Assembly (NCBI GenBank): GCA_003220435.1
Contig: QHSL01000008.1
Span: 1 to 39,133, forward strand
Direction of reading: 5' to 3'
DNA: 39,133 nt
Source of the DNA: Candidatus Rokuibacteriota bacterium
GTDB taxonomy: Bacteria; Methylomirabilota; Methylomirabilia; Rokubacteriales; CSP1-6
Part shown: positions 1 to 39,133 of the stretch, piece after piece
Layout of the letters: every line of letters starts with the position of its first letter
Numbering within the stretch: position 1 is the first letter of the stretch
Notes under the pieces: model-generated
The model's database searches: none
What the model was told of the DNA's origin: nothing
Seen by the model: only the letters and a program-made list of their open reading frames with translations
Made by a program: the position numbers and the translations under genes

Positions 1-1
1 G

Positions 2-409
2 GACCTGTCGACCAACCTGAACCTCTGGTGGAACCTGTGGAACGACAAGTACGTGGAGGGGTTCCAGGCCCTCAACAAGTGGGCGAACGAGTACGTGGCG
101 TTTCCGGGTGAGTTCTTCCGCCAGTGGGTGCGTGACTTTTACCAGGAGAACAAGCTCTACCGCGGCGAGCTCGTGATGGGGGGCCGGCCGGTGCGCCTGG
201 AGCGCATCACGTGTCCGCTCTTCGTCGTGGGCGCCAAGGAGGACTACATCGCGCCCCCGGGTTGCGTGCGAGCCCTCATCGATGCCGTGGGCAGCCACGA
301 GAAGGAGTACGTCGAGCTGCCGGGCGGCCACATCTCGCTCATCGCCGGGCGAGGCGCCTCCGTCCACTGCTGGCCGAAGGTTTCCGGATGGCTCGCGCCG
401 CGCTCGTAG
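2..409 (+). CDS. phaC: Class III poly(R)-hydroxyalkanoate synthase, catalytic subunit (C-terminal part)
   Basis: The gene enters from the left edge; the frame is open from base 2 to the TGA at 407-409, so about 135 C-terminal residues are visible. PhaC polymerises (R)-3-hydroxyacyl-CoA into PHA on the granule surface. The visible part has the Trp/Asn-rich stretch NLWWNLWNDKYVEGFQ and FPGEFFRQW, typical of class III PhaC. It also carries two triad members of the alpha/beta-hydrolase fold: Asp in AKEDYIAP (codon 242-244) and His in GGHISL (codon 329-331). The nucleophilic Cys lies upstream of the window. The next gene encodes a PhaE-like subunit, which supports a two-subunit class III enzyme. 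The GTG at 53 is an internal valine, not the start. Confidence 0.85.
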   Translation, partial: DLSTNLNLWWNLWNDKYVEGFQALNKWANEYVAFPGEFFRQWVRDFYQENKLYRGELVMGGRPVRLERITCPLFVVGAKEDYIAPPGCVRALIDAVGSHEKEYVELPGGHISLIAGRGASVHCWPKVSGWLAPRS

Positions 410-435
410 CTCCTTGCCGACGGGGGCGAATGATG

Positions 436-465
436 TTGACGCTTCGCGTCACCGGGCGATAGACT
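436..465 (+). promoter_or_regulatory. Predicted sigma70-type promoter of phaE
   Basis: TTGACG at 436-441, an 18-bp spacer, then TAGACT at 460-465. The -10 box ends 7 nt before the phaE ATG, so the predicted transcript starts at or next to the start codon and no Shine-Dalgarno sequence is present. Assignment is by consensus match only. Confidence 0.45.
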
Positions 466-472
466 TAGAGTC

Positions 473-997
473 ATGGCAGAGTCTCCAGGGCCAAACCAGT
501 TGTTCGATCTGTGGAAACGCCAGCTCGAGGAAAGCACGCAGGCGTGGTCGCGACTCGTCGTCGGCCAAACCGCGGCGGCGCCAGCGCCGCCGCCCGATCC
601 CGCGGCGTTCTGGCGTCCCGTCCTCGACCAGGGTGTGCAAACGTGGGCCACGCTCTTCGCCCAGACGCCGGCCACGCCCGAGCTCCTGACGCAGTGGAAG
701 CAGTTCCTCGACCAGTGGATCGAGTCGTGGTCGAAAGTACTCGGCCAGGCCATGGGCACCGAGCAGTTCGCGAAGCTCATGGGCCAGTCGTTGGATCAGC
801 TTCTCGTCGCCCAGGCGCCGGCCAAGAAGTTCGCGGATCAGCAGATCGAGCAAGCCCTGCAGGCGCTGAACCTGCCGTCGCGCACCCAGCTGACCGCGGT
901 CGCCAAGCAGATCGTGGAGCTCGAGGACCGGATCGAGCGGCTCGAGGACATGATCGCGGCGGCGCTTCGACGTCTCGGCGACCGGGAGCCGCGATGA
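473..997 (+). CDS. phaE: PhaE-like subunit of class III PHA synthase
   Basis: 174 aa, about half the length of classical PhaE. The N-terminal half is rich in Trp, Gln and Pro, with repeated short helices (LWKRQLEESTQAWSRL, LLTQWKQFLDQWIESW). The C-terminal part, from NLPSRTQLTAV through IVELEDRIERLED, matches the end of PhaE proteins, where a conserved P-(T/S)-R segment precedes a coiled coil. PhaE activates and stabilises PhaC at the granule. It lies 63 bp after phaC and overlaps the following phaJ-like gene by ATGA, so the three are probably coordinated. There is no Shine-Dalgarno; a -10 box lies 7 nt upstream. A phasin-like protein is the alternative reading. Confidence 0.7.
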   Translation: MAESPGPNQLFDLWKRQLEESTQAWSRLVVGQTAAAPAPPPDPAAFWRPVLDQGVQTWATLFAQTPATPELLTQWKQFLDQWIESWSKVLGQAMGTEQFAKLMGQSLDQLLVAQAPAKKFADQQIEQALQALNLPSRTQLTAVAKQIVELEDRIERLEDMIAAALRRLGDREPR

Positions 998-1527
998 TCG
1001 GAAAGACGATCGCCGAGATCTCGCCCGGCGACTCCGCGGAGCTGGTGCGCCGGGTCGAGACCGACGACATCGCGAGCTTCATCGACGCGGTCGGCGACCT
1101 GAACCCCATCCACAGCGACCCCGCCTACGCCGCGACCACGTCGTTCAAGGAGCCGATCGCGCCCGGCATCTTCACCGCCGGGCTGATCTCGGCAGTCATT
1201 GGCACCCGGCTGCCCGGGCCAGGAGCGATCTACCTCACACAGAGTCTCCAGTTCGTGAAGCCGGTGAGAGCCGGGGACACGATCACGGCACGGGTGAACG
1301 TGCTCGAGGTGATTCGCGAGCGCAACCGCGTCCGGCTCCAGACCCTCTGTGTCAACCAGCGCGACGAGGAAGTGCTGTTGGGCGAGGCGTGGGTGATGCC
1401 GTCGCGGGCGCACGTCACGTACGAGGAGCGCCGGCCGTCGGCGTCGCTCGCGCTTCATCCGTGGGCGCTCGCGGCTCAGGCCATGAGGCTCTGGGCCGCG
1501 ATGGTCACATCAGCAGTCCGCCGTTGA
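994..1527 (+). CDS. phaJ: MaoC-family (R)-specific enoyl-CoA hydratase, PhaJ-like
   Basis: 177 aa, one hot-dog fold domain. The hydratase-2 motif is clear as GDLNPIHSDPAYA, with the catalytic Asp and His, followed by PIAPGIFTAGLIS. PhaJ converts trans-2-enoyl-CoA from beta-oxidation into (R)-3-hydroxyacyl-CoA, the PHA synthase substrate. The ATG overlaps the phaE stop (ATGA at 994-997), implying translational coupling. The last 23 bp overlap the 3' end of the converging reductase gene. The family also includes general hydratases, so substrate assignment rests on context. Confidence 0.8.
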   Translation: MIGKTIAEISPGDSAELVRRVETDDIASFIDAVGDLNPIHSDPAYAATTSFKEPIAPGIFTAGLISAVIGTRLPGPGAIYLTQSLQFVKPVRAGDTITARVNVLEVIRERNRVRLQTLCVNQRDEEVLLGEAWVMPSRAHVTYEERRPSASLALHPWALAAQAMRLWAAMVTSAVRR

Positions 1528-2248
1528 TCGAGAGCTCGGCGCCGGTGATGTAGTCGCCGTCCGACGAGACGATGTACACGACGGCCCGGCCGACCTCCGC
1601 CGCCGTGCCGAACCGCTTCAACGGAATCTGGCTCAAGAGCCGGTCCCGGACTTTGTCCGGGATCCCCTGAACCATCTCGGTCTCGATGAACCCGGGCGCC
1701 ACCGCGTTGACGGTGATGCCCTTGCCGGCGAGCTCTTTGGCGAGCGACTTGGTGAACGCCGCCACACCGGCCTTCGAGGCCGCGTAGTTGGCCTGGCCGA
1801 AGTTGCCGATCTGGCCGATCACCGAGGTGATGTTGACCACGCGGCCGTATTCCTGCTTGAGCATCTGGTCGATGAACACCTTCGTGCAGTTGAAGACGCC
1901 GTCGAGGTTGATGGCAAGCACCTTGCGCCACGAGGCGTGGTCCATCTTGACGAAGGTCTTGTCCGAGTTGATCCCCGCGTTGTTCACGAGGATGTCGAGG
2001 TGGCCGAACTCCTTCATCACGTCCTGGGCCATCCGGAACGTGTCCGGGTAGTCCCCGACGTCGGCCTGGGCCAGGATCGAGACACGGCCCATCTTCCGGA
2101 TCTCTTCGCCAACCTCCTTCGCGGCGCCTTCGCTCGAGACGTAGTTGACGGCGACGTCGGCGCCCTCCTGGGCGAGCGCCAGCGCGATGGCCCGACCGAT
2201 GCCGCGGGAGCCTCCGGTGACGAGCGCGGTGCGCCCCTTGAGCTTCAT
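1505..2248 (-). CDS. phaB: NADPH-dependent 3-oxoacyl-CoA/ACP reductase (PhaB/FabG type)
   Basis: 247-aa classical short-chain dehydrogenase. Cofactor motif TGGSRGIG at residues 11-18, NNAG at 89-92, and catalytic tetrad Asn114, Ser142, Tyr155, Lys159 (NYAASK). In PHA cells this enzyme reduces acetoacetyl-CoA to (R)-3-hydroxybutyryl-CoA; close relatives serve as FabG in fatty acid synthesis, and the sequence alone does not separate the two. Context (phaC, phaE, phaJ, phaR, phasin) favours a PHA role. The ATG at 2248 was chosen because GGAGG lies 8 nt upstream and the protein begins directly with the Rossmann strand. It diverges from phaR. Confidence 0.8.
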
Positions 2249-2305
2249 GAGAGACACCTCCTCCGGGGTGGCCGCAAGTCTAGCACGCCGAGTCCAGGCG
2301 GGCTC

Positions 2306-2334
2306 TTGACGCGCGGTGTTACGCCATTCATAGT
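2306..2334 (+). promoter_or_regulatory. Predicted promoter of phaR
   Basis: TTGACG at 2306-2311, a 17-bp spacer, CATAGT at 2329-2334. It lies in the 108-bp gap between the divergent reductase and phaR. A GGGGAGAGG-like ribosome-binding site follows just before the phaR ATG. Consensus match only. Confidence 0.45.
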
Positions 2335-2356
2335 TGCCATCGGGGAGAGGCGCGTC

Positions 2357-2854
2357 ATGGCGTACGTCATCAAGCGGTACTCGAACCGAAAGCTCTACGA
2401 CACGCAGGAGAGTCGCTACGTCACCCTCGAGGAGATCGAGGAGATGATTCGGGCGGGCAAGGAGATCGGCGTCGTCGACGCCGCGTCGGGCGAGGACCTG
2501 ACTTCCGTGACGCTGGCCCAGATCATCCTCGAGAACGAGCGCAATCATCGCGCCGCGCTGCCCACCGCGTTCCTCCACCAGCTCATCAAGCACGGCGAGG
2601 CCTGGCAGGACTTCGTTCAGCGATCGATGAAGTCGAGCCTCGAGGGAGTCGTCTCGAACCAGCGGGAGATGGAGCGAATCTTCCAGGACTGGGCCTCGCG
2701 GGCGGGCTGGGGAATCCTGGCGCCGCGCCCGGACGCCAAGCGCGACGGCGCCGAGCCCGATGCCGACCGGCTCCGCGAGGAAGTTTCGGCGCTTCGGGAG
2801 CGCCTACGCTCCCTCGAGGAGCGGCTGGAGCGACGGAAGAACCAGGCGAAGTGA
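2357..2854 (+). CDS. phaR: Polyhydroxyalkanoate synthesis repressor PhaR
   Basis: 165 aa. The N-terminal signature IKRYSNRKLYDTQESRYVTLEEI (residues about 5-27) is diagnostic of the PHB/PHA accumulation regulator DNA-binding domain. A second region around SVTLAQIILENE follows, and the C-terminal third is a charged coiled coil (LREEVSALRERLRSLEERLE). PhaR senses PHA: it binds nascent granules, and when free it represses phasin genes and itself. The neighbouring phasin gene is the obvious target. The two genes converge with only 4 bp between stops. The ATG was chosen at the conserved MAYVIKRY start; the frame is open further upstream but lacks family similarity there. Confidence 0.9.
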   Translation: MAYVIKRYSNRKLYDTQESRYVTLEEIEEMIRAGKEIGVVDAASGEDLTSVTLAQIILENERNHRAALPTAFLHQLIKHGEAWQDFVQRSMKSSLEGVVSNQREMERIFQDWASRAGWGILAPRPDAKRDGAEPDADRLREEVSALRERLRSLEERLERRKNQAK

Positions 2855-2858
2855 CCGC

Positions 2859-3308
2859 CTAGTTCTGCGCGTAGACGTCCTTCACCCTCGTGACGACCGC
2901 CGTGTAGGTCTCCTGGATCCCCTTGCCGGCCTGCTCCGCGGACGTCTGAAGCCGTTCCGCGGCTCGCGTGAACGCCTGAGCCTGACCCTCGAGAAGCTTG
3001 AACGCCTTCTGGGTGCCCTCGACGCCATCCAGGAGCGCCTTCTGACATGCCTGCACCGGATCCTTCGTGCTGTCGCACCAGACGCCCTGCCACCGCGCCG
3101 CCGTGGCCTGGGAGTCACGCAGCGCCTCGATCGCGCTCTGCTGGAGCTCGGCGTAGAGCCTCACGCCCTCCTTCGCCGTCGCCGTCGAGAACTCCACGAT
3201 CTCGCGCAGCACGCGCTGGTTGGCGTCCGCCCACACCGTCACCGTCTCCACCGCCTTCGCGGCGACCTGACCGAGCAGCTCCTGGGTCTTCCTCGAATCG
3301 TTCATCAT
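2859..3308 (-). CDS. Phasin family protein
   Basis: 149 aa, all-helical and without cysteine-rich or membrane segments. Amphipathic repeats such as AKAVETVTVWADANQRVLREIVEFS and AERLQTSAEQAGKGIQETYTAV look like the phasin_2 family that coats PHA granules. Location next to phaR supports this. The tandem ATG ATG at 3308 and 3305 follows AGGAGG at good spacing, so translation starts at one of these; upstream in-frame ATG codons lack a ribosome-binding site. It diverges from the acyl-CoA synthetase gene across a region holding a perfect 17-bp palindrome. Confidence 0.7.
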   Translation of the reverse strand: MMNDSRKTQELLGQVAAKAVETVTVWADANQRVLREIVEFSTATAKEGVRLYAELQQSAIEALRDSQATAARWQGVWCDSTKDPVQACQKALLDGVEGTQKAFKLLEGQAQAFTRAAERLQTSAEQAGKGIQETYTAVVTRVKDVYAQN

Positions 3309-3373
3309 CAGTCCTCCTGAAAACGTTCCGTCTCGTTCCGGAATCGAAACACTCACCGTGGCTACTCGTGAGT

Positions 3374-3390
3374 ATAACGCGGCGCGTTAT
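3374..3390. promoter_or_regulatory. Perfect 17-bp palindrome, candidate operator between divergent genes
   Basis: ATAACGCG-G-CGCGTTAT, two perfect 8-bp arms around one base, 66 bp upstream of the phasin start and 90 bp upstream of the acyl-CoA synthetase start. It fits a homodimeric repressor site. Candidate binders are PhaR (encoded next door) or an unlinked fatty-acid regulator; no binder can be assigned from sequence. Confidence 0.5.
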
Positions 3391-3405
3391 GACGTCAACC
3401 CAAAT

Positions 3406-3433
3406 TTGTGCACTGCGTCAGCCTCCATATGCT
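3406..3433 (+). promoter_or_regulatory. Possible promoter of the acyl-CoA synthetase gene
   Basis: TTGTGC at 3406-3411, 16-bp spacer, TATGCT at 3428-3433. The -35 match is weak. It sits 16 bp downstream of the palindrome, so a protein bound there would lie just upstream of the -35 region. Confidence 0.3.
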
Positions 3434-3479
3434 AGCGTAAGTATCCCTTTCATATTGATGCCTTACAGGGAGGCCCGCG

Positions 3480-5276
3480 ATGGCAGTCGATACGCTTGCG
3501 CGGATGTTCTGGGACCGTGTGGAGCGGAGCGGAGACCGCCCGGCACAGCAGTTCAAGCACGGCGCCGACTGGAAGACGATCACGTGGCGCGAGGTCGGCG
3601 ACGTCGTGCGCGAGGTGGCGCTCGGGCTTCTGGCGCTCGGGCGCGACAAGGGTGACGCGGTCGCGCTACTGTCGGCGAGCCGGACCGAGTGGGTCCAGTC
3701 CGATTTCGCGATCTTCAGCGCCGGCTGCGTGACCGTTCCGGTGTATCCGACCTATCCTCCGGATCTGATCGCCTATGTGGTGAACGACTCGGGTGCGAAG
3801 ACGATCATCGTTGAAGACCCCGCCCAGCTCGCGAAAGTGCTCGAGGGACGCGACCGGATGCCAGGGCTCGAGCAGATCGTGATCATCTCCGGCTACGACG
3901 CCCCTCAGCCCCCGAAAATGGTGATGACGTGGGAGACGCTGCGCCGGCTCGGGCGTGACAACGCGACCACGCACCAGAGCATGCTCGCGGAGCGCGTCGC
4001 GTCGACGAGCTCGACCGATCTCGCGACGATCGTGTACACGTCGGGCACCACCGGTCCCCCGAAAGGCGTGATGCAGACGCACGGCAACCACATCGCCGCC
4101 GTCAACGCCTCGAAGCAGGCGACGCCGGTGGAGGAGGGCTGGGTCCATCTCCTGTTCCTCCCCCTGGCTCACTCGTTCGCGCGGCTCGAATCGTTCCTGG
4201 GTGTGGCGCATGGCTTGACGACCGCGTTCGCCGAGAACCTCGACAAAGTCGGAGAGAACCTGAGAGAGACCCGGCCCCACTTCATCTGCAGCGTGCCGCG
4301 CGTGTTCGAGAAGGTCTACGCGAAGATCCTCGCCGGCGTGGAGGCGGGCTCGCCGGCGAAGAAGAAGATCTTCAACTGGGCGGTGTCGGTCGGACGTGAC
4401 GTGAGTCGCCATCAGCAGCGCGGCCAGCCCGTGCCCCTGGGCCTCGAGCTCAAGCGCAAGGTGGCCGACACGCTCGTCTTCTCCAAGCTGCACGCGGCGC
4501 TCGGCGGCCGGCTCCAGTGGGCGGTGTCGGGCGGCGCCCCGCTCGCGCGGGACATCGCCGAGTTCTTCCACGCCGCCGGGATCCTGCTGCTCGAAGGCTA
4601 CGGCCTCACCGAGACGTGCCCGGCGTTGACGTTCAATCGGCCGGGCCGCTTCAAGTTCGGCTCGGTCGGCCAGGCGCTGCCGGGCGTCGAGCTCAGGATC
4701 GCCGACGACGGCGAGATAATGGCGCGCGGCCCGAACATCGCCACCCGCGGATACTTCAAGCAGGCGGAAGCGACGCGCGAGGTCTTCGAGCCGGACGGCT
4801 GGTTCCACACCGGCGACATCGGCACGATCGACGGAGACCGATTCCTGTTCATCACCGACCGCAAGAAGGACTTGATCGTCACCGCCGGCGGCATGAATAT
4901 CGCCCCGCAGAACATCGAAAATCTCCTGAAGGCCGACCCGTTCATCAGCCAGGTCATGGTCTACGGCGATCGCCGGCCGTACCCGGTGGCGCTCATCACG
5001 GTCAACCCGGAGGAGCTCTCGAAGTTCGCCCAGGAGCAGGGGATCCTGGTCGGTGAGGCGACCGTCATCGTCAAGCATCCAAAGCTCGTGGAGCGCGTCG
5101 GTCGCACGGTTGAAGAGAAGAACACCCAGCTCCAGTCGTATGCCAAGATCAAGCGGTTCACGGTGCTGCCCACCGACTTCACCCTCGAGGGCGGCGAGCT
5201 GACCCCCACGCTCAAGGTGAAGCGCAAGGTCGTCTCGCAGAAGTACAAGGACGCGATCGAGGAGCTCTACCGCTGA
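3480..5276 (+). CDS. Long-chain acyl-CoA synthetase (AMP-forming)
   Basis: 598 aa, the normal length for a FadD15/FACS-type long-chain fatty acid CoA ligase. The ATP/AMP-binding P-loop YTSGTTGPPKGVMQTH lies near residue 185. The A5 motif is GYGLTETCP, and WFHTGDIGTIDGD plus ITDRKKDLIVTAGG mark the hinge to the mobile C-terminal lid. The enzyme activates free fatty acids to acyl-CoA, which could feed beta-oxidation and, through PhaJ, PHA synthesis. GGGAGG precedes the ATG by about 7 nt. The following SDR overlaps its stop codon. Exact chain-length preference cannot be read from sequence. Confidence 0.88.
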   Translation: MAVDTLARMFWDRVERSGDRPAQQFKHGADWKTITWREVGDVVREVALGLLALGRDKGDAVALLSASRTEWVQSDFAIFSAGCVTVPVYPTYPPDLIAYVVNDSGAKTIIVEDPAQLAKVLEGRDRMPGLEQIVIISGYDAPQPPKMVMTWETLRRLGRDNATTHQSMLAERVASTSSTDLATIVYTSGTTGPPKGVMQTHGNHIAAVNASKQATPVEEGWVHLLFLPLAHSFARLESFLGVAHGLTTAFAENLDKVGENLRETRPHFICSVPRVFEKVYAKILAGVEAGSPAKKKIFNWAVSVGRDVSRHQQRGQPVPLGLELKRKVADTLVFSKLHAALGGRLQWAVSGGAPLARDIAEFFHAAGILLLEGYGLTETCPALTFNRPGRFKFGSVGQALPGVELRIADDGEIMARGPNIATRGYFKQAEATREVFEPDGWFHTGDIGTIDGDRFLFITDRKKDLIVTAGGMNIAPQNIENLLKADPFISQVMVYGDRRPYPVALITVNPEELSKFAQEQGILVGEATVIVKHPKLVERVGRTVEEKNTQLQSYAKIKRFTVLPTDFTLEGGELTPTLKVKRKVVSQKYKDAIEELYR

Positions 5277-6037
5277 CGGCAGGTCCCGGGGCGCTCGCCG
5301 GCAAGGTCGCGGTCGTCACGGGCGCCAGTCGCGGTCTCGGGCGCGCGATCGCGGTCGCACTGGCGGGTGCCGGCGCCAACGTCGTCCTGGCGGGCCGCTC
5401 GACGACAGCGCTCGAACAAACGGCGCGCCTCGCCGCCGGGAGCGGCGGTCGAACCCTCGTCGTGTCCACGGACGTCGCGAGCTATGCCGCGGTGGAGCGC
5501 CTCATCGAGCGAGCGCTGCGCGAGCTCGGTCGTCTCGACATCCTCGTCAACAACTCGGGCGTCGCGAAGGTGGCGCCGCTGGTCGAGATGACGCCCGAGG
5601 ACTGGCGCTTCATGCTCGACGTGAACCTCACCGGCGTCTTCAACGGGTGCCGGGCTGCCGGGCCCCATCTGATCGCCCAGAAATCCGGCAAGGTGATCAA
5701 CGTCGCCTCGGTCCTCGGCCAGGTCGGCCTGCCCGGCTACACCATCTATGGAGCGACCAAGGGCGGCGTCATCGCGCTCACGCGCGCGCTCGGAGTGGAG
5801 TGGGCACGCCACAACGTCCAGGTGAACGCGATCGCCCCCGGCTGGTTCGCGACGGACATGACCCATGAAGCGTTCGCGAATCCGAAGATCAACGAGCGGC
5901 TGACGCGTGACATCCCAGCTCGGCGGATCGGCCAGCCCCAAGAGGTCGGCCCACTGGCGGTCTACCTGGCGTCGGCCGCTTCAGACTTCATGACCGGGCA
6001 AACAGTGTTTCTCGACGGCGGCCACTCGGCCGCTTGA
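5273..6037 (+). CDS. Short-chain dehydrogenase/reductase, apparent CTG start
   Basis: 254 aa if read from CTG at 5273. TGASRGLG (residues 16-23), NNSG (93-96), Asn118, Ser146, Tyr159 and Lys163 form a complete classical SDR active site. The C-terminus FLDGGHSAA is also typical. No in-frame ATG, GTG or TTG occurs between the end of the upstream gene and the nucleotide-binding motif. The first standard start (GTG 5462) would delete the Rossmann motif. The CTG overlaps the upstream stop (CTGA) and has GAGGAG 8 nt before it. Substrate is unknown; a 3-oxoacyl or 3-hydroxyacyl role is plausible from context. Confidence 0.75.
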   Translation: MTAGPGALAGKVAVVTGASRGLGRAIAVALAGAGANVVLAGRSTTALEQTARLAAGSGGRTLVVSTDVASYAAVERLIERALRELGRLDILVNNSGVAKVAPLVEMTPEDWRFMLDVNLTGVFNGCRAAGPHLIAQKSGKVINVASVLGQVGLPGYTIYGATKGGVIALTRALGVEWARHNVQVNAIAPGWFATDMTHEAFANPKINERLTRDIPARRIGQPQEVGPLAVYLASAASDFMTGQTVFLDGGHSAA

Positions 6038-6092
6038 AGCGAGGTCTCACGACCGCCATACGCCCTGGCGCCTTGGGCCACGACGGCGACGG

Positions 6093-6121
6093 TTGCCGGA
6101 AGGGCGACCCTCGCGTAGATT
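6093..6121 (+). promoter_or_regulatory. Predicted promoter of the alcohol dehydrogenase gene
   Basis: TTGCCG at 6093-6098, 17-bp spacer, TAGATT at 6116-6121. Only 7 nt separate the -10 box from the ATG at 6129 and there is no Shine-Dalgarno, so the mRNA is predicted to be leaderless. Confidence 0.4.
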
Positions 6122-6128
6122 GTGCGCG

Positions 6129-7133
6129 ATGAAAGCCGCGTTGCTCTACGGACCGCGCGATCTTCGTGTCGAGGCGGCGCGCGAGCCGCGCCTCGAGCCT
6201 GGCGAGGTCATTGTGCGAGTCGTCGCGGCGGGGCTCTGCGGAACGGACTATTCGATCTGGACCGGCGACCGGCCCGTCGACTATCCGCGGGTGATGGGCC
6301 ACGAGCTGGTCGGCAACGTTGAAGCCGTCGCGGCGGATGTGACGGCCTTTCGGCCCGGCGGGCGAGTCGTGGTCGAGCCGAACTATGGCTGCGGGCGATG
6401 CCCGCTGTGCCTCGAGGGCAATCGCAATCTCTGTTTGTCGCGCCGGGCGGTCGGCATCGACGTCGACGGCGGATTCGCCGAGCTCGTGCGGCTGCCCTCG
6501 CGCTGCTGCTGGCCGGCCCCGGCCGTCGCCGAGACGGACGCGCTGCTCCTGACCGAGCCGCTCGCCGTGGTCGTTCGCGCGGTCGATCGGGGCGCACCGA
6601 GGCGCGGCGAGTCGGCGGCGGTCGTCGGAGCGGGAAGCCTCGGTCTGCTGGCTCTCCAGGTGCTCCGAGCGCGCGGCGCCCGCGTGCTCGTGGTGAGCCG
6701 CACGCCGCGGCGCTTCGCCCTCGCGCGCGAGCTCGGGGCCGCGGCGACGCACGCGATCACCGACGGCGCGCTCGGGGAAACGGCGCGCCACTTCTCGGGC
6801 CGCGAGGGTGTCGACCTCGTCGTCGAGACGGCCGGCACCGCCGGCGCCGTCGCGCACGCGCTCGAACTGGCGAGGCCCGGGGCCCGGGTCGTGGTCACCG
6901 GGCTTCCCCACGAGCCCACGCCAGTACCCTTCTTCTCGGTCGTGCGCCGCGAGATCACCATCACCGGCTCGATGATCTACCAGGACGAGTTCGGGGAGGC
7001 GCTGCGGCTCGTCGCCAGCGGCGCGGTGCAGACGCGGCCGCTCATCACGCACCGGTTCAGCCTCGACCGCATCGGTGAGGCGTTCGCGGCCCACGCCGAG
7101 CCCGCTTCGATCAAGGTCGCGCTCGACCTCTGA
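6129..7133 (+). CDS. Zinc-dependent alcohol/polyol dehydrogenase (MDR superfamily)
   Basis: 334 aa. Catalytic zinc ligands appear in GLCGTD (Cys, with the Asp variant) and MGHELVG (His, Glu). The structural zinc lobe has four Cys in GCGRCPLCLEGNRNLC. The NAD(P) Rossmann motif is VVGAGSLGLLALQ. The closest familiar members are sorbitol and threonine dehydrogenases (Tdh/GutB-like). The start at 6129 places MKAALLYGP at the N-terminus as in the family; the frame extends upstream without family similarity. The substrate cannot be assigned, and the neighbours are not informative. Confidence 0.8.
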   Translation: MKAALLYGPRDLRVEAAREPRLEPGEVIVRVVAAGLCGTDYSIWTGDRPVDYPRVMGHELVGNVEAVAADVTAFRPGGRVVVEPNYGCGRCPLCLEGNRNLCLSRRAVGIDVDGGFAELVRLPSRCCWPAPAVAETDALLLTEPLAVVVRAVDRGAPRRGESAAVVGAGSLGLLALQVLRARGARVLVVSRTPRRFALARELGAAATHAITDGALGETARHFSGREGVDLVVETAGTAGAVAHALELARPGARVVVTGLPHEPTPVPFFSVVRREITITGSMIYQDEFGEALRLVASGAVQTRPLITHRFSLDRIGEAFAAHAEPASIKVALDL

Positions 7134-7372
7134 GGCCGCACACGATCGTCAACAAGATCCGCGTGCACGACGAAGTCGCGGGCCAAGGGCCACCCGTGCT
7201 GCTGATGGGTGGCCTCTCGACGCCGCCTATCGGCTGGGCGCTCCAGGCCGCGGCGCTGGCATCCCACTTCCAGGTCGTGACGCTCGACAACCGTGGCGTC
7301 GGGCAAACCGATCTCCCGCCGGAGCGCGACCGGAGCGTCCTGCGTTTCCTGAAGTCCGTCCGCTCGAAGTGA
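7130..7372 (+). pseudogene. Degenerate alpha/beta-hydrolase with large internal deletion
   Basis: The frame encodes the N-terminal strands of an alpha/beta-hydrolase: a TIVNKIRVHDEVAGQGPPVL start, the oxyanion region LLMGGLSTPPIGW, then VVTLDNRGVGQTDLPP. It switches directly to a C-terminal-like tail (RSVLRFLKSVRSK) and stops. The nucleophile elbow (GxSxG), the cap, and the acidic and His residues of the triad are all missing; full-length relatives have about 260-280 residues against about 80 here. It looks like an in-frame internal deletion relic. The frame begins with CTG overlapping the dehydrogenase TGA; the first standard start is GTG 7163. Confidence 0.6.
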
Positions 7373-7425
7373 CGGCAGGCCCCGACACGTCACGGTCCCC
7401 TCGGACCCCGGCCTAGAAGGTCCCT

Positions 7426-8292
7426 ATGTGGATCGTCCTGTCCTTGGCGGCGGCATTGTTCCAGGTGCTCCGCAACACCACCATGAAGCGATTGGGCCAC
7501 ACGCTCGACGAGTACATCAACGTGTGGGGTCGCTTCACCTTCCTCCTGCCGTTCGCCTTCGTCGCATGCGTGTGGAGTGGCTGGCCCACCCTGGCGCCGA
7601 GCTTCGTGCCGTGGTGCCTGGCGTTCGGCGTGTGCCAGACCCTGTCCACGCTCGCGCTCTCGAAGGCGCTGAAGCTCTCGGGGATCTCGCTGGTCACCGC
7701 GCTCTGGAAGGTGAGCTTGCTCCTGCTGCTCGGCTTGGGCTGGCTGGCGATCGGTGAGCGGCCGACCGCGCTGGGCGTGGCCGGCGTCGTGCTCAGCGCC
7801 GCCGGCGTATACCTCCTGAACGTCCGGAGCGCGCGGATCTCGATGTGGGCGCCGCTGCTCGTCCTCGTCAGCGACCGCGGCCAGCGGTACACGCTCCTGG
7901 CCGCCGCGCTCTACGCGCCCTCGGTCATCACCATCAAACAAGCGATCCTCGCGTCCAACACCGCCGTCGGTACGTTCGGCACATACTTCGCTGCCAGCCT
8001 TATCGTCACTCCGATCGCGCTGCGGACGTCGGCGCGCCATTTCCGGGCGGTGCCGCAGCACTGGAAGGAGTTCGCGGCGCTCGGCCTCTTCGCCGCGCTC
8101 ACGACGCTGAGCCAGGGCAAGGCCTACACCCTCACGCTGTCCTCGTACGTCGAGGCCGTGAAGCAGATCGAGATCCTCTATGCGATGGCGATCGGGGTGC
8201 TGGTGTTCGGCGAGGCGCGGCGGGTGAAGGAGTCGGCGCTGGGCGCGTTCGTGATGCTGCTGGGGATGGTGCTGCTGGCGCTGGCGGCGTAA
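7426..8292 (+). CDS. EamA/DMT-superfamily membrane transporter
   Basis: 288 aa with about ten hydrophobic segments in two repeats, as in drug/metabolite transporters. The N-terminal repeat contains CQTLSTLALSKALKLSGISLV and the second ends with YVEAVKQIEILYAMAIGVLVFGE, the usual position of the conserved Glu before the last helices. Substrate unknown. The ATG has no clear Shine-Dalgarno; TAGAAG lies 6 nt upstream and could be a -10 box. It converges with queF. Confidence 0.75.
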   Translation: MWIVLSLAAALFQVLRNTTMKRLGHTLDEYINVWGRFTFLLPFAFVACVWSGWPTLAPSFVPWCLAFGVCQTLSTLALSKALKLSGISLVTALWKVSLLLLLGLGWLAIGERPTALGVAGVVLSAAGVYLLNVRSARISMWAPLLVLVSDRGQRYTLLAAALYAPSVITIKQAILASNTAVGTFGTYFAASLIVTPIALRTSARHFRAVPQHWKEFAALGLFAALTTLSQGKAYTLTLSSYVEAVKQIEILYAMAIGVLVFGEARRVKESALGAFVMLLGMVLLALAA

Positions 8293-8313
8293 CGCCCGAG
8301 GCCGACGGCCGGC

Positions 8314-8679
8314 CTAGATCTCCGGCCGCTTGCCGTACGTCGCTCTGATCTCGGTCTTGATGCCGCCCCGGACGTTGAAGTCGCCGGTGACCTCAAGCCA
8401 CCTCGGCCGCGCTGCCGCCACGAAGTCGTCGAGGATTCGGTTGGTCACGTCCTCGTGAACGGCCCCTTCCTGCCGGTACGACCACAGGTAGAGCTTGAGC
8501 GACTTCAGCTCGACCAGGTGCGCGTCGGGCACGTAGCGGATGCGGATCGTCGCGAAATCCGGCTGTCCGGTCATCGGGCAGAGGCAGGTGAACTCCGGCG
8601 CCGTCATCGAGACTTCGTAGTCGCGATCGGGGTGCGGGTTCGGCACGATCTCGAGCGTCTTCGACGGGGACGTCGGCAT
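8314..8679 (-). CDS. queF: NADPH-dependent preQ0 reductase (7-cyano-7-deazaguanine reductase)
   Basis: 121 aa, the short (type I, YkvM-like) QueF. The nitrile-reducing catalytic Cys34 lies in [14 protein letters not shown], with Asp41 following. The NADPH-binding motif is [17 protein letters not shown], followed by His75 and Glu76. These equal Cys55, Asp62, His96 and Glu97 of the Bacillus enzyme shifted by 21. It reduces preQ0 to preQ1 for queuosine in tRNA. The start at 8679 has TATAAT on the minus strand at 8691-8686, 6 nt upstream, and no ribosome-binding site. No room exists for a preQ1 riboswitch. No other queuosine gene is adjacent. Confidence 0.92.
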
Positions 8680-8685
8680 GGTGCG

Positions 8686-8691
8686 ATTATA
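8686..8691 (-). promoter_or_regulatory. -10 box of queF
   Basis: A perfect TATAAT on the minus strand, six bases before the queF ATG. No good -35 box is visible at 16-18 bp. Predicts a leaderless transcript. Confidence 0.4.
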
Positions 8692-8697
8692 CTCGTG

Positions 8698-8736
8698 GTG
8701 CGCGCCGCAGGCCGTCGCGGGGCTGGGCCCCGCCGG
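8698..8736 (+). repeat. 39-bp palindrome-bearing dispersed repeat, copy 1
   Basis: The 39-bp unit matches 21904-21942 at 36 of 39 positions. The core (8717-8733) is a perfect hairpin, GCGGGGC-TGG-GCCCCGC. It lies in the gap between queF and the EamA gene. There is no T-tract, so a plain intrinsic terminator is unlikely. Confidence 0.6.
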
Positions 8737-8754
8737 CCACACACTAAGTGCGAC

Positions 8755-9615
8755 TCACCGACTCGTGAGCCCGATCCCCACCGCCACCGCCGCGCATGCC
8801 ACCAGCAGGTCCGGCGAGAGCGGGTCGCCGGCCACCAACGCCGCCGCGACGACGCCGAAGATCGGTTGCGTGAGGAAGAAGGCCGAGAGCGCGCTCGGAC
8901 GGTAGCGACGCAGGAGGGACAGGTTCACCACGAAGTTGAAGCCGGAAATCAGCACGCCCTGATAGGCGATCGACCCGCCCAGCCTCACCGTCCAGCGGGT
9001 CGCTCCCGGCTCGACGAGGGACGAGATGAGCACGAAGAGCGCGGTCCCCACCCCCGCTTGCGCCAGGAGCAGCTTGACGGGATCCAGGCGCTGAACAGCC
9101 CGCGCCAGGTACACGGTGCGCTCGGCGAGCAGGGCGCCGGCCACGGTCACGATCACGTCGCCGACGAGCGCCGGCGAGCCCTGGGTCACCTGGCCGGCGA
9201 AGAGCAAGACGATCCCGGAGTAGGCGATGAACACTCCCGCCAGCTTCCTGACGGTGAGCCGATCGCCCGGGATCATGAAGTGGGCGAGGACCACCGTGTG
9301 AACCGCGTAGAGGTTGAGCAGGATGGTCGCGTGCGCCGCGCTGGTGAGCCACGTCCCGACGTTCGTCGCGGCCATCTGCACGCTGAACAGCAGACCCAGC
9401 AGGATGAGCGGGCGCCACTCGGCGGGCTCGACGCGGAAGCCGGCGAACCGGCCCGTGACCCACGCCCAGCCGCAGATCACGGCGCCGCCGACCACGAAGC
9501 GCATCCACGCGAGCCGGAGCGGCGGCGCGTCCTCGAGGCCGAGCTTGATCACGACGCTGTTGGCGCCCCAGAGGATCGAGACGAGCACGGCCATGGCCGC
9601 GCCCTTGAGGTCCAT
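8755..9615 (-). CDS. EamA/DMT-superfamily membrane transporter
   Basis: 286 aa, about ten transmembrane helices in two EamA repeats. The N-terminus has VSILWGANSVVIKLG, the typical first helix, and the end of repeat 1 contains the conserved GDRLTVRKLAGVFIAYSGI. Near the C-terminus ALSAFFLTQPIFGVVAAALVAGD marks the second repeat. Not a close copy of the transporter at 7426. It diverges from the ychF-like gene across 59 bp. Substrate unknown. Confidence 0.78.
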   Translation of the reverse strand: MDLKGAAMAVLVSILWGANSVVIKLGLEDAPPLRLAWMRFVVGGAVICGWAWVTGRFAGFRVEPAEWRPLILLGLLFSVQMAATNVGTWLTSAAHATILLNLYAVHTVVLAHFMIPGDRLTVRKLAGVFIAYSGIVLLFAGQVTQGSPALVGDVIVTVAGALLAERTVYLARAVQRLDPVKLLLAQAGVGTALFVLISSLVEPGATRWTVRLGGSIAYQGVLISGFNFVVNLSLLRRYRPSALSAFFLTQPIFGVVAAALVAGDPLSPDLLVACAAVAVGIGLTSR

Positions 9616-9662
9616 GTCTTTCGAGGGATGGCTCAGAACGCTCTCGAGAATACGACACCTGG

Positions 9663-9668
9663 CATAAT
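9663..9668 (+). promoter_or_regulatory. -10 box of the ychF-like gene
   Basis: CATAAT six bases before the ATG; there is no Shine-Dalgarno and only a poor -35 match. Same arrangement as queF. Confidence 0.35.
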
Positions 9669-9674
9669 CGCCCC

Positions 9675-10754
9675 ATGAAGATCGGCCTGATCGGCCTCGC
9701 CAAGTCGGGAAAGACGACCCTCTTCAACCTGCTCACCGGCTCGAGCATCGCGACCGCGCGCTACGACGCGGGGCGCGCCGAGCTCCACACCGGCGTCGCA
9801 CGCGTGCCCGACCCCCGCGTCGACCGGCTCACGGCACTCTTCAAACCGCGGAAGACGACGTACGCGACGTTCGAGGTCGTCGACCTCGCAGGCATCGCCC
9901 GCGGCGAGCGCGCCGGCCTTGACACCAAGGAGTTCAGGAACGCGGACGCGCTGCTCCACGTGGTGCGGGCGTTTGCCGACGAGGCGCAGGGCGCGCCGGC
10001 GCCGAAGCGCGACATCGAGGATCTCGAGACCGAGCTGATCCTGTCGGATCTGGAGGTCGTCGATCGGCGTCTGGAGCGGCTCGAGGCGTCGATCAAAAAG
10101 CAGCGGAAGGATGTCGAGGTGAAGGAGCAGGCGATCCTCGCCCGCGTCAAGGGCGAGCTCGAGCGGGAGACCGCGCTCCGGGCCGTCGCGCTCACGCCCG
10201 ACGAGACCCGGGCGGTTCGTGGTTTTACCTTTCTGTCCCAGAAACCGATTCTTCACTGCCTGAACCTCGACGAGAAGGCAATCGGCGAGGCAGCGCAGCT
10301 GGTCGAGCGCTTCGGGCTCCAGGGGATACATGGTCGGCCCGGAACCCGCATCGGCTGGGTCTCGGCAATCATCGAGGGGGAGGTGGCCCAGCTCGCCGGC
10401 GAGGAGCAGCGCGGCTTCCTGGCGGACCTCGGGCTCAACGAGCCGGCCCTCCATCGGGTACTCAGCGACTGTTTCGCCTTGCTCGGGCTCGTGTCGTTCT
10501 TCACCGTCGGCGAGGACGAGGTCCGCGCGTGGCCGATTGGGGCCGGCACGCGCGCCCAGGACGCCGCCGGGACCGTCCACTCCGACATCGCGCGGGGATT
10601 CATCCGGGCCGAGGTCAACAGCTACGACGACCTGGTTGCGGTCGATGGCGCGTTCGCGGAACTTCGGACGCGGGGCCAGCTGAGGCTCGAGGGGAAAGAC
10701 TACGTCGTGCGCGACGGCGAGATCTGCCACTTCCGCTTCAACGTCGGAAAGTGA
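9675..10754 (+). CDS. ychF: YchF/OBG-family P-loop ATPase/GTPase
   Basis: 359 aa, close to the usual 363. G1 is GLAKSGKTT, G3 is DLAGIARGE, and the G4 position reads NLDE, fitting the NxxE type that goes with ATP preference in YchF. A coiled-coil insertion spans about residues 115-175 (DLEVVDRRLERLEASIKKQ). The C-terminal TGS-like DUF933 domain is well conserved (TVGEDEVRAWPIGAG; ARGFIRAEVNSYDDL). YchF proteins interact with ribosomes and affect stress responses. The P-loop departs from the common GLPNVGKST, so this may be a divergent paralogue rather than the housekeeping copy. Confidence 0.85.
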   Translation: MKIGLIGLAKSGKTTLFNLLTGSSIATARYDAGRAELHTGVARVPDPRVDRLTALFKPRKTTYATFEVVDLAGIARGERAGLDTKEFRNADALLHVVRAFADEAQGAPAPKRDIEDLETELILSDLEVVDRRLERLEASIKKQRKDVEVKEQAILARVKGELERETALRAVALTPDETRAVRGFTFLSQKPILHCLNLDEKAIGEAAQLVERFGLQGIHGRPGTRIGWVSAIIEGEVAQLAGEEQRGFLADLGLNEPALHRVLSDCFALLGLVSFFTVGEDEVRAWPIGAGTRAQDAAGTVHSDIARGFIRAEVNSYDDLVAVDGAFAELRTRGQLRLEGKDYVVRDGEICHFRFNVGK

Positions 10755-10769
10755 TCCCGCGCGTCGAGC

Positions 10770-11792
10770 CTACTCCTTGATCCCGGGAATCCGCTTGAGC
10801 GGACCGCCGAGCGCCTGAACGACGGCCCCGACCGTCGCGTCCGGCGTGTTCATCGGCAGCACGCAGCCTGGGCCCACGATGAGCCCCCTGCCCGCGGTCT
10901 GGGCGACCGCGTCGCGGACCTCGGCAACCGCCTGCTCCGTCGTCCCGTCGCGCAGCGTCTTCCACTGGTGCAGTCCGCCGATGACCGCGCCCGGCACCTG
11001 GGCCTGGCCGTCGCGGAGCGAGGGCGGCGTGGCACGGTCGTCCCAGTTCCACGCGTGGCCCCGCAGGCGCGCCAGCTGGTCGAACATGAGCCGGTCGCCG
11101 TGGCAGTGGACGATCGTCAGCGTGGACTTCGAGGCGATCGCCTCGAGGAACCGCCGGTCATATGGCTCGCCGAACCGCGCGTAGTCCTCCTCAGAGTTGG
11201 CCGACCGGCTCGCCGCCTGGATCGAATAGAAGATGCCCGAGACACCCTCGGCGAGCGCCAGGAGCGCGAACTTGATCAGCGTCTCGGTGATCGCCTCGAG
11301 CGCGCCGGTCACGGCGGCGGCGTGCGCGCTCAGGTCGTTCGGCAGCCGGTCGCCGGAGAGCTTTTTAGCGAGCGACAGCGGCGAGAACACGGTCGGCAAC
11401 ACCGGGGCGTCGCCGACCCGGCGGTCGAAGCCGAGGCGGATGATCGTCTCGATCTGGTCCGCGTAGCCCGGCGCCGACGCCGGGTCGAGCGAGTGGATCT
11501 TCTTCCAGTCGTCGCCCGAGCGCACCGCGCAGGTCCCGCACGGTCGATGGCCGTCCTCGCGCACGGTGGTGGACTCGACGCATCCCCAAGCCTCCACCGC
11601 GTAACCGCCCCGCGGCGTGATCTTGAGGAAGTCCGAGCCGTACCGCTCGTGGAAGCGCAGCGTCGCCTGCGCGAGCCCGGCCGGCGAGTGATCGACGGTG
11701 GGGAAGTGACGCCACACCGCGTAAGGCACGCGATCCACGGGCTGGCGATTCACGGCCGCCAGCACCCGCTCGCGTCGGCTCATCTGCTTCAT
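10770..11792 (-). CDS. Uroporphyrinogen decarboxylase-like (UroD/MtaA superfamily) protein
   Basis: 340 aa. The N-terminus MSRRERVLAAVNRQPVDRVP is the signature start of UroD-family methyltransferases, and the fold continues to GRGLIVGPGCVLPMNTP near the C-terminus. Possible metal ligands are His229-Cys230-His231 (VHCHGD) and the Cys of GPGC; the arrangement resembles but does not exactly match the HxC...C zinc site of corrinoid methyltransferases such as MtaA. It is the last gene of a leftward operon; its ATG overlaps the stop of the MaoC gene (ATGA). A haem-pathway HemE is less likely given the RACo-like partner. Substrate unknown. Confidence 0.7.
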   Translation of the reverse strand: MKQMSRRERVLAAVNRQPVDRVPYAVWRHFPTVDHSPAGLAQATLRFHERYGSDFLKITPRGGYAVEAWGCVESTTVREDGHRPCGTCAVRSGDDWKKIHSLDPASAPGYADQIETIIRLGFDRRVGDAPVLPTVFSPLSLAKKLSGDRLPNDLSAHAAAVTGALEAITETLIKFALLALAEGVSGIFYSIQAASRSANSEEDYARFGEPYDRRFLEAIASKSTLTIVHCHGDRLMFDQLARLRGHAWNWDDRATPPSLRDGQAQVPGAVIGGLHQWKTLRDGTTEQAVAEVRDAVAQTAGRGLIVGPGCVLPMNTPDATVGAVVQALGGPLKRIPGIKE

Positions 11793-12661
11793 GTGCGGAT
11801 CACTCCGTCGCTCAGCACCGGCTCGCCCCCCGCGTCGACGGCATCGAAGGCGATGAGGTCGCCCGCGCGCGCGCGACCGCGGACCGTGATCGTCGAAGGC
11901 ATGCTCACCATTCCCGTGAGCCGCGCCGCGATCTCCCGGACGCGCGCAGGATCCCCGTCGAGCTCCCGTCCGATCACCTGCGACACCGCGAGCGCCAATG
12001 TAGCAGACCCGTGGAGAATCGGCGCCGACAGGCCGGCCTCGCGGGCGACGGCCAGGTCGGTGTGGATCGGGTTCCAGATCCGCGCGCATTCCGAGTACAC
12101 GTGGGCCGCCCAGGACGCGACGGGAACGGGCTTGCTCCAGCGCGCCTCCGACGAGGGCGGCGGGAGAGGCCGGACCAGGGGCTCGACGACCAGACGTGTC
12201 TGGCCGTCGGTCTCGACGCCCCGGAAGACGGAGCCGTACTCGGTCGTGGTGACGGGCCGGCCGTTGCGGTCGACGGTGGAGAAGCGCGCGACGTAGAGGG
12301 TCCCGGTGCGGGTCGACCGGACCTCGGTGACCTGTGCGCGCGTGAGCAGACGGTCGTGAGCGCTGGGCGGCCGATGGATGACCACGTGGTGGGTCGAATG
12401 GACCGCGAGCTTCAACAGCCTCTCGCTGATCGTGCGGGCGCGGAGCGCCAGCACCGCCGGCCACTCGTAGCACACCGAGAAGAGCGGGTGAGCGGCCGGC
12501 CCCGACGCGGACGCGGTGTCGTAGTAGCGCCGGTCGTCGAGGCCGAGCGCCGCCGAGTACGCCATGAGCCAGCGCGCATCGAGCGACGTGCTGACGGCGC
12601 CGATTTCGGTCCCCACGATCTTGCCGGCGATCGTCGCGTGCGCGCCGCGGGGCGCGGTCAT
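11789..12661 (-). CDS. MaoC-like hydratase with N-terminal hot-dog domain
   Basis: 290 aa, apparently two hot-dog domains. The first (TIAGKIVGTEIGAVSTSLDARWLMAYSAALG) resembles the N-terminal FAS1-type hydratase domain. The second holds the hydratase motif ARIWNPIHTDLAVAREAGL followed by APILHGSATLALA. It probably hydrates or dehydrates an acyl-CoA. Both ends overlap neighbours by ATGA (12658-12661 and 11789-11792), so it is co-translated with the activator and the UroD-like gene. Confidence 0.72.
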   Translation of the reverse strand: MTAPRGAHATIAGKIVGTEIGAVSTSLDARWLMAYSAALGLDDRRYYDTASASGPAAHPLFSVCYEWPAVLALRARTISERLLKLAVHSTHHVVIHRPPSAHDRLLTRAQVTEVRSTRTGTLYVARFSTVDRNGRPVTTTEYGSVFRGVETDGQTRLVVEPLVRPLPPPSSEARWSKPVPVASWAAHVYSECARIWNPIHTDLAVAREAGLSAPILHGSATLALAVSQVIGRELDGDPARVREIAARLTGMVSMPSTITVRGRARAGDLIAFDAVDAGGEPVLSDGVIRT

Positions 12662-14538
12662 GCCGGCCGCGGGAAGTTCATGCAGTCGACGAAGATCTGC
12701 TCGAAGTCCGGGTGCGCCGCGAGTGAGACGTGCTCGATCCGCCCGGCCACCGAATCAGCGCGCGCCCGCTCGGCTTCCGAGACCACGCAGAGCTGGGCGC
12801 CGAGCGACGCGGCGTTGCCGACGTACCGGATCCGCTCGCGCGGCAGGGGTGGGATGAGGCCGATCCGCAGCGCACTCTCGATCGACAGATAGTTGCCGAA
12901 GCCGCCCGCCAGCATGAGCTCGGCGACGCGCTCCGCCGGCACGCCCGCGACGTGCTGGAGCATCGCCACACCCGAGGCGATCGCCCCCTTGGCCAGCTGG
13001 ACCTGGCGAACGTCGTCCTGGGTCAGCACGATCTCCTGGCGCGCGCCCGCCTCGCCTGGCCGCAGCACGATGACCTGGCGGTCCTCGCCGCGCATCACGA
13101 CCCGCCCACCGAGCTTCGGCGGGAGCCCGTCCCGCGCCTCCACCTGGATCAGCCCCGTCCAGTCGATGACGCGAGCGTCCAGGAGGCCCGCGATCAGGTC
13201 GATGATCCCGGAGCCGCAGATGCCGAGCGCGTCCGCCTCCCCGATCGTGTGCACGTGGACGTCGTCGTCTACCCGGACGCGGTCGATGGCGCCGAGGGCG
13301 CCCCGCATGCCGTGGCGGATCTGCGCGCCCTCGAGCGCTGGGCCGGCCGGCGCCGAGCACGCCCACAGATGGTCGCGCGAGCCGAGAATCACCTCGCCGT
13401 TGGTCCCGATGTCGACCGCGATGCGGATCTCGGCGCTCTCGTAGATGCGCGTCGCCAGCGCCACGCCGACGGCGTCGGCACCCACGAACCCTGCCACCAG
13501 CGGCAGCAGGCACACCCGCGCCTCCGGCGCGACCTTCAGGAACAGGTCGCGGGCCGCCAGGGTCAGAGCGTGGCGCATCACCGGCGCGTACGGGGCGAGA
13601 CCCACGTGCGACGGATCGATACCGAGCAGGATGTGGTGCATGCAGGTGTTGCCGACGACCACGACCTTGTAGATCCACTTCGCCAGCACGCCCGATTCAC
13701 GACAGATCTGCTCGACGTGCTGGTTCAAGAGCCCGATGATCCGGGTGTGGAGCTTCCTGAGATTGCCGGGGTTGAACTGCGCGAACGCGATGCGTGACAT
13801 GAGGTCGCCGCCGAACACCGATTGGGGATTCAGGCTCGACACCGAGGCGAGCTGCTCGCCCGACTCGAGCTCGACGAGGGTCGTCACCACGCTGGTGGTG
13901 CCGACGTCGATGGCGAGACCGAACTTCATGGCGGCGGTGTCGCCGCGCTCCACCGCGAGGACGCGCTGCCGGCCGCCGTCGGCGAAGGTCGTCACGGTGA
14001 CGCCGGCCGGGTCGTCGCGGAGCGCCTGTGGCAGTCCCTGGATCACCGCGGGGGCGACGTCGTCGGAGGTGAGGCCGACCGCTGCGAGGAGCTGCTCGAG
14101 GTCGGACGTCTGATGATGCTCCTCGCGCGGCAAGTTGACCTTGACCACCTGCTTGGCGACGCCCGAGTCGAGGGTGACGCGGCCGAGCGCGCGGACGCCG
14201 GAGCCGGCGCCGAGGATCTGGAAAGCGCGCTCCTCGAGCGGCGGCGCGAGCAGGACGGAGACCGGCTCGTGGAGCACGCACTGGCAAGAAAGGCGATAAC
14301 CCTCGCGGACGAGATCGCTGCCGAGCTGGAGCTCGTCCATGATCGTCGGCGGCGGCGGGACTCCCGCCAGGAACTTGACCCGGCACGAGGTGCAGCGCCC
14401 GCGGCCCCCGCACGTCGCCGCGATGTCGACGCCGCCGGCGTGCGCGGCCTTGAGGATCGTGGTGCCGATGGCTGTCGTGAGGCTGCGACACGAGGTAGGG
14501 TCGTTCGGATCCGCGATGATCGTCAGCGCAACGGCCAT
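12658..14538 (-). CDS. RACo-like corrinoid-protein reductive activator (2Fe-2S plus ASKHA ATPase)
   Basis: 626 aa. The N-terminal plant-type [2Fe-2S] ferredoxin domain has Cys43, Cys49, Cys52 and Cys85 (TCGGRGRCTSC; SCQC). A linker leads to an ASKHA ATPase domain: FGLAIDVGTTS near residue 207 and IAVDIGTNGE near 373 are its two phosphate motifs, with ALGICGSGIIDLIAG and MLAGGFGNYLS downstream. Such proteins use ATP and an electron to restore Co(II) corrinoid proteins to Co(I). It heads the operon with MaoC and UroD-like genes, but no corrinoid-binding protein is encoded in the window. TAGAAT lies 8 nt before the ATG. Confidence 0.85.
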   Translation of the reverse strand: MAVALTIIADPNDPTSCRSLTTAIGTTILKAAHAGGVDIAATCGGRGRCTSCRVKFLAGVPPPPTIMDELQLGSDLVREGYRLSCQCVLHEPVSVLLAPPLEERAFQILGAGSGVRALGRVTLDSGVAKQVVKVNLPREEHHQTSDLEQLLAAVGLTSDDVAPAVIQGLPQALRDDPAGVTVTTFADGGRQRVLAVERGDTAAMKFGLAIDVGTTSVVTTLVELESGEQLASVSSLNPQSVFGGDLMSRIAFAQFNPGNLRKLHTRIIGLLNQHVEQICRESGVLAKWIYKVVVVGNTCMHHILLGIDPSHVGLAPYAPVMRHALTLAARDLFLKVAPEARVCLLPLVAGFVGADAVGVALATRIYESAEIRIAVDIGTNGEVILGSRDHLWACSAPAGPALEGAQIRHGMRGALGAIDRVRVDDDVHVHTIGEADALGICGSGIIDLIAGLLDARVIDWTGLIQVEARDGLPPKLGGRVVMRGEDRQVIVLRPGEAGARQEIVLTQDDVRQVQLAKGAIASGVAMLQHVAGVPAERVAELMLAGGFGNYLSIESALRIGLIPPLPRERIRYVGNAASLGAQLCVVSEAERARADSVAGRIEHVSLAAHPDFEQIFVDCMNFPRPA

Positions 14539-14546
14539 GGCCTTTC

Positions 14547-14562
14547 ATTCTAGTGGTATGCT
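14547..14562. promoter_or_regulatory. Back-to-back -10 boxes of a divergent promoter pair
   Basis: On the minus strand TAGAAT (14552-14547) lies 8 nt before the activator ATG. On the plus strand TATGCT (14557-14562), preceded by an extended-10 TG, lies 7 nt before the AtzG-like ATG. The whole space between start codons is 31 bp, so each -35 region would fall in or next to the other gene. Confidence 0.4.
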
Positions 14563-14569
14563 CGCGCCC

Positions 14570-14746
14570 ATGGAAATACCCGTTGAGACCTTGCGGCGCC
14601 TGGCTCGACTCGGCGGGTTCGCGTGGACCGACGCCGAGCTGGAGGCGATCCGTCCTGGCGTTCAGCGTCTCCTCGAGACGCTCGAGCGGCTCGAGACCCT
14701 TCCCCTCGACGGGGTCGAGCCGACCACCCAGTATCGGCTGCTGTGA
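14570..14746 (+). CDS. AtzG/GatC-like small amidase partner
   Basis: 58 aa (62 if the ATG at 14558 is used). The sequence VETLRRLARLGGFAWTDAELEAI then LETLPLDGVEPTTQY matches the core of GatC and of the shorter AtzG family: a helix, then a strand motif ending in EPT. AtzG is a small subunit needed by the amidase AtzE. GatC proper is about 95 residues, so the short form plus a following amidase favours AtzG-like. It ends 1 bp before the amidase start. No Shine-Dalgarno. Confidence 0.65.
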   Translation: MEIPVETLRRLARLGGFAWTDAELEAIRPGVQRLLETLERLETLPLDGVEPTTQYRLL

Positions 14747-14747
14747 G

Positions 14748-16163
14748 ATGAGCGACCTCGTCTGGCTCTCCATGGCCGAGCTCGGCCACATGATCTCGAC
14801 GAAGGAGATCTCTCCTCTGGAGGTCGTGCGCGCTCACCTCGACCGCATCGCCGCGCTCGACGGCGGGCTGCGCGCGTTCATCACGGTCTGCGCCGACGGC
14901 GCGCTGCAAGCGGCGCGTGCCGCCGAGACCGACCTGATGGCCGGCAAGGTCGCAGGGCCGCTGCACGGGGTGCCGTGGGCGCCGAAGGACCTCTACGCGA
15001 CGAAGGGAATTCGCACCACCGGCGGATCGAAGATCCTCGCCGAATCGATCCCGTCGGAGGACGCGACGGTCGTGAGCCGCTTGAGCCGGGCCGGCGCCGT
15101 CGTGCTCGGCAAGCTCAACATGCACGAGTTCGCCTACGGGCCCGAGGGGCTCAACGCTCATTACGGCGACGCGCGGAACCCGTGGGATCGAAACGCCCAC
15201 CGGATCGCCGGCGGCTCGTCCTCGGGTTCGGGCGTTGCCGTCGCGGCCGGCCTGGCACCCGGATCGCTCGGCTCCGACACCGGCGGGTCGATCCGGATCC
15301 CGGCCTCGCTGTGCGGGATCACCGGCCTCAAGCCCACCTACGGGCGGGTGAGCCGCGCCGGCGTCCTGCCGCTGTCCTGGTCGATGGACCACGTCGGCCC
15401 GATGACGCGGACGGCGCGTGACTGCGCGCTGATCCTCGGTGCGATCGCCGGCTACGATCCGGCCGATCCGACCACCAGCGTGCTGCCGGTGCCGGACTAT
15501 GCGGCGGCGCTCGGGGGCGAGGTGAGGGGGCTGCGCGTCGGCCTCCTGCGTGCCCACTTCACCGACGTCGCGGCGCCCGAGGTGCGGGCGGCGATCGAAG
15601 CGGCGGCGCGTCGGCTCGAGCTGGCCGGCGCGGTCGTGGACGAGGTGAACCTGACTCAGGTGATCCACGTGGCCGCTGCCTCCTCGGCCATCGTGGCGTC
15701 GGAGGCGGTCGCATACCACGCTGGCTGGATGCGCGCTCGGGCGCAGGACTATCAGCCCGACGTCAGGGAGCGGCTCAGGATCGGCGCGTTCGTCAGCGGC
15801 GCCCACTACGTCCGCGCGCAGCAGGCGCGCGCGCTGGTGCGCCGCGAGGTCGACGACGCGCTCGCGAAGCGCGACGTGCTCCTGGCGCCGGCGACGCCGA
15901 TCGCGGCTCCCGCCGTCGGCGAGCGCGACACCACGCTGGGGGACGGGCCGTCGGACGTCCGGTCGGCGCTCATCCGCCTGACGCGGCCGTTCAACTTCTC
16001 GGGCCATCCCTGCTGCGCGGCGCCCTGCGGCTTCACCGCCGGCGGTCTCCCGATCGGCTTGCAGGTCGTCGGACGGCCGTTCGACGAGGCGACGGTGCTG
16101 CGGGTCGTCGACGCGTACCAGCGGCTCACCGACTGGCACACGCGCCGCCCCGAGCCCGCGTGA
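14748..16163 (+). CDS. Amidase-signature family hydrolase (GatA/AtzE-like)
   Basis: 471 aa. The Ser-cisSer-Lys triad is intact: Lys80 (PWAPKDLY), Ser157 in AGGSSSGSG, and Ser181 in GSDTGGSIRIPAS, with the same 24-residue spacing between serines as in GatA. This supports an active amide hydrolase. The preceding AtzG-like gene suggests a two-subunit enzyme of the AtzE type rather than tRNA amidotransferase, since no gatB is nearby. The ATG at 14748 is two bases after the AtzG-like stop. The substrate could be a biuret- or urea-type compound but is not determined. Confidence 0.82.
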   Translation: MSDLVWLSMAELGHMISTKEISPLEVVRAHLDRIAALDGGLRAFITVCADGALQAARAAETDLMAGKVAGPLHGVPWAPKDLYATKGIRTTGGSKILAESIPSEDATVVSRLSRAGAVVLGKLNMHEFAYGPEGLNAHYGDARNPWDRNAHRIAGGSSSGSGVAVAAGLAPGSLGSDTGGSIRIPASLCGITGLKPTYGRVSRAGVLPLSWSMDHVGPMTRTARDCALILGAIAGYDPADPTTSVLPVPDYAAALGGEVRGLRVGLLRAHFTDVAAPEVRAAIEAAARRLELAGAVVDEVNLTQVIHVAAASSAIVASEAVAYHAGWMRARAQDYQPDVRERLRIGAFVSGAHYVRAQQARALVRREVDDALAKRDVLLAPATPIAAPAVGERDTTLGDGPSDVRSALIRLTRPFNFSGHPCCAAPCGFTAGGLPIGLQVVGRPFDEATVLRVVDAYQRLTDWHTRRPEPA

Positions 16164-16188
16164 GCCACAGGGGTTTCAGGAGGACTCG

Positions 16189-16599
16189 ATGAGCGACGCG
16201 GACCTCGATCGGCGACTCGGCGCGCTCGAGTCGCGCTTCGACCACCTCGAACGGCTCCTCGCCGCGATCCACGACAAGCTCGATCGCGTCGTGCCCCGCG
16301 TGGATGAAGCGAAGCGGGAGCTCCAGGCGTGGGTGACCGAATACGTGTCGTTGCGACTGCAGCAGCTCGTGCCGGAGACGTGCGAGCACCCGGAGCGCGA
16401 AGCAGACGCGGCCGCGGTCGACGGCCCCGTGTTGCCGGGGACGCGCATCCGCTGCACGGACGAGGTCATCAGCCGGCTCGGTCGGATCCCGATTCCGTTC
16501 GTCCGGCAGATGGTCACGCAGAAGGTCGCCGAGACGGCGCGCGCCGAGAACGTCGGCATGGTGGACGTCCCCTTCTTCGAGCGGGCCGCGACCTTCTGA
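16189..16599 (+). CDS. PCP_red-domain protein with N-terminal coiled coil; UGA stop may be recoded
   Basis: 136 aa to the first TGA. Residues 1-55 form a charged coiled coil (LGALESRFDHLERLLAAI). The C-terminal half, TDEVISRLGRIPIPFVRQM then VAETARAENVGMVDVPFF, resembles the PCP_red helical domain found at the end of protochlorophyllide reductase BchB and in small stand-alone proteins. AGGAGG precedes the ATG by 5 nt. After TGA (16597-16599) the same frame continues for 25 codons to TAG 16675-16677 with 22 of 25 codons ending in G or C. A strong hairpin begins 6 nt after the TGA. The full read-through product would be 162 residues with residue 137 as selenocysteine. No function is known. Confidence 0.65.
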   Translation: MSDADLDRRLGALESRFDHLERLLAAIHDKLDRVVPRVDEAKRELQAWVTEYVSLRLQQLVPETCEHPEREADAAAVDGPVLPGTRIRCTDEVISRLGRIPIPFVRQMVTQKVAETARAENVGMVDVPFFERAATF

Positions 16600-16601
16600 C
16601 A

Positions 16602-16952
16602 GTGCAAGCTCTCGGGGGAGGATCTCCTGAGCTTCGATCACTGGACGCAGCACGTGCTGGAAGGGCCGCGGCTGTAGACGAGCCCATCCGCATCCCGATC
16701 GAGGATGCGCTGGATCTCCACGCGTTCGCGCCGCGCGACATCCCGTCGGTCGTCGACGAGTACCTGGAGGCAGCCTTCGCGCGGGGGTTCAGCGAGGTCC
16801 GACTCATCCACGGCCGGGGCGTCGGTGTCCAGCGGAGGATCGTCCAGGCGGTGGTCGCCCGACACCCTCGGGTTGTCGGCTATGCGGACGCGCCGCCGGA
16901 GCGCGGGGGCGCCGGCGCCACGCTGGTTCGACTTCGTCCCCGCTCCGGCTGA
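16602..16952 (+). CDS. Smr-domain protein (start uncertain)
   Basis: The Smr fold is clear in the last 85 residues: IPIEDALDLHAFAP holds the DLH motif, and EVRLIHGRGVGVQRRIV is the HGxGxG nucleic-acid/nuclease motif. Stand-alone Smr proteins bind or cut branched nucleic acids. The GTG at 16602 is the only standard in-frame start, but the codons from there to 16673 have low GC3 while the other frame has high GC3. True Smr coding therefore seems to begin around 16674, where no start codon exists (GTA overlapping the TAG of the upstream frame). Frameshifting, a non-standard start, or initiation at the GTG are all possible. It converges with the methyltransferase gene. Confidence 0.7.
   Translation: MQALGGGSPELRSLDAARAGRAAAVDEPIRIPIEDALDLHAFAPRDIPSVVDEYLEAAFARGFSEVRLIHGRGVGVQRRIVQAVVARHPRVVGYADAPPERGGAGATLVRLRPRSG
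16606..16634 (+). promoter_or_regulatory. Hairpin immediately after an in-frame TGA, SECIS-like
   Basis: AAGCTC (16606-16611) pairs with GAGCTT (16629-16634). After a one-sided TCGG bulge, GGGAG (16616-16620) pairs with CTCCT (16624-16628), including one G-U. The loop is GAT. The loop begins 21 nt after the TGA and its first base is G, which satisfies the general bacterial SECIS description as I know it. No T-tract follows. Confidence 0.45.
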
Positions 16953-16987
16953 GCGAAGGCCGCCGGCCGCGCGTCCGTTCGCGGGCG

Positions 16988-17764
16988 TCAGTCGCGCTCG
17001 GCGCGCAGCAGAATCTGCCGGTCGTTGAAGGACTCGACGCGCTCTGCCGTGAGCTTGAAGTCGAACGCGGCACGGCAGCGCTCGGGTGCTCCTCGCACGA
17101 AGGCCTCGAGCTGGCTGCGCGCCTCGGGGGTCATCCGCATGCGGCCGGTCCACTCGTCCCACTCACGGATCTTCCGGATGACGACGTCCTCCATCACGGT
17201 CAGACCCGCCGCTCTCAGGAACGCTTTCCACTCCGCGGCCCGATAGCTGCGCACGTGCGACGGGTCGCGTCGCCGCTCGACCTCCGACATGAACGCGCTC
17301 GCCTCGGAATCGTCGTGACCGAGAATGTCCTGCAGCAGGAGCGCCCCGCCCGGGCGGAGGACCCGCTGGATCTGGCGGACCGCGGCCGCGACGTCGGCGA
17401 AGTGGTGGGCCGCAGTGCGGCAGGTGACGACGTCGAACGAGCCATCAGTGAACGGCAGGCTCGACGCGTCGCCGGCGACGAACACGACGTTGGCGGCGGC
17501 GCGCGTACGCACGTGCTCCCGGGCGGCTCGGAGCATCGGCTCGGTCAGATCGAGCGCCACGACCCGGCGCGCGATCCCCCCGAACAGGAGCGCGGTGTGG
17601 CCGCCGCCCGTCGCGAGGTCGAGGACCCGATCGCGGCGCCGCGCCGCGCCCCAGGCCAACAGCCGATCGAGATCCTCGCCGGCGGCATGACCGGCGCTCG
17701 CCACGTACGCCGCGGCACTGCCCCCGAATTGCGCCTGAACGCGGCGCGCGTGCGCCTCGCTCAC
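16988..17764 (-). CDS. SAM-dependent class I methyltransferase
   Basis: 258 aa. Motif I is VLDLATGGGHTALLF, followed by VVALDLTEPML (acidic end of strand 2), GDASSLPFTDGSFDVVTCR (motif II/III region) and LRPGGALLLQD. This matches the UbiE/Methyltransf_11 type acting on small molecules. The GTG start at 17764 overlaps the stop of the preceding small gene (GTGA at 17764-17761), so the two are translationally coupled. Substrate unknown; no quinone or cofactor genes lie nearby. Confidence 0.75.
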   Translation of the reverse strand: MSEAHARRVQAQFGGSAAAYVASAGHAAGEDLDRLLAWGAARRRDRVLDLATGGGHTALLFGGIARRVVALDLTEPMLRAAREHVRTRAAANVVFVAGDASSLPFTDGSFDVVTCRTAAHHFADVAAAVRQIQRVLRPGGALLLQDILGHDDSEASAFMSEVERRRDPSHVRSYRAAEWKAFLRAAGLTVMEDVVIRKIREWDEWTGRMRMTPEARSQLEAFVRGAPERCRAAFDFKLTAERVESFNDRQILLRAERD

Positions 17765-17937
17765 TTCTTTCGCGCCCGCTCGGCGAGCTGACGGAGCAGA
17801 AAGTCGGCGTCGAGCGGGGAGAGGTCGAAACGGCGCGACGCCTCGTCGACGAGCTTGATCCGGTCGGCGCTCGGGTTGTCGAGGAGCTGGTCGTCGATCC
17901 ACTTCACGGCCTGCGTGATCGGCGCTTCACCCGCCAT
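17761..17937 (-). CDS. Small conserved-looking hypothetical protein
   Basis: 58 aa, soluble and highly charged, predicted helical: VKWIDDQLLDNPSADRIKLVDEASRRF then SPLDADFLLRQLAERARKK. Not recognised. The frame is supported by AGGGAG 7 nt before the ATG, by high GC3, and by the GTGA overlap with the methyltransferase gene. Confidence 0.55.
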   Translation of the reverse strand: MAGEAPITQAVKWIDDQLLDNPSADRIKLVDEASRRFDLSPLDADFLLRQLAERARKK

Positions 17938-18052
17938 GCGGGTCTCCCTTTCTCGTGACCGCCAGGCGTGTCGGCGGCTCGTGTACATGGTCGAATCGAT
18001 GGTGCGCGGCCATTGTACCCGGCGCGGGGGGCGGACGCCCTCGTGGCGGCAC

Positions 18053-18114
18053 ATTGGCCTAACGCGATCAGGCCAATTGGTCCTTGACGACGAACCGAAT
18101 CGGGCCAAAATGGC
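18053..18114. promoter_or_regulatory. Cluster of GGCCAA inverted repeats, candidate PdxR operator
   Basis: ATTGGCC (18053-18059) and GGCCAAT (18071-18077) form a perfect inverted repeat with 11 bp between. A second palindromic element, GCCAAAATGGC, lies at 18104-18114. The GGCCAA half-sites at 18071 and 18103 are 32 bp apart, about three helical turns. The last element overlaps the -10 box of the mocR/pdxR promoter, which fits autoregulation. Confidence 0.5.
18084..18111 (+). promoter_or_regulatory. Predicted promoter of pdxR
   Basis: TTGACG at 18084-18089, 16-bp spacer, CAAAAT at 18106-18111. The -10 region sits inside the third GGCCAA element. A GGGAGGGG stretch (18117-18124) follows before the GTG. 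Confidence 0.4.
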
Positions 18115-18135
18115 TTGGGAGGGGACAGAACGAGC

Positions 18136-19668
18136 GTGAACATCCCGCTGGACCGCGACAATCCCACGGCGCTGCCACGGCAGATCCATGCCCACCTGGA
18201 GCGGTTGATCCGCGAGCGGCTCTTGACGCCGGGCACGAAGCTGCCGGCCACGCGCGAGCTCGCGCAACAGCTCGGCGTCAACCGCGGCACCGTGGCGCTC
18301 GCCTACGAGGAGCTGGTGGCGGCCGGTTGGGCGCGCGCCCACGTGGGGCAGGGGACGTTCGTCGCGGAGCGGGCCGCGGGCGCCGGCGCCCCGGCGGCGG
18401 CCGCGGACGCCGCGCCGCTCGTCGCCCTCGACTGGTCGGGGCTCTTCTCGCGCAACGCGCAGATCCTCGGCGCCGACGACGAGCGCTGGCGCGCGGTGAC
18501 GCCCATCCCGTCAAGCGGGACCGTCGTGTCCTTCGCCGGGGGCATGCCGGACAGCGGCCTCTTCCCCACCGACGCGTTCCGCCGCGTACTGAACCAGGTC
18601 ATCCGCGAGGAAGGCGCGGCGCTGCTGCAGTACTACCCGGCCGGCGGCTATCCTCCGCTCCGCCGCTACCTGTCGACCTACTTACTGAGATTCGGCCTGG
18701 AGGCGCGGCCGGAGGAGATCCTGATCGTCAACGGCTCGCAGCAGGGATTCGACCTGATCGCCCGCACCCTGATCGATCCCGGGGACTTCGTGGCGATCGA
18801 GCAGCCGACGTATCCGCGAGCGATGCAGGTGTTCCGGTCGTTCGGCGCGCAGCTGCTCAGCGTGCCGTGGGACGGCACGGGCCCGCGCGCCGAGGTCTTC
18901 GAGCGGCTGCTGGAGCGCCACACCCCGAAGCTCTTCTACTGCCAGCCCAGCGCCCACAATCCGACGGGCCTGGCGGTGTCGCCGGAGACGGCGCGCCGTC
19001 TCCTCGAGGCGGCGGCGCGCCACCAGGTACCGATCGTCGAGGACGGCTTCGACGGCAGCCTCTACTACGGCGATGCGCCGAGCCTGCCGCTCAAGGCTAT
19101 CGACCGCGGCGGCGTCGTCATCTACATCGGCACGTTCTCCAAGATCCTCTTCCCCGGGCTGCGGCTCGGCTGGCTCGTCGGTCCACGACCCATCCTCGAG
19201 AGGCTCCAGGCGGCCAAGCAGCTCGCCGACCTCCACACGAGCGCGCTCATCCAGGCCGCGGTGCATCGCTTCTGCGAGCGCAAGCTCCTCGACCGTCACG
19301 CCGTCCGGGTCGCGACGGAGTACGCGCGCCGTCGCTCGCTGCTGCTGGCGGCGCTGAGGCGCCGCATGCCGCCCGAGGTCAGCTGGACGGAGCCGCAGGG
19401 CGGATTCTCGCTGCTCGTCACGCTGCCGCCGGGCATAGACGCGGGCGCGCTTTTGCCTCAGGCGGTCGAGCGGGGCGTCGCCTTCGCCCCAGGCGCGCCC
19501 TTCTTCGTGGACGGGAGCGGCCAGCGCACGCTGCGCCTCTCGTTCTCCTCGGTGCCGGCCGGGCGGATCGACGAGGGCGTGCGACGACTCGCCGAAGCGA
19601 TAAAATCTGCGCGCAGCCGGCTCCGGGGCCGGGAGCGGGAGGAGCGCGCGGCGGTACCCGTGGTGTGA
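18136..19668 (+). CDS. pdxR: MocR/GntR-family regulator with aminotransferase domain, PdxR-like
   Basis: 510 aa. The N-terminal GntR winged helix spans about residues 1-75 (LPRQIHAHLERLI; LGVNRGTVALAYEEL). A variable linker leads to a fold-type I aminotransferase domain: SAHNPTG, an Asp in VEDGFDGSLYY, and the PLP Lys336 in GTFSKILFPGLRLGW. MocR proteins named PdxR sense PLP and control pdxST. The gene lies 74 bp upstream of pdxS on the same strand, so that role is likely here. GTG 18136 was chosen because the homologous region begins NIPLDRDNP and a G-rich ribosome-binding site lies upstream; TTG 18115 is the alternative. Confidence 0.82.
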   Translation: MNIPLDRDNPTALPRQIHAHLERLIRERLLTPGTKLPATRELAQQLGVNRGTVALAYEELVAAGWARAHVGQGTFVAERAAGAGAPAAAADAAPLVALDWSGLFSRNAQILGADDERWRAVTPIPSSGTVVSFAGGMPDSGLFPTDAFRRVLNQVIREEGAALLQYYPAGGYPPLRRYLSTYLLRFGLEARPEEILIVNGSQQGFDLIARTLIDPGDFVAIEQPTYPRAMQVFRSFGAQLLSVPWDGTGPRAEVFERLLERHTPKLFYCQPSAHNPTGLAVSPETARRLLEAAARHQVPIVEDGFDGSLYYGDAPSLPLKAIDRGGVVIYIGTFSKILFPGLRLGWLVGPRPILERLQAAKQLADLHTSALIQAAVHRFCERKLLDRHAVRVATEYARRRSLLLAALRRRMPPEVSWTEPQGGFSLLVTLPPGIDAGALLPQAVERGVAFAPGAPFFVDGSGQRTLRLSFSSVPAGRIDEGVRRLAEAIKSARSRLRGREREERAAVPVV

Positions 19669-19669
19669 A

Positions 19670-19703
19670 GGGCTGACTGCCCGAACGTCGGGCGCCGGAG
19701 CCC
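19670..19703 (+). other. Stem-loop in the pdxR-pdxS gap
   Basis: An outer stem GGGCT/AGCCC (19670-19674 with 19699-19703) encloses a perfect hairpin GCCCGA-ACG-TCGGGC (19679-19693). No T-tract follows, so a terminator is unlikely. It could stabilise or process the pdxR-pdxS transcript. Confidence 0.4.
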
Positions 19704-19742
19704 TGCGAAGGTGCCCCGACGGCAGATAAAAGGAGACCACAC

Positions 19743-20639
19743 ATGTCGGACTTGAACGGACTGCGGATCGCGGACAAGAAGCACATCGGCCTCGCCGAGA
19801 TGCTCAAGGGCGGGGTCATCATGGACGTCACCAACGCCGAGCAGGCGAAGATCGCCGAGGACGCCGGCGCGGCCGCGGTCATGGCGCTCGAGCGCGTGCC
19901 CTCCGACATCCGCCGAGACGGCGGCGTCGCGCGGATGTCCCCCGTGAAGAAGATCAAGGAGATCCAGAAGGCGGTGACGATCCCGGTCATGGCGAAGGCG
20001 CGCATCGGCCACTTCGTCGAGGCGCAGATCCTCGAGGCGCTCGGCGTCGACTACATCGACGAATCGGAGGTGCTGACGCCGGCCGACGAGCACTTCCACA
20101 TCGACAAGTTCGCGTTCCGTATTCCCTTCGTCTGCGGCTGCCGCGATCTGGGCGAGGCGCTTCGTCGCATAGGCGAAGGCGCGGCGATGATCCGGACCAA
20201 GGGCGAGGCGGGCTCCGGCAACATCGTCGAGGCCGTCCGTCACATGCGCGCGGTCGTCTCGGGCATCCGGCGCCTCACCACGCTCTCACCCGAGGAACTG
20301 ATGACCGAGGCGAAGAACCTCGGCGCGCCGTACGAGCTCCTGCGCTGGGTGGCCAAGGCCGGCAAGCTCCCGGTGCCCAACTTCTCGGCCGGCGGGATCG
20401 CGACACCGGCGGACGCCGCGCTCATGATGCAGCTCGGCGCCGAGGCCGTGTTCGTCGGCTCCGGGATCTTCAAGTCGAGCGACCCGGCGAAGCGGGCGAA
20501 GGCCATCGTGCAGGCGACGACCCACTTCAAGGACCCGGACGTGCTGGCGCGGGTCAGCGAGGAGCTCGGCGACGCGATGGTCGGCATCGAGACCTCGAAA
20601 CTCGCCGAGAAGGATCTGCTTCAGACAAGAGGATGGTAG
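19743..20639 (+). CDS. pdxS: Pyridoxal 5'-phosphate synthase subunit PdxS
   Basis: 298 aa, full length. This (beta/alpha)8 barrel makes PLP from ribose 5-phosphate, glyceraldehyde 3-phosphate and ammonia. Lys85 in [11 protein letters not shown] and Lys153 in [10 protein letters not shown] are the two lysines that carry substrate adducts. The [17 protein letters not shown] and [19 protein letters not shown] segments are family signatures. AAGGAG precedes the ATG by about 8 nt. It is followed by pdxT, which supplies ammonia, so this organism uses the DXP-independent B6 pathway. Confidence 0.97.
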
Positions 20640-20664
20640 GGCGAGCCGCAGGCGAGGCGAGTCT

Positions 20665-21261
20665 ATGAACGAGATGCGGGTCGGCGTTCTCGCCCTCCAG
20701 GGCGACTTCGGGCTTCACGCGAAGGCGCTCGAGAAGTGCGGCGTCGAGGCGGCGGAGGTGCGCAAGCCCGTCGAGCTCGACGCCGTCGAGGGGCTGGTCA
20801 TCCCCGGGGGCGAGTCCACGACCCTGCTCAAGCTCATCGAGGCATGGGACTTCGTGCCGGCGATCGAGAAGTTCCACCGCGCCGGCAAGCCGCTCTTCGG
20901 CACCTGCGCGGGGCTCATCATCCTGGCGCGCGAGGTCGAGAGCCCGAGACAGTTCTCGCTCGGGCTCATCGACGTCGCCGTCGAGCGCAACGCCTACGGG
21001 CGCCAGCGCGAGTCGTTCGAGGCCCCGGGGGTCGCGCGGCTCGACGGCGTCGACACTCGAATCGAGATGTTCTTCATCAGGGCGCCGCGGATCCGCCGCG
21101 TGGGCCCCACGGTTCAGGTGCTCGCCGAGCACCGAGGGGAGCCGGTGATGGCGCGGCAGGGCAGCGTCCTGGTGGCGACGTTTCATCCCGAGCTGACCGA
21201 CAGCACGGCGATCCACCGGTACTTCTGCGGCATGGTGGGCCACCCCCGGGTCGCCGCGTGA
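20665..21261 (+). CDS. pdxT: Pyridoxal 5'-phosphate synthase glutaminase subunit PdxT
   Basis: 198 aa class I glutamine amidotransferase. PGGEST binds glutamine; the triad is Cys81 (FGTCAGL), His174 and Glu176 (TFHPELT). It hydrolyses glutamine and channels ammonia to PdxS. It begins 25 bp after pdxS and overlaps the next gene by GTGA. Confidence 0.95.
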   Translation: MNEMRVGVLALQGDFGLHAKALEKCGVEAAEVRKPVELDAVEGLVIPGGESTTLLKLIEAWDFVPAIEKFHRAGKPLFGTCAGLIILAREVESPRQFSLGLIDVAVERNAYGRQRESFEAPGVARLDGVDTRIEMFFIRAPRIRRVGPTVQVLAEHRGEPVMARQGSVLVATFHPELTDSTAIHRYFCGMVGHPRVAA

Positions 21262-21878
21262 TCTTCCACGACTACTACTCGAACATCGCGCGCCCCGAGG
21301 TCGACCGCTTCGTCCAGGCTCAGGAGCTGGCACGCCTCGTCACGGTGGGCGACGAGGCGCTGCCACACGTGGGCTTGTATCCTTTCGTCTACGACGGGAA
21401 AAGCATCGAGCTTCACCTGGTTAGGGCCGATGAGCAGATCCAGGACTTGAAGGCCCGCCCGCGCTGCGTGCTCGAGGTCGACGAGGTCCTGGCGGTGATC
21501 CCGTCATACTGGGTCCACGCCGAGTACGGGGGATCGGCGACCGCCTATCACCGCACGGTCATTTTCGAGTGCACGGCTCACGTCTCGGAGGACCCGGCGG
21601 CGGTGGCGGCGCAGCAGCTGAAGCTCCTGGCGCGCTATCAGCCCGAAGGCGGCTTCAGACCTCTCGACCCGCACGATCCACTGTACCGGCCCGCGATGGC
21701 CCAGCTGGCCGCGGTGACGCTCGACATCACCCACTGGCGCGCCAAGTTCAAGTTGGGGCAAAATCGCCCGGCGGAGGCGCGGCGACGCGTGATCACCGAG
21801 CTCCGCAAGCGCGGACGCCCGGCCGACGGGCGTGCCGCCGACGCACTGCAGTGGACGATCGACTCCAGCGGACGGTAA
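21258..21878 (+). CDS. FMN-binding split-barrel protein (PaiB/PNPOx-like)
   Basis: 206 aa from the GTG overlapping the pdxT stop (GTGA at 21258-21261). YPFVYDGKSIELHLVRADEQ, then RPRCVLEVDEVLAVIPSYWV and EYGGSATAYHRTVIFE, match the flavin split-barrel fold shared by PaiB-type regulators and pyridoxine-phosphate oxidases. The tail (residues about 150-206) is basic and helical. Coupling to pdxT suggests a link to B6 metabolism, possibly oxidation of pyridoxamine or pyridoxine phosphate, but the specific PdxH substrate residues were not identified. A general flavin- or haem-binding protein is equally possible. Confidence 0.6.
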   Translation: MIFHDYYSNIARPEVDRFVQAQELARLVTVGDEALPHVGLYPFVYDGKSIELHLVRADEQIQDLKARPRCVLEVDEVLAVIPSYWVHAEYGGSATAYHRTVIFECTAHVSEDPAAVAAQQLKLLARYQPEGGFRPLDPHDPLYRPAMAQLAAVTLDITHWRAKFKLGQNRPAEARRRVITELRKRGRPADGRAADALQWTIDSSGR

Positions 21879-21903
21879 TGCAGACCCGCGGCGAGCAACG
21901 GCC

Positions 21904-21942
21904 GTGCGCGCTGCACGCCGCCGCGGGGCTGGGCCCCGCCGG
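21904..21942 (+). repeat. 39-bp palindrome-bearing dispersed repeat, copy 2
   Basis: Same orientation and length as 8698-8736, 36 of 39 identical, with the identical hairpin core at 21923-21939. It lies in the 95-bp gap before the PcaD-like gene. Confidence 0.6.
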
Positions 21943-21973
21943 ACGAGGCCGGCTACTAACGGAGGATGGCGCC

Positions 21974-22765
21974 ATGAAGATTACGGCCAACGGGATCTCG
22001 ATGAACTACACGCTGAGCGGTCCGGCCGGAGCGCCGGTCGTCACGCTGAGCCATTCGCTGGCCACCACGCTCGCGATGTGGGAGCCGCAGCTCCCGGCGC
22101 TGACCGCGGGCTGGCGGGTGCTGAGCTACGACACGCGCGGCCACGGTGGGACTGACGCGCCCAGGGGCGCCTACACCCTCGATCAGCTGGCCGACGACGC
22201 GCAGGCGTTGCTTCGCGCGCTCGGAATCCAGCGCACCCACTGGGTCGGGCTCTCGATGGGCGGCATGATCGGCCAGACCCTCGCCCTCAAGGCGCCGGAG
22301 CTCTTCGCGAGCCTCGTCCTGTGCGACACCTCGAGCCGCATTCCGCCCGAGGCCAAGCCCATGTGGGACGAGCGCGTCCACACCGCGGAGACGAAGGGGA
22401 TGGAGCCGCTCGTCGAGGGAACGCTGGCCCGCTGGCTCACGACGCCGTTCCGGGAGCGGGGCGGGGAGGTCGTCGAGCGCGTGCGTGCGATGATCCGGTC
22501 GACGAACCCGGTCGGGTACATCGGCTGCTGCCAGGCGATCTCGGCGCTCAACTTGACCGATCGCATCGGCGCGATCAAGGCGCCGACCCTCGTCATCGTG
22601 GGCGAGGAGGACCAGGGCACACCGGTGGCGGCGTCGCGGGTCATGAACGAGCAGATCAAGGGCTCGCAGCTCGTGATCCTCAAGTCCGCGGCGCACCTCT
22701 CGAATATGGAGCAGCCGGAGGCGTTCACGCAGGCGCTCGTCGGCTTCCTGAAAAGGCTCGGCTGA
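21974..22765 (+). CDS. Alpha/beta-hydrolase, 3-oxoadipate enol-lactonase-like
   Basis: 263 aa, full-length fold. The nucleophile elbow is GLSMGG (Ser94), the acid is Asp213 (GEEDQGTP), and the His is His241 (SAAHLSN). The oxyanion segment SHSLATTLAMW and SYDTRGHGGTDAP are typical of PcaD. PcaD opens 3-oxoadipate enol-lactone in the beta-ketoadipate pathway, but no other pathway gene is nearby, so the substrate is open. GGAGG lies 8 nt before the ATG. The truncated relative at 7130 is a different member of the same superfamily. Confidence 0.75.
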   Translation: MKITANGISMNYTLSGPAGAPVVTLSHSLATTLAMWEPQLPALTAGWRVLSYDTRGHGGTDAPRGAYTLDQLADDAQALLRALGIQRTHWVGLSMGGMIGQTLALKAPELFASLVLCDTSSRIPPEAKPMWDERVHTAETKGMEPLVEGTLARWLTTPFRERGGEVVERVRAMIRSTNPVGYIGCCQAISALNLTDRIGAIKAPTLVIVGEEDQGTPVAASRVMNEQIKGSQLVILKSAAHLSNMEQPEAFTQALVGFLKRLG

Positions 22766-22780
22766 CTGGGACGAGCCCCC

Positions 22781-22809
22781 TTGACAGGCCCGAAGCCCGC
22801 CAGTAGTCT
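22781..22809 (+). promoter_or_regulatory. Predicted promoter of the oxalate oxidoreductase operon
   Basis: A perfect TTGACA at 22781-22786, 17-bp spacer, TAGTCT at 22804-22809. The predicted transcription start lies within the palindrome immediately downstream. Confidence 0.55.
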
Positions 22810-22811
22810 GT

Positions 22812-22824
22812 CTGGTCAGACCAG
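22812..22824. promoter_or_regulatory. FadR/GntR-type operator palindrome
   Basis: CTGGTC-A-GACCAG is a perfect palindrome that matches the TGGT-N-ACCA type site bound by the FadR subfamily of GntR regulators. It overlaps the predicted transcription start, where a bound dimer would block initiation. A GntR/FCD protein is encoded at 30218, at the end of the same gene cluster. Confidence 0.65.
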
Positions 22825-22865
22825 CCGACCACGAGCCCCCCTGGTCACGACGTGAGGAGGAGTGC

Positions 22866-24074
22866 ATGGCAGCCCTGATCTGTGAGGTCGTCTATCGCGG
22901 CATCTTCCAGAAAAACCTCGCCGCGCGCATCACGCGCGGAATCGTCCTCTCGGCGCGCAAGTCGGGGCGATGGGGCATCGCGTTCGGGCGTTACGGGGAC
23001 AGCCCGCAGCGCAACGGGATCCCGGCGAAGGACTTCGCGATCGTCGCCGATACCAAGGAAGAGCTCGAGCAGAACATGGCCCGCTACGAGCCCAAGCACG
23101 TCGACGTCACGATCGCGGTGGACGATACGTTGTCGAAGGGCGTCGAGTCGTGGGCGTGGTACGGGCTCCAGCCCATCAACCGGCTCACGGTGCCCAACGG
23201 CACCTTGCTGATGACCTCGCTCCAGAGCTTCGACAGCCTGTTGAAGGACATCCACAAGAAGGATGCGCCCTACAAGCTGGCCCTCCTGCGTGCGAAGGCA
23301 TCGTTCTCTGGCCTCTGGGTCTACCGAGAGGACCACACCGAGGTGCGCATCCTGGGCGCGCTCGCCAGGATCGCGCCGGCGTTCCTCACGCTCGACGGGG
23401 TGTGCGCGGCCATCCGGGAGATCGAGTGGGGCTCGGACCTCAAGGTCGAGTCGGCGAAGAAGGCCCACGAGCGGCTCGAGACCCGCGAGGTCAGGATGAG
23501 CGAGGGCAACGCGGAGATCCCATACTCGTTCGAGATGCCCAAGTGGTGGGAGATGCGGGAGGGCGTGACGATCCCGGCGATCCCGGTGGGCAAGCCGAAG
23601 GAGTCCGGCAAGGGCTACGTCCCCGAGCGGAACCCGTACTTCAAGAAGTTCACCACGCGCACGATGCGCCCGGTCATCGACTTCGACACCTGCGTGAAGT
23701 GCACGCTCTGCTGGATCCAGTGCCCCGACTCCTGCTTCGACGTCATGCCCGACGGGACGTACGACGCCAACATGGAGGCGTGCTGCGGCTGCGGCGTGTG
23801 CGAGGCGGTGTGCCCGGTGGAGAACTGCATCACCATGGTCAACGAGTCGGTCTTCGACGACAACGCGAGCCAGTGGGAGATGTGGCGGAAGGACAAGGGC
23901 GCCTACAAGACGTGGATGACGTCGAAGATCGGCGACAAGAACGCGACCGTCCGCTCGCACGGCTTCCGCTTCCGCGGCCAGTACGAGAAGGAGCTCGAGA
24001 CGAACCTCGACGCCGGCGGCGTGGAGATCACCGCGTGCATTCCGGGTGAGAACTCGCAGCACAAGACGGTCTAG
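22866..24074 (+). CDS. Oxalate oxidoreductase-like 2-oxoacid:ferredoxin oxidoreductase, fused gamma-delta subunit
   Basis: 402 aa. Residues 1-200 form the gamma domain of the PFOR superfamily. The C-terminal half carries a two-cluster ferredoxin: Cys276, 279, 282, 286 and Cys306, 309, 312, 316 would bind two [4Fe-4S] clusters that pass electrons to ferredoxin. A gamma-delta fusion next to separate alpha and beta genes matches the composition of Moorella oxalate oxidoreductase. GAGGAGG lies a few bases before the ATG. It is the first gene of the operon, behind a strong promoter and operator. Confidence 0.82.
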   Translation: MAALICEVVYRGIFQKNLAARITRGIVLSARKSGRWGIAFGRYGDSPQRNGIPAKDFAIVADTKEELEQNMARYEPKHVDVTIAVDDTLSKGVESWAWYGLQPINRLTVPNGTLLMTSLQSFDSLLKDIHKKDAPYKLALLRAKASFSGLWVYREDHTEVRILGALARIAPAFLTLDGVCAAIREIEWGSDLKVESAKKAHERLETREVRMSEGNAEIPYSFEMPKWWEMREGVTIPAIPVGKPKESGKGYVPERNPYFKKFTTRTMRPVIDFDTCVKCTLCWIQCPDSCFDVMPDGTYDANMEACCGCGVCEAVCPVENCITMVNESVFDDNASQWEMWRKDKGAYKTWMTSKIGDKNATVRSHGFRFRGQYEKELETNLDAGGVEITACIPGENSQHKTV

Positions 24075-24110
24075 CGGTCGTACGTAGACGACACGCGGAG
24101 GACAGCGCAT

Positions 24111-25343
24111 ATGGCGGTAGTGACCCCGGCGGCTCCGACCGCCCACGAAGACGACAAGGAGCTCCTGATCTCCGGCAGCGAAGCCGTCGCCGAGGCGCTG
24201 ACCCTCGCCGACCTGGACGTCGTCACGGCGTATCCGATCCGGCCGTACGACACCGTCATGCAGGCGATCGCCAAGAAGATCTCGGGCGGCCAGCTCGTCG
24301 CCGAGTACATCGTCGCCGAGGGCGAGCACAGCCAGTTCGAGATCGTGAAGCACGCCTCGACGGTGGGGGCGCGCGTCTTCTGCGGCTCCTCCGGCGTGGG
24401 CTGGATGTACGCGATGGAGTGCCTCGTCGTCACGCCGCCGTTGCGGGTGCCGATGGTCGCGCTCGTTGGCAACCGCGCCCTCGACGATCCCGGGGCGTTC
24501 GGTGTCGAGCACAACGACGCGCTCGTCGTCCGGGACGTCGGTTGGCTCCTCTGCTGGATCGACACGTCGCAGGAGGCGCTCGACACCACGCTGATCGCCT
24601 ACCGGGTCGCCGAGGACCGGCGCGTCTTCCTGCCGCTCGCGATCTCCGCGGACGGGGCGTTCCTCACCCACTCCCAGGCGCTCACGATGGTGCCGCCCAA
24701 GTCGAAGGTGGATCAGTTCCTGCCGCGCTACAACCGCGGTGACCTCCTGTTGCATCCCGACAACCCGATCACCGTCGCGCCGCAGGCGAACGAGGACTGG
24801 GTCATCGAGATTCGCCGCCAGAACAACGAGGCGATGGCCCGCGCCGTCGGCGTCATCGAGGAAGCCTACGCCGACTTCCGGCGCGTCTTCGGGCGCGGCC
24901 CGGAGAACCCGTGGTTCGAGGAGTACATGACCGACGACGCCGAGGTGATCCTGGTCGGCATGGGGACCATCTCGCTACCGATCAAGGTCGCCATCCGGGA
25001 GATGCGCGCCAAGGGCCGCAAGGTCGGCCTGGTCCGGTTGCGCTGGTTCCGGCCCTTCCCGACCGAGAAGCTCGTCGCCGCGCTGTCGAAGGCGTCGGCC
25101 CTGGGCATCATCGACCGGGATTATTCATTCGGTTCCCCGTTCGGCTCGGGCGTGGTGGCCAACGAGATTCGCGCAGCCCTGTACAATGCGGATCGACGGC
25201 CGCCGCTGATGTCCTTCATCTGCGGGCTGGGCGGCCGCGAGGTGACGCTCGAGGACGTCTACAAGGCGACGGAGCTCTGCTACGCGGCCGCGAAGGCCGG
25301 AAAGTCCGACCCGAAGACCCACTGGCTGGGCGTGCGGGAATAG
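24111..25343 (+). CDS. Oxalate oxidoreductase-like 2-oxoacid:ferredoxin oxidoreductase, alpha subunit
   Basis: 410 aa. It has the PFOR domain I pyrimidine-binding core and domain II (VILVGMGTISLPIKVAIREM; LVRLRWFRPFPTEKL). The usual YPITPSS substrate motif is replaced by YPIRPYD (Arg44). A second Arg122 lies in LVGNRALDDPGAF, 78 residues later. In Moorella oxalate oxidoreductase, as I recall it, Arg31 and Arg109 of alpha bind the oxalate carboxylates; their spacing is also 78. This points to oxalate rather than pyruvate as substrate. A different small dianion remains possible. Confidence 0.8.
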   Translation: MAVVTPAAPTAHEDDKELLISGSEAVAEALTLADLDVVTAYPIRPYDTVMQAIAKKISGGQLVAEYIVAEGEHSQFEIVKHASTVGARVFCGSSGVGWMYAMECLVVTPPLRVPMVALVGNRALDDPGAFGVEHNDALVVRDVGWLLCWIDTSQEALDTTLIAYRVAEDRRVFLPLAISADGAFLTHSQALTMVPPKSKVDQFLPRYNRGDLLLHPDNPITVAPQANEDWVIEIRRQNNEAMARAVGVIEEAYADFRRVFGRGPENPWFEEYMTDDAEVILVGMGTISLPIKVAIREMRAKGRKVGLVRLRWFRPFPTEKLVAALSKASALGIIDRDYSFGSPFGSGVVANEIRAALYNADRRPPLMSFICGLGGREVTLEDVYKATELCYAAAKAGKSDPKTHWLGVRE

Positions 25344-25354
25344 GAGAGCGATCA

Positions 25355-26389
25355 ATGGCCGAGACGACGACGTTCAGCAACGCCACGCAGATCCTCGAGC
25401 CCTTCCGCGGCGTGAAGCGGGTCACGATCGAGGAATACTTCACGTCCGGGCACCGGACGTGTCAGGGATGCGAGTCCGCGCTGGTCATGAAGCTCATGGT
25501 GAAGGCCTCCGGCCCGCGCACGATCGTGCTCGGCTCGACCGGCTGCATGTACGTCGCCAACACGACGTACTACACAACGCCCTGGGTGGTGCCGTGGATG
25601 CACACCCAGCTGGGATCCTCCGGATCCGCTGCGCTCGGTACGGCGGCTGGGCTGAAGGCGCTCATGCGGAAGGGCAAGATGAAGACGGAGCCGATCAACG
25701 TCATCGCCTTCTGCGGCGACGGGGGCGGCGCCGACATGGGGCTCGGTGCGATCTCAGCCACACTGACCCACAAGGAGTACAACTCGCTGATCCTCCTCTA
25801 CGACAACGAGTCGTACGCCAACACCGACATCCAGCTCTCCGGGATGACGCCCTACGGCGCCAACACGACCTTCAGCCCTCCCGGCAAGGCCAAGCGCCTC
25901 ATCCACACCCGCTGGAAGAAGAACATGGCTGGCTTGATGGCGGCGGGTCACCCGGAGTGCCGCTACGTCGCGACCGTCTGCGCCTCGTACGCGGTGGAGA
26001 TGATGAACAAGGTGCGCCGGGCGCTGACGATCGGCGGGCCGACGTTCATCCACTCGCTCGATCCGTGCCCCAAGGGGTGGGACTACGACCCGATGCTCTC
26101 CCACGAGCTGGGGGAGCTCGCGATCGAGACCGGCATCTTCCCCCTCTACGAGGTGGAGGATGGGCAGGTGAAGTACTACGGCAAGACCAAGGCCCTCGTG
26201 GAAGGCCGGCCGCGCAAGCCGGTGCGCGAGTACCTCCTGAAGCAGGGGCGGTTCGCCCACTTCATCGAGGAGGATCTGGAGCACTTCCAGGCCAAGGTGG
26301 ACGAGATGTGGGAGAAGTGGGAGATTCCGGCGGTGGTGCCGTTCCGGCGCCTCGACGCCACCAAAGCGGCGCTTTCGGCGAAGTCGTAA
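25355..26389 (+). CDS. Oxalate oxidoreductase-like 2-oxoacid:ferredoxin oxidoreductase, beta subunit (TPP-binding)
   Basis: 344 aa. The proximal [4Fe-4S] ligands are Cys36, Cys39 (GHRTCQGC), Cys64 (STGCMY) and Cys238 (LDPCPKGW). The TPP/Mg motif is GDGGGADMG at 121-129, ending at Asn151 in YDNESYANT. Together with alpha it cleaves the C-C bond of a 2-oxoacid or oxalate, giving CO2 and two low-potential electrons. The ATG at 25355 was chosen because GGAGAG lies about 8 nt upstream and the sequence starts where the family does. It is followed by a strong terminator. Confidence 0.85.
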   Translation: MAETTTFSNATQILEPFRGVKRVTIEEYFTSGHRTCQGCESALVMKLMVKASGPRTIVLGSTGCMYVANTTYYTTPWVVPWMHTQLGSSGSAALGTAAGLKALMRKGKMKTEPINVIAFCGDGGGADMGLGAISATLTHKEYNSLILLYDNESYANTDIQLSGMTPYGANTTFSPPGKAKRLIHTRWKKNMAGLMAAGHPECRYVATVCASYAVEMMNKVRRALTIGGPTFIHSLDPCPKGWDYDPMLSHELGELAIETGIFPLYEVEDGQVKYYGKTKALVEGRPRKPVREYLLKQGRFAHFIEEDLEHFQAKVDEMWEKWEIPAVVPFRRLDATKAALSAKS

Positions 26390-26436
26390 GGGCGCCGACC
26401 TCGTCGAGCGCGCGCGCCGTGCGCCGTCGCAAGTGG

Positions 26437-26469
26437 GGCCGGGCTCCCGGGCACGGGGGCCCGGCCTTT
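26437..26469 (+). terminator. Intrinsic terminator after the oxidoreductase genes
   Basis: A 13-bp GC-rich stem with one G-U pair (26437-26449 with 26454-26466), loop GGCA, followed by TTTC. The stem is very strong and the T-tract is short, so partial read-through into the transporter genes is possible. Confidence 0.65.
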
Positions 26470-26486
26470 CGCATCTGACGCAATGG

Positions 26487-26508
26487 GACCGAGGCGTAAC
26501 CTCGGGTC
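26487..26508 (+). other. Leader hairpin before tctC
   Basis: CCGAGG (26489-26494) pairs with CCTCGG (26500-26505) across a 5-nt loop, with extension through GA/TC and one bulged base. It ends just before the AAAGGAG ribosome-binding site of tctC and could protect the 5' end or modulate translation. Confidence 0.35.
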
Positions 26509-26521
26509 AAAGGAGCGAGCG

Positions 26522-27514
26522 ATGAAGCTCGGCGCTGTCCTCCTGTTCGCCCTCGCGTTGCTGACAGTCATTCCCGGCTCCTCGATCGCATGGGAGCCGA
26601 GCAAGCCCATCGAGTTCGTGGTGCCGGCCGGGACCGGCGGCGGCGCCGACCAGATGGCGCGGTTGATCGCCGGTCTCGCCGACAAGCACAAGCTCTCGCC
26701 CCGGCCGCTCATCGTCGTCAACAAGTCGGGTGGCGCGGGCGCCGAGGGGTTCCTCGACGTCAAGGGCAAGAAGGGCGAAGCGCACACCATCATCATCACG
26801 CTCTCGAATCTCTTCACGACGCCGCTGCACAACAACCTCCCGTTCAACTGGCGCGACTACACCCCGATCGCTCGACTGGCGCTCGACGAGTTCATCCTGT
26901 GGGTGAACTCGGAGACACCCTACAAGACCGCCAAGGAATACCTCGCAGCGGTCAAGGATAAGCAGTGCAAGGAGCGTCAGGGCGGCCAGTGTCTGATGGG
27001 GGGCACCGGCTCGGCGCAGGAAGACCAGATCCTCACGATCCAGCTCGAGCAGGCCATCGCGGGCGCGAAGTTCACCTACGTGCCCTTCAAGGGCGGCGGC
27101 GAGGTGTGCGTGAATCTGGTCGGCAAGCACGTCGACTCGACGGTGAACAATCCGATCGAATGCGCGAGCCATTGGAAGGCCGGGCGGGTTCGCCCGCTCG
27201 CGGTGTTCGACACCGCGCGGCTCACGGTCGCCGAGTGGAAGGACATTCCCACCGTCAAGGAGGCGCTCGGCGTCGACGTGAGCTACCTGATGCTCCGCGG
27301 CATCTTCGGTGCGCCCGGCATGCCCAAGGAGGCGGTGGACTGGTATGTCGCCTTCCTGAGGAAGGTCGGCGAGACCCCGGAGTGGAAGAAATACATGGAC
27401 GACGGCGCGTTGAAGCCCGCCTTTGCCGCCGGCGCCGAGTACGTGAAGTGGGTCGAAGAGAACGAGCGACTCCACAAAGACCTCATGGGCAAGGGAGGAT
27501 TGCTGAAGAAGTAG
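26522..27514 (+). CDS. tctC: TTT transporter periplasmic substrate-binding protein (TctC/Bug family)
   Basis: 330 aa. Signal peptide MKLGAVLLFALALLTVIPGSSIA with probable cleavage before WEPS. The mature protein starts PIEFVVPAGTGGGADQMAR, the Bug-family ligand-binding loop, and contains VVNKSGGAGAEGF and VPFKGGGEV, the other conserved carboxylate-binding segments. These proteins capture carboxylates for TctAB. It is followed by tctB and tctA. Its place right after the oxidoreductase genes suggests oxalate or a related dicarboxylate as ligand; that is inference. AAAGGAG precedes the ATG. Confidence 0.87.
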   Translation: MKLGAVLLFALALLTVIPGSSIAWEPSKPIEFVVPAGTGGGADQMARLIAGLADKHKLSPRPLIVVNKSGGAGAEGFLDVKGKKGEAHTIIITLSNLFTTPLHNNLPFNWRDYTPIARLALDEFILWVNSETPYKTAKEYLAAVKDKQCKERQGGQCLMGGTGSAQEDQILTIQLEQAIAGAKFTYVPFKGGGEVCVNLVGKHVDSTVNNPIECASHWKAGRVRPLAVFDTARLTVAEWKDIPTVKEALGVDVSYLMLRGIFGAPGMPKEAVDWYVAFLRKVGETPEWKKYMDDGALKPAFAAGAEYVKWVEENERLHKDLMGKGGLLKK

Positions 27515-27527
27515 CAGTCCCTCACCC

Positions 27528-27989
27528 ATGCGTCTCGCCGATCTCCTCACCGCGTCGTTTCTGGCCCTCCTCGGCGGGCTCGTCGTTTTCGACGCCGTTC
27601 GGCTCGGCATCGGCTGGGGGACCGACGGCCCCCAGAGCGGATTTTTCCCGTTCTGGCTCGGCGCGCTCATGATCGTCGCCTGCGCGGCGGTCTTGTTTCA
27701 GGCGGCGCGCCGCTCCGACGGAACGTCGTTCGTGACGCGGCAGCAGCTCGGCCCCGTCTTGAAGGTGCTGTGGCCGGCGATCGCGCTCGTCGCGCTGACG
27801 CACTGGCTCGGGCTCTACGTCGCCGCGGCGCTCTACACCGGTTTCTACATGCGGTGGATCGGACGCCACGCGTGGCTCACCGTGCTCGGCGTCGCCATTC
27901 TGTTCCCGCTGGTCACGTTCCTGGTCTTCGAGAAATGGTTCCTGGTCCCGATGCCCAAGGGTCCGCTCGAAGCCTGGCTGGGCTACTGA
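27528..27989 (+). CDS. tctB: TTT transporter small membrane subunit TctB
   Basis: 153 aa with four predicted transmembrane helices and the TctB motif GPQSGFFPFWLGALMI after helix 1. It starts 13 bp after tctC and ends 2 bp before tctA. It forms the membrane complex with TctA. Confidence 0.83.
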   Translation: MRLADLLTASFLALLGGLVVFDAVRLGIGWGTDGPQSGFFPFWLGALMIVACAAVLFQAARRSDGTSFVTRQQLGPVLKVLWPAIALVALTHWLGLYVAAALYTGFYMRWIGRHAWLTVLGVAILFPLVTFLVFEKWFLVPMPKGPLEAWLGY

Positions 27990-27991
27990 CG

Positions 27992-29512
27992 ATGGGCATC
28001 GAGAACCTCCTCCTCGGGTTCCACGTCGCGATCACACCCTACAACCTGTTCGTCGCCGTCGTCGGCATCACGCTGGGGACCGTCATCGGCGTGCTGCCCG
28101 GGCTCGGCGGTGCCAATGGCGTCGCGATCCTCCTGCCGCTCACGTTCACGATGCCGCCGACCTCCGCGATAATCTTGTTAACGTCGCTCTACTGGGGCGC
28201 GCTCTTCGGCGGAGCCATCACGTCGGTGCTGTTCAACATCCCGGGCGAGCCGTGGTCGGTCGCGACGACCTTCGACGGATATCCGCTGGCCCGGCAGGGC
28301 CAGGGCGGCCAGGCGCTCACGGCAGCCTTCACCTCGTCGTTTGTCGGCGCGCTGTTCTCGATCGTCCTCATCACCTTCTTCGCGCCGCTCCTCGCCGAGG
28401 TCGCCCTGAAGTTCGGACCGCCCGAGTTCTTCGCGATCCAGCTCCTGACCTTCTCCAGCTTCGTGGGGCTCGGTGGTGGCAACCCGCTCAAGTCGCTGGT
28501 GACGATCCTGCTCGGCTTCATTCTCGCCGCAGTGGGCCTCGACATCGTGACCGGCCAACTCCGGATGACGTTCGGCTTCGTAGACCTCATGAAGGGCTTC
28601 GACTTCATCATCGCCGTCATCGGCCTCTTCGGGATCGGCGAGATCCTCCTGTCGGTGGAAGAAGGGCTCTCATTCCGCAGCATCCCGACGGGGATGAACC
28701 TCCGGGTCGTCCTCGACACCTGGAAGGTGCTCCCGCGCTACCTGCGCACCTTCGTCCGCGGGGCGTTCATCGGCTTCTGGATGGGCTTCAAGCCGGGCGG
28801 GGCGACGCCGGCGTCGTTCATGAGCTACGCGTTCGCCAAGCGGTTCTCGAAAAATCCGGAGCGCTTCGGCAAGGGTGAGCTCGAGGGGGTCGTCGCGCCC
28901 GAGACGGCGGCGCACGCCGCCGGCGTGGCGGCGATCCTGCCCATGATCACGCTGGGAATCCCGGGCTCACCGACGGCCGCGGTGATGCTGGGCGGTCTCA
29001 TCATCTGGGGGCTGCAGCCCGGGCCGCTCCTGTTCCAAGAGAAGCCCGAGTTCGTCTGGGGGCTCATCGCCAGCATGTACACCGGCAACATCATCGGCGT
29101 GCTGATGGTCCTCGCCTTCGTGCCGCTCTTCGCGGCAATCCTCCGGATACCATTCGCGATCCTGACGCCGGTCATCGTCGTGATCTGCGCCGTCGGCTCC
29201 TACGCGGTGCACAGCAGTATGATCGACGTCTGGTACATGTTGATCTTCGGCGTCGTCGGCTACGTGTTCAAGAAGCTCGACTATCCGCTCGCCCCGCTGG
29301 TGCTGGCGCTCGTCCTCGGGGACCTCGCCGAGAACGCGCTCCGGCAGAGCCTGATCATGTCCCAGGGGTCGCTGGCGATCTTCGTGACGCGCCCGATCGC
29401 CGGTGTGATCACGGCCGTCGCGATCTTCTTCTTCGCGCTCCCGGTGCTGACGCCGTGGTGGCGCCGCATCCAGGGCACGGCGGCGCCGTCCGGGTCGCCG
29501 CGAGCGACCTGA
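27992..29512 (+). CDS. tctA: TTT transporter large membrane subunit TctA
   Basis: 506 aa, 10-12 transmembrane helices. The signature GVLPGLGGANGVAILLP near residue 30 and its pseudo-repeat (ITLGIPGSPTAAVML) in the second half are typical of TctA. It carries the substrate across the membrane using the ion gradient. The ATG was chosen directly after the tctB stop. Its TGA overlaps the ATG of the next gene (TGATG at 29510-29514). Confidence 0.9.
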   Translation: MGIENLLLGFHVAITPYNLFVAVVGITLGTVIGVLPGLGGANGVAILLPLTFTMPPTSAIILLTSLYWGALFGGAITSVLFNIPGEPWSVATTFDGYPLARQGQGGQALTAAFTSSFVGALFSIVLITFFAPLLAEVALKFGPPEFFAIQLLTFSSFVGLGGGNPLKSLVTILLGFILAAVGLDIVTGQLRMTFGFVDLMKGFDFIIAVIGLFGIGEILLSVEEGLSFRSIPTGMNLRVVLDTWKVLPRYLRTFVRGAFIGFWMGFKPGGATPASFMSYAFAKRFSKNPERFGKGELEGVVAPETAAHAAGVAAILPMITLGIPGSPTAAVMLGGLIIWGLQPGPLLFQEKPEFVWGLIASMYTGNIIGVLMVLAFVPLFAAILRIPFAILTPVIVVICAVGSYAVHSSMIDVWYMLIFGVVGYVFKKLDYPLAPLVLALVLGDLAENALRQSLIMSQGSLAIFVTRPIAGVITAVAIFFFALPVLTPWWRRIQGTAAPSGSPRAT

Positions 29513-30210
29513 TGGCGCTCCTCGCCGACGCGGAATTCTGGATCCGCCTGCTCGGCATCAGCGTGCTGAATTTGCTCCTCTCCGGGGACAACGCCCTGGT
29601 CATCGCGCTGGCCGTCCGCACCCTGCCCAGACGGAAGCGGATGCTCGGCCAGGTGTGGGGAGCGGTGGGGGCGGTCGCGCTGCGGCTGATCTTCGTCGCG
29701 ATCATCAGCGTCCTCCTGAGAGTCCCGTTCCTCCAGTTCGTCGGAGGACTGCTTCTCGTGTGGATCGCGGTCAAGCTCGTGCGGCCGGAGACGGGCGGCG
29801 AGAGCGACGTTCGGCACGGCGCCTCGCTGTGGGAGGCGGTCTGGATCATCCTCGTGGCCGACGTCACCATGAGCCTCGACAACGTGCTGGCGATCGCGGC
29901 GGCGGCGCACGGCGATCTTCTGCTCGTCATGTTCGGGCTCGGCCTCTCGCTTCCGATCGTCGTGTGGGGCGCCGGAATCCTGGCGCGACTGATGAACCGC
30001 TACACGTGGATCGTCTGGCTCGGCGGTGGGCTTCTCGGGTACGTCGCGGGCGAGATGATGATGGAGGATCCGGTCATCCAGCGATGGCTCGGGGACGCGG
30101 CGGCGCTGCTTCACCACCTCGCGCCGATCACGATCGCCCTCGTGATTACCGCGATCGGCTGGTGGCTCGGTCGTGGGCATCGCCACGCTCCCGTCCCGGA
30201 GCAGCTCTGA
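29512..30210 (+). CDS. TerC-family integral membrane protein (YjbE/YkoY-like)
   Basis: 232 aa, about seven transmembrane helices. The two TerC motifs with buried acids are LSGDNALVIALAVR (Asp26) and MSLDNVLAIAAAAHGD (Asp123). Members such as YjbE/YkoY export manganese; others have tellurite-related names. It is translationally coupled to tctA and ends 7 bp before the regulator gene. Why a metal exporter sits in a carboxylate-use operon is unclear; relief from metals carried in with chelating acids is one possibility. No yybP-ykoY riboswitch is present, as the gene has no leader of its own. Confidence 0.78.
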   Translation: MALLADAEFWIRLLGISVLNLLLSGDNALVIALAVRTLPRRKRMLGQVWGAVGAVALRLIFVAIISVLLRVPFLQFVGGLLLVWIAVKLVRPETGGESDVRHGASLWEAVWIILVADVTMSLDNVLAIAAAAHGDLLLVMFGLGLSLPIVVWGAGILARLMNRYTWIVWLGGGLLGYVAGEMMMEDPVIQRWLGDAAALLHHLAPITIALVITAIGWWLGRGHRHAPVPEQL

Positions 30211-30217
30211 GAGCAGC

Positions 30218-30997
30218 ATGGCGTCGTCGAAGCGGCAAAGAGCAGGACAGATCGCGGCAGAGCCGAGTATCGAGCTCGGGCCGATCAAGTCGACCCGGAT
30301 CTACGAGGAGATCGTTCGGCAGGTCAAGCAGCTGATCGCGGAGGGCCGGCTCAAAAGTGGCGACCAGCTGCCGCCCGAGCGCGACCTCGCCGAGAAGTTC
30401 GTCGTGAGCCGCACCTCGGTACGGGAGGCGCTGCGCGCGCTCGAGAGCCTCGGGTTCGTGGAGATCCGACCGGGCGAGGGGACGTTCGTGCGCGAGATGT
30501 CGGTCGACTCGCTGGTCGGCCCGCTCGCCCTCGTGATGACGGCCCAGCGCGAGGCGATCGGCGAGCTCTTTGAGGCCCGGCGCGTCCTCGAGCCCGCCAT
30601 CGCCGCGCTCGCGGCGAGCCGGGCCACACCGGAAGAAGTCCAGGAGATGCGGCGGATCCTCGACGACCAGGCTCGCGAGATCGGCGCGGGCAAGACCGGC
30701 CTCGCCCAGGATGCCGCGTTTCACGCGGCCATCGGCACCGCCGCGCACAATCGCGCGATCAGCCGAATCGTGCACGCGCTGATGGACTTGCTCACGCAGA
30801 GCCGCGAGGAATCCCTCAACACGCCCGGCCGGCCGACGCGCTCCCATCAGGACCATCTCCGGATCCTCCAGGCGATCGAGCGGCGTGACGGCCCCGCAGC
30901 ACGGCAGGCGATGCTCGACCACGTGATCGCGGTCGAAGCGCTCGTGCTGGGTACCCGGCCCCGCGGCGCGCGCAACCGCCGCGGCGGGCGCCCTTGA
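30218..30997 (+). CDS. GntR-family regulator, FCD (FadR) subfamily
   Basis: 259 aa. Winged helix at about residues 25-95: LPPERDLAEKFVVSRTSVREALRALESLG is the classic GntR helix-turn-helix. The FCD effector domain (about 108-245) has probable metal ligands Asp165, His169, His213 and His235. FCD regulators sense small carboxylates such as lactate, glycolate or citrate. Position at the end of the oxidoreductase-transporter cluster, plus a FadR-like palindrome at the cluster promoter, suggests it is the local repressor, released by the imported acid. The start at 30218 leaves a 20-residue disordered N-terminus. Confidence 0.85.
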   Translation: MASSKRQRAGQIAAEPSIELGPIKSTRIYEEIVRQVKQLIAEGRLKSGDQLPPERDLAEKFVVSRTSVREALRALESLGFVEIRPGEGTFVREMSVDSLVGPLALVMTAQREAIGELFEARRVLEPAIAALAASRATPEEVQEMRRILDDQAREIGAGKTGLAQDAAFHAAIGTAAHNRAISRIVHALMDLLTQSREESLNTPGRPTRSHQDHLRILQAIERRDGPAARQAMLDHVIAVEALVLGTRPRGARNRRGGRP

Positions 30998-31022
30998 CGC
31001 CGCGGTGACGAGTCCGTATACT
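30994..31022 (+). promoter_or_regulatory. Strong predicted sigma70-type promoter of a short transcript
   Basis: TTGACG at 30994-30999, exactly 17 bp, TATACT at 31017-31022. The best-matching promoter in the window. Predicted start near 31029. Confidence 0.6.
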
Positions 31023-31029
31023 CGCGGCC

Positions 31030-31113
31030 GTGACCAGGATGACTTCGCGCGCACTGGTAGTGGGTCTGATTCTGCTGGCGCTGCCGGGCCCGCCCGGAGC
31101 ATCCGCGAGCTAG
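31030..31113 (+). CDS. 27-residue signal-peptide-like leader peptide
   Basis: From GTG at 31030 (ATG at 31039 is the alternative): basic N-region MTRMTSRA, hydrophobic core LVVGLILLAL, then GPPGASAS and TAG. The ASA-S end looks like a signal peptidase I site, immediately followed by the stop. The GTG lies at the predicted transcription start. It could be a small secreted or membrane peptide, a leader peptide, or the remnant of a secreted protein gene. It is followed by two hairpins. Confidence 0.4.
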   Translation: MTRMTSRALVVGLILLALPGPPGASAS

Positions 31114-31164
31114 CACGACATCGGATGCCACGGGCGGGACGGAGCCCGTGGCGATGAGAATCCG

Positions 31165-31200
31165 AAAGGCCACGGGCGTACGTGCCCGTGGCCTTTTTTT
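31165..31200 (+). terminator. Strong intrinsic terminator
   Basis: AAAGGCCACGGGC pairs with GCCCGTGGCCTTT (13 bp) around a 6-nt loop, followed by a run of seven T (31194-31200). Classic rho-independent terminator, upstream of the ppdK promoter. Confidence 0.88.
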
Positions 31201-31277
31201 AATGCGCGCGGCTTCCGGAAACGTCGAGAGGGGAAGAATGGCGCTGGGCGCGGTGACGGTGGAGAGCCTCAGAAGGT

Positions 31278-31307
31278 TTGACACGGATGCTCGTTATCCA
31301 CTAAGAT
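31278..31307 (+). promoter_or_regulatory. Predicted promoter of ppdK
   Basis: A perfect TTGACA at 31278-31283, 18-bp spacer, TAAGAT at 31302-31307, in a locally AT-rich stretch. Predicted start near 31314, giving a leader of about 35 nt. Confidence 0.5.
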
Positions 31308-31348
31308 TACAAGACTTTTTCGGTCTTCCAGCACGGAGAACCGCGCCC

Positions 31349-34051
31349 ATGACGAAATACGTCTACTTCTTCGGTGGGGGTCACGCCGAGGGCTCGTCCC
31401 TCATGCGAAACCTGCTCGGGGGCAAGGGGTGCGAGTTGGCGGAGATGACCAACCTCGGAATCCCGGTTCCGCCGGGATTCACGATCACGACCCAGGCGTG
31501 GGCGCGCTACAACCGCGCCGGGCGGCGCCCGCCCGAGGGGTTATGGGACCAGGTGCTCGAGAATCTCAAGACGCTCGAGACGACGTCAAGCCTCGGGTTC
31601 GGGGACGCGAGCCGCCCGCTGCTCGTGTCGGTCCGCTCCGGAGCCCGCGTATCGATGCCCGGCATGATGGAGACCGTGCTCAACCTCGGGCTCAATGACT
31701 CGACGGTCCAGGGGCTGGCCACCTGGACGAAGAACGAGCGCTTCGCCTGGGATTGCTACCGGCGGTTCATCACGATGTTCGGCAATGTGGTGTTGGGAAT
31801 CAGACGGGAGATTTTCGACGAGAACCTCGACGCGCTCAAGTCGCGCTTCGGGATCAAGACGGATCCGGAGCTGCCGGCGCAGGAGCTCCGAAAGCTCGTG
31901 CAGACCTTCAAGGACATCGTGGTGGAGCGAACGGGTGGCGCGTTCCCGCAGAATCCGGTCGACCAGCTGCGGCTCGCCGTGGCCGCCGTCTTCAATTCCT
32001 GGTTCGCCAAGAAGGCGATCGAGTACCGGCGCATCCACGACATCCCGGGGGACTGGGGCACCGCGGTGACCGTGATGGCGATGGTGTTCGGAAACCTCGG
32101 CGAGAGTTCGGGCACCGGCGTCGGCTTCACCCGCGACCCGCGCACCGGCGAGCATCGCTTCTACGCCGAGTTCCTGGCCAACGCGCAGGGCGAGGACGTG
32201 GTGGCGGGCATCCGCACGCCCGAGCACATCGACGAGCTCCGGCGCCGGATGCCGGACATCTACGACCAGCTGCTGGCCATCGCCGACCGCCTCGAGCGCC
32301 ACTACAAGGACATGCAGGACGTCGAATTCACGATCCAGGAAGGGAAGCTCTACCTCCTGCAGACTCGGTCCGGGAAGCGCTCGGCCGCCGCCGCCGTGCG
32401 CGTGGCGGTCGACCTCGTCCGCGAGAGCGTGATCGACGAGCACACCGCGCTGCTGCGCGTGCGTCCCCACGACCTCCACCAGATGCTCCATCCGGTCTTC
32501 GACGCCGGCGACAAGCAGGCGGCGATCTCTCGCGGCCGGCTCCTGGCCCGGGGGTTGCCGGCCTCGCCCGGCGCGGCGGTCGGAAAGGTCGTGTTCGACG
32601 CCGACCGCGCCGTCGAGTGGGCCAAGAGCGGTGAGCACGTCATCCTCGTGCGGCCCGAGACGTCGCCGGAGGACGTCGCCGGCATGTACGCCTCGCAGGG
32701 CATCGTGACGGCGCGCGGTGGGCGTACCTCCCACGCGGCGGTCGTGGCGGTGGGCATGGGGAAGTCGTGCGTCGTGGGCGCCGGCGACGTGCTGGTCAAC
32801 GAGGCGCACCGCTCCTTCGAAGCCGACGGGCGCCGCGTGCGCGAAGGCGACATCATCTCGGTTGACGGCAACACCGGCGAGGTCATCCTGGACGGTGTGA
32901 ACACGATCCAGCCCGAGCTCCGCGACGAGTTCCGGGAGTTCCTGGAGTGGGCCGACAAGTCTCGTTCCCTCGGGGTACGCGCGAACGCCGACACTCCCGA
33001 GGACGCGCGCAAGGCGCGGGAGTTCGGCGCCGAGGGCATCGGCCTCGTGCGCACCGAGCACATGTTCTTCGCGGCCGACCGCATCCCGATCGTCCGCGAG
33101 ATGATCATGGCGCCCGACGCGGCGACGCGACACGTCGCCGTCAAGAAGCTTGAACCGTTCCAGCGCGAGGACTTCGTCGGCATCTTCCGCGCGATGGACG
33201 GGCTGCCGGTCACGATCCGGCTGCTCGACCCGCCGCTGCACGAGTTCCTGACGACGCCCAAAGAGTATAAGGAGATGATCGAGGAGCGCGCCCGCCTCGA
33301 CGCGCTCGGCGTGAACGTCGAGCGCCAGCGCGTCCTCGACGACCGGATCGCCAAGATCGAGACGCTCCGCGAGGCCAACCCGATGCTGGGTCACCGCGGC
33401 TGCCGACTCGGGATCACGTTCCCCGAGATCTACGGGATGCAGGTACGGGTGATCATGGAGGCCGCGTGCGCGGTCGCCAGCCAGGGGGGCCGCGTCGAGC
33501 CCGAGATCATGATCCCTCTGACCGGCACGGTCGGCGAGATGCGCCAGACGTACGAGCAGACGAAGAAGGTCGCCGACGGCGTCATCGCCGAGATGGGCGT
33601 ACCGGTCAAGTACCTGATCGGCACCATGATCGAGGTGCCCCGCGCCGCGCTCATCGCCGACCAGATCGCGGAGACCGCCGAGTTCTTCTCGTTCGGCACC
33701 AACGACCTCACGCAGATGACGTTCGGCTACAGCCGCGACGACGTCGCGAAGTTCCTGCCGGACTATCTCCAGAAGGGGATCCTGCCGCACGATCCCTTCT
33801 CGGTGCTCGACCAGGAAGGGGTGGGGGAGCTGATCCGGATCGGTATCGAGCGGGGCCGCCGCGCCCGGCACGATCTCAAGGTGGGCATCTGCGGCGAGCA
33901 CGGCGGCGAGCCCTCGTCAGTCGAGTTCTGTCATCGGGTGAACATGACCTACGTGTCCTGCTCGCCCTTCATGATCCCGATCGCGCGGCTCTCGGCCGCG
34001 CAGGCCAGAATCAAGGCGCGCCACGCGTCGGACGAGAGCTCGCATGGCTAG
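31349..34051 (+). CDS. ppdK: Pyruvate, phosphate dikinase
   Basis: 900 aa, full length. It interconverts pyruvate, ATP and phosphate with PEP, AMP and pyrophosphate. The N-terminal nucleotide-binding domain starts TKYVYFFGGGHAEG; the phosphohistidine is His462 in GGRTSHAAVV. The PEP-binding barrel ends with Cys871 in YVSCSPFMIPIARLSAAQA and has GICGEHGGEPSS. The ATG at 31349 matches the family start. An in-frame ATG at 31238 with a fair ribosome-binding site exists, but the codons between are AT-rich and lie over the promoter. The ilvB start follows 45 bp downstream. Confidence 0.95.
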   Translation: MTKYVYFFGGGHAEGSSLMRNLLGGKGCELAEMTNLGIPVPPGFTITTQAWARYNRAGRRPPEGLWDQVLENLKTLETTSSLGFGDASRPLLVSVRSGARVSMPGMMETVLNLGLNDSTVQGLATWTKNERFAWDCYRRFITMFGNVVLGIRREIFDENLDALKSRFGIKTDPELPAQELRKLVQTFKDIVVERTGGAFPQNPVDQLRLAVAAVFNSWFAKKAIEYRRIHDIPGDWGTAVTVMAMVFGNLGESSGTGVGFTRDPRTGEHRFYAEFLANAQGEDVVAGIRTPEHIDELRRRMPDIYDQLLAIADRLERHYKDMQDVEFTIQEGKLYLLQTRSGKRSAAAAVRVAVDLVRESVIDEHTALLRVRPHDLHQMLHPVFDAGDKQAAISRGRLLARGLPASPGAAVGKVVFDADRAVEWAKSGEHVILVRPETSPEDVAGMYASQGIVTARGGRTSHAAVVAVGMGKSCVVGAGDVLVNEAHRSFEADGRRVREGDIISVDGNTGEVILDGVNTIQPELRDEFREFLEWADKSRSLGVRANADTPEDARKAREFGAEGIGLVRTEHMFFAADRIPIVREMIMAPDAATRHVAVKKLEPFQREDFVGIFRAMDGLPVTIRLLDPPLHEFLTTPKEYKEMIEERARLDALGVNVERQRVLDDRIAKIETLREANPMLGHRGCRLGITFPEIYGMQVRVIMEAACAVASQGGRVEPEIMIPLTGTVGEMRQTYEQTKKVADGVIAEMGVPVKYLIGTMIEVPRAALIADQIAETAEFFSFGTNDLTQMTFGYSRDDVAKFLPDYLQKGILPHDPFSVLDQEGVGELIRIGIERGRRARHDLKVGICGEHGGEPSSVEFCHRVNMTYVSCSPFMIPIARLSAAQARIKARHASDESSHG

Positions 34052-34096
34052 CGTCGTGTCCTGGCGACGGTTGGACCGCTCCAGGAGGACCACGCG

Positions 34097-35851
34097 GTGA
34101 AAATGGCCGGAGCCCGAATCGTTCTGGAATGTCTCAAGCGCCAGGGGGTCGATCTGATCTTCGGTCTGCCCGGCGGCGCGGTGCTGCCCATCTACGACGC
34201 TCTGTACGACTTCGAGGGACTCCGCCACATCCTCGTGCGCCAGGAAGCCGCCGCCGGCCACGCCGCCGAGGGCTACGCGCGGACGTCGGGCCGGGTCGGC
34301 GTCTGCCTCGTCACCTCCGGTCCGGCCGCCACGAATCTGGTGACCGCGCTGCAGGACGCGATGATGGACTCGATCCCGATCGTGGCGTTCACGGGTCAGG
34401 TGCCGACCCATCTGATCGGTAACGACGCGTTCCAGGAGGCCGACAACGTCGGGATCACCCGGCCGTGCACGAAGCACAACTTCCTGGTGAAGGACGGCAA
34501 GGACCTCGGGCCGATCATCCGTGAGGCGTTCCACATCGCGTCGACTGGCCGCCCAGGTCCGGTGCACGTCGACCTGCCCAAGGACGTGCTCGTCAAGGAG
34601 TGGGACCTCGTCTGGCCCGCCCAGGTCCATATGCGGTCGTACAACCCGAACTACGACGGCCACCCCGGACAGATCAAGCGCGCCGCGAAGCTGCTGGCCC
34701 GCGCCAAGAAGCCGGTCCTCTACGTCGGCGGCGGCGTGATCTCGGCCGACGCCAGCGCCGAGCTCCGTGAGCTGGCCGAGATGGCGCAGATCCCGCTGAC
34801 GCAGACCCTCATGGGCCTGGGATCGTTCCCGATGGAGCATCCGCTGTCGCTCGACATGCTCGGGATGCACGGGAGCTACTACGCCAACATGGCGGTCCAT
34901 CACTCCGACGTGCTCGTCGCCGTCGGAGCCAGGTTCGACGACCGCGTGACCGGCCGCGTCGACGCGTTCGCGCCGCACGCCGAGATCATCCACATCGACA
35001 TCGACCCCTCGTCGATCTCGAAGAACATCAAGGTCGACGTGCCGATCGTCGGCGACTGCCGGCGGGTGCTCGTAAAGCTGGTGGAAGCGCTCCGCGAGGA
35101 GCTGCGCGAGGAGCCGGCGCCGGCGATCCGCGAGGGGCGGCGCCAGTGGGCCGCGCAGATCGCGGAGTGGAAACGGGATTTCCCCTTCCGCTACGAGTGG
35201 AGCGACGACGTCGTCAAGCCGCAGCACGTCGTCCAGGAGATCTCCAATGCGACCGGTGGCGAGGCCTTCATCGTCACCGGCGTCGGCCAGCACCAGATGT
35301 GGGCGGCGCAATACTACAAGTTCAAGCACCCGCGCATGTGGTGCACCTCCGGCGGCCTCGGCACCATGGGCTACGGGTTGCCCACGGCGATGGGCGTGCA
35401 GGCGGCCAACCCCGGTAAGCTCGTCATCAACATCGACGGCGACGGGTCGTTCCAGATGAACAGCCAGGAGCTCGCCACCTGCTTCACCGAGGGGCTGCCG
35501 GTCAAGACCGTGATCATCAACAACAGCGGCCACGGGATGGTCCGGCAGTGGCAGCGGATCATCTACAAGGAGCGCTACTGCGCGATCGACCTGCCGGGGG
35601 TCCCGGACTGGGTGCGGCTCGCCGAGGCGTACGGCTGCGTGGGGCTTCGCGTGACGAAGCCGAGCGAGGTGGTGCCGGCGATCGAGAAGATGATCAGCAC
35701 GCCGGCCCCGGTCGTCCTCGACGTCTGCGTCGACAAGGACGAGTGCGTGTTCCCGATGGTGCCGGCCGGCGGCGCCAACACCGACATGATCCTCGAGCCG
35801 CCAACCCGCGAAGTGCGGGACAAGGCCGCCAAGTCGCAGACGGGGTTCTAG
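34097..35851 (+). CDS. ilvB: Acetolactate synthase large (catalytic) subunit
   Basis: 584 aa. TPP enzyme making acetolactate or acetohydroxybutyrate for valine, leucine and isoleucine. The N-terminal domain has IFGLPGGAVLPIYDAL and the catalytic Glu in VRQEAAAGHAAEGYAR. The FAD-binding region includes VGARFDDRVTGR, and the TPP motif is NIDGDGSFQMNSQELAT through NNSGHGMVRQWQ. GTG 34097 has AGGAGG 8 nt upstream; ATG 34103 is the alternative. It abuts ilvN without a gap. Confidence 0.95.
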   Translation: MKMAGARIVLECLKRQGVDLIFGLPGGAVLPIYDALYDFEGLRHILVRQEAAAGHAAEGYARTSGRVGVCLVTSGPAATNLVTALQDAMMDSIPIVAFTGQVPTHLIGNDAFQEADNVGITRPCTKHNFLVKDGKDLGPIIREAFHIASTGRPGPVHVDLPKDVLVKEWDLVWPAQVHMRSYNPNYDGHPGQIKRAAKLLARAKKPVLYVGGGVISADASAELRELAEMAQIPLTQTLMGLGSFPMEHPLSLDMLGMHGSYYANMAVHHSDVLVAVGARFDDRVTGRVDAFAPHAEIIHIDIDPSSISKNIKVDVPIVGDCRRVLVKLVEALREELREEPAPAIREGRRQWAAQIAEWKRDFPFRYEWSDDVVKPQHVVQEISNATGGEAFIVTGVGQHQMWAAQYYKFKHPRMWCTSGGLGTMGYGLPTAMGVQAANPGKLVINIDGDGSFQMNSQELATCFTEGLPVKTVIINNSGHGMVRQWQRIIYKERYCAIDLPGVPDWVRLAEAYGCVGLRVTKPSEVVPAIEKMISTPAPVVLDVCVDKDECVFPMVPAGGANTDMILEPPTREVRDKAAKSQTGF

Positions 35852-36427
35852 ATGCAGAACGGTAACGAGCCCCGCAAGCACACGATCGCGGTTCTGGTCG
35901 AGAACAAGTTCGGCGTCCTTTCGCGAGTCGCCGGGCTCTTCTCGGCGCGTGGCTACAACATCGAGAGCATGTCGGTCGGCGAGACGCTGGACCCGTCGAT
36001 CTCGCGGATGACCCTCGTCGTCCGCGGCGACGAGTTCGTGATCGAGCAGGCGACCAAGCAGCTGCACAAGCTCATCGACGTGATCAAGGTGACCGACCTG
36101 ACCGACGAGAGCCACGTCGAGCGTGAGCTGGTCCTCATCCGCGTCAACGCCGAGCCGTCGAACCGGGCGGAGATCCTCCGGACCGCCGACATCTTCCGGG
36201 CGCGGGTGGTCGACGTCACGCCCGTCTCGTTCGTCCTGGAAGCCACCGGCGACGAGGGCAAGCTCGAGGCGCTGATCGAGCTGCTGCGCCCCATGGGAAT
36301 CCAGGAGCTCGTCCGCACCGGCAAGGTCGCGATCGCGCGCGGCCCGAAGACACGCGTGCGGCGCGTCGAGGCGCCCCGCAAGCCCCGCGTCGCGGACGAC
36401 CCGAGAGTGGTCGGCTTCGCCGATTAA
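35852..36427 (+). CDS. ilvN: Acetolactate synthase small (regulatory) subunit
   Basis: 191 aa. N-terminal ACT domain [20 protein letters not shown], with [11 protein letters not shown], the valine-binding region, followed by the C-terminal activation domain ([19 protein letters not shown]). It confers valine feedback control and full activity on IlvB. The length is slightly above the usual 160-170 because of a basic tail ([12 protein letters not shown]). Its ATG directly follows the ilvB stop. Confidence 0.94.
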
Positions 36428-36455
36428 CGCTCACGCGAAGAGGAAAGGACACGAG

Positions 36456-37463
36456 ATGCCCGCGAAGATCTACTACGACCAGGACGCCGATCTCGGCCTG
36501 CTCAAGGGCCGGAAGATCGCGATCATCGGCTACGGCAGCCAGGGCCACGCCCACGCACTGAACCTGAAGGACTCGGGGCAGGACGTCGTCGTCGGCCTCT
36601 ACAAGGGCTCGAAGAGTTGGAGCAAGGCTGAGAAAGAGGGCCTCCGGGTGGCGACGGTCAACGAGGCGACCCAGATGGCCGACGTGATCATGATCCTGCT
36701 GCCCGATCAGAGCCAGCGCCACGTGTTCGAGACCGAGATCAAGGGCGGACTCGGCAAGGGCAAGATGGTCATGTTCGCGCACGGCTTCAACATCCACTTC
36801 AACCAGGTGGTGCCGCCGCCCGAGGTCGATGTGACCATGATTGCGCCGAAAGCGCCGGGCCACGTGATGCGCGACCTCTTCACCCAGGGCCCGGGCGTCC
36901 CGGCGCTGCTCGCCGTGTACCAGGACGTCTCCGGCAAGGCGCGCGACATGGCGCTGGCGTACGGCAAGGGCGTCGGCTGCACGCGCGCGGGCGTGATCGA
37001 GACGACGTTCCGCGAAGAGACCGAGACGGATCTGTTCGGCGAGCAGACGACGCTGTGTGGAGGCATCTCCCATCTGATCAAGTCGGCGTTCGAGACGCTG
37101 GTGGAGGCGGGCTACCAGCCCGAGGTCGCCTACTTCGAATGCATGCACGAGATGAAGCTGATCGTCGATCTCTTCTACCAGGGCGGCCTCGCCTACATGC
37201 GCTACTCGGTCTCCGACACGGCCGAGTACGGCGACTACACTCGCGGACCCCGCGTGGTCAGCGAGGAGACCAAGGCCGAGATGAAGCGGATCCTCGGCGA
37301 GATCCAGTCGGGTCAGTTCGCGCGCGAGTGGGTGCTGGAAAACCAGGCGAACCGGGCCGGCTTCCTGGCCATGCGGCGGCGGGATGCCGAGCATCCGATC
37401 GAGGAGGTCGGCAAGCGCCTCCGGTCGATGATGTCGTGGATCCAGCCGCCGCGGATGGGGTGA
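36456..37463 (+). CDS. ilvC: Ketol-acid reductoisomerase, class I
   Basis: 335 aa, the short class I form. NADPH-binding motif [17 protein letters not shown], conserved [13 protein letters not shown], and the Mg-binding acids in [16 protein letters not shown] and [11 protein letters not shown]. It isomerises and reduces acetolactate in branched-chain amino acid synthesis. AGAGGAAAGG precedes the ATG. The stop overlaps the psd start (TGATG). Confidence 0.96.
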
Positions 37464-38092
37464 TGCGCCGGCTTCCCGTCGCGTCCGAGGGTTGGCCGTT
37501 CATCGCGATCCCAGCGGTGATCGCGGCCGGTCTCGCCCTCGGCGGCCGGCGCGCGTTGGCGGCGCCGTTCGCGGCCGCGTCGGTCGCGTCCCTCGGGTTC
37601 TTCCGCGACCCCGAGCGCGAGGTGACGCACGTCCCGGGCGGCGTGCTGGCGCCGGCCGACGGCCGGGTGCTCGCCGTCGACGCGCTGGACGATCCGTTCG
37701 TCGGTCCCGCCGTCCGCGTCGCGATCTTTCTCTCGCCCCTGGACGTGCACGTGAACCGGGCGCCCCTGGCCGGCCTCGTCGTCGGCGCCACGTACTCGCG
37801 GGGGCGATACCTGGCCGCGTACCGCCCCGACGCCGGTGCCGAGAACGAGCGGTGCGTGCTCCATCTCCAGGGCGACAGCGCCCGGGTGACGGTCGTCCAA
37901 GTCGCCGGCGCCGTCGCCCGCCGGATCGTCTGTCGGGTGGGGCCCGGCGACAAGCTCGCCGCCGGGGAGCGCTTCGGCATGATCCGCTTCGGCTCGCGAA
38001 CGGACTGCTGCATGCCTCGGGGGACCGACGTACGCGTGCGGGCCGGCGATCGGGTGACCGGTGCCGTGAGCGTGCTCGGAGTGGTGCGGTGA
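37463..38092 (+). CDS. psd: Phosphatidylserine decarboxylase (short, archaeal-type proenzyme)
   Basis: 209 aa. One membrane-associated N-terminal segment, then APADGRV (Asp66), SPLDVHVNR (His96) and the self-cleavage site FGSRTD (Gly177-Ser178), where the pyruvoyl cofactor is formed. It decarboxylates phosphatidylserine to phosphatidylethanolamine. The ATG overlaps the ilvC stop. The next gene supplies its substrate. This pairing between ilvC and leuA is seen in several phyla. Confidence 0.92.
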   Translation: MRRLPVASEGWPFIAIPAVIAAGLALGGRRALAAPFAAASVASLGFFRDPEREVTHVPGGVLAPADGRVLAVDALDDPFVGPAVRVAIFLSPLDVHVNRAPLAGLVVGATYSRGRYLAAYRPDAGAENERCVLHLQGDSARVTVVQVAGAVARRIVCRVGPGDKLAAGERFGMIRFGSRTDCCMPRGTDVRVRAGDRVTGAVSVLGVVR

Positions 38093-38096
38093 ATCG

Positions 38097-38888
38097 ATGA
38101 TCAGGCGGCCCGGCAAAGGGCTTCGGCGGCGACGCTGGCACGAGCTGCGCGAGAAGCGTCGGCGCGGCATCGTGCTGCTGCCGAGCCTGCTCACCACCGG
38201 CAATCTGTTCTGCGGCTTCTTCGCGCTGCTGCTCACGGTGGAGGGCCGCTACGGCGACGCGGCGCTGGCCGTCTTCGTCGCCATGATCATGGACCTGCTC
38301 GACGGCCGGGTGGCGCGGCTCATGAAAGCGACGAGTCAGTTCGGCGTGGAATTCGACTCGCTCGCCGACGTCGTCTCGTTCTGCGTGGCGCCGGCATTCC
38401 TCGTCTACTCCTACGCCCTCAAGGACCTGAGCCGGCCGGCCTGGTTCGGAGCGTTCCTGTTCGTCATCTGCGGCGCCCTCCGGCTCGCACGCTTCAACGT
38501 GCAAACCGGGACCGTCGACCGGCGCTTCTTCATCGGCCTGAGCACGCCGGCGGCGGCGGGAGTGGTCGCCGCGAGCATCCTGCTGCTCGGCGACGGGCCG
38601 CCGCCGCGGTGGGCCCAGATTGCGCTCGCGGCCGCCGCGGGCGTGCTGGCGCTGATGATGGTGTCGACGTTCCGTTACTGGAGCTTCAAGGAGGTCGATT
38701 TCGTGCGGCGCCGACCGCTCCAGACGCTGCTGGTCGTCGTCCTGGCGATCATGATCGTGGCCACCAAGCACGACCTCTTCCTGTTCGTGTTGTTCACCGG
38801 CTACGCGCTCTCCGGACCGCTGCGGCGTCTGGTCGTCGGACGGTCGCTGACGGTGCCGTCCGAGCTGCCGAGCAAAGAAACGACGTAG
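38097..38888 (+). CDS. pssA: CDP-diacylglycerol-serine O-phosphatidyltransferase
   Basis: 263 aa, about eight membrane helices after a very basic N-terminus (RRPGKGLRRRRWHELREKRRR). The CDP-alcohol phosphotransferase motif is complete: Asp66, Asp69, Gly70, Ala73, Arg74, Gly83, Asp87, Asp91. It makes phosphatidylserine from CDP-diacylglycerol and serine, feeding Psd. It lies 4 bp after psd. Confidence 0.93.
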   Translation: MIRRPGKGLRRRRWHELREKRRRGIVLLPSLLTTGNLFCGFFALLLTVEGRYGDAALAVFVAMIMDLLDGRVARLMKATSQFGVEFDSLADVVSFCVAPAFLVYSYALKDLSRPAWFGAFLFVICGALRLARFNVQTGTVDRRFFIGLSTPAAAGVVAASILLLGDGPPPRWAQIALAAAAGVLALMMVSTFRYWSFKEVDFVRRRPLQTLLVVVLAIMIVATKHDLFLFVLFTGYALSGPLRRLVVGRSLTVPSELPSKETT

Positions 38889-38897
38889 GAGGACCTT

Positions 38898-39133
38898 ATG
38901 GACCGCGTCATCATCTTCGACACGACGCTTCGCGACGGCGAACAGGCCCCCGGATTCTCCATGAACACGATGGAAAAGCTCGAGATGGCCCGCCAGCTGG
39001 CCCGTCTTCAAGTCGACGTGATCGAGGCCGGCTTCCCGATCTCCTCGGACGAGGACTTCGAGGCCACCCGCGAGGTCGCCAAGCAAGTGGGCACGCTCGA
39101 CAACGCGCCGGCCATCTGCGGGCTGTCCCGCGT
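38898..39133 (+). CDS. leuA: 2-Isopropylmalate synthase (N-terminal part)
   Basis: The first 78 codons only; the gene runs off the right edge. [19 protein letters not shown] is the HMGL-like metal and substrate motif, and [18 protein letters not shown] is typical of LeuA. It commits 2-oxoisovalerate to leucine, continuing the pathway of the upstream ilv genes. GTAGGAGG lies 6 nt before the ATG. Confidence 0.93.

Follow-up and report, generated by a model that had tools for sequence, protein, structure and literature searches.

Organization of the locus

The analyzed window, a 39,133-nt stretch from a Candidatus Rokuibacteriota bacterium, corresponds to contig C14 in a genome of 5.44 Mb, and the features considered here are collected in Table 1. 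In agreement with the earlier note, an open reading frame starting with ATG at 16189 meets TGA at 16597–16599, its one in-frame UGA, and then stays open for 25 codons until TAG at 16675–16677; 22 of these 25 codons have G or C in third position. No signal sequence was seen by eye in the encoded protein. The conserved gene upstream is putatively amidase-like by its sequence, and further upstream Pfam identified a RACo-type protein at 12658–14538 on the minus strand (RACo_C_ter, 253 bits). For the downstream Smr frame (16602–16952), the sole start found, GTG 16602, falls within the tail that follows the UGA. The reading frame of Smr relative to that of the putative selenoprotein gene varies between genomes, and in eight loci (L028, L030, L038, L039, L040, L044, L045, and L055) the open frame contains no ATG, GTG, or TTG before the Smr motif.

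Table 1. Features of the putative selenoprotein locus, in window coordinates.
Feature	Position	Strand	Basis
Conserved Rokubacterial neighbor upstream, same strand	14553..16163	+	34/35 Rokubacterial loci
AGGAGG, ribosome-binding-site-like	16178..16183	+	5 nt upstream of ATG; read directly
Putative selenoprotein gene, 162 residues with Sec137	16189..16677	+	Frame and relatives
PCP_red-like domain, residues 89–136	16453..16596	+	Pfam match to residues 95–133 (20 bits), alignment, Foldseek match to 2kru
U-x-C motif: UGA (predicted Sec137), Gln138, Cys139	16597..16605	+	TGA in 79/80 and QC in 80/80 named loci
Remainder of conserved C-terminal tail and terminal stop TAG 16675–16677	16606..16677	+	dN/dS, codon table
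SECIS-like hairpin, 8 bp including A16619–U16623, loop A-GGA-U at 16619–16623	16612..16630	+	bSECIS criteria and pair counts
Downstream Smr-domain gene	16674..16952, part from conserved DEPI on	+	PF01713, 70 bits; 35/35 Rokubacterial loci

The in-frame UGA is retained among relatives

To collect relatives, the genome_contigs collection (84,980 species) was scanned with two short motifs that both end before the UGA, so that cysteine forms carrying the same motifs would be caught as well. The scan matched 190 stretches, 85 of which encode relatives, and 80 were kept as named loci, namely 35 of the Rokubacteria type, three from other Methylomirabilota, two from Entotheonella, and 40 from Poribacteria; some of their genomes are shared with the set of 45 relatives aligned from whole-genome searches. 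The earlier note had proposed to look at the residue aligned with position 137, and the relatives indeed have UGA there, followed by a retained tail: the codon was TGA in 79 and TTA in one of the 80 named loci, and TGA in 44 and TTA in one of the 45 whole-genome relatives. No cysteine occurred at this position either in the 80 named loci (of the 85 relatives from the two-motif scan) or in the 45 whole-genome relatives. In contrast, the stop that closes the tail of the 80 named loci was TAG in 36, TAA in 28, and TGA in 16. Were the inner UGA an ordinary stop, one would expect a comparable mix of stop codons there, which is not what is seen.

A similar distribution was obtained by taxonomic rank. 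All nine genomes of the genus carry the full-length gene, eight with one internal TGA and G004 without. Within the family, some match was found in 46 of the 57 genomes (E 0.001), and the UGA gene was counted in 41 of the 57 (38 nearly full length, three cut or short), with TTA in G004; a search of 95 genomes of the phylum added three further UGA genes, all from genus g33. In the phylum of one Entotheonella, four of the five genomes carry the gene with TGA, one split over two frames. In that split copy (L181 and L182, genome G136) two matches overlap, as a frameshift or an assembly error would produce. The single exception to the UGA comes from the nearest relative (G004, isolate AR34; loci L024 and L086; 90% identical), in which TTA (Leu) replaces TGA in an otherwise intact frame; either Sec was genuinely lost in this genome or the assembly is wrong here. 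L102, from a record titled Chloroflexi, is a typical Rokubacterial copy with 73% identity and probably belongs to a misnamed genome bin.

The U-x-C motif pointed out in the earlier note is also conserved, with QC directly after the UGA position in all 80 named loci. Variants of the middle residue were U-P-C in L063 and U-A-C in L065 and L066, two short forms of genus g23 that end in YUACRAQ[PS]GA and have a different hairpin. In the short forms, their own stop codon sits in the loop of the predicted hairpin.

Selection on the tail downstream of the UGA

The dN/dS ratio was calculated as summed dN over summed dS (NG86) from the usable pairs. Poribacterial tails (40 loci) gave a ratio of 0.086 (548 of 780 pairs usable), and 0.068 for the part past the hairpin (454 of 780 pairs usable), with 0.046 for the 23 codons preceding the UGA. 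The corresponding values in Rokubacteria (38 sequences) were 0.378 for the tail (699 of 703 pairs), 0.43 for tail codons 13–25 (690 of 703 pairs), and 0.159 for the 25 codons preceding the UGA. When the Rokubacterial sequences were read in shifted frames, the ratio was 0.956 in the first frame (14 pairs) and 1.285 in the second (618 pairs); Poribacterial shifted frames had one usable pair each and were left out. The 38-sequence set retains L024 and leaves out L063, and also L054, L065, L066, L073, L074, and L075, the tails of which are not 25 codons long. These ratios indicated that the tail is under selection at the protein level, and that this selection is weaker in Rokubacteria than in Poribacteria. 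Ten tail residues (Q1, C2, G6, E7, D8, L9, H14, W15, H18, and G22) were fixed in 38/38 Rokubacterial sequences; four of them lie in the hairpin, where the RNA may hold them constant, and the loop codons GAG-GAT-CTC were likewise fixed in 38/38.

The conservation of the tail might also be explained by a true stop at the UGA and an overlapping Smr gene beyond it, given that the Smr frame of the window is open across the tail and that an Smr gene follows in all 35 Rokubacterial loci. However, the first usual Smr start is located 195 nt (L052) or 252 nt (L058) beyond the tail stop in two loci with a still conserved tail, and the Smr query found no match in any of the remaining 45 loci (tblastn at E 1e-8, flanks of up to about 3 kb). 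Further, the selenoprotein frame gives a dN/dS under 1, compared with 1.285 for the second shifted frame, and a plain stop would hardly remain TGA in 79 of 80 loci. Based on the starts in L052 and L058, the dN/dS values, and the absence from the 45 loci, the Smr overlap was rejected as the source of tail conservation, and we give termination at the UGA a negligible probability.

A conserved SECIS-like hairpin follows the UGA

A hairpin just downstream of the UGA had been described in the earlier note. It is present, although the pairing that is conserved differs slightly from the one drawn there: nt 13–20 after the UGA pair with nt 24–31 around the A-GGA-U loop, and this arrangement is common to Rokubacteria, other Methylomirabilota, and Entotheonella. 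With one further outward pair included, the nine pairs were scored in 35 distinct sequences of these lineages, and 301 of 315 cells were paired, compared with 90–196 cells when the partner was slid by 1–3 positions. Changes on both sides of a pair were found in only 3 cells of this set, while slides of +2 and +3 reached 9. In Poribacteria, six pairs are kept with different letters (167 of 168 cells); the nine-pair register was paired in 179 of 252 cells versus 191 at slide −2, so the outer pairs are unsupported there and the six pairs are supported. In the joint hairpin set, 480 of 567 cells were paired and slides gave at most 353; 39 cells were changed on both sides versus at most 17 for slides, and these 39 changes stem from the comparison between lineages. 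All pair counts were made without L024, and L065 and L066 were not counted. The loop read AGGAU in 35, AGUUC in 16, and AGUUU in 12 of the 63 distinct sequences, and in all 63 its first G is nt 21 downstream of the UGA.

This geometry fits the bSECIS model as set out in a recent review (PMC13188914). When the published bSECIS criteria were applied by script, as the earlier note had suggested in kind, 68 of 72 distinct sequences passed. The conserved hairpin has a G[G/U] loop. As a control, the UGA stops of other ORFs of at least 200 codons were scored, and 30 of 72 such stops in Rokubacterial loci and 1 of 14 in Poribacterial loci also passed. Synonymous recodings of the tail passed in 50 of 300 cases for the window, 90 of 300 for L060, 15 of 300 for L145, and 72 of 300 for L128; L065 gave 0 of 300, its 8-codon tail being too short for the recoding test. 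A single-sequence hairpin score was therefore rejected as proof, because ordinary UGA stops pass too often, and a hairpin of such quality in one sequence is weak evidence. What exceeds chance is that the UGA, the tail, and the hairpin are conserved. The Rfam gathering scan of the window gave no match.

Selenocysteine machinery in the host genomes

The genes for Sec decoding, which the earlier note had proposed to look for, were all found in the window's genome: tRNA-Sec (69.8 bits), selB (351 bits), and selA (568 bits) lie close together on contig C138, and selD (341 bits), itself with one in-frame TGA, lies on contig C100. In the phylum search, tRNA-Sec was detected in 79 and selB in 83 of the 95 genomes. 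By our own count, 44 genomes of the phylum carry the UGA gene; 41 of them have selB and/or tRNA-Sec, and neither of the two was found in the other three (G008, G041, and G052); as selB and tRNA-Sec lie within 5 kb of each other in the window's genome, one assembly gap could hide both. Among the Poribacterial and Entotheonella genomes searched, 37 of 41 have selB (the genome of L138 was not among them).

Translation past the UGA might instead insert another amino acid, such as Trp through near-cognate reading, without selenocysteine. The sequence by itself shows translation past the UGA and not the residue inserted, and one relative has a Leu codon. However, the U-x-C motif is kept in 80 of 80 named loci, the 79 TGA and one TTA codons at this position include no Trp codon, a bSECIS-like hairpin is retained with lineage-specific stems, and Sec machinery is present in most hosts, which together make this explanation very unlikely. 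Neither relatives that stop at this place with TAA or TAG nor an absence of Sec machinery from the window's genome, the two findings that the earlier note held to be contrary to its interpretation, were encountered, the one deviating relative having TTA (Leu). The comparative data thus support the selenoprotein interpretation of that note, and it is highly likely that the gene encodes a selenoprotein with Sec inserted at the UGA. The UGA at 16597 would be decoded as selenocysteine by SelB with Sec-tRNA, the hairpin directly downstream acting as the guide, and translation would continue to TAG 16675.

A PCP_red-like domain followed by a predicted Sec-x-Cys

The earlier note had called the protein PCP_red-like. 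Against PF08369, the window protein gave a weak match of 20 bits, below the curated cut-off of 32.5, so it is named PCP_red-like only; PF08369 was matched at E 0.01 or better by 44 of 48 family members. The resemblance was more evident from the predicted structure. An AlphaFold model built from the 48 sequences, with Sec replaced by Cys (mean pLDDT 73.7, pTM 0.39), contained predicted helices at residues 3–34, 36–60, 91–98, 103–119, 127–137, and 149–157, with pLDDT below 50 for residues 64–77 and 140–144. The top-ranked Foldseek matches of this model were the solved PCP_red domains 2kru and 2l09, and the PF08369 fold, represented by the solved domain 2kru, was recognized with a probability of 1.00, E 0.013, and an rmsd of 1.1 Å over 47 columns; no Foldseek match reached E 0.001 or better. 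A sequence-profile search of solved structures returned 18 matches (E 0.015–0.87), mostly coiled coils and no PCP_red domain. A plasmid search gave no match.

The window protein is small: an N-terminal coiled coil leads into a PCP_red-like helical domain, and a predicted Sec-x-Cys pair lies toward the C-terminus. It shares the helical domain with PCP_red proteins (PF08369), which include the subunit B domain of protochlorophyllide reductase (2kru) and asr4154 of Nostoc (2l09), and differs from them in having Cys89 in place of Trp and a Sec-x-Cys tail after the last helix. In the alignment, Cys89 occupies the position of a Trp in all seven compared PCP_red domains (six from the window's genome, Poribacteria, and Entotheonella, and the L069 paralogue), and Sec137 comes directly after the domain. 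Cys65, His67, Cys89, and Cys139 do not vary across the alignment of 48 sequences, which comprises the window protein and 47 of 79 loci, L114 having been left out of the candidate list. The short forms L065 and L066 are without the coiled coil and the Cys65 region and retain Cys89, Sec, and Cys; likewise, L063 is without Cys65 and its surroundings and retains Cys89, Sec, and Cys139. Since the short forms keep these residues, the smallest conserved unit consists of Cys89, the PCP_red-like fold, and Sec-x-Cys.

Redox activity is common among short Sec-x-Cys motifs. A selenol/thiol redox center would most likely be formed by Sec137 and Cys139, perhaps together with Cys89, and a redox role of the protein appears somewhat probable to us. 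A competing proposal concerns this redox step only and leaves Sec insertion as it is: a metal, heme, or Fe-S center would be bound by Sec, Cys139, Cys89, and, in the proteins that have them, Cys65 and His67. The invariance of the four Cys and His residues in the 48-sequence alignment would suit such a site, as would the rubredoxin-like or radical SAM parts borne by other PCP_red proteins of the window's genome. Nevertheless, L063, L065, and L066 keep Cys89, Sec, and Cys139 without the Cys65 region, and the usual redox activity of short Sec-x-Cys motifs also speaks against ligand binding, which we consider rather unlikely.

A radical SAM gene lies upstream in Poribacteria and Entotheonella

A radical SAM/SPASM gene was found upstream on the same strand, 45–1,859 nt away, in 37 of the 40 loci from Poribacteria and in both loci from Entotheonella; three Poribacterial loci have less than 2,500 bases upstream. 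Its product scored 301–325 bits with TIGR04545 and TIGR04055, against a cut-off of 500; the AhbD heme b synthase and NirJ2 of these models are closest to it, and, being under the cut-off, it is only termed AhbD/NirJ-like. This likeness concerns the neighbor gene and not the selenoprotein. The upstream radical SAM protein bears a C-terminal PCP_red domain of its own.

In Rokubacteria, no radical SAM gene was adjacent in any of the 35 loci (flanks of about 3 kb), and strong matches to the Entotheonella radical SAM protein, mostly 71–78% identical, were found elsewhere in 45 of the 57 family genomes (our own count; 47 of 57 by the search threshold). In the family, 37 genomes had both the selenoprotein gene and the radical SAM gene, five the former only, eight the latter only, and seven neither, an association with a Fisher p of 0.009, uncorrected for kinship or missing contigs. 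For this table, G004 was counted with the selenoprotein gene, and G039 and G053, with radical SAM matches of 35 and 33%, were counted without an orthologue.

In the window's genome, a protein with Usp, three PCP_red, and rubredoxin-like parts adjoins an AhbD/NirJ-like radical SAM protein with PCP_red (L166:2816-6706), and COX3 genes lie near this pair. The Usp-PCP_red partner recurred in 9 of the 10 loci examined, in which queries with COX3, COX4, and DUF983 gave no match (flanks of about 1.5 kb).

The proposed redox center would serve an enzyme with its own PCP_red domain, for which the AhbD/NirJ-like radical SAM protein is the best candidate. A functional link between the two is put forward tentatively. 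More speculative, and in our view doubtful, is a fuller scheme for Rokubacteria, Entotheonella, and Poribacteria, in which the protein would be a selenium-dependent, perhaps obligate, partner of the AhbD/NirJ-like radical SAM enzyme, with PCP_red serving both proteins as a docking or tetrapyrrole-binding module and Sec-x-Cys supplying or removing electrons in a heme-type modification.

Novelty and implications of the family

The window protein matched no NCBIfam or Pfam model above its cut-off, and none of the 48 members matched the selenoprotein models of NCBIfam release 20 at E 0.1. The table of PMC13188914, in the part accessible, gives 119 selenoprotein families, none with PCP_red, and the family is not listed in the accessible portion of the deep-Sep paper (PMC12013277). 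Word searches of the literature, in the texts they reached, found no description of the family, and an earlier mention is possible. Two entries in Table 1 of PMC13188914, thioredoxin-like Sec.2 (PF13192) and the SO_0444 family Cu/Zn efflux transporter (NF033936), are given there with a U-x-C on an in-frame UGA as well; unlike these, the protein described here is all-helical in its predicted model and not thioredoxin-like. The same review also cites Deng et al. (2026) for a genome of Methylomirabilota in which 63 selenoprotein genes are predicted. Taken together, this is very probably a real selenoprotein family, and one that is new relative to what PMC13188914 and PMC12013277 list in the parts accessible.

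The finding would extend the selenoproteins by a family that is common to three uncultured bacterial lineages and in which no Cys form was observed. It would also bring Sec to a domain familiar from protochlorophyllide reductase. With ordinary annotation, such genes likely end at the UGA, and the probable active site would be lost. The proposed link to a radical SAM enzyme that likewise bears PCP_red would provide a testable lead on the role of PCP_red outside photosynthesis.
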